A stretch of DNA of 64,000 nucleotides from positions 1 through 64,000 of the forward strand of contig JAQTYQ010000014.1 in NCBI GenBank assembly GCA_028688225.1, in the 5' to 3' direction. The notes below the pieces were generated by a model, which searched no databases, had not been told where the DNA came from, and worked only from the letters and a program-made list of their open reading frames with translations. Source of the stretch: Opitutaceae bacterium (GTDB lineage Bacteria > Verrucomicrobiota > Verrucomicrobiia > Opitutales > Opitutaceae). A program made the position numbers and the translations under genes. This document shows, one piece after another, positions 1 to 64,000 of the stretch. How positions within the stretch are numbered: the first letter of the stretch is position 1; every line of letters begins with the position of its first letter.

Positions 1-61
1 GCGGCTCCAGCCGCGCCCACAGTTCGTCTGGCAGACGATAACCAAGTCTCTTTTCCCCCAT
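1..61 (-). CDS. IS5-type transposase, N-terminal fragment cut by the window edge
   Basis: Only the first 20 codons are visible, running off the left edge. After an ATG the peptide contains LPDELWARLEP, which matches the opening of IS5-family DDE transposases (usually a DE-W-x-I/L-EPLLP motif). An AAGG lies just upstream of the ATG. The call rests on this short motif plus a plausible terminal inverted repeat nearby; the catalytic domain is outside the window, so intactness cannot be judged. Confidence 0.5.
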   Translation of the reverse strand, partial: MGEKRLGYRLPDELWARLEP

Positions 62-99
62 CCTTCGATCCTCGCTCCTTGCGCTGAAAAATCGATCGA

Positions 100-122
100 A
101 TTATTATTCGGATAGGCTCTAA
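100..122 (-). mobile_element. Putative terminal inverted repeat of the IS5-type element
   Basis: Read on the minus strand the sequence is TTA followed by GAGCCTATCCGAATAATAAT. GAGCC-type ends and a short T-A target are typical of IS1031/IS427-like IS5 elements. It lies about 40 bp upstream of the transposase start, the right place for an element end. The matching end is outside the window, so the assignment is inference. Confidence 0.4.
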
Positions 123-277
123 GGCGAAAAATCATTGCTGCGGGAGGTTTGCGGCGGGCACGGTCGGCCCGATCATGAGTAACTCAGGCGTAGAAATCGG
201 CGTTATCCAAGATCGCCACGTCATCCCGGCGCCAGACCGTGCCCGGCCGGGATTTCCAAAATTCCCGCGACCGGGAA

Positions 278-1528
278 TCACTTCAGCTCATGTTCCTTCA
301 GGAATGCCTGCTCGTCGCTGCGCTTCCAGTGCTTCGCCGGCGTCAGCGGGATCGGACGGATGTGCGGATAGAGGACGATTTTGCCCTCCGTCTCCGTGTT
401 CTTCACCATCTCGAGCGCGCGCAGAGCTTGGTCGAGGCTGCCGACCATGGACATGTGCAGTCCCGGATCGAATTCCCCGGCCGCGACCATGCGCATGGTT
501 TCGACGATGTCGGCGGGGGTGCCGCCGCTCGAACCGACGACGCGGATGTCGTCGTAGTGGACCCGTAGCGTGTCGAGATCGATGATGTGCTCGCCCTTCT
601 TCAATCCGCCGAAAAGGTTCAGCGTGCCGCCGCGGGCGAGCCAGGCCTGGGCCTGGATCTGCAGACTGCGGACGCCGACAGCCACGATGATGTCGTCGGC
701 GCCGAGCCCGCGACTCACCTGCTTCAGGGTGGCCAGCCCCGCCTCGTTGGTCAGCGCGTGCAATTCCACGCCGGTGGCTTTGGCGCGGGCCGCCAGCACG
801 TCGCGGACCCATTGCAGCCGCGCCTCGGAGATGTCGATCACGATGAGGCAGCGCGGCTTGAACCGCAGCGCCGCCTCCGCATGCATGCGGCCCATGGGGC
901 CCGCGCCGACGATCAGGGTGACCCCGCCCGGCAGGAGGCCCAGCCGGGGTTCGCGCGGTGAAGCCGGCGTTTTTTGAAGGATGTGAATGTGGCGGTCCTG
1001 GCCGGAAATGGCGCAGGAAATCGGCTCGCAGAGCGCGGTCGCGAAAAACGACATCTTCGGGTCCGGGAGCGGGAGCACGCAGCCGGCGGCGATCGTCTCC
1101 TCGGTCACGAGCATGTACTGGGCGAGATGCCCCGGCAGGGTGTAGCCCACGGCCACCTTCAGCATGCCCTCGCCGTGGTTGCGGAGACGTTCCCGGTGGT
1201 TGATCGGCGGATGATCAACCGCGGGCTGGATGCAGAAACGCTGGCCGATGGGGAAACGGTCGCGCACCTCCTTGCCGGCGGCGACGACTGTAATGCAGCC
1301 TTCGTCGCCGAGCTGGACGGGATACTTGGCCAAGTCGATGCCGTTGATGAAGGTGTGCTCGCTGCCCTGGGCGATGATCTTCAGGTTGGAGGCGCAGACG
1401 CCGGCCGCGTCAATCCGGGCGAGAAACTGGCGGTCATTGGGGGTTGGAACGGGCACCTGTTCCACCTTGAGATTCTCGAAACCGGTGCCGTGCAACCGGA
1501 CCGCCTGCATTGTGCGGGGAATATTCAT
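278..1528 (-). CDS. Zinc-type medium-chain alcohol dehydrogenase, sorbitol/sorbose-1-phosphate reductase-like
   Basis: A 416-aa medium-chain dehydrogenase: an N-terminal GroES-like domain with the CASN and LGDEG segments, then a Rossmann domain with the dinucleotide motif GAGPMGRMHAE. Its length and the divergent metal-site region resemble L-sorbose-1-phosphate reductase-like enzymes rather than simple alcohol dehydrogenases. The start is chosen because AAGGAGC lies about 8 nt upstream and the ATG overlaps the stop of the upstream dehydrogenase (ATGA), so the two are translationally coupled. It probably oxidises or reduces a sugar alcohol or its phosphate using NAD(P). The substrate is unknown. 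Confidence 0.75.
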   Translation of the reverse strand: MNIPRTMQAVRLHGTGFENLKVEQVPVPTPNDRQFLARIDAAGVCASNLKIIAQGSEHTFINGIDLAKYPVQLGDEGCITVVAAGKEVRDRFPIGQRFCIQPAVDHPPINHRERLRNHGEGMLKVAVGYTLPGHLAQYMLVTEETIAAGCVLPLPDPKMSFFATALCEPISCAISGQDRHIHILQKTPASPREPRLGLLPGGVTLIVGAGPMGRMHAEAALRFKPRCLIVIDISEARLQWVRDVLAARAKATGVELHALTNEAGLATLKQVSRGLGADDIIVAVGVRSLQIQAQAWLARGGTLNLFGGLKKGEHIIDLDTLRVHYDDIRVVGSSGGTPADIVETMRMVAAGEFDPGLHMSMVGSLDQALRALEMVKNTETEGKIVLYPHIRPIPLTPAKHWKRSDEQAFLKEHELK

Positions 1529-2775
1529 GATCCATGCTCCTTGGTTTTTAATTTTGCCTGGGCTTCCGTGATCAGATTGATCAGCCGGGCCTTCCGGCCG
1601 GGCGGCTGATCCGTCGCCGTCCATAGTTCCTGCAATTGATCGGCCGCACTCTTGGAGGAGCCCAGCGTCTCCAGGGCCGCCGCCGCGCCGAGGGCAAACC
1701 GCCCCGGCGTGACGCCCGCGTCTAGCGCCAGCCGCATCGTCCCGATCAGCCGGTCCTCCCACGCCAGCTTGCGGCGGGGATCGCGGGTGACGCGTTCCGT
1801 GCGGTCGCGGAGGTAGGGGTTCGTCATGCGGACCATGAGGTCGTCGACATACGCCCGGTAGCCGTCCGGGGTGAACAACGGATCCAGGCCCCGATGCCGG
1901 GCAATCAGCGCCGCCCCGGATTCCTCCAGGAACGCTGCGCGCGCGAACGTCATGAGCTTCGCATCGCCGGCCGCATCGGACATGAAACGGCGGCCCCGGT
2001 GCTGCAGCAGGTAGCCGATGAGCGCATGGACGGCGTTGTGACCGTAAAGCTTGGCCTCCTCGAACGGCAGCAGGTCGGGCTTCTCGACAAACACCTCGAT
2101 CCCCCGCTGGAAGCCCGGCAGCTCGATCCGCGTGATCAGGATGCGGTTGAACTCCTCGACCAGGAGCGCGCGGGGAAAGTCGTCGCCGAGGCGGGCGAGG
2201 CCGTCCGCGGCGATCTCGGCCGGTTCGACGATTACCCCGCTCATCTTCCCGATCACCGTGTTGAGAATCTGGCTGGAACGGCGGACGGCGGCGCGTTCGG
2301 ACTCGCCGAGCGCCGCGTCGCACAGTTCCTGCAAAATCTCCGCGGCATGATTATGGTTCTCCGCGGTGTACACGACGCAGGGCGGCAGGCCCCGGCGCGC
2401 GGCCTTGGCCCTCATCGCACCGGCGATCAATCCGGCCACCGACGGCTCGCCCCGCCGGTAAAAGTCGACACTCGGCAGCGCCGTGGCGATTTCCGTCGCC
2501 TCGGCCAGAGCCTGCTCCAGCACGCGCGCATCGGCTAAAACCGTCGGATTGAGAATCTCCACGCCCTGCACTTCCCGCACCTCGATGCCGGTCGGGGTGG
2601 CGACGTTGACGCGGTAGCGGCCTTGGGCGCGGCGGACCGCGGCGACCACTTCCGGCACGACCTCGGCGACGACGAGGCGTTCGAACCGGCCCGAGCGGAA
2701 GGCTTCGTAAAGGAACAAACCACCCTGGATGGCGCCGAATCCGAATCCGACGAACGTTCTGGGAACCGATGGCAT
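1525..2775 (-). CDS. Mannitol-1-phosphate 5-dehydrogenase / mannitol dehydrogenase family protein
   Basis: A 416-aa polyol-specific long-chain dehydrogenase. It opens with the FVGFGFGAIQGG dinucleotide-binding region. The central segment FVEKPDLLPFEEAKLYGHNA carries the EAKLYGHNAVH motif with the family's K-x4-N-x2-H catalytic pattern. The ATG at the given start is preferred over a GTG two codons upstream because GGGAGG lies 8 nt before the ATG but only 2 nt before the GTG. It overlaps the next dehydrogenase by 4 nt. A polyol-phosphate/ketose-phosphate interconversion is likely; the exact polyol cannot be read from sequence. Confidence 0.8.
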   Translation of the reverse strand: MPSVPRTFVGFGFGAIQGGLFLYEAFRSGRFERLVVAEVVPEVVAAVRRAQGRYRVNVATPTGIEVREVQGVEILNPTVLADARVLEQALAEATEIATALPSVDFYRRGEPSVAGLIAGAMRAKAARRGLPPCVVYTAENHNHAAEILQELCDAALGESERAAVRRSSQILNTVIGKMSGVIVEPAEIAADGLARLGDDFPRALLVEEFNRILITRIELPGFQRGIEVFVEKPDLLPFEEAKLYGHNAVHALIGYLLQHRGRRFMSDAAGDAKLMTFARAAFLEESGAALIARHRGLDPLFTPDGYRAYVDDLMVRMTNPYLRDRTERVTRDPRRKLAWEDRLIGTMRLALDAGVTPGRFALGAAAALETLGSSKSAADQLQELWTATDQPPGRKARLINLITEAQAKLKTKEHGS

Positions 2776-2804
2776 GATCACGGCCTCCCAGTCTGAACAA
2801 CTCG

Positions 2805-2868
2805 TGGAGACGCGACGCCCTCGTCGCGTGTTCCCTTGAAGAACGGCGACGGGGGCGTCGCCGCTCCA
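2805..2868. repeat. Inverted pair of GCGACGCCCTCGTCGC-type palindromic repeats
   Basis: Two palindromic units face each other: TGGAG-ACGCGACGCCCTCGTCGCG, then GGCGACGGGGGCGTCGCCGCTCCA, so the outer TGGAG/CTCCA ends are inverted. Each unit folds on itself. The layout is that of REP/BIME elements, placed between the E2 gene and the polyol dehydrogenase pair. A near copy lies inside proB. Confidence 0.6.
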
Positions 2869-2913
2869 AATTGTAGATTGCCGACGGTATGCACAGAGAG
2901 TGAAATATCCGGG

Positions 2914-4146
2914 CTACGCTGCCAGCGATTTCCAGAGCGCGAGGTCCTCGAGCTTCTGCTTCACCGCGTTGACGAACCGCGCCCCGAGGGCGCCGTCCAC
3001 GAGACGGTGATCGCACGAAAGCGTGATCCGCATCACCTGCCGGACGACGATCGCGGTTCCGCGCACCACCGGCTGCGGCACCGTGCTCGCCACCGCGAGG
3101 ATGGCGCTCTCGCCCGGATTGATGATGGCGCTGAAGCTCTCGACGTTCATCATCCCCATGTTGGAAATGGTGAAGGTGCCGCCGCTCAGTTCGTCGGGGG
3201 TCGCTTTGCCGGCCCGGGCTTTTTCGGCGAGCGCGCGGGACCGCTCCGCCAGCTCCCGGAGGGAAAGGGTTTCCGCCGCCGGGATGACGGGCACGACGAG
3301 CCCCTGTTCGAGCGAGACGGCGATCCCGAGGTTGACGTGGGGATGCCGGCGGACGGTCTTGCCGTCGGTCGAGCCGTTCACGTCGGGAAATTCCTTCAGC
3401 GCCAGGACGACGGCCTGCGCGATGAAATCCGTGACCGTGTAGGACTTGCCCGCGGCCTTCAGCTCGTTGCGGTAGGCGATGAGATCGGTCATGTCGACCG
3501 CCACCGTCACGTAGAAATGCGGCGTGTCGCGGAAGCTTTGCGTCAGTCGCTGTGCGATCACCTGGCGCATCCTGGACATCGGCTGCGGGGCCTCGTCCTC
3601 CTTCCCGCGGGTCTCCACCTTCCTACGGGTCTCCAGATAGGCCAGCACATCCTTCTCGACGATGCGCCCGCCGGGGCCGGATCCGGTGATCTTCGACGGA
3701 TCGACGCCGTGGTCGCGCGCAAAGGCGGCTGCACGCGGACTGATCTTGAAAGGCATGGACGCCTGACCGGGAGCCGCGGCCGGAGCTTCCGCCGGGGGCT
3801 TGTCCGCGGCCGCAACGGCCGGCCCGCCGGTCGGCCCGGCTTCCGGCGCCGCCGGAGCAGCCGGCGTCGCGGCCGGAGCGGGAGCCGCCGCGGTCGGGAT
3901 CGCCTCGCCCGGCTGGCCGAGGTACCCGACCACGCTCTGCACCGGGACCATGACTCCCGGCTGCACCGCGATCTTCAGGAGCGTTCCCTCCTCGAAACTC
4001 TCCATCTCCATGACCGATTTGTCAGTCTCGACGGTGAACAAGACGTCCCCTTTGGAAATCTTGTCCCCTTCCTTCTTCAGCCATTCGACAATGGAAGCTT
4101 CTTCGGTCATCTGACCGAATTTGGGCATGATAATGGGTGTGGCCAT
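2914..4146 (-). CDS. Dihydrolipoamide acyltransferase (E2) of an alpha-ketoacid dehydrogenase complex
   Basis: A 410-aa E2 protein with one N-terminal lipoyl domain (FTVETDKSVMEMES, lipoyl Lys43), an Ala/Pro-rich linker, a peripheral-subunit-binding domain (ISPRAAAFARDHGVDPSKI and GPGGRIVEKDV), and a C-terminal acyltransferase domain ending with the catalytic HRLVDG motif. It moves the acyl group from the E1 ThDP adduct to CoA via the lipoyl arm. The gene follows the fused E1 gene by 12 nt, so the two are co-transcribed. No E3 (dihydrolipoamide dehydrogenase) is in the window. Pyruvate is the default substrate; acetoin or branched-chain ketoacids remain possible. Confidence 0.9.
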   Translation of the reverse strand: MATPIIMPKFGQMTEEASIVEWLKKEGDKISKGDVLFTVETDKSVMEMESFEEGTLLKIAVQPGVMVPVQSVVGYLGQPGEAIPTAAAPAPAATPAAPAAPEAGPTGGPAVAAADKPPAEAPAAAPGQASMPFKISPRAAAFARDHGVDPSKITGSGPGGRIVEKDVLAYLETRRKVETRGKEDEAPQPMSRMRQVIAQRLTQSFRDTPHFYVTVAVDMTDLIAYRNELKAAGKSYTVTDFIAQAVVLALKEFPDVNGSTDGKTVRRHPHVNLGIAVSLEQGLVVPVIPAAETLSLRELAERSRALAEKARAGKATPDELSGGTFTISNMGMMNVESFSAIINPGESAILAVASTVPQPVVRGTAIVVRQVMRITLSCDHRLVDGALGARFVNAVKQKLEDLALWKSLAA

Positions 4147-4158
4147 GGCGGGAAGGAA

Positions 4159-6468
4159 TTAGAGGATGGAGTTGGCGGCGGCGACCACGTCGGCGACGTT
4201 GGGCAGGAAGGCGGCCTCGAGGATGTGCGACTGCGGGGCGATGCCGTTCTTGGCGCCGACGCGCTTGACGGGGGCTTCAAGATAATCAAACGCCACGTCC
4301 TGGAGGGTCGAGGCGATTTCGCCGGTGTAGCTGCCGATGTGGATGGCCTGGCTGGCGACCACGCAACGGCCGGTCTTCTGGACCGAGCGGACGATCGTGT
4401 CCAGATCGAGCGGCACGAGACTGCGCAGGTCGATGACCTCCGCGCTCACGCCGCGCTCGGCCTTCAACTGGTCCGCGGCCTTCAGGCAATCGTGCACGAG
4501 CGGTCCCCAGGCCACCAGCGTGATGTCCTGGCCCTCGCGCAGCACGTTGGCCACGCCGAGCGGGACGATGTAGTCGCCCTCCGGCACCGGGCCCTTCATG
4601 CCGTACAGCGCCTGCGACTCGACGAACAGGACCGGGTTGTTGTCGCGGATCGCCGCCTTGAGCATGCCCTTCGCATCGCGGGGCGACGAGGGATACACGA
4701 CGTACAGTCCGGGGATGTGGCAGAACATCGATTCCAGCGTCTGCGAGTGCTGCCCGCCGTAGCCCTTGCCGGCGCCGGCCGAGGCGCGGATCACGAGCGG
4801 GACCTCCGTCTGGGCGCCGCTCATGTAGTGCCACTTGGCGGCCTGGTTGCTGATCTGGTCGGAAGACATCAGCGCGAAGTCGAAGTACATCAACTCGACC
4901 ACCGGGCGCAGGCCGTTCATGGCCGCGCCGCCGGCGGTGCCGCAGATGCACGCCTCGCTGATCGGGGTGTTGAAGACGCGGTCGCGCCCGAACGCCTCGA
5001 GCAGGCCCTTGGTGACCTTGAAGGCGCCGCCGTAGTCGGCGACGTCCTCGCCGTAGAAGACCACCCGCTTGTCGCGCGCCATCTCCTGGACGAGCGCTTC
5101 CTTGAGCGCGTCCTTGTAGGTCAGTTCACCGTTGGCGCCGCGCTTGATTTCAGGCAGCGGGCCGACGAGATCGACCTTGGCAAATTCGGCCGGGACCGTC
5201 TCGCACTTCGTGTCGGTGTACATGAACGTCAGCACGTCCTTGGCCGCCGGGTCGGCGGCGGCGGCGGCGCGCTTGGCGGCGCGGGCGTTGCGGTCGACCA
5301 CCCGGCGCTCCACGGCGGCGATCCCCGCGACATCGAGCACCTTGGCGGCCAGCAACGCGTTCTTGTAGGTCGCGATCGGGTCGATCGCCTTCCAGGCCGC
5401 CTCCTCCTCCTTCGTCCGGTACTCCACGCGCGGATCGCTGAGGGAGTGGCCCCAGTAGCGGTAGCAGTCCACGTCGAGCAGGACCGGCCCCTTGCCTTCC
5501 CGGCAAAGCTGGCTCGCCCGCCGCACCGCGTCGCGAACGGCGAGGACGTTCATGCCGTTGACGACCTCGGCATGCAGGTTGTTCTCGGCGAAGCCGGCGG
5601 CCCGGCGCGCGATGCGATCCACCCCCATGACCTCGTCATCGGTGCGGTGGGTCATGCCGTAGTGGTTGTTGCAGACCAGGAAGATGATTGGCAGCCCGAA
5701 GCGGTGCTCGCCCGCGTAGTGGTTGCTGAACTGGGCCTGCGACGCAAAGTTCAGCGACTCCAGCACGACGCCGTTGGCATACGCCCCGTCGCCCGCGAAA
5801 CAGCAGACGACATTGCCGCGCCGCAGGTAGCGGTTGGCCAGGGCCGCGCCGGTCGCGATCGGCACCCCGCCGCCGACGATCGCGTTGGCGCCGAGGTGGC
5901 CGACGGTGAAGTCCGCGATGTGCATCGAGCCGCCCCGCCCGCGGCAGTAGCCGTCCTCCTTGCCGAACAGCTCGCAGATCGTGCGGTACACGTGCTCCTC
6001 CAGCGCCGCCTCGACCAGCTCGGCATGCTGGCCGGACCGGCATTGCGGCACGCGCTTCCGCAGCTGCGCGTCCGTCATCTCGCGGATGGCCACGGTGCCC
6101 TTGGCCAGGCTCTCGCCATGGCCGCGGTGCGTGCTGGTGATGTTGTCGGCGAGCCCGAGGACGGAGCAGGCCCCCGCCGCCGTGCCCTCCTGGCCGACCG
6201 AGACGTGCGTCGGCCCGCGGTAGTTGAAGTCGCGGATCGGCTCGTACGCGCCCGACCGGAGCTTGACGATCATCTCCTCCATTTCCCGGATGATCAGCAT
6301 GTCCTCCAAGAGGGCGGTCGCCTCGGCGGGCGTGATTGTCTTGGCCTTCAACTCGGCGGCGAGATCGCCCGTGTAGCGGTAGGCGGAGATCTTGCCGCAA
6401 TCGATTTCGAACGCCGTGAAATCCGGCCGCGAATTGCTCAGGTAGGTGGGTGAATCGGGGGTTGCCAT
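4159..6468 (-). CDS. Alpha-ketoacid dehydrogenase E1, fused alpha and beta subunits
   Basis: A 769-aa thiamine-diphosphate enzyme. Residues to about 430 are E1-alpha: STHRGHGES, GRGGSMH, and the ThDP motif GDG (226-228) ending in NN (267-268). Residues from about 448 are E1-beta: FYGEDVADYGG, the conserved ISEACICGTAGGAAMNG region, and QHSQTLESMFCHIPG. Most bacteria encode these as two genes; here they form one chain. The alpha part carries an extra stretch of roughly 40 residues between HRGHG and GRGGSMH. It decarboxylates a 2-oxoacid and acylates the E2 lipoyl arm. The gene sits between a DeoR-type regulator and E2, all leftward. Confidence 0.9.
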   Translation of the reverse strand: MATPDSPTYLSNSRPDFTAFEIDCGKISAYRYTGDLAAELKAKTITPAEATALLEDMLIIREMEEMIVKLRSGAYEPIRDFNYRGPTHVSVGQEGTAAGACSVLGLADNITSTHRGHGESLAKGTVAIREMTDAQLRKRVPQCRSGQHAELVEAALEEHVYRTICELFGKEDGYCRGRGGSMHIADFTVGHLGANAIVGGGVPIATGAALANRYLRRGNVVCCFAGDGAYANGVVLESLNFASQAQFSNHYAGEHRFGLPIIFLVCNNHYGMTHRTDDEVMGVDRIARRAAGFAENNLHAEVVNGMNVLAVRDAVRRASQLCREGKGPVLLDVDCYRYWGHSLSDPRVEYRTKEEEAAWKAIDPIATYKNALLAAKVLDVAGIAAVERRVVDRNARAAKRAAAAADPAAKDVLTFMYTDTKCETVPAEFAKVDLVGPLPEIKRGANGELTYKDALKEALVQEMARDKRVVFYGEDVADYGGAFKVTKGLLEAFGRDRVFNTPISEACICGTAGGAAMNGLRPVVELMYFDFALMSSDQISNQAAKWHYMSGAQTEVPLVIRASAGAGKGYGGQHSQTLESMFCHIPGLYVVYPSSPRDAKGMLKAAIRDNNPVLFVESQALYGMKGPVPEGDYIVPLGVANVLREGQDITLVAWGPLVHDCLKAADQLKAERGVSAEVIDLRSLVPLDLDTIVRSVQKTGRCVVASQAIHIGSYTGEIASTLQDVAFDYLEAPVKRVGAKNGIAPQSHILEAAFLPNVADVVAAANSIL

Positions 6469-6479
6469 AATAGGATTGA

Positions 6480-7256
6480 TTACTGCGCTCGCACGACCTT
6501 GACGCCTTTTTGCATCAGCGCCTTGGCGAAAGTGATTTTTTGCTCGGTGATCAGGACGTCGACGTTATCCCAGCGGCCGGCGCAGGCAAATGCCACCTTG
6601 CCGGCTTTGCTGCTGTCCGCGAGGACGATGACCTTCCGCGCCCGGCCCATGATGATTTCCTTGGTGAAGGCCTCGCTCGGGTCGGTGGTGGTCAGCCCCT
6701 CCTTTGGGGCGAACCCGATCGTCCCCATGAACGCCTTGTCGACGTGCAGGTCCTCGAGCATCAGCCGCGTGAGCGGCCCGACGAATGTCTGGCTCAGGCG
6801 CCGCAACTCCCCGCCGATCATGATCAGCCGCGGCCCCCGGCCGGCCAGGGCCTGGGCCGCATGCAGCGAGTTGGTGACCACCGTCAGACTCGTCCGCTCC
6901 CGCAGCAGCCGCGCCAGTTCCAGCACCGTGCTCCCGCCATCCAGATAGATCGTGTCGCCCTCCTCCACGAACACCAGCGCCGCCTCCGCGATCCGCCGCT
7001 TCTCGCGCGCCGCCCGCGCGGTCTTGTCCTCGAAGACCGGCTCCTCCAGCCGGCCCTCCACGCTCACGGCCCCGCCGTGCACCCGCCGGATGGCCCCGTT
7101 GCGCTCCAGCTGATCGAGATCCCGCCGCACGGTCGCCAGCGAGACCTGCAGCCGGTCGGACAGGTTTTCGACGCGGATGACGCCGCTGTCACGAATCATC
7201 GCCCGCAGCTTGTCCTGCCGCTGTGGGGCCAGCGCTTTGGGGGTTCCGTTGGGCAT
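6480..7256 (-). CDS. DeoR/GlpR-family transcriptional regulator
   Basis: A 258-aa regulator with an N-terminal winged helix (RQDKLRAMIRDSG, then the recognition helix VSLATVRRDLDQLE and the wing RVHGGAV). It has a C-terminal DeoR sensor domain of the phosphosugar-isomerase type (YLDGGSTVLELARLL, TNSLHAA, MIGGELRRLSQTFVGP, DSSKAGKVAF). DeoR proteins usually sense a phosphorylated sugar. It stands first in the leftward block, 11 nt before the fused E1 gene, and probably controls it and perhaps the polyol dehydrogenases. A pair of inverted 17-bp repeats just upstream is a likely operator. Confidence 0.88.
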   Translation of the reverse strand: MPNGTPKALAPQRQDKLRAMIRDSGVIRVENLSDRLQVSLATVRRDLDQLERNGAIRRVHGGAVSVEGRLEEPVFEDKTARAAREKRRIAEAALVFVEEGDTIYLDGGSTVLELARLLRERTSLTVVTNSLHAAQALAGRGPRLIMIGGELRRLSQTFVGPLTRLMLEDLHVDKAFMGTIGFAPKEGLTTTDPSEAFTKEIIMGRARKVIVLADSSKAGKVAFACAGRWDNVDVLITEQKITFAKALMQKGVKVVRAQ

Positions 7257-7262
7257 GGTGAT

Positions 7263-7317
7263 GATTGATTATGGTCGATTTGGAGCACAAAAAGACAAAT
7301 ATCAATCACAATCGATC
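7263..7317. promoter_or_regulatory. Inverted 17-bp repeats upstream of the DeoR gene, probable operator
   Basis: GATTGATTATGGTCGAT and, inverted 21 bp away, GATCGATTGTGATTGAT agree at 13 of 17 positions. The pair lies in a short AT-rich stretch directly upstream of the regulator start. Paired inverted sites of this size suit autoregulation by a dimer or tetramer. No experimental support. Confidence 0.5.
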
Positions 7318-7497
7318 ATACAAAATCAACCCCGGAGTCGGCCGTTTTCCTCTCCCCCGGGCCGGTTGTCGTGACGCCGAGGGTGAGGCTGGCTGGTGCC
7401 CGGGGTCGACGAAACCAGGCGGAGGCCAAGCCGGGAGGGCCCTCTGTTGCGCGCAGGGCCCCCGTTTCGCCACCAAGTGCGGTGCGATGGTCCCGGC

Positions 7498-9243
7498 TTA
7501 AGGCGCGACCGACAGGACCAGGGCCGACGGATGCTCGTGATCGTGATAGATCACATTGGTGGCCTTGATCGCCCGCGGGTCCGGGCTCGCGATGTCGGCG
7601 CCGGTGTTCAGGTTGCGGTCGAACCGCGGGAAATTGCTGCTCGAAACCTCCACGCGCAGCTTGTGTCCCGCCAGGAACACATTGGCCGTGGATCCAAGGT
7701 CGACGGTCACCCGATAAATCTCGCCCGGCTGCATCAGCTCGGCCTGCTCGCGGGATGTCCGGTAGCGGGCCCGCAGGATGCCTTCGGAAAGGTTGCGCGC
7801 ATAGCCGTCGGGGGCGACATCGATCAATTTGCCCGTGAAATCCGTGTCCACCGCCGAGGAGCTCACGTAGAGTTCCAGTGCGACCGGACCGATCACCTCC
7901 GTGTCCTGGGCGAAGGCGGGGGTCGAGTACACCAGCACATCCGGGCGCGCCTCCACGGTCCGCTGGTCGTAGGGGCCGGGGGTCGAATTGGCGCCGCCAA
8001 AAGACGGCCCGCCGTGGGTCGGAACCGGATCGGCCGGATCGTAGACATACTGGTCCGCCGGCTCAGTGGCGGGAGGGGTTGTGCTCAGCGCGCCGTCGCC
8101 CGTGAGCGCATTGGCCTTCCCCCCGGAGTGTAGAAAATAGCGGGTGACCTTCGCGTTTGCCGGCGGCCAGTCCTCCAGGTCGCGCCAGACGTTCCGGCCC
8201 ATGAGGAAAACCCGTACGGGCTTCTCGCCGGCCATGCCGTTGTCAATGCCCTTCATCTGGTAGTCGTACCACCGCAGGGCCAGCTCCCCCAGGTCCACCA
8301 CGACGCTCTTGCCGAAATCGATGTCGCCGATCTTCGGTCCCGCGCCCGCATGGCCGCCGACCATCATCACCAGGCGCTGGCCCTTGCGCGCGGCCTCGCT
8401 GCCGCCGTGGTTCCTGATGCCCAGGTAGCTCCGGATCGCGCCTTCTTCAAACATATCGTACCAGCCGCCAACGTGCAGGATCGGAACCTGGATCTGATTG
8501 AAGTGCTCCTCGATCACCCAGCGCTTCCAATAGTCGTCATAATCGGGGTGCTTGAGCCAATCATAGTAATAAGGGGCCACATCGGCGGCCGCCCCCTCCA
8601 AGATTGGGTAGTCAATCAGCGGACGCTTCGTGTCCCAATTGGCGGGCGGGGTTCCCTTGCCCCCGCGCTTCTCGATGGTATTGAACGCCAGCGCGGTGGA
8701 CCAAGCCTGGTTCAGCAGCTGCGAAAAGGCGCCGCCCTGGTAGACCCATTGCTCGTGACAGTTGGAGGCGATCGCCACGGGCATGATGCAGACGAGGTGG
8801 GGCGGGTTGGCCATGGCCGCCATCAGCTGCGTGCCGCCGGGGTAGGAGAAGCCAAACATTCCGACCTTGCCGTTGGCGTAAGGCAGCGCGGCGGCCCATT
8901 CGACACTATCATAACCGTCGTCGGCTTCGTGCTTCAGCGGATACCACTCCCCGTCCGAGGCGACGCGGCCGCGGACGTCCTGGACAATAAAAACATAGCC
9001 TTGGGCCGCCGCCCTCTTGCCGAAAGTCTCGATCCCTTTGTCGTAGGGGGTCCGCTCGAGTATGACCGGGTATTTGCCGTCGGCCTTGGGGCGATAAACG
9101 TCGGCGCGCAGGGTGACGCCATCGCGGGTCGTCATCGCCACGTTCTTCTCGATGATGATGTCATCGGCGCATCCGGTTAACGCCCCCGCCAAGAGGCAGA
9201 GGGCAGCCAGGGACAGTTTGCCAGGCATGTGATTTCGCAGCAT
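7498..9243 (-). CDS. Secreted CocE/NonD-family hydrolase, lipoprotein
   Basis: A 581-aa protein with a lipoprotein signal (CLLAGALTGC, lipidated Cys about residue 25), an alpha/beta-hydrolase domain, and a C-terminal jelly-roll domain. Family marks are TRDGVTLRADVYRP, ERTPYDK, VQDVRGR, the nucleophile elbow GFSYPGG (Ser), and a late GGHAG for the His. This is the X-Pro dipeptidyl-peptidase/cocaine-esterase family, which cleaves esters or acyl-peptide bonds; substrate unknown. The ATG chosen has AAAGGAAA about 9 nt upstream. It is a single gene, with repeats between it and galM. Confidence 0.85.
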   Translation of the reverse strand: MLRNHMPGKLSLAALCLLAGALTGCADDIIIEKNVAMTTRDGVTLRADVYRPKADGKYPVILERTPYDKGIETFGKRAAAQGYVFIVQDVRGRVASDGEWYPLKHEADDGYDSVEWAAALPYANGKVGMFGFSYPGGTQLMAAMANPPHLVCIMPVAIASNCHEQWVYQGGAFSQLLNQAWSTALAFNTIEKRGGKGTPPANWDTKRPLIDYPILEGAAADVAPYYYDWLKHPDYDDYWKRWVIEEHFNQIQVPILHVGGWYDMFEEGAIRSYLGIRNHGGSEAARKGQRLVMMVGGHAGAGPKIGDIDFGKSVVVDLGELALRWYDYQMKGIDNGMAGEKPVRVFLMGRNVWRDLEDWPPANAKVTRYFLHSGGKANALTGDGALSTTPPATEPADQYVYDPADPVPTHGGPSFGGANSTPGPYDQRTVEARPDVLVYSTPAFAQDTEVIGPVALELYVSSSAVDTDFTGKLIDVAPDGYARNLSEGILRARYRTSREQAELMQPGEIYRVTVDLGSTANVFLAGHKLRVEVSSSNFPRFDRNLNTGADIASPDPRAIKATNVIYHDHEHPSALVLSVAP

Positions 9244-9555
9244 GTGATTACTTTCCTTTGGGGTCAGGGAATGGCTCCAAGCGGGCGACGTTGGGCAACC
9301 CGCAGACGGTTGGCGATGATCGCGTGTTCCCTCGCCGGGTTGTCAATGCTGTTTCCGTTCTCAGCAGATTACCCTGAACAGTGGCTCAGCCAAACTCATG
9401 CTCTGCGGCCAGCAGAGTAGGAGCGTTCTGCTGGCCAGCAGAATGCTCGCGAACGCAGGGGATGAATCGCCTGCAAGCAGGCTGTCTCTTACAGCTCTCA
9501 CTAAACGGTCGGAGCGGTTTCGAGGGAAAATATGGTTTGTTTGCATGATTCCGAC
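9244..9555. other. Intergenic stretch with three hairpin repeats
   Basis: No gene is visible. It holds CTCTGCGGCCAGCAGAG (9401-9417), the perfect palindrome TTCTGCTGGCCAGCAGAA (9426-9443), and TCGCCTGCAAGCAGGCT (9467-9483). GTAGGAGC at 9418 and the last unit belong to the same repeat family as the inverted pair after frr. Confidence 0.6.
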
Positions 9556-10632
9556 TCAGCGCGTGAAGCGGCAGACCATCGTGTGGCGGTAGACTTCACC
9601 CGGCCGCAGCACGGCGCTGGGAAAGCCGGGATGATTGGGCGCGTCCGGGAAGTTCTCGGTTTCGAGGCAGAGGCCGGCGTGCGGCCCATACTTCACCCTC
9701 CCCTTCCCGCTGTCGTCGAGGTGATTGCCGCCATAAAACTGCACGCCCGGTTGGTCGGTCAGCACTTCCATGGTCCGGCCGCCGGCGGGATCCTGCAACA
9801 CGGCGGCGAGACGCACGCCCGGGCCGTCGCGCAACACCCAGCAATGGTCATAGCCGTTTCCCAGCTTGAGCGCCTCGAAGTCGGCGCCGAGCCGGGCACG
9901 AACCGGCGTGAGGACGCGGAAATCCATGGGCGTGCCGGCCACCGGCTCCTTCCGGCCGAGGGGAATCAGGCCCTGATCGGTGGGAAGATACTCATCGGCG
10001 GCGATCATGAGCCGATGATCACCGGTGCTCCGGGCGGGATCACCGGTGAGGTTCCAATAGACATGACTCACGAGGTTGACGATGGTGGGCTGGTCGGTGA
10101 CGGCCTCGGCCGCCCAGATCAGTTCGTTGGCGTCCGTCAGCCAATAGGTGGCCTTGGCCTGCAGGGTGCCGGGATAGCCTTCCTCGCCGTCCCGACTGGT
10201 GTAGGCCAGCTCCACGCCGCGGGCACCGGCCCGGCGGACGGCCCGGCCCCGCCAAAGCGCCTTGTCGAAACCACGGACGCCGCCGTGAATGTGGCAGCGA
10301 ACCCCCGCGCTCTCGCTGTTCAAGGCGAGCGTGTATTCCCGGCCGTCGAGCGTGAACTTCCCCCGGGCAATGCGGTTGGCGAAGCGGCCCACCGTGACGC
10401 CAAGGCAGGCGCTGTTCCGGAGCCAGCCCTCCAGCGTGTCGTAACCGAGGGTGACATCCGCCTTGACGCCCTGGCGGTCGGGCACCTCGAGACTGACCAG
10501 GGTCGCACCGTACTCGGTGATCCGGGCGACCAGACCCTGCGCATTGGCGAGGGTGAAGATTTTGACTTCACGGCCATCGGCCATTTTTCCATAGACGGCG
10601 GTTTCAAGATCGGAGGCGATCGGTCGGTGCAT
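9556..10632 (-). CDS. galM: Galactose mutarotase (aldose 1-epimerase)
   Basis: A 358-aa enzyme that interconverts alpha and beta anomers of aldoses. Recognisable segments are GRFANRIARG, CHIHGG, NLVSHVYWNL (catalytic His), NGYDHCWVL, and ETENFPDAPNH (catalytic Glu) near the C-terminus. No signal peptide, so cytoplasmic. It is leftward and transcribed alone; the upstream side carries a divergent pyrH start behind a 52-bp inverted repeat. Function is confident; physiological sugar not determined. Confidence 0.93.
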   Translation of the reverse strand: MHRPIASDLETAVYGKMADGREVKIFTLANAQGLVARITEYGATLVSLEVPDRQGVKADVTLGYDTLEGWLRNSACLGVTVGRFANRIARGKFTLDGREYTLALNSESAGVRCHIHGGVRGFDKALWRGRAVRRAGARGVELAYTSRDGEEGYPGTLQAKATYWLTDANELIWAAEAVTDQPTIVNLVSHVYWNLTGDPARSTGDHRLMIAADEYLPTDQGLIPLGRKEPVAGTPMDFRVLTPVRARLGADFEALKLGNGYDHCWVLRDGPGVRLAAVLQDPAGGRTMEVLTDQPGVQFYGGNHLDDSGKGRVKYGPHAGLCLETENFPDAPNHPGFPSAVLRPGEVYRHTMVCRFTR

Positions 10633-10747
10633 GCGCGAAGAACAAGCAACAAACCGCGGCCGACCCTCGGGGTCGAGCAGGTTCTCGCGTCCCTGATCCT
10701 TACGATGCGGCGGGAAGTATGCATCGAAGGTGATGCATCGCCCTCGC

Positions 10748-10799
10748 TGTAGCCGGCCTCGGCGAGGCCGGACTTCCGGGGTCGGCGACCCCGGCTACA
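10748..10799. repeat. Double-hairpin palindromic repeat (TGTAG...CTACA)
   Basis: Two hairpins with the same GGC loop, CCGGCCTC-GGC-GAGGCCGG and CCGGGGTC-GGC-GACCCCGG, are separated by 4 nt and framed by TGTAG/CTACA. The whole unit is an inverted pair of REP-like elements between the divergent galM and pyrH genes. Confidence 0.65.
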
Positions 10800-10908
10800 A
10801 CCAACGCCAGCGCAAATCGTCGTAAGGATTCAGGCGCCGCCCCGCCGCGGCGCGCCGCGGCATCTCCGCCATTGACGCAGAATTCGCCCGGCCATTACAT
10901 CCTGCTTC

Positions 10909-11649
10909 ATGCAGGAACCGCCCGCCGGCCCGCCGGCCATCAAATATAAACGCATCGTGTTGAAGCTGAGCGGCGAGGTGATCCGCGGCGGCAAATCGGG
11001 CGATCCCATCGATGCCGCCACGCTGGAGAAAATCTGCGCGCAGGTGAAGGAGGTGCATGAACTGGGCGTGCAGATCGGGCTGGTGATTGGCGGCGGCAAC
11101 ATCTTTCGCGGCCTCCCCGGCGAGCAACGCGGCGTCGACCGCACCACCGGCGACTACATGGGCATGCTGGCCACGGTCATCAACGGGCTCGCCCTCATGG
11201 ACTGCCTCGAAAAGATGGGCGTCACGGTGCGCGTGCAAAGCGCCATCCCGATGAACGAGATCGCCGAGCCGTTCATCCTCCGCCGCGCCATCCGCCACCT
11301 TGAGAAGCGTCGCGTCGTCGTCTTTGTCGCCGGCACCGGCAACCCGTATTTCTCCACCGACACCACCGCCGCGCTCCGCGCCAGCGAGATGCACGCCGAT
11401 ATCATCATGAAGGCCACCAAGGTGGACGGCATCTACGACAAGGATCCCAAGAATCATGCCGACGCGGTGAAATACGACCAGATCACCTTTATCGACGCGC
11501 TCCGCCAGCGGCTCAACGTCATGGACTCGACCGCCTTCTCCCTCTGCCTCGACAACAACGTGCCCATTCTCGTGTTCAACCTGGCCGACCCGCACATCAT
11601 CAAGCGGGCCGTGCTGGGCGAGAAGGTCGGCACGCTGGTCCGGGGCTGA
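10909..11649 (+). CDS. pyrH: UMP kinase
   Basis: A 246-aa amino-acid-kinase-fold enzyme phosphorylating UMP to UDP with ATP. Motifs: LKLSGEVI at the start, [40 protein letters not shown], and [13 protein letters not shown]. Length is normal with a short Pro/Ala N-terminal extension. It is followed after 87 nt by frr, the usual partner in the rpsB-tsf-pyrH-frr order, though rpsB and tsf are absent here. Confidence 0.96.
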
Positions 11650-11736
11650 CGGATCCGCGGCCGATCCCCGGTCCGCCGCTCCCGGCTTTTGCCCTGAACC
11701 CTGAAACCAGAACCCTGAACCGAATTCCGTCCTCCC

Positions 11737-12294
11737 ATGAATCATCCGATTCTTACCGACCTGCAGGGCCGGATGAAAAAGGCCCTTGATCACACGCTCC
11801 ATGAGTTCGGTGCCATCCGCACCGGCAAAGCCTCCCCCTCGATGGTCGAAGGCGTCACGGTGGAAGCCTACGGCACCAGCATGCGCCTGAAGGATTGCGC
11901 CGCCATCACCACGCCCGATCCGCGCCTCATCCAGATCACCCCGTGGGACAAGTCGATCATCCGCAACGTCGAGAAGGCGCTGCAAACCGCCAACCTCGGC
12001 ATCAATCCCATCGTCGACGGCGGGATCATCCGCATGCCGCTGCCCGAGCTGAGCCGCGAGCGCCGGCAGGAATTCGTCAAGCTCGCCCACAAGCTGGCCG
12101 AGGAGGGCCACGTGTCCCTGCGCAACAGCCGCCGCGACGCGATGGAAGCCGCCAAGAAGCAGCAGAAGGAGGGCAAGCTTTCCGAGGACGACGCCAAGCG
12201 GATCGAGAAGGAAATCCAGGTGACCACCGATCATTTCATCAAGGACATCGACACCCATCTCGCCGCCAAGGAAAAGGAGCTGACGACGATGTGA
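11737..12294 (+). CDS. frr: Ribosome recycling factor
   Basis: A 185-aa two-domain protein that, with EF-G, splits the post-termination ribosome. Signature regions: the N-terminal helix (MKKALDHTLHEFGAIRTGKASPSMVEGV), YGTSMRLKDCAAITTPD, ITPWDKSIIRNVEKA, LGINPIVDGGIIRMPLPELS. The RTGKASP triplet region is conserved. Length matches the family. Cytoplasmic and essential. It lies between pyrH and proB in one direction. Confidence 0.97.
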   Translation: MNHPILTDLQGRMKKALDHTLHEFGAIRTGKASPSMVEGVTVEAYGTSMRLKDCAAITTPDPRLIQITPWDKSIIRNVEKALQTANLGINPIVDGGIIRMPLPELSRERRQEFVKLAHKLAEEGHVSLRNSRRDAMEAAKKQQKEGKLSEDDAKRIEKEIQVTTDHFIKDIDTHLAAKEKELTTM

Positions 12295-12312
12295 GGGGCC
12301 GGCCTTTTCCCG

Positions 12313-12379
12313 GTAGGAGCCTGCTTGCAGGCGACCCTACCGGTGAGCGTTCACGCATCGCCTGCAAGCAGGCTCCTAC
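12313..12379. repeat. 22-bp perfect inverted repeat (GTAGGAGCCTGCTTGCAGG family)
   Basis: GTAGGAGCCTGCTTGCAGGC plus GA is repeated as its exact reverse complement 23 bp later; each arm also holds the smaller palindrome GCCTGCTTGCAGGC. This is a BIME-like pair. It ends only 15 bp before the proposed proB start, so it may affect that start or the mRNA. Partial copies lie near 9418 and 9467. Confidence 0.7.
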
Positions 12380-12394
12380 GTTCGAAGATCGTTC

Positions 12395-13549
12395 GTGCAA
12401 CAGGGCATCTCCAGCTTACCGCCTGCCGCTGCGACGACGCGCCTCAAGCGCGTCGTCGTGAAACTGGGCACTGGCGTGCTCACCTCCGGCGTCGGGCAGC
12501 TCAACGAGCAGCGGATCGCCGCCATCTGCGCCCAGGTCTCCGGCCTGCGCCAGCAGGGCACCGAGGTCATTGTGGTGTCGTCCGGCGCGGTCGGCCTGGG
12601 CATGGGCCGGCTCGGGCTGGCGAAGCGTCCGCGGGACCTGGCAAAAAAGCAGGCCTGCGCCGCCATCGGCCAGAGCCTGCTCATGCAGACGTGGCAGCGC
12701 GGTTTCGACCCGCACCGCCTGACGGTCGCCCAGGTGCTGCTGACCCATGACGACCTCCGCCTGCGCAGCCGCTACCTCGCCGTCAAGGCCACGCTCGGGC
12801 AGCTGCTCGCCGCCGGGGTCGTGCCGGTGATCAACGAGAACGACACCGTCAGCGCCGCCGAGATCAAGTTCGGCGACAACGACACGCTCTCGGCGATGGT
12901 GGCGAGTCTCGCCCAGGCGCAGTATCTCGTCATCCTTTCCCAGGCGCCCGGCCTGATCGACCTCAAGGGCACCGGCCAGGTGGTGCCGGTGGTGGAAAAA
13001 ATCACGCCCGAGATCGAGGCCATGGCCGGCGGCACGAAGAGCGAGACGGCGGTCGGCGGCATGGCCAGCAAGGTGGCGGCCGCCAAGCTCGCCACCAAGT
13101 CCGGCTGCGGCGTCTTCATCGCCAGCGGCGCCGAGCCCGATGTGCTGCCCCGGCTTTTCCGCGGGGACGCCCCCGGCACCTTCTTCGTGCCGAGCGGCCT
13201 GCCGATGGAGGCCCGGAAACGCTGGCTTGCCTATTTCCAGCGGCCGCTCGGCACCATCGTGGTCAACACCGGCGCCGCCCGGGCCCTGCGCGAGGGGGGC
13301 AAAAGCCTGCTCGCGGCCGGCGTGGTCTGCGCCCAGGGCGTGTTCGCCGCGGGCGACGTGGTCAATCTGGCGCTGGAGGATGGAACCGCGACGCCCTCGT
13401 CGCGCGCTCCTTTTGCCCGCGGCCTGACTGCCTACGCCAGCGACGATATTCCCGCTCTCGCTGGCAAACAAAGCGCCGAACTCCGCACGCTCCACCCCGG
13501 CCGCAAGCACCTCGAGGTCGTCCACCGCGACAACCTCGTGCTGCTGTGA
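12395..13549 (+). CDS. proB: Glutamate 5-kinase
   Basis: A 384-aa enzyme for the first step of proline synthesis (glutamate to glutamyl-5-phosphate). The kinase domain shows VVVKLGTGVLT, VSSGAVGLGMGRLG, INENDTVS, FGDNDTLSAMVA and GGMASKVAAAKLA; a PUA domain follows from about residue 285 (GTIVVNTGAARAL...). The visible start is a GTG without a clear Shine-Dalgarno, directly after an inverted repeat, so the true start is uncertain. In the PUA domain, LEDG and FARGLTAY are separated by an extra TATPSSRAP encoded by a copy of a palindromic intergenic repeat. No proA nearby. Confidence 0.93.
   Translation: MQQGISSLPPAAATTRLKRVVVKLGTGVLTSGVGQLNEQRIAAICAQVSGLRQQGTEVIVVSSGAVGLGMGRLGLAKRPRDLAKKQACAAIGQSLLMQTWQRGFDPHRLTVAQVLLTHDDLRLRSRYLAVKATLGQLLAAGVVPVINENDTVSAAEIKFGDNDTLSAMVASLAQAQYLVILSQAPGLIDLKGTGQVVPVVEKITPEIEAMAGGTKSETAVGGMASKVAAAKLATKSGCGVFIASGAEPDVLPRLFRGDAPGTFFVPSGLPMEARKRWLAYFQRPLGTIVVNTGAARALREGGKSLLAAGVVCAQGVFAAGDVVNLALEDGTATPSSRAPFARGLTAYASDDIPALAGKQSAELRTLHPGRKHLEVVHRDNLVLL
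13381..13410. repeat. Palindromic repeat copy inside proB
   Basis: CGCGACGCCCTCGTCGCG is identical over 18 nt to a unit in the intergenic pair near 2.8 kb, and 26 of 30 positions match across the full unit. It is in frame and encodes the extra loop in the ProB PUA domain. Confidence 0.65.
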
Positions 13550-13594
13550 ATCCGCGGTGCGGATTCATTAAGGTTTTTTGCGCAGCAAAAACCT
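13549..13594. terminator. Bidirectional terminator between proB and the AbiEii-type gene
   Basis: Two hairpins follow the proB stop: AATCCGC-GGT-GCGGATT, then AGGTTTTTTGC and GCAAAAACCT around a short loop, giving T-runs on both strands. The flanking genes converge, which suits a two-way terminator. Confidence 0.6.
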
Positions 13595-14258
13595 ACCCGC
13601 TGCCGATCGGGCTCTTTGTCCCGGTGAAGGGTGGCACCTCACGCACGCGGCTCACGGCGGTCTCCAGATCGCGCTTCACGTCGTCCGGCAACGTGGCGAG
13701 GTCGCCGCCTTTGAAGTAGGTCAACGTCTTGAGCACGATCATCGCGTTGGTCGCGAGCGGATGCAGTGCCTCCAGATGGCTTAACCCGTCGGCCAGGCTG
13801 AGGCCGGCGCGGAGCAGGGCGCACACATCCAGGTAATCCTTCGCCTCCACGCGCTCATGGATCACGGCCAGCTTGAGCGCCAATAGATCGGCCGCCGAGG
13901 CGATCTTCAGGCCGTTGTCTGTACATTGATCCGGCGGTTGCACCTGGCCAAACCCGATCGTGCCAAAGAAGGACAGCTTCACCGTGCCCTCCGCGCCGGA
14001 AATCTCGACACTCAGAGTATTATCCTCGCGCTGCAGAATGCGCGGTTCCGGTTTTCGCAGCCACGGTACCTGTCTCAGCAAGGCTTCGGGTTTCAGCGCC
14101 TCGGCGCTGAAAAAATCGAAATCCTCGGACGCGCGATGCCCGCAGCGCAAGGCCACCGCCGTCCCGCCGTAGAGCACGAAGGGCCCCGGCAGATCAACCA
14201 ATCTCGGCCACAGGGCGCGTTGCGCGGGCGGCAGCACGTCTAATCTCGGGTGAAACAT
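13593..14258 (-). CDS. AbiEii/AbiGii-type nucleotidyltransferase (toxin-like)
   Basis: A 221-aa nucleotidyltransferase-fold protein. FVLYGGTAVALRCGHRASEDFDFFS carries the GG-T-A-x-G-R-x-S-x-D-F-D pattern of AbiEii-like proteins, and LLALKLAVIHERVEAKDYLDV matches their conserved C-terminal helix with K and KD. The ATG at MFHPRLD is preferred over a longer reading because upstream codons look non-coding. It overlaps the 113-aa upstream gene by 65 nt in another frame. AbiEii proteins act as toxins in type IV toxin-antitoxin/phage-abortive systems; whether this one is toxic is inference. Confidence 0.72.
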   Translation of the reverse strand: MFHPRLDVLPPAQRALWPRLVDLPGPFVLYGGTAVALRCGHRASEDFDFFSAEALKPEALLRQVPWLRKPEPRILQREDNTLSVEISGAEGTVKLSFFGTIGFGQVQPPDQCTDNGLKIASAADLLALKLAVIHERVEAKDYLDVCALLRAGLSLADGLSHLEALHPLATNAMIVLKTLTYFKGGDLATLPDDVKRDLETAVSRVREVPPFTGTKSPIGSG

Positions 14259-14535
14259 AAGGGGAATCGGGGACGATGCGCCGGGGAAGGGGCGGCGTTG
14301 GCCGGATGCCGAAAACGACATGCCAGTAATTCCAGGAGCGCTCGGTAAAGTTGCCCGGTTCGGCGGTGGCCAGCGCCTCGCGCATGACCTGTTCGCCATG
14401 GTGCTGCCGCACCCAGGCGACCATCGCGGGCGTGCCCATGTTCATCACCCGCCGTACGAGATAGTGAAAGTCCACCTGCTCCGGCGGCTTCCACCAGACC
14501 AGCGAGCGGGCGATGGCTTTTAGCTCCTCATCCAC
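14194..14535 (-). CDS. Small hypothetical partner of the AbiEii-type nucleotidyltransferase
   Basis: A 113-aa soluble protein with a Trp-rich opening (ARSLVWWKPPEQVDFHYLVRRVMNMG) and a conserved-looking centre (FTERSWNYWHVVFGI). I do not recognise a named domain. Its overlap with the nucleotidyltransferase gene and its size make it the candidate antitoxin of the pair. From memory, similar 110-aa proteins often precede AbiEii-like genes; this needs a search. The start is the only ATG in the clean part of the frame. Confidence 0.6.
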   Translation of the reverse strand: MDEELKAIARSLVWWKPPEQVDFHYLVRRVMNMGTPAMVAWVRQHHGEQVMREALATAEPGNFTERSWNYWHVVFGIRPTPPLPRRIVPDSPYVSPEIRRAAARATRPVAEIG

Positions 14536-14630
14536 GCCTTCAGTCTAGCCGGATGCCCCGACGAGTAAACCCGTTTTCTTTTGTCTTTCCCCGGCCTGCT
14601 CCTGTCTCCTGACTCCTGTCTCCTTTCCCG

Positions 14631-16637
14631 ATGGATTTTGTCCTCAAACCCGAGCCTGGCGCGCCGCTGGCGATTCCGCCCATTGATTTTCGCAAGGAGC
14701 TCAACGAGGAGCAGTACGCCGCCGTCACCGCACCAGATGGACCGCTGCTCGTGCTGGCTGGTGCCGGTTCGGGCAAGACTCGCACCCTCACCTACCGTGT
14801 CGCCCACCTCCTGACCCAGGGCGTGCGCCCGGGCGGGATCCTGCTCCTCACCTTCACCAACAAGGCCGCGCGGGAGATGCTCCACCGCGTGCAGGACCTG
14901 ACCGGCGTCGAGGCGCACCGGTTCTGGGGCGGCACCTTCCACCATATCGGCCACAAGCTCCTGCGCACCCATGGCGAGGCCGTCGGCCTGTCGCGCTCGT
15001 TCACGATCCTTGACGCCGAGGAGGCCGAGAGCCTGCTGCGGGATGCGGTCGAGGCCAAGGACAAGGCCTTTTTCAAGGACAAGACCCACCCGCGTCCCGG
15101 CCCGTTGTTCGAGATCATCAGCTTTGCGCGCAACACGCAGCGCCCGCTGGGTGAGACCATCACGCACTTTTATCCGCAGCATGAAGCCGTGGCCGACCTG
15201 ATTGGCGGCTTCGCCGCGGCTTACCGCGAACGCAAGCGCAAACAAAACGTCGTCGATTACGACGACCTGCTCGAGTCCTGGCTCGAACTGCTCCGGACCG
15301 CACCGGAGGTGGCGGCCTGGCTCCAGCAGCGTTTCCGCCACACGCTGGTCGACGAGTACCAGGACACCAACACGCTCCAGGCACAGATCGTCGACATCGT
15401 CGGCGCACATCATCGCATCATGGCCGTGGGCGACGACGCGCAGTGCATCTATTCGTGGCGCGGCGCCAACTTCGAGAACATCATGACGTTCCCGGAACGG
15501 CATCCCGGCACGCAGATCCACCGCATCGAGACCAACTACCGCTCGACGCCGTCGATCCTGGCGTTCGCCAACGGCGTGCTCGCCGCCCAGCCCAAGGGCC
15601 GTCACTTCGACAAGGAGCTGCGCCCGGCGCGCCCCGATCACGAGAAGCCATTCCTCGTGCAGGCGCTGGACACCCGCGAGCAGGCCATGTTCGTGGTGCA
15701 GCGCATCAAGGGCCTGGTCGACGAGGGCCGGCCGCTGGCCGACATTGCCGTGCTCTACCGTGCGCACTTCCAGGCGCTCGATCTCCAGCTCGAACTCTCG
15801 CGCCTCGGCGTCCCGTATGTAATCACGAGCGGCGTGCGCTTTTTCGAACAGGCGCACATCCGCGACCTCGTGGCGCTGCTGCGCTTCGTCTACAATCCGG
15901 CGGACACCATGGCCTGGCAGCGCATCGCCGTGCTGCTGCCCCGCGTCGGCGACAAGGGGGCGCAGAAGCTCCATGACGCTGCCCTCGCCCACGCCCGGGC
16001 CCACCAGCGCAACCTTGTGGATGCGCTCGCCTCCGACGACGTGAAGGCGCGGGTGCCGAAGGAATCCAAGGACGAGTGGCCGCGGCTGGTCGCCTCGCTG
16101 CAGGAGATCGCCGGCACGCTGCAGACCGAGAAGCCGTTCAAGACCGTCGAGGTCGCCATCGAAGGCTGGTACGGCGACTACCTCAAGGGCGCCTATGCCA
16201 ACTACGCCTCCCGCCTTGACGACCTGAAATCGCTCATCGGCTTCGCCGCGCGCTTCGACGAGATCCAGGATCTGCTCGCGCAGATCGCCCTGCTCAACTC
16301 CGAGACGAGCGACCGGCAGGTGGATCCCGATGCCGACGCGCTCCGCCTCACCACCGTCCACCAGGCCAAGGGTCTTGAATTCGGCGTGGTGTTCATCATC
16401 GGACTGGCCGAGGGTCTGTTCCCGCTGCGCCGGGCCATCGAGGCGGACGACCTCGACGAGGAACGCCGGCTGTTTTATGTGGCGGTCACGCGCGCCAAGG
16501 ACGAACTCTACCTCTGCTTTCCCAAAGTGAACGCCAAAGGCGGGCCGGCCACGCTGCTCTCGCCCAGCCGGTTTCTCGGGGAAGTGCCCGAGGAGCTCCA
16601 CCAGCCGCTGCGCCTCCGCCGCAGCTGGGGCTGGTGA
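14631..16637 (+). CDS. uvrD: UvrD/PcrA-type ATP-dependent 3'-5' DNA helicase
   Basis: A 668-aa superfamily 1A helicase. Motifs in order: Q-motif LNEEQYAAV, Walker A LAGAGSGKTRTL, Ia LLLTFTNKAAREM, II LVDEYQDTN, III VGDDAQCIYSWRGA, IV ETNYRST, V TTVHQAKGLEFGVVFI, VI RRLFYVAVTRAKDELYL. Four-domain layout without a nuclease domain. It is somewhat shorter than E. coli UvrD and ends without the usual C-terminal Tudor-like tail. Roles would be excision repair or removal of RecA or RNA polymerase. Transcribed alone, away from the AbiEii-type pair. Confidence 0.93.
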   Translation: MDFVLKPEPGAPLAIPPIDFRKELNEEQYAAVTAPDGPLLVLAGAGSGKTRTLTYRVAHLLTQGVRPGGILLLTFTNKAAREMLHRVQDLTGVEAHRFWGGTFHHIGHKLLRTHGEAVGLSRSFTILDAEEAESLLRDAVEAKDKAFFKDKTHPRPGPLFEIISFARNTQRPLGETITHFYPQHEAVADLIGGFAAAYRERKRKQNVVDYDDLLESWLELLRTAPEVAAWLQQRFRHTLVDEYQDTNTLQAQIVDIVGAHHRIMAVGDDAQCIYSWRGANFENIMTFPERHPGTQIHRIETNYRSTPSILAFANGVLAAQPKGRHFDKELRPARPDHEKPFLVQALDTREQAMFVVQRIKGLVDEGRPLADIAVLYRAHFQALDLQLELSRLGVPYVITSGVRFFEQAHIRDLVALLRFVYNPADTMAWQRIAVLLPRVGDKGAQKLHDAALAHARAHQRNLVDALASDDVKARVPKESKDEWPRLVASLQEIAGTLQTEKPFKTVEVAIEGWYGDYLKGAYANYASRLDDLKSLIGFAARFDEIQDLLAQIALLNSETSDRQVDPDADALRLTTVHQAKGLEFGVVFIIGLAEGLFPLRRAIEADDLDEERRLFYVAVTRAKDELYLCFPKVNAKGGPATLLSPSRFLGEVPEELHQPLRLRRSWGW

Positions 16638-16777
16638 GATGATTTCACACGGAGTTCGCCGAGGGCGTAGAGGTCACAAAGGGCTGGGCAAGGCCACCCA
16701 TGGAGGAGCAGGCTGGTCTGTTCGATCCCGCTAAGGGCACTGGCCTGTCGAGGGCAGACGATGCTGCGTTGTCTGTC

Positions 16778-17038
16778 TCAGTCCCGATAATGAAAGCGCA
16801 ACTGGAGCAACCAGACGTTCTCTCCGCTGACTTTGTAGACCACACGGTGTTCGCCGTCGATCCGTCGCGACCAGCAGCCCTGAAAGGCGTGCTGGAGCGG
16901 CTCGGGTTTGCCGATGCCTCCGAACGGTTCTCGCGCGATCTCTTTTAGCAGCTGATTGATTCGCTTCAGTCGCCTCGGATCGGTCGCCTGCCACCACAAA
17001 TAGTCCTCCCAGCCCTCCGGCGTGAAAACCAGCTTCAT
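16778..17038 (-). CDS. yoeB: YoeB/Txe-family mRNA interferase toxin
   Basis: An 86-aa RelE-fold toxin: MKLVFTPEGWEDYLWWQATD at the start, LKEIAREPFGGIGKPEPLQ, then WSRRIDGEHRVVYKV and the C-terminal RFHYRD. These carry the Glu, Arg, His and terminal Tyr expected in YoeB active sites. YoeB cleaves mRNA on the ribosome and is held inactive by YefM. It lies 7 nt after the antitoxin gene, the standard order. Confidence 0.92.
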   Translation of the reverse strand: MKLVFTPEGWEDYLWWQATDPRRLKRINQLLKEIAREPFGGIGKPEPLQHAFQGCWSRRIDGEHRVVYKVSGENVWLLQLRFHYRD

Positions 17039-17045
17039 TCCGGGA

Positions 17046-17300
17046 TTAGTCTTCGATCAGCTTCCGCACCTTCCCTTTTCCTTTTTCCATGGATCGGATC
17101 GAGGCCAGCAGCCGCCGCGCGTTGGCCGGGCTGCGCATGAGATAGGCCGTCTCCTCCAGCGCATTGTAGTCCTCCAGCGACAGCATCACGACCGCCTGGT
17201 CGCGGTTGCGCGTGATGACGACCGGCGCGCGGTCCTCGCACACCTGGTCCATCGTGGTGGCAAGTTTCTCCCGCGCCGCCGTGTAGGTGATCGATTTCAT
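17046..17300 (-). CDS. yefM: YefM/Phd-family antitoxin
   Basis: An 84-aa antitoxin: MKSITYTAAREKLATTMDQV, VVITRNRDQAVVMLSLEDYNALEETAYLM, and a C-terminal toxin-binding tail rich in Lys. The ATG at MKSITYT is chosen because nearly all YefM proteins begin this way; an in-frame reading extends 21 codons further but looks non-coding. YefM binds and neutralises YoeB and represses the operon. Confidence 0.9.
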   Translation of the reverse strand: MKSITYTAAREKLATTMDQVCEDRAPVVITRNRDQAVVMLSLEDYNALEETAYLMRSPANARRLLASIRSMEKGKGKVRKLIED

Positions 17301-17353
17301 CCTGGACAGGATCATGTCCAGCCCATGCCATTCGTCAAGCGCCGGCAGGGGAG

Positions 17354-17475
17354 ATTGAACCACGGACTCATGAGGGACACAGAGTCGGCAGATTTGACAG
17401 GGCGTTTAAGTTGTCTCCCTTACTGCCAACTCTTTGTTTGCCCTCCGCGGGCTCTGCGTCCTCTGTGTTGAAATC
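17354..17475. repeat. Inverted ACCAC/GGACACAGAG repeat pair upstream of trxB
   Basis: AACCACGGACTCATGAGGGA with CACAGAG on the left, and on the right TTTCAACACAGAGGACGCAG when read in reverse complement. These are degenerate members of an ACCACAGAGG-type family seen again at 24.0 and 32.4 kb. The right arm ends 7 nt before the trxB ATG. Confidence 0.5.
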
Positions 17476-17481
17476 CGAACC

Positions 17482-18426
17482 ATGGCCTCCTCCGTTGAAA
17501 ACATCGTCATCATCGGCACCGGCTGTGCCGGCCTGACCGCGGCGGTCTACACCGCCCGCGCCAACCTTGCTCCGCTCGTGCTCGAAGGCGCGATGCCCGG
17601 CGGCCAGCTCACCACCACGTCTGAAGTCGAGAACTTCCCCGGTTTTCCCGAGGGCGTGGATGGCTTCCAGCTGATGGACAATTTGCGCAAGCAGGCGGCA
17701 AAGTTCGGCACCCGTTTCGAGCAGGCCCGCGTCGAGTCGGTCGATTTCTCGGCGCGCCCGTTCAAGCTCCGCACCGGCGAACGCGAACTCCTCGCCAAAA
17801 CCGTCATTATTGCCACCGGCGCCTCGCCGCGCCTGACCGGCGTCCCCGGGGAAAAGGAACTCTACGGCGGCAAGGGCGTGACGACCTGCGCGACGTGCGA
17901 CGGCGCATTCTATCGCAACATGGATGTCGCCGTGATCGGCGGCGGCGACTCGGCCTGCGAGGAGGCGCTTTTTCTCACGCGATTCGCCCGCAGGATTTAC
18001 CTCGTCCATCGTCGCGACAGCCTCCGGGCCTCGAAAATCATGGCCGGCCGCACCACGACCCATCCCAAGATCCAGATGGTCTGGGACAGCGTGCCGGTGG
18101 AAGTCCAGGGCGTGGCCGCGGGCGCGGTCAGCGGCCTGAAGGTGCGGAATGTGAAAACCGGCGTGGAACAGGTGCTGCCGGTGAAAGGCGTCTTTATGGC
18201 CATCGGGCATGTGCCTAATACCCAGCCCTTCGCGCAAGCGCTCGACGTCGACGAGAACGGCTACTTCAGGCCCGCCGCCGGTTCGCAGGTGAAGACGAAG
18301 GTGCCGGGCGTGTACGTCGCAGGCGACTGCGCCGACCACGTCTACCGCCAGGCCGTCACCGCCGCCGGCATGGGCTGTCAGGCCGCGATCGAGGCCGAGC
18401 GCTGGCTGGCCGGACACGGCGGGTGA
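17482..18426 (+). CDS. trxB: Thioredoxin-disulfide reductase
   Basis: A 314-aa flavoprotein reducing thioredoxin with NADPH. The FAD motif is [18 protein letters not shown] (usually GSGPAG; the Ser and Pro are replaced by Thr and Cys). [17 protein letters not shown] follows, the redox-active CATC lies at residues 136-139, the NADPH motif is [16 protein letters not shown], then HRRDSLRAS and [10 protein letters not shown]. The MASSVEN start is chosen over an upstream in-frame start whose codons are part of a repeat. Single gene. Confidence 0.95.
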
Positions 18427-18585
18427 GGTGTTGAAAGCCCGCACGGGTGATGGCCGGCAGGTTCCGTCTGCAGATGCTCGGCGGTCGGGGTGTTGTCCCC
18501 ATGCATCGAGTTTGGGATGGGCAATGCCGCCCGTTCCGATTAAAATACTGCCGTTTAGCAGCAGCACAGACGCATACTCCCCGGC

Positions 18586-21006
18586 ATGCGCGACACCCCC
18601 TCCTCCATCCCGACCAACGAGCCGGCCCGCCTCAGCGCGTTGACCCGTTATCGCATTCTCGACACGCCCCCGGAGGCGGCGTTTGACGACATCGCCCGGC
18701 TCGCGGCCCTGATCTGCCAGACGCCCATGGCTCTCATCACGCTGGTGGACAAGCACCGCCAGTGGTTCAAGGCGGCGGTTGGCATCAAAACGCGCGAGTT
18801 GCCGCGCGAATGTTCGTTCTGCGCACATGCCATCAACCGTCCCACCGAACTCATGGTGGTGCCCGATGCGACAGCCGACCCGCGCTTCTCCCAAAACCCG
18901 CTGGTCCAAGGTGCCCCGCATGTCCGCTTCTACGCCGGCGCTCCGCTGGTCACCCCCGAGGGACTCGCGCTCGGGGCGCTGTGTGTCGTCGACCGTCAGT
19001 CGCGGTCGCTGACTCCCCTCCAGCAGGAAGCCCTGCGGATGCTCGCGGGCCAGGTGATGAGCCGGCTTGAACAACGCCGCTTCCTGGCAGATCTGGCCCT
19101 TCGGCTGGAAACCGCCCAGCATCTCGCCCACGTCGGCGACTGGCAATACGATGTCGCCTCCGGCCGCCATGACTGGTCGGGCGAGATCTTCCGGATTCTC
19201 GGCGTGGCGCGGAAGACGTTCGCCCCCCACCTCATCGGCGCGCTCGCCTGCGTACACCCGGAAGACCGCCGGCGGATGCACAAGTTTGAAAACGCGCTCC
19301 GAACGAGCACCACCGCGATGGAGATCGAACACCGCATCGTCCGCCCGGACGGTCAGGTCCGGCATGTGCGCACCCGCGCCGTGGTGACACGCGGTGCAGA
19401 CGGCCAGCCCCAGCGGTTCACCGGCACATTGCAGGACATCACCGAATCGAAGCTCGCCGGGGAGGCGTTGCACCAAAGCGAACAGCGCTACCAGCTCGTC
19501 TCCCGCGCCACCAGCGACGTGCTCTGGGACTGGAATTTGACCACCAACACCCTCTGGCGGAGCGAGGGTTTCGGAGCGCTCTTCGGCTTCGCCCCGGACG
19601 AGATCGAGCCTGGCGTGGAATGGCTGAGCACACGCCTCCATCCCGAGGATCGCGATCGTGTCATCAACGGCCTCCATCAAGCCATTGACTCGGGCCGGGA
19701 GATGTGGGCCGACGAATATCGTTTCAAGCGCAAGGACAACGCCTACGCCTACGTCCGCGATCGCGGCTACATCCTCCGCAACCCGGCCGGCAAGGGCATC
19801 CGCATGGTCGGCGGCATGACCGATCTCACCGAGCGAAAGAAGATCGAGGCCCAATTCCTCCGCGCCCAGCGCATGGAGAGCATCGGCACGCTCGCGGGCG
19901 GCATCGCGCACGATTTGAACAACGTGCTGGCGCCCATCCTTCTGTCGATCGACCTGCTCAAGCTCGATGCCGACGACGACCGCCTGAAGATACTCGACAC
20001 CATCCGGGCGAGTGCGCAACGGGGCTCAAACCTCGTGCGCCAGGTGCTCGCCTTCGCCCGGGGTTTTGAGGGTCAGCGCGCGGCCATCGATCTGCGGCAC
20101 CTTGTCGACGACCTCGCGCGCATCATCACCGAAACCTTCCCTCCCAAGATCAACCTCGTCAATGCCATCCCCTCAGACCTTTGGGCCGTCATCGGCGACA
20201 GCACCCAGTTGCAGCAACTGTTGCTAAATCTCGCCGTCAATGCGCGTGATGCCATGCCCGAGGGCGGGACGCTCACCTTTGCCGCGGACAATCTGGAGGT
20301 CGACGCCCAGCACGCCGGCACCAGCCCGGAAGCCAAACCGGGTCCTTACGTGGTCCTCGCCATCACGGATACCGGCACGGGCATGCCGCCGGAAATCCGC
20401 GACCGGATTTTCGAGCCGTTTTTCACCACCAAGGAGGTCGGCAGGGGCACCGGCCTCGGACTTTCCACCGTGCATGCCATCGTGAAAAGTCACGGCGGCT
20501 TTTTGAATGTCAACAGCGAGGTGGGACACGGCACCACCTTCAAGATTTTCCTGCCCGCCGACCCCGCCCAAACGCCCGACGCGGACCGGGACACCCCGAT
20601 CGAGACACCCCGGGGCCGCGGCGAACTCGTGCTGGTCGTGGACGACGAAGCATCGATCCGCAGCATCACCCGGCAGACCCTCGAAGCCTTCGGGTATCGT
20701 GTCCTCACCGCCGACGACGGCGCCCAGGCCGTGGCGGTATTTGCCCAGCACCGGGAGAACGTTGCGCTGGTCTTGATCGACATGGCCATGCCCGTGATGG
20801 ACGGTCCGACCGCGATCCACGCATTGCTGCGCATCCAGCCTGACCTCCGGATCATCGCCGCCAGCGGGCTCTCCTCCAATGTCAGCGTCGGCAAGGCCGC
20901 CGTGGCCGGCGTGAAAGATTTTCTGCCCAAACCCTATTCTGCAGAGACCATGCTCCAATTGCTCCGGGAAGTGCTTGACCGGCCCGCGACCCCGGCCGCG
21001 CGTTGA
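18586..21006 (+). CDS. Hybrid sensor histidine kinase (GAF-PAS-PAS-HisKA-HATPase-REC)
   Basis: An 806-aa soluble kinase with no membrane segment. Domains: GAF about 20-165 ([24 protein letters not shown]), two PAS/PAC units about 175-290 and 300-420 ([16 protein letters not shown]), HisKA with the phospho-His at 442 ([13 protein letters not shown]), HATPase with N552 ([14 protein letters not shown]) and GTGLGLSTV, and a C-terminal receiver with the phospho-Asp at 732 ([11 protein letters not shown]). It probably autophosphorylates and passes the phosphate to its own receiver. Ligand and output unknown; no response regulator with a DNA-binding domain is adjacent. Confidence 0.92.
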
Positions 21007-21094
21007 CTCGATAAACCGAAACTGCGCAGCCGACACCGCTAAATCAGCTCTGCGCTCGCCTTGGCTTCTTTTGAAAAGTCAGGGCATTGATAAT

Positions 21095-21115
21095 AGGCTA
21101 TACTCGGTATAGCCT
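21095..21115. promoter_or_regulatory. Perfect inverted repeat AGGCTATAC-TCG-GTATAGCCT
   Basis: A 9-bp perfect inverted repeat with a 3-nt spacer lies in the AT-rich gap before the Fur-like gene. It could be an operator or a terminator stem for the kinase gene; no T-run follows, so an operator is favoured. Confidence 0.5.
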
Positions 21116-21121
21116 GATTCT

Positions 21122-21214
21122 GGAATAAATTTACTATGCAAAATATTGATCATCAATATATTACTATTATCATTGGAATAATTCCTATTCTCACTTGCTA
21201 TTTGGAACGATTCT
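21122..21214. promoter_or_regulatory. AT-rich regulatory region with GGAAT-type sites and ATATTGATCATCAATAT
   Basis: The odd palindrome ATATTGATCATCAATAT (21143-21159), the palindrome GGAATAATTCC (21175-21185), a near copy GGAACGATTCT (21204-21214), and a half-like GGAATAAAT (21122) crowd the gap just upstream of the Fur-like gene and suf genes. The strong AT shift against the GC-rich surroundings supports a promoter. Binding by the Fur-like protein is inference. Confidence 0.5.
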
Positions 21215-21229
21215 AATTCTCTTTACGCC

Positions 21230-21682
21230 ATGACGATGATCGCTGATACACAAAACCCCTCATTGGCGCAGAGGATCACCGACCGCGGACTCCGCCCCAC
21301 CCCGCAACGTGAAGTAGTTTATCAGGTCATCCTGGCCAAGCGCGATCATCCGACGGCGGAGGAGGTTTTCGCCCGCGTGAAGATTCTGATGTCCACCATC
21401 TCCCTGGCCACCGTCTACAATTGCCTCGAGGCCCTCGTCCAGTACGGCCTCATCAAGCAGGTCAACTTCGTGCGGGAACCCACGCGCTATTGTCCCAACC
21501 TCCACGAACATGCTCATTTCCACGATGAGGCCTCCGGCAAGATCCACGATATCGACATCCCGGCGGATCTCATGGCCCGTCTGCGTTCCCTGCTCCCTGC
21601 CGGCTATGCCGCCGTGAGCGTCGACCTCAGCTTCCGCGGCTCAGTGCGTTCAGCTCCCGCCCCGGCTGCTCACAACAACTGA
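21230..21682 (+). CDS. Fur-family transcriptional regulator adjacent to suf genes
   Basis: A 150-aa winged-helix protein: [56 protein letters not shown]. The sensor half keeps a His-rich HEHAHFHD but has no CxxC pair; where PerR and Fur have a Cys-containing segment it reads [11 protein letters not shown]. So the structural zinc site is absent and sensing may differ, as in Irr-type Fur proteins. It lies 34 nt before sufC in the same direction and probably controls the suf operon in response to iron, Fe-S demand or peroxide. Confidence 0.85.
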
Positions 21683-21716
21683 CGTTTTCTGCCCGTCTGC
21701 AACTGATCCAATTTTC

Positions 21717-22478
21717 ATGAGTCAACTCGTCATCCAAGACCTCTGCGTTTCCATCGGCGAAAAACCCGTCGTCAAGGGCCTTTCGTTGACCGTCAATCAG
21801 GGCGAGGTCCATGCCGTCATGGGCCCCAATGGCACGGGCAAGTCCACCTTGGCCAAGGCCATCGCCGGCCATCCCGACTACTCCATCACCCAGGGCGACG
21901 TCCTTCTCGATGGCCGTTCGCTTCTTGCCATGGAGCCCGATGAGCGCGCCCGCGCCGGCCTCTTCCTCGCCTTTCAATACCCGAGCGAGGTTCCCGGCGT
22001 GACCATCGCCAACTTCATCCGTGCCGCCCTGCAGGCCCGCCGGGGGGAAAGCGCGGAACTGGATGCCACCGGTTACTACAAGCAACTCTACGAAAAGATG
22101 GACCTGCTGAAGATCGACCGGAAGTTCACCTCCCGCCCGGTCAACGAGGGGTTTTCCGGCGGCGAAAAGAAACGCTGCGAAATCCTCCAGCTGGCCATGC
22201 TCGACCCGAAGTTCGCCCTGATGGACGAGACCGACTCCGGTCTCGACATCGATGCGCTCCGGGTGGTCGCCGATGGCATCAACAAACTCCGCACCGGCCA
22301 GCTCGGCATCCTGCTCATCACCCATTACCAGCGCCTCCTCAATTACATCGTGCCCGACTTCGTCCACGTCATGTACGACGGGCGCATCGTCCGCAGCGGT
22401 GACAAGGATCTCGCCCTTGAGCTCGAAGCCAAGGGCTACGCCTGGGTGAAGAAGGAATTCGCTTACGCGAATTCCTAA
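21717..22478 (+). CDS. sufC: Fe-S assembly ATPase SufC
   Basis: A 253-aa ABC-type ATPase of the SufBCD scaffold. Walker [10 protein letters not shown], the SufC-typical [18 protein letters not shown], signature [13 protein letters not shown], Walker [17 protein letters not shown], and the H-loop [13 protein letters not shown]. It powers the SufB-SufD clamp that builds Fe-S clusters. It follows the Fur-like gene and precedes sufB by 38 nt. Confidence 0.97.
22454..22475. promoter_or_regulatory. Hairpin GGAATTCGC-TTAC-GCGAATTCC at the sufC end
   Basis: A perfect 9-bp stem with a 4-nt loop lies over the last sufC codons, and its right arm runs up to the TAA. No T-run follows, so it is more likely an mRNA processing or stability element between sufC and sufB than a terminator. 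Confidence 0.5.
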
Positions 22479-22516
22479 TTAAGGATTCGCCGCAACCTCG
22501 AAAACCACATCGCCCC

Positions 22517-23971
<1,455 letters not shown>

Positions 23972-23981
23972 TTTCGCATCG

Positions 23982-24054
23982 CCCACAGAGGCACAGAGCC
24001 CACGGAGAGGCAGATCTCCCGCTCAGTGAGCCCCCGGTGCCCCGTGGTTCAAGA
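23982..24054. repeat. Inverted CCACAGAGGCACAGAG repeat pair between sufB and sufD
   Basis: CCCACAGAGGCACAGAGCCC on the left is mirrored by ACCACGGGGCACCGGGGGCT read on the opposite strand. Same family as the pairs near 17.4 and 32.4 kb. It fills nearly the whole gap between the two genes. Confidence 0.5.
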
Positions 24055-24068
24055 TCACCCAATTGCAC

Positions 24069-25463
24069 ATGTCAGCGATCCCAGCAGCGATTCCCCTTCT
24101 TCCCACCGGCGGTTTTACGCCCGCCGTGTTCGCCGCCCACCTCGCCGGTCTCGACCACCTCCCCGCGTGGTGGCTCGACCGGAAGCGCGAGGCGTGGAAC
24201 CGCTTCGTGGCGTTGCCGTTGCCGCAGCGCACCGATGAGCTCTGGCGCTTCAGCACGGTCGCCGGACTCAAGCTTGACGCCTATGCGCTGCCCGGAGCGG
24301 CGGCCGCGAACAGAGTGCGGACCGCGGATCTCGGATTTTCTTCCACGGCGTCGCTGACGTTTGCCAACAACCGGGCTATTTCTGCCGTGGCCCTGCCGGC
24401 CGACCTGCAAAAAAAGGGAGTCATCTTCGAACCGCTGGAAGAAGTCCTCACGCAGCACCCGGATCTGTTCCGGCAGCACTTCATGGCGCAACCGGTCAAC
24501 CTCGGCTCGGAAAAGTTTGCCGCGCTCAACGCCGCCCTGACCACGAGCGGTGCCTTTCTGTTCGTGCCGAAGGGGGTTGAGATCGCCGCCCCGCTTCAGG
24601 TCACCCACGTCATGGCGGAAGCTGGCGCCGCGGTTTTTCCCCACACCATCGTGGTCCTCGAAGACAACGCCAAGGCGACGCTGGTGGAGCACTTCGTGGG
24701 CCTGGAGGCGCCGCCAGTCGAGGGTCGAAGGTCGAAGGTCGAGCGCCTGCCGGCTCCCGCCTCCGGCCTCCCGCCTCCGGCCTCCGGTTGCTTTGCCGCC
24801 GGCGTCAACGATCTCTTCGCCGGCCCGGGCGCCCAGCTGACCTACGTCGGCATCCAGCGCTGGTCGCCGAACACGCTCGCCTTCCAGTTGAATTCCACGG
24901 TGGCGCAGCGCGACGCCCGCGTGCTCTCGCTCAACCTCCATCTCGGCGGCCGTCAGGCGCGCCACGAGTCGCACAGCCGCCTGCAGGGCCCCGGCAGCCA
25001 CAGCGAGATGCTCGCTCTCACGGTCGCCCAAGGCGCGCAGGAGTTCGACCAGCGCACCCTCCAGAGCCACCAGGCGCCGAACACCAGCTCGAACCTCCTC
25101 TACAAGAACGCCCTGCTCGACCGGGCGCGCACCATCTTCTCCGGCCTGATCGTCGTCGACCCCGACGCGCAGAAGACCGATGCCTACCAGGGCAACCGCA
25201 ACCTGCTGCTCAGCGACGAGGCCGAGGCCAACTCGCTGCCCGGGCTCGAGATCCAGGCCAACGACGTGCGCTGCACGCACGGCGCCACCTCCGGCCACGT
25301 GGACGAGGAGCAGATGTTCTACCTGAAGTCCCGCGGCATCCCGGCGCCGGCCGCGCGCGAACTGCTCGTCTTCGGCTTCTTCGAGGAGGTGCTCAACAAG
25401 CTGGAGAACGAGGAACTCCATGCCGCCTTGCGGACGCTCATCCAGGCGCAATTCAAGAAGTAA
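24069..25463 (+). CDS. sufD: Fe-S cluster assembly protein SufD
   Basis: A 464-aa SufB paralogue. The N-terminal helical part has WWLDRKREAWNRF and ELWRFSTVAGLKL; the beta-helix core has NAALTTSGAFLFVPKGVEI, FDQRTLQSHQAPNTSSNLLYKNALLDRARTIFSGLI, and the C-terminal GATSGHVDEEQMFYLKSRGI. An internal segment about residues 217-241 (VEGRRSKVERLPAPASGL...) is low complexity and encoded by short tandem repeats, unlike family members. The ATG is preferred over a TTG two codons earlier. It partners SufB and SufC. Confidence 0.95.
   Translation: MSAIPAAIPLLPTGGFTPAVFAAHLAGLDHLPAWWLDRKREAWNRFVALPLPQRTDELWRFSTVAGLKLDAYALPGAAAANRVRTADLGFSSTASLTFANNRAISAVALPADLQKKGVIFEPLEEVLTQHPDLFRQHFMAQPVNLGSEKFAALNAALTTSGAFLFVPKGVEIAAPLQVTHVMAEAGAAVFPHTIVVLEDNAKATLVEHFVGLEAPPVEGRRSKVERLPAPASGLPPPASGCFAAGVNDLFAGPGAQLTYVGIQRWSPNTLAFQLNSTVAQRDARVLSLNLHLGGRQARHESHSRLQGPGSHSEMLALTVAQGAQEFDQRTLQSHQAPNTSSNLLYKNALLDRARTIFSGLIVVDPDAQKTDAYQGNRNLLLSDEAEANSLPGLEIQANDVRCTHGATSGHVDEEQMFYLKSRGIPAPAARELLVFGFFEEVLNKLENEELHAALRTLIQAQFKK
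24716..24790. repeat. Short tandem repeats inserted in sufD
   Basis: GGTCGAAGGTCGAAGGTCGA is followed by GCCTCCGGCCTCC-like units, in frame inside sufD. They encode an Arg/Ser then Pro/Ala-rich loop between two beta-helix segments. Confidence 0.6.
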
Positions 25464-25489
25464 TCCGACGTCATCATGAAGGACCCTGG

Positions 25490-25514
25490 GTAGGGCGCGA
25501 CCGCTGGGCGCGCC
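25490..25514. repeat. GTAGGG...GACCGCTGGG...GCC hairpin repeat
   Basis: GTAGGGCGCGACCGCTGGGC plus GCGCC folds through GGCGCG/CGCGCC arms around the ACCGCTGGG centre. A diverged copy on the opposite strand lies at about 44.4 kb, with the GACCGCTGGG core kept. Confidence 0.55.
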
Positions 25515-25578
25515 GCCATCTCAAATACGCAGACGTTATCTCCTCCGCGTCCTCTGCCTCTTCCTGTAAAATCAAACC

Positions 25579-26118
25579 ATGACCAAGGAGCGCACCCTCA
25601 GCCGCGATGTCGCCGCCACCCAGATTCCCAGCGGCGACCGCATCACCCTCGCCGCCGGCGCCAGGATCCACATCACCCAGACCCTTGGCGGCAGTTACAC
25701 GGTCATGACCGACATCGGCCTCGCCCGCATCGACGGGGCCGACGCCGACGCGCTCGGGGAAAAGGCCGCTGATCAAGCGCCGTCGGCCGCCCCGGCGGCC
25801 GACGGCGCCCCCGACCCCGAGGCGATCTGGGACCAGCTCAAGAAAGTCTACGATCCCGAGATCCCGGTGAACATCGTCGATCTCGGCCTGGTGTATTCGA
25901 TGGACGTCGAAAAACTCGATCCGGGCTACCGCGTGAACATCTCGATGACGCTGACCGCGCCCGGATGCGGCATGGGACCGGCCATCGCCGAGGATGCCCG
26001 GGGCAAAGTCATGCTGGTGCCCGGGGTGAGCGCCGCCGACGTGCGCCTGGTCTGGGAACCGCCGTGGAACCAGTCGATGATCAGCGAGGAAGGCAAGATG
26101 CGTCTGGGCCTCGTCTGA
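25579..26118 (+). CDS. sufT: SufT-type Fe-S assembly factor (MIP18/DUF59 family)
   Basis: A 179-aa protein. The N-terminal region (SGDRITLAAGARIHITQTLGGSYTV, ADALGEKA) is characteristic of SufT; after an Ala/Asp/Pro-rich linker comes the MIP18 domain IWDQLKKVYDPEIPVNIVDLGLVYSMDV with the conserved DPE and the Cys in LTAPGCGMG. SufT helps mature Fe-S proteins. Its place at the end of sufCBD supports the call. The desulfurase SufS and sulfur carrier SufE/SufU are not in the window. Confidence 0.93.
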   Translation: MTKERTLSRDVAATQIPSGDRITLAAGARIHITQTLGGSYTVMTDIGLARIDGADADALGEKAADQAPSAAPAADGAPDPEAIWDQLKKVYDPEIPVNIVDLGLVYSMDVEKLDPGYRVNISMTLTAPGCGMGPAIAEDARGKVMLVPGVSAADVRLVWEPPWNQSMISEEGKMRLGLV

Positions 26119-26300
26119 CGACGAGACGAGAGGCGCGATTGACCGCCTCCGGATCAAACTCCTCCGGATCGTAGTCGCCCACTCATTCGCGAAACTCGCG
26201 GTCCTCGTCGATGGCGGCCTTTTTCAGCACGCGCAGCACGTTGGCGTAACCGCGCCGGCGAAGATTGCACAACTTTCCTGAGTACTCGCAGCCCGCGCCG
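26119..26300 (-). pseudogene. Remnant of a pRiA4b ORF-3-like protein (C-terminal part)
   Basis: One minus-strand frame reads RGYANVLRVLKKAAIDEDREFRE, then TGA, then VGDYDPEEFDPEAVN. The YDPEEFD-x-EAVN ending and the preceding short helix resemble the C-terminus of pRiA4b ORF-3-like proteins, where a Trp usually sits at the position now read as TGA. A CRGAGCEYSGKLC segment lies upstream. No start or full domain is present, so this is a decayed fragment. Confidence 0.4.
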
Positions 26301-26365
26301 CGGCAGCTGAGGAGGAGCACGCAGGAAGCAGGGACGGGGCGGTGGTCCGCCCTCGCCCACAGTTC

Positions 26366-29300
26366 TCATTTCAACGGCCAGCCGCCGGCGGTCGCGATGG
26401 CGGCGTCGATGTCGCGCATGAGCCGCGTGGTCTCGGCGAGCGCGGCGACGATCTGCGGATAGAGCCGGCGCTCGTCGATGGAAAGCTGCCGGCCGCGGCG
26501 ATCCTTCAGCCACTTCTCACAGACCTGATAGCCGCCGATGCGGAAGGCCCACGCCTCAGGCGTCACCCCTTCAAACCACTGCTCGGCGTTGATCCGCATC
26601 CGGCCCGGCTCGCTTCCGCGCGGCGGGAGATAGGTGACTTCCTGCACTTCGTCGCTGCCCTTATTGGGATAACTGACATGCAGCGCGCCCTTCGCCTTGA
26701 GAAGGTGAAGATCGACGAGGTCTTTGCCGAAACCACAGAGCTGGCGGAAGAGCTTTGCGTTGCTGGTCAGCGGTAGGCGCGGGTAATCGGTGCGAAGAAA
26801 CTCCGCGTAGCGCACGCGGTAGCCCGGGGCGTGAAAGACCGAGTAGGCGTAGTGCAGCACGTCTTCGGGGCCGAAGGTCCTTCTCCGGTCGCCGCCGCCG
26901 GCCGGGACAAACTTCAATTCCAGCCGGGTGGAGAACTCTTCAACAAATTTCGGCGCGAGGTTCGGTTTGGGGCCATCGTCTTCCTCGACGATGAGCTCGT
27001 CGGGCTTCTTCTCCTCGGGATAAAGATAGAGCGGGAGGCAACTCGCGTTGTCGAAAGGCGAGACCGCATCCTTGTCGATCAGCGTGTTGGCAACGAAGAA
27101 GCTGTCGACGTTGCCGCGCCGGGCGTTGCGGATGGTCAGCAGCGCAATGTTGTGCGCCGCGAGCATATGGCGCGAAAGTGAGTGGCGCGGGCGGCCCATC
27201 AATCCGAGCGCGTTTCCGGTATAGAACGTCCAACGCAAGTCGAAAGGCCGATAGAGAACACGCGCAAATTGACCTTTGGATTTTGCGAGATCGGCCTTCG
27301 CCCACTTCACCGACCACGCATCGCCATCGGGCGGCAAATCGTAACGAGCAATGATTTCCACCGCCGGGTGCTCGCGCACGAACTTCACCGTGGCACGCGC
27401 TGTGTCCTCACTGAAATGGTAGAGCAACGAATCGCGCTTGGTTTGGATGCCGGTGTTCCGCTCGGGGAAAATGTCCGCGAGGCTCCAGCAGGCCTTGTAT
27501 TCCTCCTCATGAGCGCCGTCCTTCGGCACGAACCAGAAATTGGGCGCCCGGGGCCGGAGCCGTTTCCACTTGGTGTTCGCGAGATCGTGGCCGTCGAGCC
27601 AGGCGTATTTGTCCTTCCGCCGTCCCCAGAGGTCGTGGTGATAAAGCGCGGCCAGCGCCCCGGACTGCCGGGGCTTCTTCGGGTCGGCGGGGAGCTTCAC
27701 GAACAGCGCCAGTGCGACGCCGACGGTGATGTCGAAGACGTTCTCGTCCTTCGAGCCGTCGGGGGCGGTCTCCTGCTTTTTCAGGCTGCCGTGGAGGTTG
27801 ACGATGTGGATTTCGTCGAACGCCTGCAGCAGGGCCTCGCGCATGCGGCGGTGCGTCAGGCCGTCGAGATAGACGTTGTTGGTGATGTAGGCGACGATCC
27901 CGGCGCCGGTCTGCTCAATGCGCCACTGCGCCCAGCGGATGAACTTGATGAAGTCGTCGTCGAGGTTGAGCTTCTTCTCCTTGAGCCCGCGTTTGTAATC
28001 GTCGAGTAGCCCGCGAATCCACTCGCCGCGGTTGAGCCGCCCGAAGTTGGAGTACGGAGGGTTGCCCAGCACGACCAGGACGGGGAGCTTGGCTTTGACG
28101 GCGGCGGCCGCCTCGGCCTCGCGGCTGATGGACTCGGCCGGGCCGATGAGCTGCTGGAGCTTGTGGCCGGCGTCGTCGAGCGTGTTGGTGAGGTAGATGT
28201 TGAGCCGCTCGCCGGGCTGGAACTCGTAGGTCCACTGATCGCGCCAGAGTTGATCAAGGTCGCGCGCGGCCAGCTCGAGCCCGAGCTTGAAATGGGCGAC
28301 GGCGTAGGGCGCCATCAGCAGCTCGAACCCGAAGAGGCGCGGCAGCAGATCGCGCTGCACATAACCCGGCCACTGGCCGGCATCGTTGCGGGCGATGAAC
28401 TGGTCGCGGATCAAACGGATGACGGCGTAGAGAAAGGTGGCCGTGCCGGCGGCCGGATCGAGCAGGAGCACGCGGTGTGGCGCATCCTTGTCGGCCGACA
28501 CCCGCGAGGCGTCGGCCACGCCCTCCTTGAGGGCGAAGCGGTCCTTCAGCAGCCGGTCGACCGAGCGGACGAGCCAGCCGACCACCGGCTCGGGCGTGTA
28601 GTAGACGCCACGCATCTCCTTCAGCTTCGGGTCGTACGCGCCGAGGAAGGTCTCGTAGAAATGCAGCATGGGATCGGCGCGACCGCCCCGGCGGCCGAAG
28701 TTCTCCAGCAGCGCGTAGATGTCGGTGAGATCGAGCGTCTGCACGAGGTCGGCGACAAAAGGAGAAAAAGGCTCCTCGCTCATCCGCGGGCCGGTGATGA
28801 GGTAGAAGAAATCGTGGAGGAAGGGATTGGTGCGCGGGATGCGCTTCTGCGCCTCCGCCATGTCGAAGCTGTTGCCGCCGCCCATGATGCGCGCGGAGAA
28901 AAGGCCGTAGGCGAGCGTCTGCGCAAACATGTCGGCGAAGTCGGCAGGCTGGAGATCGGGCAGCAATGTTTGCTCAAAGGCCTTGTGCCAGCTCCGGAGC
29001 AAGGGAGACGCCCGGCCTGATTCGAATTCGTCGACAATCAAGTCGCGAACCAGGTGGGTAATGCGCGCCATCCGGCGGGCGAGTTCCTCCGGGTGGTTGA
29101 TTCCCTGCGGGGCATGGCCGACAAAGTCGCTCAGCAGCGCGAGGGCGGTGGAATGGTCGGCGGAATCGACGGCCAGTTTTCCCGAGGCGAGCAGCCGCGC
29201 GAGGCGGGCGGTGGCGCGTTTCTCACCGTCGACATACCAGCGCAGCTCGAGGTAGTCGGTGAGCAGGAGATTGGACAGTGACCGGCGGTAGCGCCTGAGC

Positions 29301-29575
29301 TGCTCGGACTGCTCGGCCTCGTCGAGCGAGACGCCGATGTCCTTGGCTTCGATATAGCCAAGGGTCAGATCGGCCTTGAACGTAGTGACGATGAAGTCGG
29401 GCGCGCCGGCCGCGGAGCGCTTGGGCTCGTTGGTCGTCAACGCCTTTGGCGCCACGTCGAGCATTAGCCCGATGAAAAACGGCCGATAGGTGTGCTCAGT
29501 GGCATCGCCGCGCAGCCGGGCGCGTTCGACCTCGCGCAAGTAGGCATCGATCGCAGCCGTTGGGTTGGTCGGCAT
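26366..29575 (-). CDS. Single-chain restriction-modification enzyme, type IIG / ISP-like
   Basis: A 1069-aa enzyme. Residues 1-110 form a PD-(D/E)xK-like nuclease domain (APDFIVT with D60; GYIEAKDIG with E76 and K78). A helical region follows. The N6-adenine methylase has motif I DPAAGTATF (373-381) and motif IV NPPY (505-508). The C-terminal part (DVLHYAYSVFHAPGYRVRYAEF, RQLCGFGKDLVDLHLL) resembles the target-recognition domain of type ISP enzymes. There is no helicase domain, so cleavage should not need translocation. It would methylate and cut the same asymmetric site. The ATG lies after a strong Shine-Dalgarno buried in a hairpin. No separate methylase or specificity gene. Confidence 0.85.
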   Translation of the reverse strand: MPTNPTAAIDAYLREVERARLRGDATEHTYRPFFIGLMLDVAPKALTTNEPKRSAAGAPDFIVTTFKADLTLGYIEAKDIGVSLDEAEQSEQLRRYRRSLSNLLLTDYLELRWYVDGEKRATARLARLLASGKLAVDSADHSTALALLSDFVGHAPQGINHPEELARRMARITHLVRDLIVDEFESGRASPLLRSWHKAFEQTLLPDLQPADFADMFAQTLAYGLFSARIMGGGNSFDMAEAQKRIPRTNPFLHDFFYLITGPRMSEEPFSPFVADLVQTLDLTDIYALLENFGRRGGRADPMLHFYETFLGAYDPKLKEMRGVYYTPEPVVGWLVRSVDRLLKDRFALKEGVADASRVSADKDAPHRVLLLDPAAGTATFLYAVIRLIRDQFIARNDAGQWPGYVQRDLLPRLFGFELLMAPYAVAHFKLGLELAARDLDQLWRDQWTYEFQPGERLNIYLTNTLDDAGHKLQQLIGPAESISREAEAAAAVKAKLPVLVVLGNPPYSNFGRLNRGEWIRGLLDDYKRGLKEKKLNLDDDFIKFIRWAQWRIEQTGAGIVAYITNNVYLDGLTHRRMREALLQAFDEIHIVNLHGSLKKQETAPDGSKDENVFDITVGVALALFVKLPADPKKPRQSGALAALYHHDLWGRRKDKYAWLDGHDLANTKWKRLRPRAPNFWFVPKDGAHEEEYKACWSLADIFPERNTGIQTKRDSLLYHFSEDTARATVKFVREHPAVEIIARYDLPPDGDAWSVKWAKADLAKSKGQFARVLYRPFDLRWTFYTGNALGLMGRPRHSLSRHMLAAHNIALLTIRNARRGNVDSFFVANTLIDKDAVSPFDNASCLPLYLYPEEKKPDELIVEEDDGPKPNLAPKFVEEFSTRLELKFVPAGGGDRRRTFGPEDVLHYAYSVFHAPGYRVRYAEFLRTDYPRLPLTSNAKLFRQLCGFGKDLVDLHLLKAKGALHVSYPNKGSDEVQEVTYLPPRGSEPGRMRINAEQWFEGVTPEAWAFRIGGYQVCEKWLKDRRGRQLSIDERRLYPQIVAALAETTRLMRDIDAAIATAGGWPLK

Positions 29576-29592
29576 AGGAGGTGGTACCTCCT
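29576..29592 (-). promoter_or_regulatory. Hairpin sequestering the Shine-Dalgarno of the restriction-modification gene
   Basis: On the mRNA strand AGGAGGT-ACC-ACCTCCT is a perfect 7-bp stem with a 3-nt loop. Its left arm is the Shine-Dalgarno (AAAGGAGGT) and its right arm is an exact anti-Shine-Dalgarno ending at the base before the ATG. Folding would hide the ribosome site. Confidence 0.7.
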
Positions 29593-29686
29593 TTGTAGGT
29601 CTTGGAATCTTCAAAGCAACTCCTAGTTCGATCACGGCAGGCCAGGGACTTGAATTTCCCGCTTCGGCGGCCAATGTGCTTGTCCC

Positions 29687-30490
29687 ATGCTGTTCTCCGC
29701 CGATCACTGCATCGCCATCCTCGACGCGGTCCGCAGCCGCCAGCCGCTGGTGCACAACATCACCAATTACGTGGTGATGAACAACACGGCCAACGCCCTC
29801 CTCGCGCTCGGCGCCTCGCCCGCCATGGTCCATGCGATCGAGGAGGTCGAGGAATTCGTCGCTCTCTCCCAGGCGCTGGTGATCAACATCGGCACACTCT
29901 CCAAACCCTGGATCAAGGCCATGGACAAAGCCGCCGGCGCCGCCAATGCCCGCGGGATTCCGTGGGTGCTCGATCCCGTCGGCGCCGGCGCCACGGCGCT
30001 GCGTACCGATACCTCGGCCGACCTCGCCCGGCTCCACCCCGCCTGCATCCGCGGCAACGCCAGCGAAATCATGGTGCTCGCCGGCGCCACCGCCGAGAAG
30101 ACCAAGGGCGTCGACTCCTCGCACGGCTCGGCGGACGCCCTCGCCCCCGCGCGACAGCTCGCCAAAGCCACCGGCGCCATCGTGGCCGTGACCGGCGCCA
30201 CCGACTACGTCACCGACGGCACCCGGCTCATCGGCCTGGCCAACGGCCATCCGCTGATGGCGAAAGTCACCGGCCTCGGCTGCACGGCCACCGCGCTGGT
30301 CGGGGCGGCGCTCGCCGTCGAGAAGGACCGTCTCGCCGCCGTCGCCGCCGGCTTGAGCTTCCTCGCCATCGCCGGGGAGATCGCCGCCGAGAAAAGTCCC
30401 GGCCCCGGCTCGCTTCAGCTCCATCTCCTCGACGCCCTGCATCTGCTCGACGCGCCGACGATCCGGCGCCGGCTCAAGGTCGTGGCATGA
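29687..30490 (+). CDS. thiM: Hydroxyethylthiazole kinase
   Basis: A 267-aa ribokinase-like kinase that phosphorylates 4-methyl-5-(2-hydroxyethyl)thiazole in thiamine salvage. Motifs: LVHNITNYVVMNNTANALLALGASP, WVLDPVGAGAT, IRGNASEI, and the catalytic GLGCTATAL near the C-terminus. Length is normal. Its TGA overlaps the thiE ATG (ATGA). No TPP riboswitch signature is visible upstream. Confidence 0.96.
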   Translation: MLFSADHCIAILDAVRSRQPLVHNITNYVVMNNTANALLALGASPAMVHAIEEVEEFVALSQALVINIGTLSKPWIKAMDKAAGAANARGIPWVLDPVGAGATALRTDTSADLARLHPACIRGNASEIMVLAGATAEKTKGVDSSHGSADALAPARQLAKATGAIVAVTGATDYVTDGTRLIGLANGHPLMAKVTGLGCTATALVGAALAVEKDRLAAVAAGLSFLAIAGEIAAEKSPGPGSLQLHLLDALHLLDAPTIRRRLKVVA

Positions 30491-31146
30491 GCGCCCGGTT
30501 CAATCTCTCGCTTTACCTCGTCACCGACCCGGAGATGACGGCGCGCCGTGGTCTCGTGGAAACCGTGGCCGCGGCCCTCGAGGGGGGCGTAACCATGGTG
30601 CAGTTGCGCCACAAGGACGGGCCGGCCCGGGCGATGGTCGAGGCCGGCCGGGCGCTGCACGCGTTGCTCGCGCGGCGCGGGATTCCGCTCATCATCAACG
30701 ATCGCGTCGACGTGGCCCATGCCGTCGGCGCCGAGGGGGTGCACGTGGGCCAGGACGACCTGCCGCCCGCCGCGGCGCGGGCCATCCTCGGACCTCGGGC
30801 CATCATCGGATTGACGGTCTCCGGCGAGCCGCAACTCGCCACCATCGACGCGTCGGTCGATTACGTGGGCCTGAGTCCGGTCTTTCCGACCGCCACCAAG
30901 ACCGACACCGCGCCCGCTCTGGGCGAGGCGGAGTTCGCCGCCCTCCGCCGCCGGATCCGCCTGCCGGTCGTCGCCATCGGCGGCATCACGGCGGCCAATG
31001 CGGCGCGCGTCATCGCCGCCGGCGCCGACGGCATCGCGGTGGTGTCGGCCATCTGCGCCGCGTCCGACCCCCGCGCCGCCGCCCAAGCCCTGCGGGCCGT
31101 GGTGGACCCGGCGCTGAAAGCACGCTCCGTCTCTCACCTATCATAA
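30487..31146 (+). CDS. thiE: Thiamine-phosphate synthase
   Basis: A 219-aa TIM-barrel enzyme joining HMP-pyrophosphate and thiazole phosphate into thiamine phosphate. Motifs: LYLVTDPEM, GGVTMVQLRHKD, PLIINDRVDVAHAVGAEGVHVGQDDLP, YVGLSPVFPTATKTD, and VVAIGGITAANAARVIAAGADGIAVVSAI. The start overlaps thiM by 4 nt, so the pair is one operon. ThDP is needed by the E1 enzyme earlier in the window, but the two are not linked. Confidence 0.96.
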   Translation: MSARFNLSLYLVTDPEMTARRGLVETVAAALEGGVTMVQLRHKDGPARAMVEAGRALHALLARRGIPLIINDRVDVAHAVGAEGVHVGQDDLPPAAARAILGPRAIIGLTVSGEPQLATIDASVDYVGLSPVFPTATKTDTAPALGEAEFAALRRRIRLPVVAIGGITAANAARVIAAGADGIAVVSAICAASDPRAAAQALRAVVDPALKARSVSHLS

Positions 31147-31148
31147 TC

Positions 31149-31270
31149 TTGCCCACGGCGACTTTTGTGCTTTCGACCGGCTGCTGCGGCACGCAATGGC
31201 TTGCCCACGCATTTGCCGGAAGCTTGACCAGCGACCCCGCGCCAAGCACGAACCGCTGCATAACGGCTGA
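31149..31270 (+). pseudogene. Remnant of a sulfotransferase N-terminus
   Basis: One frame reads TFVLSTGCCGTQWLAHAFAG, which matches the PAPS-binding P-loop of sulfotransferases (usually STGRCGTQW). A second frame then reads KHEPLHNG before a stop, as expected a few residues later in such proteins. The two halves need a frameshift to join, and the rest of the gene is missing. It abuts thiE and the methyltransferase-like gene. Confidence 0.5.
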
Positions 31271-31293
31271 CCGCCAAGGGCCGGCTCACCCCT

Positions 31294-32352
31294 GTGAATG
31301 ATTCGCGTGACAGATTTGGCCGATGGATCGACTGCCTGCTCGATCCGTCCCGCTCGCCGGGCGATCAGCGGCAGGCCGCGCAGGAGTGGTGTGAATGGGG
31401 TCTTGATCTGCTTGGGGTGGACGAAAACGAACTGGCGACCCGCCCGGACGCCTTCTCAGCGGACTGCAGGCTGCCGATTGGGAAAGCGATCTCGCCCCTC
31501 GGGGCGGCGCGCTGCGTGCGGGAGTACCGGCGCACGGCGGTGTTTCTCCAGGCGATGGATGCGGCGTTGCGGTGCGCGCGGAAACGGTTTCCGGGCGAAC
31601 GGATTCACGTGCTTGAAGCCGGCTGCGGACCGCTGGCGCCGCTGGCCCTGCCCTTCGCATTGCGGTACCCGCCGGACGAGGTGATCTTCAGCCTGCTCGA
31701 CCTGCATCCGATCGCGATCGAGGGTACGAGACGCATGGCCCGGGAGTTGGGTGTGCGCGAGTCGGTCCGGGGCTATCTGGCGGCCGACGCCACGACCATC
31801 CAGTTCTCCGAACCGGACCGGCCGCATGTGATTGCGTGCGAAGTGCTGCTCCGCGCCCTAAAATCCGAGCCCCAGGTCGCGGCGACGCGGAATCTCGCGC
31901 CGCAATTGCGCCGCGGCGGAATCTTTCTGCCCGAACGAATCGATGTGGATGCGGGCCTGTTCGACCAGGCGAAATGGACCCGCGCTCTGACCAGCCCGAT
32001 GAAAGAGGGGGAGGAAGGCTTGTCCCCCATTCAGGAATTGGGCCGGGTGTTCGGCCTCGACGCGTCCGCGGTGAATGAACTGCAGCCTCGCGGTGCCGGA
32101 CGTTTTGCCGCGACTGCGGTGAACGTGCCCCCCCACGACCCTGAGCGGACTCCATTGCATCTATTCACGCGCATCCGGGTCTTCGGTGATCATCGGCTCG
32201 GCGATTTCGACAGCAGCCTCAACCTCCCGGAAAGGGTGAAGTATCCCGCGGCGCTGGCGGTCAAAGGAGGACTCGTCGAGTTCTATTATGAGGTCTCGGC
32301 CGATCCGGGGCTGCGGCTTGTCGGCTTGACCGCGTCCGGGTCCAATCGCTGA
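31294..32352 (+). CDS. SAM-dependent methyltransferase-like protein at the lasso locus edge
   Basis: A 352-aa protein starting with GTG. The centre has a methyltransferase-like motif I (HVLEAGCGPLAPLALPFAL), an acidic post-I strand (FSLLDLHPIAIEG), and a region (IACEVLLRAL ... LRRGGIFLPERIDV) resembling the double-Glu/THW region of protein arginine methyltransferases. Catalytic residues are not certain. It is rightward and next to the kinase-sulfotransferase genes, with a 180-bp repeat-bounded gap between. It could methylate a peptide or protein, perhaps in the lasso pathway; that is inference. It may instead be unrelated. Confidence 0.55.
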   Translation: MNDSRDRFGRWIDCLLDPSRSPGDQRQAAQEWCEWGLDLLGVDENELATRPDAFSADCRLPIGKAISPLGAARCVREYRRTAVFLQAMDAALRCARKRFPGERIHVLEAGCGPLAPLALPFALRYPPDEVIFSLLDLHPIAIEGTRRMARELGVRESVRGYLAADATTIQFSEPDRPHVIACEVLLRALKSEPQVAATRNLAPQLRRGGIFLPERIDVDAGLFDQAKWTRALTSPMKEGEEGLSPIQELGRVFGLDASAVNELQPRGAGRFAATAVNVPPHDPERTPLHLFTRIRVFGDHRLGDFDSSLNLPERVKYPAALAVKGGLVEFYYEVSADPGLRLVGLTASGSNR

Positions 32353-32370
32353 TCCGGGTCCAGGAACGAT

Positions 32371-32549
32371 TTTACCACAAGGACACGAAGCGCACAGCGC
32401 GGCGGAGCCGCAACCAAAACCGTTCGCTCCGCGCTCGCACTTACTGGTTATCGCACCAGCCACTCTCAGCGCGCTCGCGGCCGCGGGAAGCTCGCTCCGA
32501 GCATCCCGATCCGCCTTCCCGTTGTGTCCTTTGTGCCTTCGTGGTGAAA
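32371..32549. repeat. MITE-like element with TTTxACCAC terminal inverted repeats
   Basis: The left end TTTACCACAAGGACACGAAG and the right end TTTCACCACGAAGGCACAAA (opposite strand) are similar over about 25 bp and enclose about 130 bp with no gene. It lies between the methyltransferase-like gene and the kinase gene. Confidence 0.5.
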
Positions 32550-32623
32550 GCAACTCGAACAGCGAGAAATCGGCGTTTCCCGGTCTTGACGCATTGACTC
32601 ACCGTGTGCCGTATTGCAGCCGA

Positions 32624-33556
32624 ATGAGTACCCCCGCCGACGGAGATGACGTTCCGCGGTCGTTGCACCGTGCCTTCGGACTGACGATCCGCTCATGCCT
32701 GCTGTTGCCGGAATTGCTGCCAGCCCCCGCCGGCGCCGAGCCCGAGGTGGAGATCGTCTATGGAAGCGTGCCGAAGGAACTGCCCGACGCGATCGCCCGG
32801 GGCGTGCGCTTCCAGGTGGCAGCCGACAAGCTGCTGCTCCAGGTGGATGGCATCGCGCGTTATCTGGTAAGCGATGGACGGACCATCACGATCGATCGCG
32901 ATCCGGCCGCAGACGACGACGACATCAAGATCTTTCTGTTGGGCTCGGTTTTCGGCGCGTTGATGCATCAGCGGGGCGATCTCGTGCTCCACGGAAGCGC
33001 CATCGAATGGGACGGGCGGTGCGTCGTGTTCATGGGCGCCTCCGGCGTGGGCAAATCGACGCTGGCCTCCGCCCTTCGCCAGAAGGGGCATGCCATCCTG
33101 ACCGACGATCTGTGTGTGGTGCGTCCGGGGGATGACGGAACGATGTACGCGCATCCTGGATTTCCCCAGACCAAGCTCTGGCTCGATTCGCTCAAGCAGC
33201 TCGATATTTCGGCCAAGGGGCTGCGACGCATTCGCACCAAGCTCGAAAAGCGGGCGGTATCGCTGGGGGATCAATTTGTGACCCGACCGTTGGCGATGAA
33301 GAAACTTTACATGCTCCGACCGCACAATCGGGAGGAATTCACTCTCACCGTGCTGCAGGGGCCGGAGAAGTTCGCGGCCCTCAAGAGAAACACCTATCGA
33401 TTCGGGTTTTTGGCGGATATCGAGGGGAAGGCGGGACACTTCCAGCACGCGTTGCGGCTGGCACAACAGGTGCCGGTGGCGGCTGTGCAGCGCCCTTCCG
33501 GGAGCTTCCAGATCGGGAAGCTGGTCACGCTGATCGAAACCGATCTTGGCATATGA
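32624..33556 (+). CDS. HprK-like serine kinase, lasso-peptide tailoring (K)
   Basis: A 310-aa protein of the HPr kinase/phosphorylase C-terminal fold. The Walker A FMGASGVGKST is at about 137-146, preceded by DLVLHGSAIEWDG and followed by HAILTDDLCVV, the typical HprK-related order. The HPr-binding N-domain and the HprK signature are lacking, as in lasso-cluster kinases. Such kinases (paeninodin and relatives) phosphorylate the C-terminal Ser of the precursor peptide. The ATG at MSTPADG is chosen because upstream codons lie in repeat sequence. Its stop overlaps the sulfotransferase start (ATGA). Confidence 0.82.
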   Translation: MSTPADGDDVPRSLHRAFGLTIRSCLLLPELLPAPAGAEPEVEIVYGSVPKELPDAIARGVRFQVAADKLLLQVDGIARYLVSDGRTITIDRDPAADDDDIKIFLLGSVFGALMHQRGDLVLHGSAIEWDGRCVVFMGASGVGKSTLASALRQKGHAILTDDLCVVRPGDDGTMYAHPGFPQTKLWLDSLKQLDISAKGLRRIRTKLEKRAVSLGDQFVTRPLAMKKLYMLRPHNREEFTLTVLQGPEKFAALKRNTYRFGFLADIEGKAGHFQHALRLAQQVPVAAVQRPSGSFQIGKLVTLIETDLGI

Positions 33557-34416
33557 ATGGGATTGTCTGGCTGGCGTCCTACCCGAAGTCCGGCAACACC
33601 TGGTTCCGGACGTTCCTGACCAATTTCCTGAGAAACGGCGACGCACCGGCGGACATCAATAAGCTCGAAGGCGGCCCGATCGCCAGTGCGCGGCGGCCCT
33701 TCGACGAAGCGGTGGGTTACGACTCCGGCGAGATGACGCCTGATGAAATCGACCGGTTGAGACCCGAGGTCTACCTGTATCAGGCACGCGAGGCGAAGGA
33801 AACGATGTACTGCAAGGTGCATGACGCCTACACGGTTTTGCCCGACGGACGACCACTGATTCCACCTGAGTCGACCGCCTGCGTTCTTTATTTCATTCGC
33901 AACCCGCTCGACGTGGCCGTGTCGTTCGCCCACCACAGCGGGCACGATCGCTTCGACCGGACCATCCGGCAGATGGGCACGGCAGAGCATTCGTTCTGCG
34001 CGACCGACGCGACCGAAACTAATCAACTCCGGCAGAAGCTGCTCACTTGGAGCCAGCACGTTCTGAGTTGGGTGGATGCGCCCGCCATGCGCGTGACAGT
34101 GGTGCGTTATGAGGACATGAAGCTGCGACCGGAGGACACGTTTGGCTCGGCGGTGCGGTTCGTCGGCCTGCCGGCCGATCCGGCGCGGGTGAGAAAGGCG
34201 ATCGAGTTCAGCCGCTTCGAAGAGATGCGGAAACAGGAGGAGAAGGACGGCTTCGGCGAAAAGATGCCGCGCGCAAAGTCGTTTTTCCGAAAGGGCGAGA
34301 TTGGCTCATGGCGCGGGTCGCTCACGCCCGGACAGGCGGCGAAGATCATCGCCGATCACGGCGACGTGATGCGGCGCTTCGGGTATCTCGACGAGAAGGG
34401 CGACCCGGTGTATTGA
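33553..34416 (+). CDS. PAPS-dependent sulfotransferase in the lasso locus
   Basis: A 287-aa cytosolic-type sulfotransferase. The 5'-phosphosulfate loop WLASYPKSGNTWFRTF is at residues 6-21 and the 3'-phosphate region YFIRNPLDVAVSF at about 113-125. The late FFRKGEIGSWRG matches the conserved RKG-x-x-G-x-W motif. It transfers sulfate from PAPS to a hydroxyl or amine. It is translationally coupled to the kinase gene, so the acceptor may be the same peptide, for example a Ser, Thr or Tyr; this is inference. Small-molecule acceptors are not excluded. Confidence 0.85.
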   Translation: MNGIVWLASYPKSGNTWFRTFLTNFLRNGDAPADINKLEGGPIASARRPFDEAVGYDSGEMTPDEIDRLRPEVYLYQAREAKETMYCKVHDAYTVLPDGRPLIPPESTACVLYFIRNPLDVAVSFAHHSGHDRFDRTIRQMGTAEHSFCATDATETNQLRQKLLTWSQHVLSWVDAPAMRVTVVRYEDMKLRPEDTFGSAVRFVGLPADPARVRKAIEFSRFEEMRKQEEKDGFGEKMPRAKSFFRKGEIGSWRGSLTPGQAAKIIADHGDVMRRFGYLDEKGDPVY

Positions 34417-34876
34417 ACGAGGAGGAAACGACAGGCCACCCAGCGCGGCACGAACGCGACCGAAGAGCGGAGGGGGAGTCTCTTTACAGGAGCAAGCGAA
34501 GGAAACGAAGTTCGATCCGGAGTAGCGAGTGCGCTCGAATAATCCCAACAACCCAAACCGTTTTACAGGAGGTAACGGAGCAAACGGAGAAAATGGAGTC
34601 GAAGACTCCGAGACGATCCATTCACCGCGGATCACACGGATGGGCACGGATGAGAACCCAGCCTGCCCGCTACTCACTACTCTGGCCGCGGTTTCCCGGT
34701 TTCAGGGTTTCCTTTCTCCCGATTTTTCCGCCCCCCTCCGTTTTCGCCTGCAAAAAAGCAGGAGGGGATGATCGTCGCGAACAGACACGATCCGTGGAGA
34801 CAGTAGGACACGAATGTGCGGCGGGTGCGGAATTTTCGTGTCTTCCGGGCGCTTTCTGGTTTTTATTCATGCTATC
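34417..34876. other. Repeat-rich gap between the sulfotransferase and the RRE gene
   Basis: No convincing gene. It contains two direct TTTACAGGAG-type repeats (34481-34510 and 34561-34600), an ACCGCGGATCACACGGATGG-like segment near 34623, a CCTGC-A6-GCAGG hairpin near 34748, and an inverted GACACGAA/TTCGTGTC pair near 34808-34842. The gap splits the kinase-sulfotransferase pair from the B1-C-A genes. Confidence 0.55.
34561..34600. repeat. TTTTACAGGAGG...GGAGAAAATG repeat, intergenic copy
   Basis: TTTTACAGGAGGTAACGGAG, then CAAACGGAGAAAATGG. A close direct copy lies at 35215-35250 and supplies the start region of the lasso cyclase gene. Shorter or diverged members are at 34481 and, inverted, at 25530-25572. 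Confidence 0.6.
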
Positions 34877-35173
34877 ATGAGCCCTACAGCCGAGATTCCC
34901 CCGGCTGCCACCGTGGTCCGGAGCCCTGATCAAGTGTCGGGAGATTTGGACGGCAAGGTGGTGCTGCTGAGCATCGAAAACGGCACGTACTACAACATGA
35001 ACGAAGTCGGCAGCCGGATTTGGGCGCTGATCGAAAAGCCGGTGACAGTCGCCGCGCTGATCGAACAGCTCCTCGCAGAATTCGAGGTCGAGAAGTCGAC
35101 GTGTGAAAAAGAGGTGGCAGATTTTCTCGGGCAACTGCAGAAGGACCATCTGCTCAAAGTGGTCGAGACCTAG
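34877..35173 (+). CDS. Lasso-peptide RRE protein (B1, PqqD-like)
   Basis: A 98-aa PqqD-fold protein. The core VVLLSIENGTYYNMNEVGSRIWALIEKP followed by TVAALIEQLLAEFEVEK and VADFLGQLQKDHLL is the standard PqqD/RRE pattern. In lasso systems B1 binds the leader (YxxPxL-type motif) and delivers the precursor to the B2 protease and the cyclase. The ATG at MSPTAEI is preferred; a longer in-frame reading has no support. It precedes the cyclase by 73 nt. The partner B2 is 5.4 kb away, an unusual split. Confidence 0.88.
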   Translation: MSPTAEIPPAATVVRSPDQVSGDLDGKVVLLSIENGTYYNMNEVGSRIWALIEKPVTVAALIEQLLAEFEVEKSTCEKEVADFLGQLQKDHLLKVVET

Positions 35174-35214
35174 AAAGCCTTTGAAGAGGCGGCGCCACAA
35201 CCAATCCCGAATCA

Positions 35215-35250
35215 TTTTACAGGAGGCAACGAAGAGAACGGAGAAAATGA
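35215..35250. repeat. TTTTACAGGAGG...GGAGAAAATG repeat providing the cyclase start
   Basis: TTTTACAGGAGGCAACGAAG, then AGAACGGAGAAAATGA. The terminal GGAG and ATG serve as Shine-Dalgarno and start codon of the lasso cyclase gene. The copy at 34561 has the same GGAGAAAATG without a gene behind it. Confidence 0.6.
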
Positions 35251-37181
35251 GCGCAATCTGCGGCCTGCTTCGATTGGATGGCCGGCCCGTGACCGCCGAG
35301 AATCTGCGGCCGGCAATGGAGGCGGTGGCCCAGTATGGCCGGGATGGAAGCGGCGTCTGGACGCTCGGCGCAGTCGGTTTCGGACATCGACTCATGAGGT
35401 TGACGCCGGAGTCAGCGCATGAGCAGCAGCCCATAACGCGAGGTAACCTGACCCTCACGGCCGACGCGCGGATCGACAACCGCGATGAGCTTTTCGCCGA
35501 ACTGTCGGTGCGGTCGGCCGAGCGGTCGTGCATGACGGATGGCGAACTGGTGCTGCTGGCTTATACCAAATGGAGAGAGGATTGCCCGAAGCACCTGATC
35601 GGCGATTACGCGTTTGCGATCTGGGACGAGCCCGCCCGGCGCCTGTTTTGCGCGCGCGACCACATCGGCGCCCGGCCGTTCTTCTACTACCATTCCCCGG
35701 CTCTATTCGCTTTCGCCACCGATATCCGCGGTGTGCTGGCCTTCCCCGGTGTGCCGGCCGAGATCGACGAAGTGGAGGTTGCGCAGATGCTGCTGTCCGA
35801 ATCGCCGGGTTACCACGACAACGAGCACACGTTCTTTCGCGATGTGCGGAAGCTCACTTTCGGGCATTACTTGACGGTGGATAGCGGAACGTTGCATACG
35901 AAGCGCTACTGGCGACCAGAGGATGTTCCTCCGTTGACGCTGCCAACGACGGAAGATTACGCCCAACGCCTGCACGATCTCGTCCGGCAGGCGGTGGCCG
36001 ACCGGCTGCGTACGGATAAGCCGACCGGTGCGCATCTGAGCGGCGGTCTCGACTCGTCGTCGATCGCGGTGCTCGCGGCGCAGCTGCTGCGTGAGCGCGG
36101 CGCGACGCCTCCGGCGGTGTTCTCCTGGTCCCCACCGCCGGGCCCACCGCCCTACACGGACGAGCACAAGCGGATCGAGGCGGTGTGCCGGCAGGAGGGT
36201 TTGGCGCCGATCTACAACGACCAAACCGAGGCAGAATGGAACGCCGTTCTCGACGCAGAGTCCGCCACGCGGCCGGTGTTGACCGTGGCAAACGAGCGGC
36301 ACCTGCAACGCCGGGCCGAGTTGCTCGGCGTTCGCGTGATTCTGTCGGGCTGGGGCGGAGACGAGGCGGCAAGCTTCAATGGCCGGGGATTGCTCGCGGA
36401 ATACGTGAGGAACTGGCGTTGGGGCGACGCGATTGCGTATCTGCGATCGCGCGGAAGCATCCGGCAGCCGCGCAGCCTGCTGAACGTTGCGCGCGTGTTC
36501 TGGCGCGACGGTGTACTTCCGCTTTTGAGCTCGGCAACCTATGAAAGATTCAACCCGTACTCTCGCGGTCCCTCCATGATTCGGGAGGATTTTCTGGAGC
36601 GAATCCGTGCGCACCTACGGCAAGTGCAAAAACCGCCGCGAGAGGTTCCGGGCGGGCGGCAATGCCAGTGGCAACTCTATTACGCGGGCCATATCACCGC
36701 CCGGATCGAATCATGGGCGGCCCTAGGCGCGGACTGCAATCTCGTCTACGGCTATCCCCTGCTCGACCGGCGGGTGCTTGAGTTCGTCTACGCCATCCCG
36801 GTGGAACTTCACGCCCGGGATGGACGAGGGCGCTACCTGTGCCGGAAAGCGATGGAGTGGGTGTTGCCGCCCGGAATAACGAACGAAGCCATGAAACAAG
36901 AAATGGTTCTGGAGGGGCAGGCTATTTCATGGCGTAATGCCCGGCTGGACCGCTGGGCCGCAGAGTTGGGCAGCAGCGCTGCCAATTGGGAAAATCCGTG
37001 GGTCGATATTGCGCGTCTGCGAGGCAATCTGACGGGTGGTTCAACGGCACGGAGAAGGCCCTACGGCAAAATTCCCCTCACATGCGCACTGACCGGCGTA
37101 AGCCTTTGGCGGCACTGGAAAAACAGCTCGACACCTTCTCGATCAGAGAGCTACGCTTACTTAAAATCAACAAACTTATGA
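35247..37181 (+). CDS. Lasso-peptide macrolactam synthetase (C, asparagine-synthetase-like)
   Basis: A 644-aa two-domain protein. The N-terminal class II amidotransferase-like domain begins MSAICGLLRLDG, without the Cys2 needed for glutaminase, as in lasso cyclases. The synthetase domain has the PP-loop HLSGGLDSSS (SGGLDS at 265-270) and SGWGGDEAASFNGRG. It adenylates the ring Asp/Glu side chain and lets the core's N-terminal amine attack, closing the lasso ring. The start uses the ATG supplied by an upstream repeat. Its TGA overlaps the precursor ATG by 4 nt, so precursor and cyclase are translationally coupled. Confidence 0.9.
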   Translation: MSAICGLLRLDGRPVTAENLRPAMEAVAQYGRDGSGVWTLGAVGFGHRLMRLTPESAHEQQPITRGNLTLTADARIDNRDELFAELSVRSAERSCMTDGELVLLAYTKWREDCPKHLIGDYAFAIWDEPARRLFCARDHIGARPFFYYHSPALFAFATDIRGVLAFPGVPAEIDEVEVAQMLLSESPGYHDNEHTFFRDVRKLTFGHYLTVDSGTLHTKRYWRPEDVPPLTLPTTEDYAQRLHDLVRQAVADRLRTDKPTGAHLSGGLDSSSIAVLAAQLLRERGATPPAVFSWSPPPGPPPYTDEHKRIEAVCRQEGLAPIYNDQTEAEWNAVLDAESATRPVLTVANERHLQRRAELLGVRVILSGWGGDEAASFNGRGLLAEYVRNWRWGDAIAYLRSRGSIRQPRSLLNVARVFWRDGVLPLLSSATYERFNPYSRGPSMIREDFLERIRAHLRQVQKPPREVPGGRQCQWQLYYAGHITARIESWAALGADCNLVYGYPLLDRRVLEFVYAIPVELHARDGRGRYLCRKAMEWVLPPGITNEAMKQEMVLEGQAISWRNARLDRWAAELGSSAANWENPWVDIARLRGNLTGGSTARRRPYGKIPLTCALTGVSLWRHWKNSSTPSRSESYAYLKSTNL

Positions 37182-37345
37182 ACGACGAAAGTGTTATTAC
37201 TCCTGACACCCCGTCGCCGGTCATTCGAGACCAAAGTCGTCGGCACTGGGAAACGCCTTGTTTGGAGCCGCTGGATGTTGTGGACAAAACTAATAAGGTG
37301 TCCATTTTCCCCAGTGAACTTGGCACCTACGCGGCACCATCTTGA
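37178..37345 (+). CDS. Putative lasso-peptide precursor (A)
   Basis: A 55-aa peptide directly after the cyclase (ATGA overlap). The leader has W24-x-x-P27-x-L29 (WETPCL), a good match to the YxxPxL motif read by B1, then EPLDVVDKTN with Thr38 at position -2, the usual cleavage mark. Cutting after Asn39 gives the core KVSIFPSELGTYAAPS. Glu47 is core residue 8, the right place for an 8-residue ring with the core's N-terminal amine. Lys as residue 1 is unusual; most lasso peptides start with Gly, Ala, Ser or Cys. The final Ser55 fits the HprK-like kinase. Cleavage, ring and modifications are predictions. Confidence 0.72.
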   Translation: MNDESVITPDTPSPVIRDQSRRHWETPCLEPLDVVDKTNKVSIFPSELGTYAAPS

Positions 37346-37451
37346 GGTGTGCTGGGCTCGCTTGCACGGCCAATGGTCGACGCGAAGCTTGGCGTAACGA
37401 GGTGGGAAACAGATTCTGAGGGTGCACCCGGCTGCAGCCGTTGGAGGAACG

Positions 37452-37464
37452 TCCGCGGTGCGGA
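37452..37464. repeat. TCCGCGGTGCGGA palindromic repeat copy
   Basis: TCCGC-GGT-GCGGA also occurs in the terminator after proB (13551-13563) and inside the B2 gene (40623-40635). It is a short stem with the same GGT loop each time. Confidence 0.5.
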
Positions 37465-37495
37465 TTGCTCCGCGCAGCGGCGCCCGTGATGCCAT

Positions 37496-37533
37496 GAAAA
37501 AAAGACCGCCGCCGGTCTTGCCGGAGGCGGTCT
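37496..37533 (-). terminator. Intrinsic terminator after the tail-collar gene
   Basis: On the minus strand AGACCGCC and GGCGGTCT form an 8-bp stem around an inner GC-rich loop, followed by seven T residues. It lies 25 bp past the stop of the leftward tail-collar gene. It may also separate this unit from the lasso precursor on the other strand. Confidence 0.85.
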
Positions 37534-37558
37534 GGGAGATCGAAGCGGCAGCCTGATG

Positions 37559-38164
37559 TCAGGTGCGGGACGGGAAGACGCCCTGCGTCACGATCACATA
37601 GTTGAGCGCCAGAAGCGGCTGCAGGATGCTGAACGGCAAGCTGTTGCCGGCGGGTTGGACCGTCGTGGTCGCAGTCGCGGTGGTGGTTGCCATGCCTGCG
37701 GCCATTGCGGCCGGCGTCCCTGCTCCTGAAGCAGCATAGCCTGTAATGACCTTGGGTGGCGTGTCAGTCGTCGCTACCGAGGTCAGATAGTTATTTGCCG
37801 GGCTTGGCAGCCTCGCAGTCGGCGCGCCAAGCGCGGTGATCGCGGTGGTGGCGTTCACGTTCGTGACCGCTCCGTGGATATGCGCCGGCAGCTCCTTTTG
37901 TGTCAGCGCCACTCCCTCCGCGCCAGCGATCTCGCCAATGAGGTAATTGGAGGTGCCGGGGCTCTGCCCCTGGCCGATCGCCATGCGGCCACCGAGGTTG
38001 GGCAGGCCAAACGTGCTCTGGCCGTTGCCACCGAAGGTGGTTCCGAGGAGCGAGAACAGCGCGGTGTTCTGCTGGATCGGCACGATTGCGCCGTTGCAGA
38101 GTGCGAAGCCCCGGGGGGGCCAGCTGAAACCGAAGATGGTGATTTCGCCTAAGTAATAATCCAT
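37559..38164 (-). CDS. Phage-tail-collar domain protein (MdpB/microcystin-dependent-protein-like)
   Basis: A 201-aa protein. The N-terminal collar domain is clear: YYLGEITIFGFSWPPRGFALCNGAIVPIQQNTALFSLLGTTFGGNGQSTFGLPNLGGRMAIGQG, then LTQKELPAHIHG. The rest is Ala/Thr-rich and of low complexity and ends in a short hydrophobic strand (LNYVIVTQGVFP). Such proteins occur outside prophages as free-standing genes of unknown role; no other phage gene is here. It is followed by an intrinsic terminator and preceded by a DUF6916-like gene in the same direction. Confidence 0.85.
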   Translation of the reverse strand: MDYYLGEITIFGFSWPPRGFALCNGAIVPIQQNTALFSLLGTTFGGNGQSTFGLPNLGGRMAIGQGQSPGTSNYLIGEIAGAEGVALTQKELPAHIHGAVTNVNATTAITALGAPTARLPSPANNYLTSVATTDTPPKVITGYAASGAGTPAAMAAGMATTTATATTTVQPAGNSLPFSILQPLLALNYVIVTQGVFPSRT

Positions 38165-38213
38165 GACAGATGTGGGTTGGGGGTTGAGTTCGGGATTTGG
38201 ATTTTCGCTTGGA

Positions 38214-38522
38214 TCATTGCCCCTCGTCCTTCAGCAAATTGAAAACGGCCTCGTAGATGACGCCGCTTCGCTTCTTCTGGATCGGGACCAGGAACAAATC
38301 GAATCCGCCCAGCGCCGGGTGGCTGAGGCGGTAAAGATGCTGGGGCAGGACGCCGCCGGCGCCGCTGAAAAAGAGGGAGAAGCAACACTGAATCTCATCG
38401 TCGATGTGCAGCTTGACTGCGGTGAGCGTGAAATCACTGGTGCCGCCGTCGTGATGCACGACAAAGGTCTCGTCGACGTGTGGACGATAGCAATCGGGCG
38501 AAGTGAAGGCGGGCGTGGTCAT
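38214..38522 (-). CDS. DUF6916-like small protein
   Basis: A 102-aa soluble protein with segments ETFVVHHDGGTSDFTLTAVKL, CFSLFFSGAGGVLPQHLYRLSHPALGGFDLFLVPI, and YEAVFNLLKD. The PQ-x-Y-x-L-x-H-P-x-LG-x-x-x-x-FLVP stretch is typical of the DUF6916 family as I remember it; the family name should be checked. These proteins are often encoded beside tail-collar proteins, as here (49-nt gap), and might aid their folding or placement. Function unknown. Confidence 0.6.
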   Translation of the reverse strand: MTTPAFTSPDCYRPHVDETFVVHHDGGTSDFTLTAVKLHIDDEIQCCFSLFFSGAGGVLPQHLYRLSHPALGGFDLFLVPIQKKRSGVIYEAVFNLLKDEGQ

Positions 38523-38738
38523 GCACCTTCAGAGGGATGCGGGCATAAGGGCGGCGAACCGAAGCAGAGTCGGCAGAGTAAAGGAATAATTTCGCAATTT
38601 GCACGCCAAAAAACTTTCAAAGAGCCAAATCAGATGGATTCGACTTATGCGGAACGAGGCACGAAGTGGGTTTGACAACGGCGGGGGCCGCGTTGCTCTT
38701 GGCTTCGGAAGATCGCCGTTACCCCGGGTATTCCCCCT

Positions 38739-39269
38739 ATGAATGCTTTCATCAAGCTGCGTCCGGTCGATCCTGACGACGAGCCGTTCTTGTGCGACTT
38801 GCGCGCGCAAGTCGATTCCGAGCGCCTCGGGCTCCGCTACTGGTCTCCCGGGTCTGAGCAAATGGCCCAGGAGATCCTGGCGCTGCAGTTCAAGGCGCAC
38901 AGCGCGCACTACCGGAAGGTCAAATCCAACTGGGACACGAAAGACTGCATCATCGAGTTCGACGGGCAGCGCGTGGGGCGCTTCATCGTCACCCAGGACG
39001 CGAAAGTCGTGCATCTGGCGGACATCGCCGTGCATCGCGATCATCGCGGCAAGGGGATCGGCCAGGCGGTGATCGATGCGACGAAGGCGGAGTGCGTGCA
39101 GAGCAAGCGAACCCTCCGTCTGCACGTCGATCCGCTGAACCCGGCTCTGCAGTTCTATCTGCAGCTCGGGTTTCGCGTCATCGAGCAGAAGCCGACCCAC
39201 CTGCTGATGGAATGGGCGCCGCCATCGTTGCAGGGGAAGAAGCTCTATTTCCCGCCGGGGAAAGCGTAG
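38739..39269 (+). CDS. GNAT-family N-acetyltransferase
   Basis: A 176-aa acetyltransferase. IKLRPVDPDDEPFLCDLRAQ opens the fold; HLADIAVHRDHRGKGIGQAVIDA carries the acetyl-CoA-binding R-x-x-G-x-G/A pattern; LHVDPLNPALQFYLQLGFRVIEQ is the family's C-terminal strand. It transfers an acetyl group from acetyl-CoA to an amine; acceptor unknown. It is divergent from the DUF6916-like gene and convergent with the second sulfotransferase gene, with only 19 nt between stops. Confidence 0.88.
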   Translation: MNAFIKLRPVDPDDEPFLCDLRAQVDSERLGLRYWSPGSEQMAQEILALQFKAHSAHYRKVKSNWDTKDCIIEFDGQRVGRFIVTQDAKVVHLADIAVHRDHRGKGIGQAVIDATKAECVQSKRTLRLHVDPLNPALQFYLQLGFRVIEQKPTHLLMEWAPPSLQGKKLYFPPGKA

Positions 39270-39288
39270 ATCTCGATCTGCGACCCGC

Positions 39289-40224
39289 TCAAAGGACGGC
39301 CAGCCACCGGGCGTAGTGAGGCTCCGCCCATCGCGCCACGGCGGCGAGAATGGCAGGACTGGCCTCTTTCCGCTTGGCCGCGGTGTCCGGCGTGAAACGC
39401 TGGGCCGGATTCTTCGCATCGAACGCCGCCGCCGCCTGAAGACGCGCGCGCTCGTCGCCGGTGAAGGAACACCCGGGAATCACCTCCCAGACGACTTCCG
39501 GCAACCGTTCGTAGTCGACCGGGACGAGCGCGTCGCGATGCTCCCTGGCCGCGCGAAACAGCGCTCCCAGGACCGCCGCGGCATGCTCCTCGCGCGAAAG
39601 CGCGTCGCGGATCGCGGTCGTGAGCCCGAGCTGGCCGGGAGTGACGGTGTCGCGGACGATGGCCAGGCTCGGCATCCGCATCAACGACACCAATACTTCG
39701 ACGGGATCCCGAAAGACAAACAGCATCGGCACGCCCGGAAACGCCCGCTGGATCAGCGGCAGTGAGAAGACATGCCAGCAGGCCAGCTTCACGAACAGCC
39801 GTTCGCCGCCGTCCGCGGGTCTCTGACCGAGTGCGTGAACCGCGCCGCGCAGCCAGGCGATCCGATCGTCGTCGTTCACCTCCGGCACCCGCTGGTTCAG
39901 CCGCAATATCTCGTCGATGATCTGGGGCTCGGAGGCCACGAGGTTGCGGGGAAGCGCCGCCAGCATCTGCGCCAGCAATGTCGAACCACAGCGGGAGACG
40001 TGAAAAATCAACGCCGCGAGCGGCACGCCGGGTGCCACGTCGCGCAAGGCGTTCAACGGCGTGCGGGACCGGCGGGTGCGGGCATTGGCTGGGTTTCCAC
40101 GGCGAAGACGGGCGAGAGTCTCCTCGAAGAATGGCTCGGTGAAGCGCGAGCCATCGGTTGCGATCCATTCAACCAGCGGTTCGCCCGCTTCGAAATCCAG
40201 CCGGAATGGAAGCGCGCCTGTCAT
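39289..40224 (-). CDS. Sulfotransferase-family P-loop protein
   Basis: A 311-aa protein with the PAPS-loop-like FHVSRCGSTLLAQMLAALP (about 88-106) and VFRDPVEVLVSLMRMP for the 3'-phosphate site. The class differs from the first sulfotransferase of this locus and resembles bacterial enzymes annotated only as sulfotransferase family. Substrate unknown. It belongs to the module with tail-collar, DUF6916-like and GNAT genes that lies between the two halves of the lasso locus. Confidence 0.78.
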   Translation of the reverse strand: MTGALPFRLDFEAGEPLVEWIATDGSRFTEPFFEETLARLRRGNPANARTRRSRTPLNALRDVAPGVPLAALIFHVSRCGSTLLAQMLAALPRNLVASEPQIIDEILRLNQRVPEVNDDDRIAWLRGAVHALGQRPADGGERLFVKLACWHVFSLPLIQRAFPGVPMLFVFRDPVEVLVSLMRMPSLAIVRDTVTPGQLGLTTAIRDALSREEHAAAVLGALFRAAREHRDALVPVDYERLPEVVWEVIPGCSFTGDERARLQAAAAFDAKNPAQRFTPDTAAKRKEASPAILAAVARWAEPHYARWLAVL

Positions 40225-40595
40225 GCGATGCCGTCGGGTTCGATCAGGGTAGTCGGAAATCCGCGGGTCAGTCCGCCGCGGCTGGCCTCGGGTCGGATGC
40301 GCCGGGAACGAGTGATGGAACGGCGCCGGCAGGCGGGCAAGCCGGGCGGAAATCCACGGGAGGCAACGACGATGGCGGCCGGGGATGCCTGAGGCGTGGT
40401 CGAAAGCCGCCTGATCCTGGCCGGAAATTCATGCACGCGAGCCGAGACTAGCATCGTTTTTCCCGCTGCCACAACCACAGAACCGGCGTGGCTGAGTGAA
40501 TCGTGGTCTGGGCTTGCCCGGCTCTTTCCAGGGCCCATCTTGGCCGGAGAAATGCCCCGCATCCACCCCTGCCCTTTCGTCCATCTGGAATCCGT
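40225..40595. other. Gap before the B2-D-N operon
   Basis: Between the leftward sulfotransferase and the rightward B2 gene I see only one plausible short reading frame (40396-40599). The first half is GC-rich with no recognisable product on either strand. No terminator or clear promoter was found. Confidence 0.5.
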
Positions 40596-40599
40596 GTGA
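40396..40599 (+). CDS. Short unknown reading frame coupled to B2
   Basis: A possible 67-aa peptide starting with GTG; its TGA overlaps the B2 GTG (GTGA), as expected for coupled genes. The sequence ends GEMPRIHPCPFVHLESV and has no domain I recognise. It could be a leader frame, a remnant of an older cluster gene, or chance. It does not look like a lasso precursor: no YxxPxL-like leader or ring Asp/Glu at core position 7-9 after a Thr -2 site. Confidence 0.3.
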   Translation: MVESRLILAGNSCTRAETSIVFPAATTTEPAWLSESWSGLARLFPGPILAGEMPRIHPCPFVHLESV

Positions 40600-41081
40600 A
40601 ACATCCCGACGCCATCGCCGCATCCGCGGTGCGGAGATTCATGGCCCGATCGCAGGCGGATCGATTGCTGCTGCTTGAAGCGCTGTGCGCCCTGGCCTGG
40701 GCCCGGGTTCTTGCCCTGTGCCTTCCCTTCCGCCGGCTGGCGGCGATGTTGGGCGACCTGGGAACCGCAGGCCCCGAGGCGGCGCCCCCCGCGCATGAGG
40801 AAACCGCCCGGAGGATCGGGTGGGCGGTGGCTGCCATGGCGCGGTATGTGCCGTGGGATGGCCGCTGCCTGACCCAGGCCATTGCCGGCTGGCGGATGCT
40901 GGCGCGACGAGGCATCGCCGGCACCGTCTACCTCGGCGTGAGTGAGGCGCCTGAGCATGGCGGAAAGATGGCTTTCCATGCCTGGCTGCGCTGCGGGTCC
41001 AGTTTTGTGACGGGAGGAGACGGACGCGCCCGCTATCAGGTTCTGGCATGTTTCTCCAGGAAGGCGGGCAACCATGATTGA
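40596..41081 (+). CDS. Lasso-peptide leader protease (B2, transglutaminase-like)
   Basis: A 161-aa cysteine protease of the lasso B2 family. YVPWDGRCLTQAIAGWRMLARRGIAGTVYLGV holds the catalytic Cys, KMAFHAWLRCG the His, and FVTGG follows as usual. It cleaves the leader after the Thr -2 position, presented by B1. It starts with GTG. Its end overlaps the exporter gene by 8 nt, so B2, D and N form one operon. A TCCGCGGTGCGGA repeat copy lies within the early codons. Confidence 0.88.
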   Translation: MKHPDAIAASAVRRFMARSQADRLLLLEALCALAWARVLALCLPFRRLAAMLGDLGTAGPEAAPPAHEETARRIGWAVAAMARYVPWDGRCLTQAIAGWRMLARRGIAGTVYLGVSEAPEHGGKMAFHAWLRCGSSFVTGGDGRARYQVLACFSRKAGNHD

Positions 41082-42885
41082 ACGCTCCCGGCGCGAACTC
41101 CGGCAAAAAGCCTCCATGGTTCGCAAGGGCCTCGGCCTGGTCTGGCGCTCTGCGCGGGGCTGGACCCTGGCCTGGACGATCCTGCTAGTGGCCCAGGGGG
41201 CGATACCAGCTTTGCAGATTCAGCTCACACGGACGGTGGTCAACCGCCTTTCAGGAGTATTCATGGAGGGCGGTTGGAGACACCCCGCAATCTGGATGCC
41301 CATCGGGCTCATCGCCGTGCTCTGGATCGCCGGACAATTGCTTTCCAGTCTATCCGGATGGGTCCGGCTCGCGCAGGCAGAGCGGGTTCAGGATCACGTC
41401 TATTCGCTGATCCACCGGCAGGCGCTGAACCTGGATCTGGCATTCTTCGAGAACCCCGAATCCTACGACCTGCTGCATCGGGCCCGGGTGGATGCCATCA
41501 GCCAGCCCCTCGCCCTGCTGGAAAGTCTCGGGAGTCTGGTCCAGAACGGGCTGACCCTGATCCTGGTGGCCATCCTTCTGGCCGCCTACACCCCGTGGCT
41601 GCCCGTCCTGCTCATCGCCAGCGCCCTGCCCGGGCTCTGGATCGTGGGCAAGCACGTGCTGCGCGAACACCGCTGGCGCGCGGCAAACACCAGCCAGGTC
41701 CGGCGCGCCAGTTACTTCGACTGGATGCTCACCGACCGGGGCAGCGCTGCGGAAATGCGACTCTTCGATCTGGGGCCGCATCATCGGGAAAGTTTCCAGA
41801 AGATCCGGCAACGGCTGCGCGAGGGCCGCATGAATCTGGCGCTGGCGGAGCTGAAGGCAGAACTGGCGGCAGGCCTGCTCTCCTTCTCCGGAGGATTTCT
41901 CGGCATGGGCTGGATGCTGCTGCGGCTGTGGAAAGGACTGGCCCGCCTGGGCGATCTGGTCCTCTGCTACCAGGCATTCCAGCAGGGACAACGGCTGCTG
42001 CGGACCCTCATGGAAAGCGCCGGGCAGATCTACCGCAGCACCCTGTTTCTGGAGAATCTTTTTCATTTCCTGGCCCTGCGATCGTCGCTCCCGGAAAGAT
42101 CGGATCCCCTGCCCGTGCCCGATTCCAGAGGGCATGAGATCCGCTTCGAACAACTTGCGTTCACCTATCCGGGCAGCGAACGGCGCGCCCTCTCCGACTT
42201 CTCGCTCACCCTCCCAGCCCGCACCGTCACGGCCATCGTGGGCCATAACGGCGCCGGGAAGAGCACGCTCGTCAAGCTCCTGTGCCGCTTTTATGATCCC
42301 CAGCAGGGGACCATCCGCATGGACGGCATCGATCTGAAGCATCTCGCCCTGGCGGATCTGAGGAGACAGATCACGGTGCTCTTCCAGGAACCGGTGCACT
42401 ACCACACCACCGCCGCCGAAAACATCGCCATGGGCGATCTCGCTTCGGCCCCGGATCTGGCGCGCATCCGGACAGCTTCGGCATCAGCGGGCGCCGACGG
42501 TCCCATCGAGCGTTTGGAGCACGGGTACGACACCGTCCTGGGCCGATGGTTCGGCGGGGCCGAGCTGAGCGTAGGCGAATGGCAACGCGTGGCTCTGGCG
42601 CGGGCTTTCCTGCGCGACGCGGCCCTGCTGGTGCTGGACGAGCCCACGAGCGCCATGGATTCCTGGGCCGAGATCGAATGGTTGCGCCGCTTTCGGGTCC
42701 TGACCGAAGGGCACACCACGCTCATGATCACCCATCGATTCACGACCGCCATGCACGCGGACAGAATCCACGTGATGGATTGCGGCAGAATCATCGAGTC
42801 GGGTTCTCACGAGGAGCTGCTGGCAGCGGGCGGGCACTACGCCCAATCCTGGAAAGCGCAGATGAGAGAGATTTCACATGCCTGA
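41074..42885 (+). CDS. Lasso-peptide ABC exporter (D)
   Basis: A 603-aa half-transporter with fused membrane and ATPase domains. Hydrophobic segments include WTLAWTILLVAQGAIPAL, WMPIGLIAVLWIAGQLL, LTLILVAILLAAYTPWLPVLLIASALPGLWIV and a late membrane pair. The ATPase has Walker A IVGHNGAGKSTLV, a signature region GGAELSVGEWQRVALARA, Walker B ALLVLDEPTSAMD, and H-loop MITHR. No C39 peptidase domain, consistent with leader removal by B2. It would pump the mature peptide out and give self-protection. It overlaps both neighbours by 8 nt. Confidence 0.88.
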   Translation: MIERSRRELRQKASMVRKGLGLVWRSARGWTLAWTILLVAQGAIPALQIQLTRTVVNRLSGVFMEGGWRHPAIWMPIGLIAVLWIAGQLLSSLSGWVRLAQAERVQDHVYSLIHRQALNLDLAFFENPESYDLLHRARVDAISQPLALLESLGSLVQNGLTLILVAILLAAYTPWLPVLLIASALPGLWIVGKHVLREHRWRAANTSQVRRASYFDWMLTDRGSAAEMRLFDLGPHHRESFQKIRQRLREGRMNLALAELKAELAAGLLSFSGGFLGMGWMLLRLWKGLARLGDLVLCYQAFQQGQRLLRTLMESAGQIYRSTLFLENLFHFLALRSSLPERSDPLPVPDSRGHEIRFEQLAFTYPGSERRALSDFSLTLPARTVTAIVGHNGAGKSTLVKLLCRFYDPQQGTIRMDGIDLKHLALADLRRQITVLFQEPVHYHTTAAENIAMGDLASAPDLARIRTASASAGADGPIERLEHGYDTVLGRWFGGAELSVGEWQRVALARAFLRDAALLVLDEPTSAMDSWAEIEWLRRFRVLTEGHTTLMITHRFTTAMHADRIHVMDCGRIIESGSHEELLAAGGHYAQSWKAQMREISHA

Positions 42886-44086
42886 AGTCCCGCCACCTCT
42901 TCCGGAGCGTTTTCAGCTCTCGCCAGAATTTCGTCTGCTGGCGGCCTGCTCCTGGCTTCCGCCCGCCCCCTGGGATCGCGATCAGTCACGACTCATCGCC
43001 GCCCTGTGCGGAAATCCCATCAACTGGACCACGTTCCAGAATCTCATCGACCGCCACCGGGTTCCCATCCTTGTGCACGCGAACCTGGCCAAATACGGGG
43101 GTTCCAGCATTCCTGCAGAGCCTTGGAAGTCCATACAAGCACGCGCCCGGAAAGCTTCCGCGCTCTCCCTGCTCCAGGCCGCGGAGCTCGTGCGCCTTAG
43201 CCGGGTTTTTCGCGAAGCGGGAATCGACCTGCTGCCTCTGAAAGGGACGACGCTGTCTTTGCGCCTCTACGGCGAACTCACGGTCCGGAGCCTGAGGGAT
43301 TTGGATCTGCTGGTTCGGACCGAGGATTTTGATCGAGCCGAGCGGCTTCTGTTCGAACAGGGCTACCGTCGCATCATCCCGGATTTCGAGCCGACGGAGC
43401 GGATGAAGACGGTGCTCCGATCCCTCACCCACCATTACAACTACGTGCATGGGAGCCGGAATACTCGGGTGGAGCTTCACTGGCGTTTCCACGATTGGAG
43501 CCAAGATCAACTGCAACAGCTCTGGATTCACAGCCGGGATCTTCAATGGCGTGGAACTGACCTCAGGCACATCGAGGATGGCATCCTTTTCCTGCTGCTC
43601 TGCGAACACGGAACCAAACACATGTGGTTCCGCATGAAATGGCTCAGCGACGTGGCCATGCTCATGATCCGCGAGGGTCCACAGACCCGCGAGGATCTGG
43701 CTGGCCTGGTGAGCGAGCGAAGACTGGAGGGCTCCGTCGCCCAGACGCTCCTCCTCGTCCACTGGCTTTACGGCATCGTCCCTCCCGAGTGGATGCGTGC
43801 ATTGACGACCCAGGATGACCGGGCGGTCGACCTCGCCTCCACGGCGCTTGAAGCCATCCTCTCCCCGCGGGAAGGTCAGGATCCGAACCCAATCCGCGGA
43901 CACCTCCGGATATGGAGATATCTTCGAAACCAGGGCAAAGCACCCTCCCCGGCCGCCTATCTTCGAGGAATTGCGCTAAACCCCAATGACGCCAGCCTCG
44001 TGCCCCTGCCGGATTCCCTTTTCTGGTTCTATTACGTTTTGCGTCCGATTCTGTGGATCTGGCGCCGACGCCGGTTGGGACGCTGA
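42878..44086 (+). CDS. Nucleotidyltransferase-family lasso tailoring protein (N)
   Basis: A 402-aa member of the NTP_transf_5-like family. The nucleotidyltransferase motif is LLPLKGTTLSLRLYGELTVRSLRDLDLLV with the KG, LYG and DLDLL elements; RVELHWRFHDW follows and a basic, hydrophobic C-terminus ends in RRRRLGR. Homologues accompany lasso kinases; in the pseudomycoidin system such a protein was linked to adding sugar units after Ser phosphorylation. It overlaps the exporter by 8 nt. Modification type here is inference. Confidence 0.8.
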   Translation: MPEVPPPLPERFQLSPEFRLLAACSWLPPAPWDRDQSRLIAALCGNPINWTTFQNLIDRHRVPILVHANLAKYGGSSIPAEPWKSIQARARKASALSLLQAAELVRLSRVFREAGIDLLPLKGTTLSLRLYGELTVRSLRDLDLLVRTEDFDRAERLLFEQGYRRIIPDFEPTERMKTVLRSLTHHYNYVHGSRNTRVELHWRFHDWSQDQLQQLWIHSRDLQWRGTDLRHIEDGILFLLLCEHGTKHMWFRMKWLSDVAMLMIREGPQTREDLAGLVSERRLEGSVAQTLLLVHWLYGIVPPEWMRALTTQDDRAVDLASTALEAILSPREGQDPNPIRGHLRIWRYLRNQGKAPSPAAYLRGIALNPNDASLVPLPDSLFWFYYVLRPILWIWRRRRLGR

Positions 44087-44264
44087 AGAGGCGCCACCAT
44101 CATCGCAGCGGTTTTCATCCGGAGCGTCGCAAGGGACTCGTCCGGATCCGGTGTCAGAAAATCTCTGCCTCGATTTGTGATTCCACTGCTTGTGATTGCT
44201 GTCACCCCCGGGTGATGAATCACTTCATCCTCTTTCTGCTTACGCTGGAAAAGGCCGACGCGGC

Positions 44265-44350
44265 TGTCCCGACGACCTCCTCAATGGCAAGAATCTCACC
44301 GGACTCAAGCTGATGACAAACCCCACAGCTGACATCGCCACGGTCAGCCC
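44265..44350 (+). pseudogene. Fragment of a DUF1080 (3-keto-disaccharide hydrolase-like) gene
   Basis: One frame reads DLLNGKNLTGLKLMTNPTADIATV, close to the family's opening DLFNGKDLTGW-type motif with the following ADIATV. The similarity stops abruptly and there is no start codon or later domain. The fragment suggests a lost gene at the border of the lasso locus. Confidence 0.4.
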
Positions 44351-44408
44351 CGCCGCCGCGGCGCGGGCCAGCAGAACGCCCTGCCTGTGTTGCCTGGTCA
44401 AGAGCAGC

Positions 44409-44435
44409 AGGGCCGACCCAGCGGTCCGTCCCTAC
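44409..44435. repeat. GTAGGG...GACCGCTGGG...GCC repeat, second copy
   Basis: On the minus strand GTAGGGACGGACCGCTGGGT plus CGGCCC. It shares the GACCGCTGGG core and the GTAGGG end with the unit between sufD and sufT. Confidence 0.55.
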
Positions 44436-44500
44436 CGGTCAGGCTATTGAGCGGGCATCATTAAGGAGCGGGGAGGACGAAGTCCGACACGCTCCTCGCC

Positions 44501-46171
44501 TCAATCCAGCCAGAAGCTGAAGTAAACGTAGATGCCAAGCACGAGCGCGAGCACGCCGGCCGTTCCCAGCACGTCGGGCAGGCCCCAGCTGGCGCGGTTG
44601 GCCGCCCGCTGCTCGGGCGTCGTGGAGGCAAAAGTCAGGCCCGTGATCTGCGCCGCCGAAGGCGCGGGCGTCAGCCACGAAACCGCCACCACGATGATCA
44701 TGCTGATCAGCAGCAACCAGCCGGAGGCATACAGGAAGTTGTACCGGCCGAGCTGATCGAAGAATCCGCCGTCCCTCAGCGCCCCGCTGCCGGCCAGCGC
44801 CTGCACGCCGAGCTTCAGCAGGCCCAGGATGAAGCCGGTCACCAGGCCCGCCAGCGCGCCAGGCGCGTTGATGCGGGGGAAAAACAAACCCAGCAGAAAC
44901 ACTGCGGTGATCGGCGGCGCCAGGTAGCCCTGCACGCTTTGCAGGTACTGGTAAAGACCGCCCCCGGAAACGTATTTCATCACGGGGATCCAGATGATGC
45001 CGAGAACCACGACCCCACCGGTCGCAATGCGGCCAACCTTCACGAGCTGCCGCTCGGACCGGCCCGGTTTCAGCTTCTCGTAGATATCCACCGTGAAGAG
45101 CGTGGCGCACGAATTAAACAGCGAGGCGAGCGAACTCATGAGCGCCGAGAGCAGGCCCGCCACCACCAGCCCGCGCAGGCCGGCGGGCAGGAGCGAAGCC
45201 ACCATGGTCGGGAAGACCATGTCGCCGTTCATCGAACCATCGGCCTTCAGGGGGACCGAGATCACCCCCTGCTTGTGCAAGGCAAAGCCGATCATGCCCG
45301 GCACGAGGAAAATAAAGACGGGCAGCACCTTCAAAAAGCCGCCCCAGATCGCGCCCCGCCGGGCCTGGGTGAGATTCCTGGCCGCCAGCGTCCGCTGCAC
45401 GATGTACTGGTCGGTACACCAATACCAGATGCCGACGACCGGCGAGGCGATCATCACCCCCAGCCACGGGAAATCGGGATCGGAAAGCGGCCGCCACAGC
45501 GCGAAGCTGGTGGAATTATCCCGGCAGATGGTCTGCAGTTCATGCCAGCCGCCAAGCGTGGCCAGGCCGAAGACGGTGATGAAAACCGAACCCAGGATCA
45601 GCAGCCCGGTTTGAGCCACTTCGGTATAAACCACCGCGCGCAGACCGCCGAAGATGGTGTAGATGCCCGTCAGCACCACCGTCGAGACCGCCCCCACCCA
45701 GAACGCGTTCTCCGGCGAACCGAACGTGTCGGGCAGCAGCGCCTGGAACACGATGGCGCCGGCATAGACGGTCACCGATACCTTCGTGAAGACGTAGGCG
45801 ACGAGCGATACGATCGAAAGCACCCAGCGGGCCTTGGCGTTGAAACGCCGCTCAAGGAACTCCGGCATCGTGAAAACCCCCGAGCGATAATAGAACGGCA
45901 CAAAAACCCAGCCGAGCAGGAGCATGATCCAGGCGTGCAGCTCCCAGTGGGCCATGGCCATGCCGCTCGTCGCCCCGTTTCCGGCCAGACCGACAATGTG
46001 CTCGGACCCGATGTTCGAGGCGAGGAGGGAGCAGCCGACCACGAACCATCCGATTTCGCGCCCCGCCAGGAAGTAATCCACGGAAGTTTTCACCCGCCGT
46101 GATGACCACCAGACGATGCCAACCAGCAGAATGAAGTAACCGGTGACAATAGCCCAGTCGATGAATTGCAT
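44501..46171 (-). CDS. Sodium/solute symporter (SSS family, SGLT-like)
   Basis: A 556-aa membrane protein with about 13-14 hydrophobic segments, starting WAIVTGYFILLVGIVWW. SSS marks: VDYFLAGREIGWFVVGCSLLASNIGSEHIVGLAG, GIYTIFGGLRAVVYTEVAQ, and GLRGLVVAGLLSALMSSLASLFNSCATLFTVDIY. The GREIGW and NIGSEH segments are typical of sugar symporters of the SGLT type. It imports a sugar or similar solute with Na+. The MQFIDW start is chosen over one 14 codons upstream. It diverges from clpP across a 38-bp palindrome that may be its operator. Confidence 0.9.
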   Translation of the reverse strand: MQFIDWAIVTGYFILLVGIVWWSSRRVKTSVDYFLAGREIGWFVVGCSLLASNIGSEHIVGLAGNGATSGMAMAHWELHAWIMLLLGWVFVPFYYRSGVFTMPEFLERRFNAKARWVLSIVSLVAYVFTKVSVTVYAGAIVFQALLPDTFGSPENAFWVGAVSTVVLTGIYTIFGGLRAVVYTEVAQTGLLILGSVFITVFGLATLGGWHELQTICRDNSTSFALWRPLSDPDFPWLGVMIASPVVGIWYWCTDQYIVQRTLAARNLTQARRGAIWGGFLKVLPVFIFLVPGMIGFALHKQGVISVPLKADGSMNGDMVFPTMVASLLPAGLRGLVVAGLLSALMSSLASLFNSCATLFTVDIYEKLKPGRSERQLVKVGRIATGGVVVLGIIWIPVMKYVSGGGLYQYLQSVQGYLAPPITAVFLLGLFFPRINAPGALAGLVTGFILGLLKLGVQALAGSGALRDGGFFDQLGRYNFLYASGWLLLISMIIVVAVSWLTPAPSAAQITGLTFASTTPEQRAANRASWGLPDVLGTAGVLALVLGIYVYFSFWLD

Positions 46172-46573
46172 GAACGTCTCGGGAAGGTGGAAAACGCTTG
46201 GACCACCAGCCAAGGGGAACAGCCGGCGCCGTTGGGGGAGAGAACCTGCCAGCCGCCAGCCGCTGTTTCGAGGAATTTATTTTCCCCCGGACACAGGAAA
46301 AGCCTCGGCCCTGCCTCGGCTCCCCCGCGCCTGAAGCTCATCCCGCTCCTTGCACTCCTGCACCAGCGCGGCGTCAATGCCGCCCGGCAGGGACGCAATG
46401 CCAGCGAGAGCACGGGGGGCATGACCGTGACCGCTTTGGTGTAACGATCGTTACACCAAAGCGGTCTGGGCTTTCCCCAGCCGCGGACGATCTTGACACC
46501 GCCCTCGCCCCTCCACACGCCTTCCCTCTTTTCATTGGACAACCCTGGGTGGGCGCGCACAGTTTGCCCAGTT
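46172..46573. other. Divergent promoter region between the symporter and clpP
   Basis: No gene is supported. The main feature is the 38-bp perfect palindrome at 46429-46466. The rest shows no second inverted repeat that I could see. Confidence 0.55.
46429..46466. promoter_or_regulatory. 38-bp perfect palindrome, possible operator
   Basis: Each half reads GACCGCTTTGGTGTAACGA; the second half is its exact reverse complement, with centre CGATCG. The inner TGTAACGATCGTTACA resembles LacI/GntR-type operators. It lies 108 bp before clpP and 258 bp before the symporter. Confidence 0.6.
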
Positions 46574-47230
46574 ATGTCCGAGCAGAACTTCATTCCTGAT
46601 TTCCGCAATCCGGCTCCGCCCGCCCGCCTGGACGACGATGACGATGAGCACGAAGAGGAGGTGAAAACCGCCTCGCTGCCGCAAGCCATCGGTGCGCTGA
46701 TCCAGAAAAAATTCCTCGAGGCGCGGAAACTGTTCCTCTGGGGGCCCGTCACGGACGAAACCGGCAAGGACGTCTGCGAGAAGCTGCTCTATCTCGAGGC
46801 CGCCGCCCCGGGCAAGGACATCACCTTCTACATCAACACGCCCGGAGGCTCCATTACCGCGGGCATGGCGATCTACGACACCATCAAACTAATGACTTCG
46901 CCTGTCACCGTGGTCGTCACCGGCATGGCCGCATCGATGGGCTCGGTCCTGCTCTGCGCCGCCTCCAAGGGCCGGCGGCTGATCTATCCGCACGCCCGCG
47001 TCCTCATCCATCAGCCCCTGATCGCCGGACGCTTCATCGGCCCCGCCACCGACATCAATATCCAGGCGAAGGAGATGGAAAAACTGCGTGACGAACTGAA
47101 CCAGATCCTGGCGACCGCGTCGGGTCAGCCGATCGAGAAGATCGCCAAGGACACTGACCGTGATTTCTATCTGAACGCGCAGGAGGCCATCGAGTACGGT
47201 CTCGCCGACCGGATTGTGGACAAGCTGTAG
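46574..47230 (+). CDS. clpP: ATP-dependent Clp protease proteolytic subunit
   Basis: A 218-aa ClpP. The catalytic triad is visible: Ser121 in GMAASMGSVLL, His146 in VLIHQPL, Asp197 in DTDRDFYL. An N-terminal acidic stretch (DDDDDEHEEEV, residues 20-30) precedes the protease core and is longer and more acidic than in E. coli. ClpP forms a 14-subunit chamber fed by ClpX or ClpA. No clpX is adjacent and none is seen in the window. Other clpP copies may exist elsewhere. Confidence 0.93.
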   Translation: MSEQNFIPDFRNPAPPARLDDDDDEHEEEVKTASLPQAIGALIQKKFLEARKLFLWGPVTDETGKDVCEKLLYLEAAAPGKDITFYINTPGGSITAGMAIYDTIKLMTSPVTVVVTGMAASMGSVLLCAASKGRRLIYPHARVLIHQPLIAGRFIGPATDINIQAKEMEKLRDELNQILATASGQPIEKIAKDTDRDFYLNAQEAIEYGLADRIVDKL

Positions 47231-47294
47231 GACGGTCAGGCGGGCCGGTCACCTCCTCTCCGCCCGCCTCAACCCGTCCCGGCGCCTCCCGGCA

Positions 47295-48965
47295 TCACAG
47301 TTTTCCTGTCGGCAGCAGATCGGTGCTCATCCGGGCGAGCTCGCCGGCCCAAGACGCTGCCTGGCTCCCGTCGTTCGCCGCCTGCGCCGCCGCCAGGGCC
47401 TCGCGCAGCACGATCGCACGCCAGTCCCGCCCCAGCGCGGCGTTCCGCAGGATGGCCTGGTAAAGGGATACGGCCTTTGGCGCCGCGCCACACTCCAGGA
47501 GCAGCCGGGCGGCCTGTTGAGCCAGCGGAACGTCACCGAGCCCGAATGTTTCCGGCGGGCTGACAGCGGCGAGCGTTTTCACCGCGCCGGTCTTGTCGCC
47601 GCCAGCCACGAGTTGCTGCGCCAGTCCCAGGCTCAGCACCAGCCCGGGGGATTGGCGCCAGGCTTCCTCCAGAAGCCGGCGCGCCTCCTCCGGTTTTTTC
47701 CCCAGCTCGAGCAGCCGCACCTTGCGCAACACGACGTAGGGCGCCAGCGCCGGGGACAGCGAGGCCAGTCTGGCGAGCTGCTCGTCGAGCGAGATCGCAA
47801 ACGGCCGGTACATCGGATCGCCGATGACGACCGACTGCCAGCTCAGCGCCGGCTGGGCGTAATAGGCCGCGTCTCCCAGCGTCCGGCCGGCGGCCAGGGC
47901 CCGCAGCAACAGATGCGGCTCGATCGTGAGCTCCAGATACGGCTCGAAGACGTTGCCGAAGGTGGCGGTGACGCCACGCGCCACCAGCGGTCCGCACCAG
48001 CCGCTCGTGGATGAGCGCAGCGTCTGCGCGGAAAAACTATGAATATGCAGGGCGATGGCCCCCGGCGGAAAACGGAAACCGTCGAGCGCCATCGGTCCGT
48101 TGAGATCGTCGGCATACCAGCCGAAGTAGAGCGCCGGGGCGTCGAAACGCGCGCTGGAGGGCATCGTGCCGCTTTCGCGCCGCACGCCGCCGTCGAAGCC
48201 CAGGTCGGCGAGTCCGCGGGCGGCGGACTCGAGCCACTGCTCGCCGGCGGGATGCGGTCCGCGCAGCTCGACGTAGAAGCGGCCGATCAGGCCGGTGCGC
48301 TCGGCCGCCAGCGCCTGGTCGACGAGACGGCAGGCATCGTCGAACGACGGGCCGTCGAGGCGCGTGACCTTCACCACGGGTTCGCTCTCGAAGGGCCAGG
48401 TCCGCTCGGCGCGGAACAGCGGATTGGGCACCCACCCGTTGATGTTGTAGGTGCCGTGCGCGAGCAGGGTCAGCTCGGAATCGACCGCCCCCTGGTTCGT
48501 ACGAAACTCCGCCCGCGAGGCCAGCCGCGGCTCGTCGACGTAGAATCCCGGCGCATGGCCCACCCGCAGCGGCACCCCGCGGCAGACGACGAGATAGCTG
48601 ATGCGATGGCCGGAGATGCCGTACCGTTTGCGTCCGAGGCTGTCGGTCAGCGTGGTGGCGAAGGCGTCGATCCAGCCGCGGGCGACAAGCTGATCCTGCA
48701 ACGGCTGGTAGATGGCAGCGATGAACTCCGGCCAGCCGATGGTTTCATCCGCCGGCATCGGCAGCGCGATGATGTTGCCGGCCGGCACGCCGCGCTTCTC
48801 CGCATAATAACGGGCGAGACGCATGGAATCGGCGTCGTTGGCGTTGGCGAGGACAATGATGCGCTTGGCGGGATCCCCGTCGTCACCTGCGGCCGCGCGG
48901 CCCGGCGCGGCCAGCAAGCCGAGGACAAGACCGGTCGCGGCCAGCCATCTGCCACCGTGAAGCAT
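47295..48965 (-). CDS. TIGR03790-family protein, exported
   Basis: A 556-aa protein with an N-terminal signal peptide (LAATGLVLGLLAAPGRAAAGD). The family core follows: RIIVLANANDADSMRLARYYAEKRGVPAGNIIALPMP, HRISYLVVCRGVPLRV, IGRFYVELRG, and RGVTATFGNVFEPYLELTI. The C-terminal third is helical and TPR-like (LLELGKKPEEARRLLEEAW, KAVSLYQAILRNAALG). TIGR03790 proteins are frequent in Verrucomicrobiota and Planctomycetota; no biochemical role is established. It diverges from the fluoride riboswitch unit. Confidence 0.8.
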   Translation of the reverse strand: MLHGGRWLAATGLVLGLLAAPGRAAAGDDGDPAKRIIVLANANDADSMRLARYYAEKRGVPAGNIIALPMPADETIGWPEFIAAIYQPLQDQLVARGWIDAFATTLTDSLGRKRYGISGHRISYLVVCRGVPLRVGHAPGFYVDEPRLASRAEFRTNQGAVDSELTLLAHGTYNINGWVPNPLFRAERTWPFESEPVVKVTRLDGPSFDDACRLVDQALAAERTGLIGRFYVELRGPHPAGEQWLESAARGLADLGFDGGVRRESGTMPSSARFDAPALYFGWYADDLNGPMALDGFRFPPGAIALHIHSFSAQTLRSSTSGWCGPLVARGVTATFGNVFEPYLELTIEPHLLLRALAAGRTLGDAAYYAQPALSWQSVVIGDPMYRPFAISLDEQLARLASLSPALAPYVVLRKVRLLELGKKPEEARRLLEEAWRQSPGLVLSLGLAQQLVAGGDKTGAVKTLAAVSPPETFGLGDVPLAQQAARLLLECGAAPKAVSLYQAILRNAALGRDWRAIVLREALAAAQAANDGSQAASWAGELARMSTDLLPTGKL

Positions 48966-49052
48966 CCTGCCGACTGTACAGGGGCCCGCCTGGTTTTCGA
49001 GAACGGTTTCATCCAGCTTGCCTTGAATCGGGTTCGTGCTTGCAGTATGAGC

Positions 49053-49118
49053 GGCGATGGATTCCGCCTTCCCCCAAGGGAAAACCGCCCCGCGCTTGCG
49101 GGCGCTGATGACTCCTGT
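49053..49118 (+). ncRNA. Fluoride riboswitch (crcB motif)
   Basis: The hallmark pieces appear in order: GGCGATGGATTCCGCC, a short stem, AACCGCC, a GC stem, then GCTGATGACTCCTG. This matches the crcB-motif consensus (GGCGATGG...CCGCC...GCTGATG-x-CTCCT). It lies 28 bp before the fluoride channel gene, so fluoride binding should switch that gene on. Confidence 0.92.
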
Positions 49119-49145
49119 TCCAGTCCCTCCTGAAACAGACCAGTC

Positions 49146-49544
49146 ATGATGCTCTACCTTCTCATCGCCTTGGGCGGCGCGCTCGGCAGTGTGGCGCGTT
49201 TTTTCATCTCCGGGGTCGTGGCCAATCAATTTGGCACCACGTTTCCGTGGGGCACATTCATGATCAATGTCACCGGTTCGTTCCTCATCGGCTTTTACGC
49301 CACGCTGACCGGACCCGACGGCCGGGTTTTCGCCAGCAGCAACGCGCGGCAGTTCTTCATGACCGGCATCTGCGGCGGTTACACGACGTTTTCCTCCTTC
49401 AGCCTGCAGACGCTCAACCTCGCCCGTGACGGGGAGTGGCTGCAGGCCGGCGGCAACACGGTCGGTTCGGTCGTCACGTGCCTGGTGGCCACCTGGCTCG
49501 GCCACCTCGCGGCCGCCCAACTCAACCAGCTGAAAGGGCACTGA
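49146..49544 (+). CDS. crcB: Fluoride ion channel CrcB (Fluc)
   Basis: A 132-aa membrane protein with four hydrophobic segments. Fluc marks: LGGALGSVARFFISG, GTFMINVTGSFLIGF (channel Asn), and TGICGGYTTFSSFSLQTL (central Gly-x-x-T-T-F-S-S-F). It works as an inverted dimer to expel fluoride. A fluoride riboswitch lies upstream and a DUF190 gene follows after 1 nt, the usual pairing. Confidence 0.96.
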   Translation: MMLYLLIALGGALGSVARFFISGVVANQFGTTFPWGTFMINVTGSFLIGFYATLTGPDGRVFASSNARQFFMTGICGGYTTFSSFSLQTLNLARDGEWLQAGGNTVGSVVTCLVATWLGHLAAAQLNQLKGH

Positions 49545-49545
49545 C

Positions 49546-49890
49546 ATGGAACTACCCCACGACTCCGTTCTCCTGCGCATCTTCATCGGCGAATCCGACC
49601 GTCATGGACACCTGCCCCTCTACGAAGCGATCGTGCTCAAGGCGCGGGAACTGCACCTCGCCGGCGCCACCGTGCTGCGCGGCGCGATGGGCTTCGGCAA
49701 GTCCAGCCGGCTGCACACGACCAAGATCCTCCGGCTTTCGATGGACCTGCCGTTGGTGATCGAGATCACCGACAGCGAGGAGAAGATCGGCGCGTTTTTG
49801 CCCGTGCTCGACGGCATGATCAGCGGTGGGCTCGTCACGCTGGAAAAAGTGCGCACGATCCGTTACGTGGGAGCAAAGCGGCCGGAATGA
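49546..49890 (+). CDS. DUF190-family protein linked to fluoride export
   Basis: A 114-aa soluble PII-like protein: SVLLRIFIGESDRHGHLPLYEAIVLKARELHLAGATVLRGAMGFG, then LPLVIEITDSEEKIGAFLPVLDGMI and GGLVTLEKVRTIRY. DUF190 genes are regular partners of crcB; the role is not settled but probably helps sense or support fluoride export. It is co-transcribed with crcB. Confidence 0.93.
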   Translation: MELPHDSVLLRIFIGESDRHGHLPLYEAIVLKARELHLAGATVLRGAMGFGKSSRLHTTKILRLSMDLPLVIEITDSEEKIGAFLPVLDGMISGGLVTLEKVRTIRYVGAKRPE

Positions 49891-49924
49891 ATCCGCCCCC
49901 GGTGGCGACAGAGTAGCTCCAGTT

Positions 49925-50977
49925 CTACGGTGCCGCCGGGACCGGCGGCGGGGTGGAAACGGATCTTCGCGCGAGCTGATCAAGCAGGTACTGGTCGGGC
50001 GGCGCGGTGCGCCAGGCCGTGAGCCAGATGTTCCCCAGCATCTCGCCGCCGCGCAGCAGTTGCTCCTCAATGAAGCTCCGCCCGTCGAAGCTGCCCGGCG
50101 AGCCGTCCGCCCGGAGCTTGCCGGCCTTCTCCAGCTCATAGAGCGGCACGACGCGCGCATTTTGATCGCGCAGGTAGCGCATCACCTCGACAAACAGGGC
50201 GTCGCGTTCGCCGGCGGTCGGGACGGTGGCCAACACCCTCGCGGCTCGCGCCTGCGGGGCGAGACCGGCGAATTTAGTGCCGGCCCGGGCGATAAATCCT
50301 CCGTCGACCCAGGCGTGAAACTTCGGATCGGTGGTATAGCCATGCGGATTGTCGCCCACCCAGCCGTGGTGCTGCACGGTGTCGTGCAGGGGCTGCGCGC
50401 CATCGCCCACGAAATGGCCCATCACACCCATGAGATAAACGATGTTGGCCTGCGCATTGGCAATCTCGGTGGCCGTGCCTCCGCCCTGCTCGTAAGCGCG
50501 AAGGTAGGCGAACGCCGACTTCAGGCGGCCGAAATACTCCACGATCGTCCAAGACAGGAAACCCGGCCACTCCCGGGTATGGTCGGCGTTCTTTTCGGAG
50601 GCGATCGGCGGGAATCGGTCCGGGTGCGCCGCCCGCCCGGCGGCGAACTGCAGGGCAAACTCGTAACGGAGCGGGCTGACCGCCGCCGGGTCGAGGCCGG
50701 CCTCGCCGAGTTGCTCCCAATCGAGGTAATGATCGGGATTATTCGCATTGCGCAACGGCAGGTCGGACACATTCCGCCAGCGGTCCGGCTCGCCCGAGAG
50801 GAAGGCGACGCGCTCGGACGCCGAGGGATTGTGGACGAAACCAGGGAAATCAGCGGGCAGCGAGGCCAGCGCGAGCTGGTTGACGATGCGGTGGCCGGCA
50901 TAGTCCCAGGCCCGGCCGGAGGGGATGGCCAGGGCGGACAGCAGGACCAGCGGGACAAGGCGGGCACGGGCATTCAT
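49925..50977 (-). CDS. Secreted S1/P1-type nuclease, zinc-dependent
   Basis: A 350-aa protein with a signal peptide (LVPLVLLSALAIPSGRA). The mature protein likely starts at Trp, WDYAGHRIV, the N-terminal zinc ligand arrangement of S1/P1 nucleases. HFVGDGAQPLHDT gives further zinc ligands. These enzymes degrade single-stranded nucleic acid or act as phospholipase-C-like hydrolases. The ATG at MNARARL is used, 4 nt after the amidase stop, so the two are co-transcribed. Confidence 0.8.
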   Translation of the reverse strand: MNARARLVPLVLLSALAIPSGRAWDYAGHRIVNQLALASLPADFPGFVHNPSASERVAFLSGEPDRWRNVSDLPLRNANNPDHYLDWEQLGEAGLDPAAVSPLRYEFALQFAAGRAAHPDRFPPIASEKNADHTREWPGFLSWTIVEYFGRLKSAFAYLRAYEQGGGTATEIANAQANIVYLMGVMGHFVGDGAQPLHDTVQHHGWVGDNPHGYTTDPKFHAWVDGGFIARAGTKFAGLAPQARAARVLATVPTAGERDALFVEVMRYLRDQNARVVPLYELEKAGKLRADGSPGSFDGRSFIEEQLLRGGEMLGNIWLTAWRTAPPDQYLLDQLARRSVSTPPPVPAAP

Positions 50978-50981
50978 GGTT

Positions 50982-52160
50982 CTAGCGGGACGACGCGGAC
51001 GAAGCATGGGTTTCGACGGACAAGGAAGCCGGCGGATGCAACGCCGCAAGCGCCGCGGCGTAGTCGTCGATGCCGCCGGCAATGGCCCCGGCGATGCGCT
51101 GGCGGTATTCAGGCGTGGCGACTTTCCGGGCCTCCAGGTTGTTGGAGAGATAAGCCGCCTCGATGAGCGCCGCCGGGCACTCGGCGAAGCGCAGGACCAC
51201 AAAACGCGCCCGTTTGTATCCGCGGTCGGAGGTTTTCAGATCGGCCAGCAGCTGCCGGTGCAGATGGTAACCGAGCACGGTGTTGGCCAGATCCTGCCGG
51301 TTGCCCGGGAAAGCGACATCGGTCATCGGGTCCTTCTTTTCCGTGCCGCTGGACAGCATGAACTGTGGCGTCATCACATAGGTTTCGGAGCCGGTCACGC
51401 GGCCGGCAGCGGTGGCCGGAAGGGAATTGAAGTGGATGCTCAGGAACAAGTCTGCCTTCGCCCGGGCGGCGATGCGGTCACGTTCCTCCAACTCGACCCG
51501 GCGGTCGTCGGTGCGCGTGAGCAACACCTTGTAGCCGCGCGTCTCCAGCAGCTTTCGCAGGCGCAGGGCAACATCCAGGGTCATGTGCTTCTCGTCGAGG
51601 CGCAGCCCGGCATTCTGGTTGCCGGGATCATTGCCGCCGTGCCCCGGATCGAGCACAATCAGCCGGGGCGGGGCCGGCAGCTGGCCGGCGAAGTCGGCCG
51701 GCCGCATCAACGGGGCGATGGTCTTGATGACGTCGATCTTGCCGACGTGGAGGCGGCCCTTGTCAATGACGACGGGCTCGCCCATGAAGACGCGCAGACC
51801 GTCGCAATAGAAATCGCGGTCCCGGTCCTCAAACTTGAGGCGCACGCGGCCCCGGCCATCGACCAGCTGCAGGATCCGGCCGCTGGTGACCCAGACGGGT
51901 TTGAGTCCGTAACGCTCGGCGATTGCCTGCACATCGACGTAGTCGGTGTTGTAAAGACGTTTGGAGGGCCAGAGCCGGCTGACGGGCACGGCGGCGGGAG
52001 GAGGCGCGGACGGGGATGGAACGGGCACTGCCGCGGCGGGCGCCGCGATGGTCCGGCCGGCCTCCGCCCGGTTTTGGGCCGAGGCTGGCGCGGTGCAGCC
52101 GCCGGTCAGCATCAGAACGGCCGCCGAGGCCAGCAGGCTGCGTGCGTGGAGCCGCGCCAT
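50982..52160 (-). CDS. N-acetylmuramoyl-L-alanine amidase, lipoprotein
   Basis: A 392-aa Amidase_3 enzyme. A lipobox-like LMLTGGC ends the signal; a Pro/Ala linker and a beta-rich N-domain (VDVQAIAERYGLKPVWV) follow. Catalytic features: IVLDPGHGGNDPG (His), DEKHMTLDVA (Glu), LSIHFNS (His), and ALIEAAYLSN (Glu). It cleaves the stem peptide from cell-wall muramic acid, for division or remodelling. It follows infC by 15 nt. Confidence 0.92.
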   Translation of the reverse strand: MARLHARSLLASAAVLMLTGGCTAPASAQNRAEAGRTIAAPAAAVPVPSPSAPPPAAVPVSRLWPSKRLYNTDYVDVQAIAERYGLKPVWVTSGRILQLVDGRGRVRLKFEDRDRDFYCDGLRVFMGEPVVIDKGRLHVGKIDVIKTIAPLMRPADFAGQLPAPPRLIVLDPGHGGNDPGNQNAGLRLDEKHMTLDVALRLRKLLETRGYKVLLTRTDDRRVELEERDRIAARAKADLFLSIHFNSLPATAAGRVTGSETYVMTPQFMLSSGTEKKDPMTDVAFPGNRQDLANTVLGYHLHRQLLADLKTSDRGYKRARFVVLRFAECPAALIEAAYLSNNLEARKVATPEYRQRIAGAIAGGIDDYAAALAALHPPASLSVETHASSASSR

Positions 52161-52175
52161 GAGTCTGGCCGCAGG

Positions 52176-52814
52176 TCAAGCCGGCGGGGATGAAGCCGGT
52201 GCCGCTGGCGCGGTGCTTTCCCTGACGTGGAATTTGAGCTTCCGCTTGTTGGTGGGCAGCGGCGTGAGCATCACGTAGATGTTGCGCCCGGTGAGCTTGG
52301 GCGCGCCATCCTGGTGGCCCATGTTCGCCAGCTCGGCCAGCGCACGGTTGATGACCTCGAAACCCATCTCCGTGCGCGCCATCTCGCGTCCGCGGAATTT
52401 CAGGCGCAGCTTGACCTTGTTGCCATGATCCAGGAACTCCTCGGCGTGGCGCAGCTTGGTGAGGAAGTCGTTATGCTCGATGCGCACGCTGAACTCGATC
52501 TCCTTGATCTTGCTCGCCGTCGTCTTGGCATGGGAGTGCTTCTTCGACTCCTCGTACATGTATTTGCCGAAGTCCATGATCCGGCAGACCGGCGGCTGGA
52601 CGTTGGGCGCCACCTCGACGAGATCGAGGTTGAACTGCTGGGCGAGCTGCAGCGCCTTGCCGGTGGCCAGCACCCCGAGTTGTTTGCCCTCGGGACTGAT
52701 GACCCGGATCTGTTCGGCCTTGATACGGTGATTGCGACGGATGTTTGCGAACGGATCCGTATTGCGACGCGGGGGGTAGCCGGGGCGGCCACCGGAAGGA
52801 AATGCGTTAGCCAT
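52176..52814 (-). CDS. infC: Translation initiation factor IF-3
   Basis: A 212-aa IF-3. RRNHRIKAEQIRVISPEGKQLGV begins the N-domain; the conserved VEVAPNVQPPVCRIMDFGKYMYE and the C-domain KEIEFSVRIEHNDFLTKLRHAEEFL, KVKLRLKFRGREM are clear. There is an about 20-residue N-terminal and a Pro/Ala-rich C-terminal extension. The ATG is used; a TTG lies one codon earlier. The usual rpmI-rplT partners do not follow it here. Confidence 0.96.
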   Translation of the reverse strand: MANAFPSGGRPGYPPRRNTDPFANIRRNHRIKAEQIRVISPEGKQLGVLATGKALQLAQQFNLDLVEVAPNVQPPVCRIMDFGKYMYEESKKHSHAKTTASKIKEIEFSVRIEHNDFLTKLRHAEEFLDHGNKVKLRLKFRGREMARTEMGFEVINRALAELANMGHQDGAPKLTGRNIYVMLTPLPTNKRKLKFHVRESTAPAAPASSPPA

Positions 52815-52930
52815 CAATCAGTAGGTAGGAATGATCAGGTCGAGGCGTGGTTTCTTGCGGCAAAGCCGGGGGATGACAATACCTAATTCGGGGGAATTTT
52901 CACCCAGGAAGGCCGTCGAACGGCAGCCGT

Positions 52931-53084
52931 TCAGCCCTTGGTTCCGGTGGTGGCGATGCCCTGGATGAAGGTCTTCTGGGCGAAGAAAAACAGGACCACG
53001 ACCGGCAGGATCGTCACCGTGCTCGCAGCCATGAGGTAGTGCCATTGGACGCCGCCGCTCTGCGACTGGTAGCTTTGCAGGATC
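52931..53084 (-). pseudogene. C-terminal fragment of a MalG-type sugar ABC transporter permease
   Basis: About 50 codons read [52 protein letters not shown] then stop. The MAAS...[17 protein letters not shown]-x-x-T-G-x-KG ending is the standard C-terminus of MalG-like permeases. The rest is gone: the reading runs straight into the end of pdxA in another frame. It is a truncated leftover. Confidence 0.75.
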
Positions 53085-54018
53085 ACCGCGCGGCCCGCCA
53101 GCCGATCAAACGCCGGGCCACCGTCACCGCGTTGGCAAAACTGCGCGGACTGGCGCGGCCCTGGCCCGCAATGCCGAACGCCGTGCCGTGGTCGGGACTC
53201 GTGCGCACAAAGGGCAGGCCCAGCGTGACATTCACCGCCTCGTCGAAATCGACCGCTTTAAGCGGCGCGAGGCCCTGGTCGTGGTACAGCGCAATCACGA
53301 CATCGAACTCGCCGCGCAACTGGCGCGCGAACAGCGTGTCCGCCGGTTCGCAAAGCGTCAGCCCGGGATGGGCCGTCCGCAGCCTGGTGAGAATCGGGTT
53401 GATGATGCGCTGCTCCTCGTCGCCGAGCAGCCCCCCTTCCCCCGCGTGGGGATTGAATCCGCACACGCCCAGGCGCGGCGCCGCCACCCCCTCGGCCCGG
53501 GCCAGCTCATCCGCTGCCCGCACCGTGCGCTCCAGATGGGCCGTGGTAAAAAATGCCGGCGCCTCGCGCAACGGCACGTGCCAGGAAAGCAGCGCGACCC
53601 GCAGCCGCCCGCCACAGAAGGCCATCGTCGGTTCTCCGCCCCAGCGGGCGGCGAAAAACTCCGTCTGTCCCGGAAAAAAATAACCGATGCGCGCGAGCCA
53701 CTCCTTGTTCACCGGCCCGGTGACGACGCCGGCAAACGCGCCTGCCTTGCAACCGGCCGCGGCGCGCTCCAGCGCGGCCCAGGCCACGAGCGCCCCTTCG
53801 CCGGACGGATGTCCGGGCCGGGCGGCGAACTTCTCCAGACCGACGGGAATCCTGGCTCCCGCGGCCGGCAGCGTCTCGAGCCAGCGTGCTGGTCCGATCA
53901 CCGCGACCGCCCGCGCCGCGGCGGGATTCGCCGCCAGCCACGTTGCGATGATCTCCGGTCCGACGCCGGCGGGATCACCGCAGGTGATGGCAAGTCTCGG
54001 CTGACGGCTGGCCGGCAT
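53083..54018 (-). CDS. pdxA: 4-hydroxythreonine-4-phosphate dehydrogenase
   Basis: A 311-aa enzyme of pyridoxal-phosphate synthesis. Motifs: [68 protein letters not shown] and [15 protein letters not shown] with the metal-binding His and Asp. It oxidises and decarboxylates 4-phosphohydroxythreonine with NAD. Its stop coincides with the upstream limit of the permease fragment, so the C-terminus could have been altered by that rearrangement. lpxA lies 46 nt upstream. Confidence 0.94.
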
Positions 54019-54064
54019 GCCAGGCAGTAGTGGTCCTCCGGCCGGGGACGTCAAGGCTGCGTGG

Positions 54065-54829
54065 TCAAGGCGCCGCGGCCCCTGCCTCCTGTTCCGTCGA
54101 CCAGACCCGCCGGGCGCGCGCGATGCCGCGCCGCCCGCCGGCGAAAAACTCGAGGAAGCTCCGCGCTTCCGCGCTCCGCACCCCGCGGGTAAGCACCTCC
54201 TGGGCCCGCAGCCGGACATTGCCGCCGTCGAAATAGACTTCGCGAAAACACTCCTTCAGCTCGGCGACGATTTCCGGCGCCAACTTGCGCCGCTTCAAAC
54301 CGACGAGGTTGAGACCGACGATTTCGTCGCGCTCCGCCGCCATGACGAACGGCGGGATATCCAGCGTGATGCGCGCCAGTCCGCCGATCATCGCGTAGTC
54401 TCCAATCCGGCTGAACTGATGCAGGGCGGCGCCGCCGCCGACGAACGCATACGCCCCCACGCTGACATGGCCGGCCAGCAAGACGTTGTTGGCCAGCACC
54501 ACCTGGTCGCCGACCACACAGTCATGCGCCACGTGGGCCCCGGCCATGAGGTAGCAATTCCTGCCAATGACCGTCTCGCCGTCCTCGGTCGTCGACCGGT
54601 TCACGGTCACATTTTCGCGCAGGACCGTGCCCGCTCCGACGCGCACCCGGGAGGCCGTCGCCGGGTCGAACTTCAAATCCTGCGGATCGCCGCCGATGAC
54701 CGCGCCGGGATGCACCACCACGCCATCCTCCAGCCGGGCGTGGCGGGTGATGATCGCGTGGGCATGGACGGCACAATCCGCGCCGATCTGGGCCCCGTCC
54801 TCGATGATGGCGGTGGGATGTATGTTCAT
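54065..54829 (-). CDS. lpxA: UDP-N-acetylglucosamine O-acyltransferase
   Basis: A 254-aa left-handed beta-helix acyltransferase, first step of lipid A synthesis. NIHPTAIIEDGAQIGADCAVHAHAIITRHARLEDGVVV are hexapeptide repeats; the catalytic His102 is in AGAHVAHDCVVG; the C-domain has GLNLVGLKRRKL. The MNIHPTAI start is standard. It shows the cell makes lipid A. Other lpx genes are not nearby. Confidence 0.95.
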   Translation of the reverse strand: MNIHPTAIIEDGAQIGADCAVHAHAIITRHARLEDGVVVHPGAVIGGDPQDLKFDPATASRVRVGAGTVLRENVTVNRSTTEDGETVIGRNCYLMAGAHVAHDCVVGDQVVLANNVLLAGHVSVGAYAFVGGGAALHQFSRIGDYAMIGGLARITLDIPPFVMAAERDEIVGLNLVGLKRRKLAPEIVAELKECFREVYFDGGNVRLRAQEVLTRGVRSAEARSFLEFFAGGRRGIARARRVWSTEQEAGAAAP

Positions 54830-54875
54830 GCGTTGAGGGCTGGCCACGAGGGACAAAACCGGTCCGCGCGGGCGC

Positions 54876-55526
54876 CTACCCCTGTTTTCGGGCTTCGGTC
54901 CGGGCCTTCCGGCTGGCGGACTCGGGCAGCAGGTCGAGCTGCGGCTCCTTCAGAAAATCATAGATCTTGAGGATGCGGAGCAGCTGCAGGGTGTCGGATT
55001 TCCGGTAGTTCCGGTTGGTTTCGATCTTGTCGATGATGTCGAGCAGCATCGTGCGGAAGGATATGATGGCATCCACGCCGCGTTCCTTGAGCATCTGCAC
55101 GCTTTGCGCGCGGGATGGCTCGGCCGTGGGCAGGCCGGGCAGGACGAGGATTTTGGTGATATCGGGATGATTCCCCGGTTCGTCGGGATCGACCGGAAAT
55201 GACCGCTTGGCCTCCTGCACCACGTTTTCCTCGAGAAAAGTGAAGATTTCCGGACTGCCCTTCAATGTGGCCGGGGTGAAATGTCCGGTCGTGTGCCATC
55301 CCTTGACGACCACGATCGCCCGATGGATGAAAGGCAGTTCGGTTGAGAACAAAAAGAAGTCCGGCTTGCGAGCGCCCCGCTGATGGGCGGGATTGTAGAC
55401 GAGGAGGTCGACCTCCTCGTCGCTGGTCTTGCGGCGTGTCTGCACCTGGTACTTGCGGGCCTGCCGCACCAGGAAGCCGTTCTGCTCGAAGTATTCGCGG
55501 ACGATGCCTTCGTCGATGGCGGACAT
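54876..55526 (-). CDS. Conserved-looking hypothetical protein, nuclease-fold-like
   Basis: A 216-aa soluble protein that I do not recognise. SAIDEGIVREYFEQNGFLVRQARKYQVQTRRKTSDEEVDLLVYNP followed by RAIVVVKGWHT suggests a PD-(D/E)xK-type beta sheet (EVDLLV, then VVVKGW), but an acidic residue before the Lys is lacking. The C-terminal half is helical and ends in a basic tail. It lies between lpxA and aroB in the same direction. Confidence 0.7.
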   Translation of the reverse strand: MSAIDEGIVREYFEQNGFLVRQARKYQVQTRRKTSDEEVDLLVYNPAHQRGARKPDFFLFSTELPFIHRAIVVVKGWHTTGHFTPATLKGSPEIFTFLEENVVQEAKRSFPVDPDEPGNHPDITKILVLPGLPTAEPSRAQSVQMLKERGVDAIISFRTMLLDIIDKIETNRNYRKSDTLQLLRILKIYDFLKEPQLDLLPESASRKARTEARKQG

Positions 55527-55559
55527 GTCGATTTGGGATATCGGATACCGAAAAGCGGA

Positions 55560-55590
55560 AAGATCGTCGCGGCTGGCGCCAGCCGACGAT
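55560..55590. repeat. Palindromic repeat GATCGTC...GACGATC
   Basis: GATCGTCGCGGCTGG and CCAGCCGACGATC form a long stem around a CG centre with one small bulge. It lies in the gap between aroB and the hypothetical gene, like the other REP-type elements here. Confidence 0.5.
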
Positions 55591-55643
55591 CCGGCGCGGG
55601 GAATACACTTATCTACCCGGCGTCCGGCATCCGCAATCCGAAA

Positions 55644-56729
55644 TCAGACCGCCCCTGTTTCCCGCCAGGCGGCCTCGACCATCGCCGGGGCAATGCCGTC
55701 GCGGGTGGCGGCCTCGCCGAGGCGGTGCAGGACGACAAAACGCGGCAGTCCCCCACGCACCTTTTTGTCACGGGTCATGGCCTCCATGAGCGCAGCCACG
55801 GGCAGGCGTGACTTTAGCCGCGACGGCAGCGCATGGGCCGCCAGGACCGCGTCGATCCGGACGATATCGGCCGGGGCGAGATGACCGAGTTTCTGCGATA
55901 GCCGCGCCACCGCGGCAAGGCCGATGGCCACCGCCTCGCCATGCAAGTAGTATCCGTAACCGGTCACCTGCTCGATGGCGTGGCCGAAGGTGTGTCCGAG
56001 GTTGAGCAGCGCCCGCCCGCCCTCCGGGGCAAGTTCGCGCTCATCGGCTTCCACGATGCGCGCCTTGAGCGCGCAGCAGCGACGGATCACGGCCGGCAGC
56101 TCCGCGCCGGCAACGGTCAGCGGTGCGCGTTCGATCCGGGCCAGCAGCTTGGCATCGCCCAGCAGGCCGTATTTGATCACCTCGGCCATGCCGGCGGCAA
56201 ATTCCCGGACCGGCAGGGTCGCCAGCAATTCCGTCGCGATGAACACGCCCCGCGGCTGGTGAAATGCGCCGACCAGATTCTTCCCGGCCTTGAGATTGAT
56301 GCCGGTCTTTCCGCCAACCGAGCTGTCCACCATCGCCAGCAGGGTCGTGGGGATTTGGTAGTAGTCGATCCCGCGCAGATAGGTTGCGGCCGCGAATCCC
56401 GCCAGGTCGCCGATCACGCCGCCGCCCACGGCAAAAAGCACCCCCGTCCGATCAATCCGCTGTTCCGCCAGAAAATCCAGCACGCGGCCCAGCGACTCCA
56501 GCGACTTGGTCTCCTCACCCGGCGGAAGCGCCAACTTCGGTATATCGGCAGCAACCACCTGCAGGAACCGTTTTTGTTGGTTGGCAATGTTGGTATCGGT
56601 TACAACCGCCACCCGTCTGCCCGCTGCAACGAGTGCTTCAACGGTCGATCGAACGGCCGCACAGAGATCGCTGCCGATCCGTATAGCATAGCTTCGGTCG
56701 TTGAGGTTGACGGTCAAGGAAGCAGACAT
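55644..56729 (-). CDS. aroB: 3-dehydroquinate synthase
   Basis: A 361-aa NAD- and zinc-dependent enzyme, second step of the shikimate pathway. Motifs: LPPGEETKSLESLGRVLDFL, FAVGGGVIGDLAGFAAATYLRGIDYYQIPTTLLAMVDSSVGGKTGINL, KNLVGAFHQPRGV, LLNLGHTFGHAIE (zinc His), and HGEAVAIGL. Length and motifs are complete. Leftward, upstream of the hypothetical gene. Confidence 0.97.
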   Translation of the reverse strand: MSASLTVNLNDRSYAIRIGSDLCAAVRSTVEALVAAGRRVAVVTDTNIANQQKRFLQVVAADIPKLALPPGEETKSLESLGRVLDFLAEQRIDRTGVLFAVGGGVIGDLAGFAAATYLRGIDYYQIPTTLLAMVDSSVGGKTGINLKAGKNLVGAFHQPRGVFIATELLATLPVREFAAGMAEVIKYGLLGDAKLLARIERAPLTVAGAELPAVIRRCCALKARIVEADERELAPEGGRALLNLGHTFGHAIEQVTGYGYYLHGEAVAIGLAAVARLSQKLGHLAPADIVRIDAVLAAHALPSRLKSRLPVAALMEAMTRDKKVRGGLPRFVVLHRLGEAATRDGIAPAMVEAAWRETGAV

Positions 56730-56814
56730 CGAGTCATCATAAGAGCTTGTGTGATAGAGAGGTCAATCATCCAAATAATATGAGATTGAGACGCGGTAGC
56801 AATAAATGATTGAC

Positions 56815-56831
56815 TTGAGAACTCGTCTCAA
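56815..56831. promoter_or_regulatory. Fur-box-like site TTGAGAACTCGTCTCAA
   Basis: TTGAGA-ACTCG-TCTCAA is a perfect 6-bp inverted repeat with a 5-nt spacer, similar to the TGAGAA...TTCTCA core of Fur boxes. It lies 59 bp before the TonB receptor ATG, consistent with iron-repressed expression. Another GATTGAGACGC half lies nearby. Prediction only. Confidence 0.55.
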
Positions 56832-56889
56832 CAGATCTCCACGTGATGCTCCGAATACAAACGACTTCCTTCCGCCGCTTTCGCTAACC

Positions 56890-59061
56890 ATGAAAAAGAC
56901 CACGCAAACATCATGGCTCTCCTCCGGCCTTGCGCTGTTTCTCTGCGCGACCGCTTTCGCCCAAAAGATCACGCCAGCCGACCCTGCTGACAGCACCCCA
57001 AGCTCCGCGCCGCCCATCGAACTGCCTCCGTTCCGCGTCGAAGCAGAAGCCGAGGCCGATCACTTCGTCCAAGGCCCCTTTCTGCCCGACGTGCAGGGTG
57101 CCAAGATCAACGTCGGCAAGAAGACCACGATTCTCGACTTTGACAGCTTTCCGCGCATTACCGGCAACAACTACCGCCAGGCGCTCGCGCAAGCGCCGGG
57201 TCTCGTGCTCAGCGAAGAGACGTCACCTCTCGTCAGCATCGGCTACCGCGGGCTTGATCCCCATCGCGCTCAATTCACGCAGGTGTTGAAGGACGGCATT
57301 CCGATCCACGCCGATCAGTTCGGATATCCCGAAGCATATTACACCCCGCCTCTCGACACGGTTGACCGCATCGAATTCGCTCGCGGTGGCGCGGCGCTCA
57401 TGTATGGCCCGCAACCCGGTGGCGCGCTCAACTACGTCACGCACCGGCCGCGCATGGACCGATCGTTCTCTATGTCCACGCTGCACACGTTCGGCAGCGA
57501 CGATTACTACTCCACGTTCAGCTACCTCGACGGCACGGTCGGTCGCGTCGGCTACTACGGCTACTACAACCAGCGCCAATCCGACGGCATCCGGTCGGCC
57601 AACAGCGAGTACGAACTGAGCGCGTGGCTTGGCCGGGTCGTGCTCGATGGCGGCACTTCGAGCCGCTGGATTCTGACGCTCGAAACCTATGACGAAGAAC
57701 ATGGCGAGCCTGGCGGCCTCACGTTTGCGAGCGGGGCGAACACCGTGAATTACAGCCTCTCCCGCGAAGCGCCTTCGCGTTTCTTCGACCGCTTCAATCT
57801 CGATCGCAAAGCCGCATCGCTGGTTTGGGAGCGTGATTTTGCCCGCGGCACCTTCGTCGCTCGCGCGTGGGGGATCGACTATCTGCGGGCATCCCGCCGG
57901 CAGGGCGGCGGCGGCTTTGGGACGCTGCCGGCCGGCACCGCCGCCGGCACCAACACGATCGAGCGCCAACAATTCACCACGCTCGGCGCTGAGGCCTGCG
58001 TCCGTTTCGACTGGGGTGCGGGAAACCGTCACGTCTTCACGGCCGGAGCGCAATCTTACCGCACCGATTCGCCGCGCACCGACTCGCGTGGCGCCGCACC
58101 CGACGCCACCGCCGGCGCCGTGCAGACAAAGTCGCAGCGCGACATTACCTACCTGCCGGTTTTCGCAGAGAATCTCTTTCGCCTTGGTTCACTGAGCATC
58201 ACGCCCGGTTTCCGCCTCGAAACCATCCGCCAGGATGTGCGCGAGCTCGTGAACGTTGCCAAGACGAGCGCCGGTCGTGCGCTCGCCGCGCGCGACGACT
58301 CGCAAAGCGTGCCGTTGTTCGGGCTCGCCGTGGCCTACGATCTGCCCGCCAAGGCGCAGCTCTACGCGAACATCTCGCAGAGCTACCGTCCGATGATCTT
58401 CACCCAAGCCGTGCCGAACGGCGCGACGAACGTCGTGAACAACGACCTCGAAGAAGGCCGCGCCATCCAATACGAAGTGGGCTGCCGCGCGCAGCCGGCC
58501 GCCGGCCTTGTCTTCGACGCGAGCGTTTTCCAGCTCGATTTCGACAACCAAATCGGGAATCTCGCTTTGCCAGGCGGCCTTTCCACCGTCGCCAATGTCG
58601 GCCGGGCCGTGCATCGCGGCATCGAGGCCGGCGCGCAGTATGATCTCTTCCGGCTTGTCGGCGGTTCGCCGAAGGGCGCGCTGAATCTTTACGCCAACAT
58701 CCTGTTGCTTGATGCCGAATTCAAGGAGGGCGCCACTGCCGGCAAGACTCCGCAATACGCACCCGACCACGTCGTCCGCGCCGGGCTCATCTACGTGCGG
58801 AGCGACAGCCTCAAACTCGGGCTGACCGGCACGCTCTCCGCCGACAGCTTCGCCGACGACGGCAACACCGCGCAGCGCTTTGTGCCGGCATACGCCGTGT
58901 GGGATCTCACCGCCGAGTGGCGTGTGCCGCGCACGCCGGTCCACGTCATCGCCGGCATTAACAACATCTTCGACGAGGACTACTACAACCGCGTGCGCAA
59001 CGACGGGATCGATCCTGCGCCGCGCCGCAACTGCTACCTCGGCGCCGCCCTCGAGTTCTAG
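56890..59061 (+). CDS. TonB-dependent outer-membrane receptor, ferric-siderophore type
   Basis: A 723-aa protein with a signal peptide (LSSGLALFLCATAFAQ). A plug domain follows (FPRITGNNYRQALAQAPGLVLSEETSPLVSIGYRGLDPHRAQFTQVLKDGIPIHADQFGYPEAYYTPPLDTVDRIEFARGG). Then a barrel ends with INNIFDEDYYNRVRNDGIDPAPRRNCYLGAALEF and the terminal aromatic. The plug and the GGALNYVTHRP motif resemble FecA-like iron-siderophore receptors. The MKKTTQT start is chosen because it opens a signal peptide. A Fur-box-like site lies upstream. The exact ligand is unknown. Confidence 0.9.
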   Translation: MKKTTQTSWLSSGLALFLCATAFAQKITPADPADSTPSSAPPIELPPFRVEAEAEADHFVQGPFLPDVQGAKINVGKKTTILDFDSFPRITGNNYRQALAQAPGLVLSEETSPLVSIGYRGLDPHRAQFTQVLKDGIPIHADQFGYPEAYYTPPLDTVDRIEFARGGAALMYGPQPGGALNYVTHRPRMDRSFSMSTLHTFGSDDYYSTFSYLDGTVGRVGYYGYYNQRQSDGIRSANSEYELSAWLGRVVLDGGTSSRWILTLETYDEEHGEPGGLTFASGANTVNYSLSREAPSRFFDRFNLDRKAASLVWERDFARGTFVARAWGIDYLRASRRQGGGGFGTLPAGTAAGTNTIERQQFTTLGAEACVRFDWGAGNRHVFTAGAQSYRTDSPRTDSRGAAPDATAGAVQTKSQRDITYLPVFAENLFRLGSLSITPGFRLETIRQDVRELVNVAKTSAGRALAARDDSQSVPLFGLAVAYDLPAKAQLYANISQSYRPMIFTQAVPNGATNVVNNDLEEGRAIQYEVGCRAQPAAGLVFDASVFQLDFDNQIGNLALPGGLSTVANVGRAVHRGIEAGAQYDLFRLVGGSPKGALNLYANILLLDAEFKEGATAGKTPQYAPDHVVRAGLIYVRSDSLKLGLTGTLSADSFADDGNTAQRFVPAYAVWDLTAEWRVPRTPVHVIAGINNIFDEDYYNRVRNDGIDPAPRRNCYLGAALEF

Positions 59062-59389
59062 CACCTGCTCGTCCACTCCGCACCAGGAATGCGGCCGCCC
59101 GCCCGCGGCCGGTTTTTCAGAAGTTTCAACTGAGACTGACCCCCGATTCCCGCATGAATCGCTCCCTCCTTCTTCTCTCCTCCAGCCTCGCCGCCGACCC
59201 TGGCCTGCGCCGTGGCCTGTCTCCTCATCTGGACCGGCCTAGCCATGTCCAGGCGCAGATTTCTCGGCCGCAAAACGAGTACAACCATAGCCCCGGCAGC
59301 CTGACTCAAGAGGAACTCGCCGCCAATTCGTCCTTTCCTCGCACAAGGTCCTCCAATGAAAGCGATCATCCAAACCGACCTGACACATC
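59062..59389. other. Gap between the TonB receptor and the porin gene
   Basis: It holds the GCGGCCGCCCGCCCGCGGCC GC-rich stem followed by a short T-run (about 59091-59117), a possible terminator, and the frameshifted small membrane reading frame. Nothing else is recognised. Confidence 0.5.
59154..59304 (+). pseudogene. Small single-span membrane protein, frameshifted
   Basis: The first frame opens MNRSLLLLSSSLAA; a shift of one base near 59195 then gives TLACAVACLLIWTGLAM followed by SRRRFLGRK and a short tail to a stop. Joined, they form a roughly 49-aa protein with one transmembrane helix and a positive inner end. The extra base may be a real mutation or a sequencing error. No family is recognised. 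Confidence 0.4.
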
Positions 59390-60670
59390 ATGGACCTGCG
59401 AATCCACCAGCCCTGGATCACCGCGCTCGTGACGGCCATCCTTGCCTGTGCCCAGGCGGTAGCCGATCCGGTTACCGCTGCCACGACTCCCCTCGATTCA
59501 TCCGTTGACGTTGCTGGGGAAATCAAACTTCAGGGAACGCTTACCGGAGAATCCTGGCGCAGCGTCAGCGACGGTGCGCGTCCCGGCAGTTGGTGGAACA
59601 CGCTGCTTGATGTCGGCTGCACCCTGGATCTCGCGAAGCTCGACGGACCCGCCGGCGGCAGTCTCTTCGTGCAGGCACACTGGGTACAGAATCGCGATGG
59701 CGGCACCTGTTTCGCCGCCAGCACCGGCGCCTTCAATCCCGTGAGCGGCCTCATGGCCTCCGACCACGTGCGGGTGTTCAACCTCTATTATCGTCAATCG
59801 TGGTGCGGGGGCGCCATCGGGTGCAAAGTCGGCCAACTCGCTCTCGACGACGACTTCATGGGTTCCGCCTACGCGGCGCTCTTCGCCAACTCCGCTTTCG
59901 GCGCCATGCCCTCGCAGGTCGGCACGCCCCTGCCATCGGCATGCGGTTACACGTCCGCGTTCCCGATTTATCCCGTCGCCGCGCCGGGCGTCTGGCTGCA
60001 ACTGCGTCCGCGCGCAGCATTCTCTTGGCAGATGGGAATCTATGATGGCGGCCCCGGTCCCGATTCGAAGGACAACCACGGCTTTGACTGGGACCGCTCC
60101 GCTCACTCCGGGGTACTCATGTTCACCGAAGCCAGTTGGAGCTACCGCCTCGCCGACGGCGACGCGACGCTGCGCGTCGGGGGATCGTATCACAACGGAC
60201 ATTTTGAGAACTACGATGCGAACCAGGCCGGCCGCACCGCAACCATCGCGCACGGGCTCGCCAGTTTCTACGCCGTTCATGACCTCGTGCTCGCCACCGA
60301 CACGGCGGGCCAGCCCAAGCTTGCGGTGTTCGGACGCGTCGGTCGCAGCCCGCAGCAGGACCGCAGCGTCGTGACGACCTGCGCCGACGCGGGCTTCAAC
60401 TGGTTCGCACCGCTGCCCGCACGATCCTCCGACGTCGCCGGTGCGGCGATTTCCTGCACAAAGTTCGGCCGGGCCTTCCGTCGCGCCACCGCCCCCGATG
60501 GCTCCGCGTCCACGGAGACGACTTTGGAGTTGACCTACCGGGCGCGTCTCACGCCGCGGTGCTCGGTACAGGTCGACGCACAGCTTCTTTTCAAGCCCAC
60601 CCCGGACACCGCCTCGGGAAGGCGTGAGGTCGCAACCGTGCTCGGTCTGCGAACACAGATTTCTTTCTGA
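59390..60670 (+). CDS. OprB-family carbohydrate porin-like protein
   Basis: A 426-aa protein with a signal peptide (WITALVTAILACAQAVADP) and a beta-rich body. SLFVQAHWVQNRDGG, VRVFNLYYRQSWCGGAIGCKVGQLALDDDFMGSAYAALFANSAFG, and the C-terminal VATVLGLRTQISF with a terminal Phe match OprB-type porins. It would let sugars or small solutes cross the outer membrane. It follows the TonB receptor in the same direction, so they may share a transport role. Confidence 0.8.
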   Translation: MDLRIHQPWITALVTAILACAQAVADPVTAATTPLDSSVDVAGEIKLQGTLTGESWRSVSDGARPGSWWNTLLDVGCTLDLAKLDGPAGGSLFVQAHWVQNRDGGTCFAASTGAFNPVSGLMASDHVRVFNLYYRQSWCGGAIGCKVGQLALDDDFMGSAYAALFANSAFGAMPSQVGTPLPSACGYTSAFPIYPVAAPGVWLQLRPRAAFSWQMGIYDGGPGPDSKDNHGFDWDRSAHSGVLMFTEASWSYRLADGDATLRVGGSYHNGHFENYDANQAGRTATIAHGLASFYAVHDLVLATDTAGQPKLAVFGRVGRSPQQDRSVVTTCADAGFNWFAPLPARSSDVAGAAISCTKFGRAFRRATAPDGSASTETTLELTYRARLTPRCSVQVDAQLLFKPTPDTASGRREVATVLGLRTQISF

Positions 60671-60905
60671 ACCCCGCACGCTCCAGCCCATGCCACGGCG
60701 AGCAATCACTTTCCCGGCCATGAAAAACACCGCCATCGGTTCCCGTCCGCGATGGCATGGCCGCGCCATCACATCCGCCGACCCCGCTGCCTTGCGGGAA
60801 GCATGGCTGCTCCGGCCAAGGGTCGAGCGACGGCATCACACCCTCCCGTCTTGTCTTTTTGCGTGCGTTGCATCCTTTTCACGGCAATTCTTTACTGTCA
60901 TCGCC

Positions 60906-61502
60906 ATGTCACTTTCTCCCGAGCAAAAGCAAATCGTGGCCACCTGGGTTGCCGCGGGCGACAGCCTGGCTGTCGTGCAGAAGAAAATCTCAGAGGAATT
61001 CAAAGTGTCCATGACCTACATGGATGTCCGCTTCCTCGTGGATGATCTCGGATTGGAACTGAAAAACGCCGCCCATCCCCAAGTTGATGCGGAGACGGAT
61101 CTGGGGAAGGCGCGCCCCGCGCCGCCGGCCCCGGCCGACAAGAAAGGCGGACTGCTGGACAAACTCAAAAAGGCGGTCGGTGCTGGCAGCGAGGATGAAG
61201 CAGAGGCCGGGACCACGGATGAAGATGAGCCTGGTCTCGCACCGGCGTCTCCCGATGGTCTGGACGCGAGCCCCCCGGCCGGCAAGGGCAGCGTGAAGGT
61301 CGCTCTCGATCGGGTGATGCGTCCGGGAATGGTGGTCAGCGGCAGCGTGACCTTCAGCGACGGCACCAGCGGCAAGTGGGCCATGGATCAATATGGCCGG
61401 CTCCTGCTCGAGACGGGCAAAAAAGGCTACCAGCCTTCCGCCGCCGACGTTCAGATCTTCCAGCGCGAACTCAGCCGCCAGCTGCAGCGGCAGGGATATT
61501 GA
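60906..61502 (+). CDS. Conserved hypothetical protein, helical N-domain and charged linker
   Basis: A 198-aa cytoplasmic protein of unknown function. The N-terminal helices SPEQKQIVATWVAAGDSLAVVQKKISEEFKVSMTYMDVRFLVDDLGLEL look like a helix-turn-helix-type fold; an acidic Ala/Asp/Glu linker follows (about 60-120), then a small beta domain (VALDRVMRPGMVVSGSVTFSDGTSGKWAMDQYGRLLLE) and a C-terminal helix rich in Gln. I know of no assigned role. Confidence 0.7.
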   Translation: MSLSPEQKQIVATWVAAGDSLAVVQKKISEEFKVSMTYMDVRFLVDDLGLELKNAAHPQVDAETDLGKARPAPPAPADKKGGLLDKLKKAVGAGSEDEAEAGTTDEDEPGLAPASPDGLDASPPAGKGSVKVALDRVMRPGMVVSGSVTFSDGTSGKWAMDQYGRLLLETGKKGYQPSAADVQIFQRELSRQLQRQGY

Positions 61503-61574
61503 TCAGCGCCACCGCGGGAGCCTTGAATCCCGCGAGCGGCTGTGTTCGCACAGGCGGGGGTGCGCCGACGCCGG

Positions 61575-62795
61575 TTATGGCAGCCGGCCGTTTCCGTTAA
61601 GTGGCGGGAAAGGCTGGCGGGACAGCTTGATGCCCGCGGCCTCCTGGGCCAGGCCGACCAGTTCTTCAATAAGCACGGTCGGATCCTCCTCGTAGCGAAG
61701 CTTGAGGGAATTCTCGAGCAGGCGCTGGTGGGAGGAACGGTCGGTGACCCAACGGTCGATGAGGTCCCGGAACTGCGCGGCGTTTTGCACGAATTCCGCA
61801 GCCCCGCCGTTGCGGAAGAATTTCACCGTCAGCCGCTCCTGCGGCATGATGCCGCCGATGGCATTGAAGACGATCGGGCACTTGAAGTGCAGCGCCTTGG
61901 CGCACGTGGTGGTGCCGCCGCGGGTGACGACGACGTCACTGGCCTGCAAAAGCAGGTGCATGACGTCCGAATAACTGTCGATGAAACAGGAAAACTCGGG
62001 ATGCTGGGCCCGCCAGTGGACGAGATCGTTGTAGACCTGTTGGTTGCGGCCGCAGACGACGATGGCCTGCACCTTGTCCGCGTAGCGGACCAGCGCCGGG
62101 AGCAACTCGCGGTGGTTGTTGGCCCCGTTGGCGCCGGTGGCGAGAAAAACCGTGAAGAGATCGGGCTTGAGTCCGAGCTGCCTCGTGCGATAGCGCCGCC
62201 GCGCCTCCGGCGCAAGCACCTCGAGGTAGGTGCGGGGTTGCATGAGGTAGCCGCGCACCCGCGCCTTGTGGGGAGGCAAACCCAGCTTGATCGCGTAGTC
62301 GCTCGCGGTGGAAGTCCGGGAAAAGTAGAGATCGACCGTGGGCTCGACCCAATTCCAGCTGTAGCCCCAGCCGCCGGAGAATTCGCCGCAATAGGTGGCG
62401 CAGCGCACGTTCGCCGGCCCGAGCAGCTTGCGGGCGAGCTGGAAGTAGCCGCGATTGAGGCAGTCGTGCACGCTGAGGACCAGATGCGGCCGGTACTCGC
62501 GCAGCACGCGTTCGTAGTAGAGCCGCCCAAAGATCACGGTGCGACGGTTGAGCAGGCTGAGGCCCTCGACGATCGTGTAGAACGCCTTGTGCATCCAGGG
62601 CGACCGGCGCTGGATCCAATTGTAGAAGTTCACCCCCCCGCGGTAGAAGCGGGAAGATTCCTCGAGCATCTGCTCGATCTGCACGTCGACGTCGTGCCGG
62701 TAGAGCTGAAAGCACCACTCGGCGAAGGCCTGCGCCCGCGTGTCGTGCCCGCCGCCCGTGCTGGAGGTCAGCACCAATATGCGCACCTTGGACAC
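61575..62795 (-). CDS. MGDG-synthase-like glycosyltransferase (GT28-like)
   Basis: A 406-aa glycosyltransferase. RILVLTSSTGGGHDTRAQAFAEWC is the MGDG-synthase N-domain opening; VLSVHDCLNRGYFQLARKLLG follows. The donor-binding half has FLATGANGANNHRELLPAL, VTRGGTTTCAKALHF and a conserved FNAIGGIMPQE. It likely adds a sugar to a lipid or polyketide-like acceptor. The start is a GTG directly after the SDR stop, so the genes are coupled. Confidence 0.82.
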   Translation of the reverse strand: MSKVRILVLTSSTGGGHDTRAQAFAEWCFQLYRHDVDVQIEQMLEESSRFYRGGVNFYNWIQRRSPWMHKAFYTIVEGLSLLNRRTVIFGRLYYERVLREYRPHLVLSVHDCLNRGYFQLARKLLGPANVRCATYCGEFSGGWGYSWNWVEPTVDLYFSRTSTASDYAIKLGLPPHKARVRGYLMQPRTYLEVLAPEARRRYRTRQLGLKPDLFTVFLATGANGANNHRELLPALVRYADKVQAIVVCGRNQQVYNDLVHWRAQHPEFSCFIDSYSDVMHLLLQASDVVVTRGGTTTCAKALHFKCPIVFNAIGGIMPQERLTVKFFRNGGAAEFVQNAAQFRDLIDRWVTDRSSHQRLLENSLKLRYEEDPTVLIEELVGLAQEAAGIKLSRQPFPPLNGNGRLP

Positions 62796-62796
62796 G

Positions 62797-63633
62797 TCAG
62801 TAAGAACCGAAGTAACGGGCCATGACCGCCCGGCGCAGACCCGGCGGGGCGAACCGCGCCAACCACGGCGCCAATTGGGCCTGGAAAAAGGTCCCCGAGC
62901 GCACGGTGCCGCTCCGTCCGCGGATCAGCGCGCGTCGCAGGTCGCCGGCGGCGCGCTCCGGCGGCGGCGCGCTCCGGAGGTGGGCCTCGAGCGAGGACCA
63001 GACGCGCTGCAATCGCGGCCCGGACGGTGAACCGGCGGCCGCGCGGGTGCCCGAAGTGCGGTGCATGGCTTGGTTGAAACCCGTGCGATAGTCGCCCGGG
63101 CGAAAGTCGATGACAATGATGCCCGTGCCCGAGACTTCAATCATCAAGCTTTCGGACAGCGCGGACAATCCGGCCTTGGTGATATTGTAGCCGCTCATGA
63201 AGGGCAGCGGAAAGTCCACCGCCAGCGAGGAAACGTTCACCAGGGCCCCGCGGTTGCGCTCCCGCATGCCGCGGAGGGCAAGCTGAGCGAGATGCATGGT
63301 CTGCCCGAGCATCGCGTCGACCTGCCGCTGCCAGTCGGCAAAGGCCTGCTCCGCAAAAGCCCCGAACAAGCCGTAGCCGGCGTTGTTGATGACCAGATCG
63401 AGGCGGCCGGCCGCAGCCGTGGCGGCCTGAAAAGCGCGGTCGATCGTGGCGGCATCCGCAAGCTCAAGCGCCAGGGGAGTAAACCCGGGCCGCGCCGGCA
63501 GCCGGGCCGGGTCGCGCGCCGTCCCCCAAACGCGCACGCCCTCCGCCAGCAGCATGTCGCTGAAGGCCCGGCCCAGGCCGGTGCTGGCGCCGGTCACCAA
63601 CGCCGTGGCATAGCGATCAGCCAGGATGCTCAC
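62797..63633 (-). CDS. Short-chain dehydrogenase/reductase
   Basis: A 278-aa SDR: TALVTGASTGLGRAFSDMLLAEG with the TGxxxGxG motif, LDLVINNAGYG, NVSSLAVDF, the catalytic YNITKAG (Tyr-x-x-x-Lys), and PGDYRTGF. It probably reduces a ketone, perhaps a beta-ketoacyl intermediate made by the adjacent synthase. It starts with GTG overlapping the ketoacyl-synthase stop (GTGA). Start choice is supported by this overlap. Confidence 0.88.
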   Translation of the reverse strand: MSILADRYATALVTGASTGLGRAFSDMLLAEGVRVWGTARDPARLPARPGFTPLALELADAATIDRAFQAATAAAGRLDLVINNAGYGLFGAFAEQAFADWQRQVDAMLGQTMHLAQLALRGMRERNRGALVNVSSLAVDFPLPFMSGYNITKAGLSALSESLMIEVSGTGIIVIDFRPGDYRTGFNQAMHRTSGTRAAAGSPSGPRLQRVWSSLEAHLRSAPPPERAAGDLRRALIRGRSGTVRSGTFFQAQLAPWLARFAPPGLRRAVMARYFGSY

Positions 63634-64000
63634 GCCTTGCGCAGCACGATGCAGACGTTGGCGCCGCCGAATCCGCTGCTGTTGTTCAGCACGACCTGCG
63701 CCGGCTGGGGCAGCGTCGCCCGGATGACGTTGAGACCCTCGCACGCGGGGTCGAGATTCGCGATGTGCGCCGAGCCGGGAATGAAGCCCTCCCGGAGGGC
63801 GATCGCGCAAAAGGCGGTCTCCATCGCGCCGGCCAGCGATAGCCCGTGGCCGGTGAGCGCCTTGGTGCTGCTCACAGCCGGGCGGGTGGCTCCGTTGTGG
63901 AAAACCGCCTTGAGCGCCCGGGCCTCGGAGATGTCGCCAATGGGCGTCGAGGTGGCGTGGGCGTTCACATAATCGACGTTCTCGGGATCAACATTGGCGC
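63630..64000 (-). CDS. Beta-ketoacyl-ACP synthase (FabF-like), C-terminal part, cut by the window edge
   Basis: About 123 C-terminal residues are visible: DYVNAHATSTPIGDISEARALKAVF with an active-site His, SSTKALTGHGLSLAGAMETAF with the second His, and VVLNNSSGFGGANVCIVL. This matches KAS-II enzymes, which condense malonyl-ACP with an acyl chain. With the SDR and glycosyltransferase behind it, it may form part of a fatty-acid, aryl-polyene or glycolipid pathway; the rest is outside the window. Confidence 0.9.
   Translation of the reverse strand, partial: ANVDPENVDYVNAHATSTPIGDISEARALKAVFHNGATRPAVSSTKALTGHGLSLAGAMETAFCAIALREGFIPGSAHIANLDPACEGLNVIRATLPQPAQVVLNNSSGFGGANVCIVLRKA

Follow-up and report, generated by a model that had tools for sequence, protein, structure and literature searches.

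Which signal is read by a Fur-family protein whose gene heads an iron-sulfur assembly (suf) operon and which lacks the cysteine zinc site of its family? This question is raised by a gene in a 64,000-nucleotide stretch of DNA from an Opitutaceae bacterium (the window, i.e., the whole stretch that was analysed). A first-pass annotation had proposed that loss of the structural zinc site, together with linkage to suf genes, points to a distinct sensing mode.

Fur-family regulator at the head of the suf operon

The regulator reading frame encodes a protein of 150 aa that contains the stretch HEHAHFHD and no CxxC motif. The Fur superfamily (PF01475; 76.9 bits versus a cut-off of 23.1) is the only family above its cut-off for this protein, which belongs to neither the SufR nor the Rrf2 family. 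The sufC gene starts 34 bp 3′ of the regulator gene and is followed by sufB, sufD, and sufT, with all four genes scoring above the respective NCBIfam cut-offs:

21230..21682, + strand: suf-linked Fur-family regulator gene, PerR/Irr-type, without CxxC (from reading frame, profile, alignment, and tree)
21717..22478, + strand: sufC, Fe-S assembly ATPase (TIGR01978, 351.5 bits versus cut-off 212.8)
22517..23971, + strand: sufB (TIGR01980, 621.6 bits versus cut-off 346.4)
24063..25463, + strand: sufD (TIGR01981, 259.6 bits versus cut-off 222)
25579..26118, + strand: sufT, long form (TIGR03406, 218.9 bits versus cut-off 202.6)

Thus, the translation, the PF01475 match, and the NCBIfam scores bear out the first-pass description of a Fur-family gene with HEHAHFHD, without CxxC, and linked to sufC-sufB-sufD-sufT. 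An AlphaFold2 model of the regulator (metal-free monomer, 36 sequences) has a pLDDT of 89.4, and its closest structure is the Mn-bound, DNA-bound Magnetospirillum Fur 4rb1 (Z 15.8, rmsd 2.1, 130 aligned), tied with 1mzb (Z 15.7, rmsd 2.5, 131 aligned) and Leptospira PerR 5nl9 (Z 15.3, rmsd 2.8, 136 aligned). The profile score and the Fur-family structures among the top model matches together place the regulator in the Fur superfamily.

The window genome (4.3 Mb, 129 contigs) carries two further Fur-family genes, of a different sequence type, and has its sufS and NifU_N-type genes on another contig (C73). As to the first-pass remark that other bacteria use IscR or SufR, the genome encodes three Rrf2 proteins, none of them on the regulator's contig, two of which bear Cys clusters. 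The Rrf2-family loci L199 and L200, which have a Cys cluster (CVSQTAYEKCSCPDETHC), are not near suf, and a porin-like reading frame was noticed by eye near each of them. Adjoining sufT, a large reading frame on the minus strand (26366-30442) contains a GNPPYS stretch and, by eye, possibly encodes a combined restriction-modification enzyme.

Conservation of suf linkage in Verrucomicrobiia

Matches to the regulator were found in 35 of 38 close genomes at E ≤ 0.001, a cut-off that also lets paralogues in (e.g., the best match in G001 is a paralogue). Scanning 288 genomes of the phylum at E ≤ 1e-15 gave a match in 81 of them, namely, the own genome, 21 of 24 genomes from the same family, 16 of 18 from the same order, 35 of 50 from the same class, and 8 others of the phylum; all 80 named loci are titled as Verrucomicrobiota (Opitutia, Opitutae, Opitutaceae, and similar). 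Directly after the regulator gene, sufC was found in all 16 same-class loci inspected (out of 35 matches). Outside the class, seven of the eight matches were inspected, of which six are unlinked and one (L153) ends at a contig end. Overall, sufC is the next gene on the same strand in 153 of 162 loci, which are not all independent as some genomes occur in both collections (residue counts below use 145 distinct proteins); three loci are cut by a contig end (L048, L080, and L153), and the six without suf linkage are distant non-suf homologues. The gap between the regulator and sufC has a median of 46 bp in the loci examined. The linkage of the regulator to suf is not due to chance. At one locus (L159, 3012-3248 and following), the suf-linked regulator is split over two frames, which points either to gene decay or to a fault in the assembly.

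Tandem operator and target range

An unsupervised palindromic search of 142 de-duplicated 250-bp upstream regions yielded the motif AaTTAGAAT.ATTCTAAtT, with a log-likelihood gain of 1566 versus 21-39 in three shuffled sets. The candidate operator upstream of the regulator gene is a 7-1-7 palindrome, TTRGAAYNRTTCYAA; of 136 de-duplicated upstream regions linked to suf, 130 score at least 12 bits, versus 0.35 of 136 in shuffles. Two sites are present in 81 of the 136 regions, spaced by exactly 29 bp in 71 of these. The window contains both copies, where 0.03 matches would be expected by chance at up to one mismatch, and a promoter candidate ends at the first of them:

21146..21173, + strand: sigma-70-like promoter candidate TTGATC-16-TATCAT (consensus match only, weak; ends at operator copy 1)
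21171..21189, + strand: operator copy 1, CATTGGAATAATTCCTATT (15-base core 21173-21187, one mismatch to TTRGAAYNRTTCYAA)
21200..21218, + strand: operator copy 2, ATTTGGAACGATTCTAATT (core 21202-21216, no mismatch; exactly 29 bp from copy 1)

The promoter scan gave two matches versus 0.7 expected, and promoter and terminator signals are weak. The PerR box TTATAATNATTATAA has the same 7-1-7 spacing as the suf-regulator operator (PMC545781). Two other repeats were dropped as operator candidates, being absent from the four same-genus upstream sequences compared: a perfect inverted repeat between a histidine kinase gene and the regulator (AGGCTATAC-TCG-GTATAGCCT, 21095-21115), and a palindrome upstream of the operator pair (ATATTGATCATCAATAT, 21143-21159).

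When the operator model was trained without the class-level loci and compared with 300 shuffles per locus, it outscored every shuffle at 9 of these 16 suf-linked loci, including all five whose proteins keep two CxxC motifs (L143-L147), and at 0 of 7 non-suf homologues. Among the seven class-level loci failing this comparison, L138, L139, L140, L148, L149, and L162 are marginal and L165 has nothing; L139, L140, and L162 are near-identical to one another. The regulator gene heads the suf operon and has a conserved operator in front of it, which is the arrangement of a suf-operon autoregulator, the functional class of SufR and IscR.

Judging from operator scans, the suf operon that it belongs to seems to be nearly the only target of the regulator, throughout a large bacterial class. 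At up to one mismatch, the own 4.3-Mb genome has three operator places, two before the regulator and the third inside a 454-aa reading frame; the pattern scan found no operator on contig C73, which carries the sufS and NifU_N-type genes. Exact matches across 38 genomes numbered 39, with 33 directly upstream of a suf-linked regulator and 6 elsewhere, versus 4 for a reversed control pattern; as the pattern was derived from these same upstream regions, the telling point is the small number of sites elsewhere. These six sites, five of which fall within open frames of more than 150 aa and one of which (L238) does not, are approximately at the control level, and a broad regulon was not found at exact match in the 38 genomes. 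At one mismatch, the summed totals were 250 sites in relatives versus 177 for the control pattern, and a few weaker further targets are possible.

A distinct clade with PerR/Irr marks

A maximum-likelihood tree built from 84 proteins separates the 44 suf-linked rows, by a branch with support of 100/97, from all rows of Fur, Zur, PerR, Irr, and Mur-like proteins and of the own-genome paralogues. Given the weak placement (86/86) of the neighbouring rows (IrrA and PerR-like proteins from the non-suf set) and the length of several reference branches, the claim is limited to the clade being distinct. That the suf-linked regulators form a distinct clade across the class Verrucomicrobiia is well supported by this tree. 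The comparison with Fur, PerR, Zur, and Irr that had been suggested as a check thereby placed the regulator in a separate clade, not within a known Fur/PerR clade, and the 84-protein tree and the alignments did not put it clearly into any known clade that has another, intact zinc site.

No own-family NCBIfam cut-off was reached by the window regulator: the nearest model was the PerRB exception model (80.0 versus 250 bits), and scores were also below the cut-offs of two PerR models (73.1 versus 180 for NF052545; 63.3 versus 200 for NF047406) and of the IrrA (72.5 versus 150) and Irr (67.1 versus 170) models. The two IrrA rows pair with each other (100/99) outside the suf clade, arguing against placement with Irr. 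Eight PerR/Irr/Fur-type models match all 36 members of the representative alignment, and the Zur model matches 4 of the 36.

Family marks are described at two positions: Asp (PerR/Irr) versus Glu (Fur/Zur/Mur/Nur) at the PerR Asp104 position and, in the recognition helix, Asn (PerR/Irr) in place of Arg (PMC8638967). The suf-linked proteins carry both of the PerR marks, i.e., Asp107 (144 of the 144 rows with a letter) and Asn64 (110/110), and the marks of Fur sensu stricto and Zur (Glu at 107, Arg in the recognition helix) are absent.

The same genomes carry a second Fur-type paralogue group with the stretch LVTVYRCL (L001, L185, L190, L192, and L198), in which CxxC is lost in L190, L192, and L198 and kept in L001 and L185. 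Fur-family genes were also seen beside katG (L169 and L170; Granulicella and Streptomyces plasmid records), i.e., in PerR-like neighbourhoods.

Proposed regulatory metal site

Across the 145 distinct suf-linked proteins, His40 is found in 145 of 145, and His94, His96, and Asp107 each in 144 of 144; these four residues align with hinge-site ligands of the PerR, Fur, Irr, and Mur-like rows. Position 88, which aligns with Asp/Glu of the PerR, Irr, Fur, and Mur-like rows (E. coli Zur being ambiguous by one column), is occupied by Cys in 142 proteins, Glu in one (L156), and Asp in one (L158), with a gap in the broken L159. Glu and Asp as the only exceptions are what would be expected of a metal ligand. 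The five-ligand site of PerR with Asp85, which we take to be the equivalent of position 88, is altered in nearly all suf-linked proteins, which have Cys88. On this alignment, Cys88 in place of PerR Asp85 is the distinctive feature of the putative regulatory site, and His40, Cys88, His94, His96, and Asp107 are proposed as the regulatory metal site. A cysteine at position 88 would also be compatible with zinc or with an Fe-S cluster. The Asp-to-Cys change, missed in the first-pass annotation, is a better clue to sensing than the loss of CxxC. The hinge-site ligands reported for E. coli Fur are His33, Glu81, His88, and His90 (PMC10318462).

Loss of the structural zinc site

The two CxxC motifs of a structural Zn(Cys)4 site are missing from the window regulator. 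Among the 145 distinct suf-linked proteins, two CxxC are present in 5 (L143-L147), one in 4, and none in 136, and Cys at position 99, the first Cys of the old motif, is present in 17; hence, the description as lacking the cysteine zinc site holds for the window regulator and most of its relatives, and not for those that keep one or two motifs. In the tree, the five double-CxxC keepers form two branches apart from the CxxC-less groups, and non-suf outgroup proteins mostly have CxxC, which makes loss within the suf clade the likelier direction. L143-L147 share their genomic place and operator with CxxC-less relatives, so the suf linkage did not arise from loss of the zinc site, and this loss brought no new DNA target. 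PerRA, PerRB, and Irr are reported to be likewise without CxxC (PMC8638967); together with the CxxC-keeping members of the clade, this indicates that the loss is not rare and does not by itself signal a new sensing mode. The proposal that it points to a distinct sensing mode is, to that extent, not supported. The zinc site of the dimerization domain would be dispensable and was probably lost in most of the suf clade.

Proposed mechanism and alternatives

The conserved linkage, the tandem operator with 29-bp spacing, the near-single target, and the PerR/Irr-type site with a thiolate suggest that the regulator is a PerR/Irr-type repressor that is dedicated to suf, controls its own gene, and depends on metal bound at a mononuclear site, a reading that is considered somewhat probable. 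The earlier view of a Fur-type protein as the likely dedicated suf regulator is supported by the own clade (100/97), near-universal linkage, and adjacent operator. In the proposed mechanism, a dimer would bind each palindrome when the His40/Cys88/His94/His96/Asp107 site holds a divalent metal, most likely Fe(II); metal binding would close the caliper shape that the model resembles, and the promoter would be blocked. Iron shortage, or peroxide oxidation of the thiolate/His site, would lead to metal loss and departure of the dimer from DNA, and this release would switch on the fur-sufC-sufB-sufD-sufT operon, including the regulator's own gene. As the promoter match is weak, the preference for repression over activation draws on the placement of the sites.

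Alternatively, the regulator could be an Fe-S sensor, in which Cys88, His94, His96, and other cysteines (Cys65, often Cys72) would hold a Suf-delivered [2Fe-2S] cluster, providing product feedback like that of IscR and SufR, converged on the Fur fold. The prevalence of Cys65 (143/145), Cys88 (142/144), and Cys72 (114/145) in the regulator of the suf operon itself favours this possibility, which is nevertheless regarded as unlikely. In E. coli Fur, a [2Fe-2S] cluster has been reported at site 3 (Cys93, Cys96, and Cys133; PMC10318462); however, these cysteines are exactly those absent here, although Cys88 and Cys65 leave another cluster route open. Cys72 is Tyr in the window regulator and variable elsewhere, Cys65 is Thr in two proteins, and both are less telling because Cys65 is also carried by a non-suf Fur paralogue group (L001, L185, L187, L190, L192, and L198). 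In addition, Glu or Asp at position 88 in two proteins suits a mononuclear site better. For these reasons, a three-cysteine cluster site (Cys65, Cys72, and Cys88) was demoted as the main reading.

It is also conceivable, with similarly low confidence, that a Fur-fold Suf sensor of the whole class reads the output of the pathway via thiolate-ligated iron or an Fe-S centre at the hinge; just as tentatively, its ligands would be Cys88 with His94 and His96, perhaps Cys65, and we know of no Fur-family iron sensor with such a thiolate hinge ligand set. If true, such sensing would have converged with that of IscR and SufR and would not depend on the Cys93/Cys96 site that has been claimed for E. coli Fur.

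An Irr-like mode is less likely still. The regulator would then bind DNA at low iron and be inactivated by heme or iron, with suf held down in starvation. The missing CxxC, the HxH motif, Asp107, and the IrrA profile matches to all 36 representative members are consistent with such a mode, as is the operator core TTAGAA-N3-TTCTAA, which equals what we take to be the Irr box. Irr is reported to repress its targets under iron depletion, and suf genes to be raised in a Rhodobacter irr mutant (PMC3413700). However, the regulator scores below both Irr cut-offs, and the IrrA pair lies outside its clade. Moreover, a suf operon that is off at low iron would be the opposite of the situation in most bacteria.

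A zinc-type sensor, with a Cys-containing N2OS site as in Zur and a suf operon answering to zinc, is quite improbable: the C-x5-H-x-H spacing is presumably the same as that of the ScZur ligands, but Asp107 and Asn64, in place of Glu and Arg, are PerR/Irr marks, few representative members are matched by the Zur model, and another Fur-family gene in the genome (L003) could be Zur. Zur regulatory sites are described as N2OS, with the S. coelicolor M-site mutated at Cys79 and His87 (PMC11077047). Least probable of all is an ordinary PerR merely located beside suf and having a broad peroxide regulon, since, despite PerR profiles among the best matches and mostly kept PerR-type ligands, the regulator is far below the PerR cut-offs, belongs to its own clade, has Cys for Asp85, and has an operator nearly confined to the suf operon.

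Significance and comparison with known systems

The suf-linked regulators constitute a real and conserved subfamily, apparently not described before, within a known family; their target is clear and their ligand unusual. In the literature searched (titles and abstract starts), no report of a Fur-family suf regulator in Verrucomicrobia was recognised, and none on the control of iron-sulfur assembly in Verrucomicrobiia was found. The subfamily offers a natural series, with Cys, Glu, or Asp at position 88 and with relatives that have or lack the structural zinc site at the same genomic place, which lets one ask what the zinc site is for and how a thiolate affects iron or peroxide sensing in the Fur fold. 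It also bears on the open question of what Fur proteins respond to, free iron or Fe-S clusters.

SufR and IscR belong to protein families unrelated to Fur. Magnetospirillum Fur (4rb1) and Mur (5fd5/5fd6) are the best structural matches of the regulator model, and the matched stretch of MgFur likewise lacks CxxC, whereas the Mur-like row has Glu at positions 88 and 107, unlike the regulator (Cys88 and Asp107). Both Magnetospirillum Fur and Mur have iron or manganese uptake regulons. PerR of Streptococcus mutans, reported to repress sufCDSUB most clearly in iron-rich medium, provides a precedent for a Fur-family protein repressing suf, but it is described as the sole Fur-family protein there and has an oxidative-stress role (PMC11631912). 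Irr/IrrA of alphaproteobacteria share with the regulator the absence of CxxC, the HxH motif, Asp107, and a neighbouring, weakly supported place in the tree (86/86); in contrast, both IrrA rows have Asp at position 88 and lie outside the suf clade, and the regulator is below the Irr cut-offs. Leptospira PerRA and PerRB (5nl9 being a Leptospira PerR) also lack CxxC. With PerR, the regulator shares the fold (Z 15.3), the His/His/His/Asp ligands, the recognition-helix Asn, and the 7-1-7 operator, but it differs in having Cys88 instead of Asp85, a target range of nearly one operon, a separate clade, and scores below the PerR cut-offs.

Follow-up and report, generated by a model that had tools for sequence, protein, structure and literature searches.

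Related lasso peptide systems

Paeninodin of Paenibacillus dendritiformis (PadeA, PadeK) is one of the closest known relatives of the locus described here: both have separate B1 and B2 proteins, an HprK-like kinase and a precursor with a terminal Ser (PMC9266682). Our cluster differs from that of paeninodin by a predicted Lys1 core and by an additional sulfotransferase and nucleotidyltransferase. In pseudomycoidin of Bacillus pseudomycoides (PsmK, PsmN), a kinase and a nucleotidyltransferase likewise occur in a lasso cluster; its core is different, and a sulfotransferase is not mentioned in PMC9266682. The bsf cluster of the Gram-negative Bradymonas sediminis (BsfA, BsfK, BsfN) shares the kinase, nucleotidyltransferase, B1, B2, C and D genes and a Ser3 (PMC10368454). 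BsfA, however, carries Ile(-2), Gly1, a terminal Asp and a leader Tyr, whereas the corresponding residues here are Thr(-2), Lys1, terminal Ser and Trp. Metanodin, known from a soil metagenome, also has a non-standard first ring residue and was overlooked by automatic annotation (PMC12670498); it starts with Asn1, originates from a different cluster and was shown experimentally, while our peptide is predicted. Linear polyphosphorylated peptides share the gene types for RRE, HprK-like kinase, nucleotidyltransferase and exporter (PMC13381572), but their clusters lack the cyclase and B2, both of which are present here.

Organization of the gene cluster

The whole 64-kb stretch of DNA analyzed is referred to below as the window. 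Judged from sequence matches, it encodes a complete cluster of the paeninodin/pseudomycoidin type with kinase, sulfotransferase, B1, C, A, B2, D and N genes:

32624..33556, + strand: HprK-like kinase (PF07475, 8.6e-08, just below the gathering score; TIGR04352, 8.3e-11, below the cut-off)
33553..34416, + strand: PAPS-dependent sulfotransferase (PF00685, 3.5e-26; motifs YPKSGNTW, KVH and RNPLDVAVS)
34877..35173, + strand: RRE/PqqD-like protein, B1 (start chosen inside ORF 34814-35173; NF033536, 96.4 bits, cut-off 80)
35247..37181, + strand: lasso cyclase, C, of asparagine-synthetase fold (Pfam Asn_synthase and GATase_7; NF033535, 408.6 bits)
37178..37345, + strand: predicted lasso precursor, A (55 aa; its translation is probably coupled to that of the cyclase via ATGA)
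37178..37294, + strand: leader peptide, residues 1-39 (W24xxP27xL29; Thr38 at -2)
37295..37342, + strand: predicted core KVSIFPSELGTYAAPS, its boundary placed from Thr(-2) and relatives
37559-38522, - strand: tail-collar protein and DUF6916 protein, between the precursor and B2
38739..39269, + strand: GNAT acetyltransferase, a possible accessory gene (domain match)
39289-40224, - strand: second, distant sulfotransferase, between GNAT and B2
40503..41081, + strand: leader peptidase, B2, transglutaminase-like (NF033537, 101.6 bits, cut-off 33)
41074..42885, + strand: ABC exporter, D (profile matches)
42878..44086, + strand: NTP_transf_5 nucleotidyltransferase, N (PF14907, 2.6e-48; overlaps the exporter stop)

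The kinase contained the conserved His, P-loop and DD (HGSAIEWDG...GASGVGKS...TDD), and all eight catalytic residues given for lasso kinases (PMC10368454) were found by eye. The sulfotransferase, on which the preliminary description is silent, as it is on the nucleotidyltransferase and the GNAT, is the less expected component of the cluster; its nearest PDB entries were TEG12 and Teg14, with StaL scoring lower. These three enzymes sulfate glycopeptide antibiotics. The best match of the cyclase was the NCBIfam lasso cyclase model, under its cut-off of 525 bits, which fits a divergent member. The B2, exporter and nucleotidyltransferase genes overlap end to start, and the latter enzyme is, by its PF14907 match, a candidate counterpart of PsmN and BsfN. 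The GNAT gene was missing from 56 other relatives; a homologue with 58% identity was found in genome G044 (locus L138, 698-1276), where DNA similar to the tail-collar/DUF6916 stretch also lies near the cyclase.

Precursor gene and leader

The preliminary description had read a 55-aa ORF starting at the cyclase stop as an unrecognized lasso precursor. The overlap was confirmed at 37178-37181, where the ATG (37178-37180) and the TGA (37179-37181) form ATGA. No ribosome-binding site was visible before this ATG, and translation therefore probably depends on coupling. The translation of 37178-37345 (+), MNDESVITPDTPSPVIRDQSRRHWETPCLEPLDVVDKTNKVSIFPSELGTYAAPS, contains the proposed leader motif W-x-x-P-x-L, as W24xxP27xL29, and T38. 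With T38 taken as position -2, K40 to S55 make up the 16-aa core that had been described, with Glu47 at core position 8 and Ser16 at its end. The corresponding codons are 37295-37297 (Lys1), 37316-37318 (Glu8), 37328-37330 (Tyr12) and 37340-37342 (Ser16).

The term "unrecognized" also fits: against the NCBIfam paeninodin model NF033524, which aligned to leader residues 23-34, the precursor scored 11.9 bits, below the curated cut-off of 27, and so was not assigned to this family; Pfam gave no match. A search of its own genome with the precursor returned the query itself and noise, and no close orthologue was found in the genomes searched.

For comparison, 58 precursors were tabulated by hand, each confirmed in its own locus up to the stop codon. 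Because the rows were selected by Thr(-2) and an acidic residue at core positions 7-9, the table cannot prove these two rules. It holds 36 precursors from 25 loci with both a kinase and a sulfotransferase, all with [WY]xxPx and Thr(-2); the same leader type was found in precursors of relatives from Chloroflexota, Acidobacteriota and Pseudomonadota. The refuting condition set by the preliminary description did not apply: homologous loci held short ORFs with this leader grammar rather than another conserved ORF. Their core sequences differ, as is normal; the window tail GTYAAPS resembles GTYAPTS (Pyrinomonadaceae, L017) and GAYAPTS (L023). The gene context and the homologous leaders beside homologous cyclases make the ORF at 37178-37345 almost certainly a lasso precursor, in agreement with the preliminary description.

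Predicted lysine at core position 1

Thr38 is located at W+14. Many relatives, Gly1 and Ser1 types among them, have their Thr(-2) at this place, and the equal spacing puts Lys40 at core position 1. A spacing of 14 was found in L025, L020 and L145, among others, giving K1 or G1. In the RRE protein, the Tyr of NGTYYNMNE aligns, by eye, with the Tyr suspected of engaging Thr(-2) (PMC10368454). On this sequence evidence, Lys is very likely the first core residue of the window peptide.

Lys1 was also predicted in clusters of three unrelated bacteria, all Chloroflexota, namely L025 (KHVLWTE...), L114 (KTFSIIE...) and L033 (KLDFYEE...), and is thus not unique to the window. All four Lys1 precursors were found beside a kinase–sulfotransferase pair; predicted rings have seven residues in the Chloroflexota cores versus eight in the window. 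L025 and L114 satisfied the strict grammar and had strong Shine–Dalgarno-like stretches upstream; their precursor genes are antisense and occupy the same place, between sulfotransferase and RRE. L033 is a weaker case because of its shorter spacing, although an AGGAG stretch is located before an internal ATG. The first core residue of the 36 precursors with the enzyme pair was S (12), G (8), T (6), K (4), A (2), Q (2), H (1) or F (1); the clade is, in general, permissive at this position. None of the remaining 22 tabulated precursors had Lys1.

The paeninodin core begins with Ala. In the literature searched, the residues shown at core position 1 are Gly, Ala, Ser, Cys, Leu (leepeptin) (PMC6856326) and Asn (PMC12670498); PMC6856326 also points to a bioinformatic survey showing "even greater flexibility". 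Production of microcin J25 requires Gly1 (PMC8498205), and some cyclases would therefore not accept Lys1. In the same literature, Lys1 was described for no characterized lasso peptide; among predictions, it is not proven to be new. The earlier wording "rare or new" should accordingly be softened, given the three Chloroflexota clusters and the relaxed position 1. A Lys1 ring, if true, would widen the known scope of lasso cyclases and pose a clean question of alpha versus epsilon amine; with four predicted precursors from separate genomes, Lys1 can be tested.

Alternative readings of the precursor, the ring and the kinase target

The lack of a close orthologue could mean that the ORF after the cyclase arose by chance and that the true precursor lies elsewhere, and relatives may carry their precursors in antisense orientation or at a distance from the cyclase (L025, L114). 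To this reading we give very little weight. The six frames of the window were scanned for [WY]xxPx[LIVM], Thr 13-15 residues past the aromatic residue, a core of 13-30 residues, Asp/Glu at positions 7-9 and an upstream start codon. The ORF was the sole match on either strand, it is located exactly at the cyclase stop, and dinucleotide shuffles of the window yielded 0.14 ORFs of this kind per 64 kb, a figure that dropped to 0.02 when a terminal Ser was required. A core beginning at Asn39 (NKVSIFPSE...), with a nine-residue Asn1–Glu9 ring and Lys as residue 2, is improbable as well. Such a ring size is permissible and Asn1 was shown experimentally for metanodin (PMC12670498), but this start would put Thr at -1 and Lys37 at -2, and even in metanodin the Thr comes two residues before Asn1. 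The W-to-Thr spacing also agrees with that of Gly1 relatives, although this is a matter of consistency and not an independent test, Thr(-2) being a selection rule. In our opinion, the window ORF is a real lasso precursor with Lys1, and it is probably functional.

Lys1 has two amines, and the ring might close through the epsilon amine, which would enlarge the macrocycle, or both amines might compete. The nearby GNAT could cap one of them, and albusnodin needs an acetyltransferase acting on its Lys10 (PMC9266682); known lasso cyclases, however, use the alpha amine (PMC9266682), which by analogy is the default for Lys1. Acetylation by GNAT does not go with Lys1: no homologue of the window GNAT was found in L114, L033 or L025, of which the last is a short contig. 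The core of L138, near the GNAT homologue, is devoid of Lys. We thus regard epsilon closure or competition as improbable and retain the alpha amine. The kinase target is less clear-cut, since the window core holds both Ser3 and Ser16. BsfK phosphorylates Ser3 of BsfA (PMC10368454) and LppK Ser3 of LppA (PMC13381572); PadeK, ThcoK, SyanK and PsmK, on the other hand, act on the terminal Ser (PMC9266682). Ser3 was present in 4 of the 36 cores with kinase and sulfotransferase versus a terminal Ser in 30, and it is an unlikely, though not negligible, target here. The abundance of terminal Ser in these loci supports Ser16. Terminal Ser occurred in 42/51 precursors with any kinase in the locus. Its excess in loci with the pair over those without was not significant (p 0.21), since it is also present at loci that have the kinase only. 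The preliminary description had matched the Ser tail to the kinase; this is plausible by these counts, with the reservation that related kinases act on a Ser3 that this core also has. From sequence comparison, phosphorylation of the terminal Ser appears moderately likely.

Possible sulfation

No characterized sulfated lasso peptide was found in the reviews searched. Sulfotransferase genes have been noted earlier in lasso clusters of Firmicutes, with the product not named (PMC8498205). A Tyr in the tail was present in 19/36 cores with kinase and sulfotransferase versus 5/22 others (Fisher p 0.03; the sequences compared are related), suggesting that tail Tyr is loosely tied to the sulfotransferase. 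The idea that the enzyme always targets a tail Tyr was rejected: the Lys1 cores of L114 and L025 lack this residue. The conserved kinase–sulfotransferase pair suggests that the lasso product is sulfated; for the window peptide, we consider the chances of some sulfation to be about even.

Proposed biosynthesis

The ORF most plausibly encodes, and we hold this with good confidence, the precursor of a class II lasso peptide from a paeninodin/pseudomycoidin-type cluster, closed by a Lys1–Glu8 ring, modified and exported. B1 would bind the leader through W24xxPxL, and the kinase would phosphorylate the precursor, with the C-terminal Ser16 as the likeliest target. The sulfotransferase would probably sulfate another hydroxyl, for which Tyr12 is the most attractive site. 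B2 would cut after Asn39, leaving Thr at -2, and the cyclase would join one of the Lys1 amines to the Glu8 side chain, producing an eight-residue ring with the tail LGTYAAPS threaded through it. The phosphate may be extended by the nucleotidyltransferase, as happens in pseudomycoidin, and export of the product would fall to the ABC protein. Of this scheme, the gene, its surroundings, the leader common to the family and the repeated Lys1 of predicted precursors were observed, whereas the cleavage site, closure via the alpha amine, threading and all modification sites are predictions. Speaking against it are the cyclase score below the model cut-off, the lack of a close orthologue, the different precursor of G044, the Gly1 requirement of microcin J25 and the missing ribosome-binding site. 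A broader proposal is a Lys1 clade both phosphorylated and sulfated by the paired enzymes (apparently fused in marine relatives), with cyclases choosing between the Lys1 amines and possibly using epsilon; we view it as speculative and rather doubtful.

Distribution of the cyclase and of the kinase–sulfotransferase–RRE module

Only 5 of 94 other relatives matched the window cyclase at E 1e-40 (29–37% identity), and a further search added one at 35%; the cyclase is thus uncommon among near relatives. A query of the plasmid collection with the cyclase gave no match. A genome scan returned 79 loci from many phyla. Chloroflexota and Acidobacteriota loci were added through sulfotransferase searches, and wider regions were fetched. 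The window sulfotransferase shared 57–60% identity with its nearest homologues from these two phyla and 77–78% with G044, a genome of the same family. In G044 (L138), the nearest genome with these three genes, kinase (66%), sulfotransferase (77%) and RRE (74%) were found together in the absence of an orthologous cyclase and precursor; a different cyclase with a Thr1 precursor was encoded about 5 kb away. This arrangement indicates that the kinase–sulfotransferase–RRE module is joined to differing cyclases and precursors. The module in L138 (10139-12537) has no adjoining cyclase and recalls the genes behind linear polyphosphorylated peptides.

In Chloroflexota, Acidobacteriota and Pseudomonadota, lasso loci have the kinase and sulfotransferase genes next to each other. 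In marine Pseudomonadota, single ORFs matched both the kinase and sulfotransferase profiles, which suggests putative fused enzymes. Examples of adjacency or of a single ORF are the window (33553-34416), L034 (11168-13138), L035 (10150-12090), L019 (10214-12187) and L050 (118-2355). Gammaproteobacterial chromosomes contained several lasso cyclase loci each, with up to five matches in one and varied first core residues (L019-L069; contigs OY282353.1, OY282378.1, OY282519.1 and others). In L128 (7946-8821), one cyclase was accompanied by four precursors in tandem, whose leaders are nearly identical and whose cores differ.
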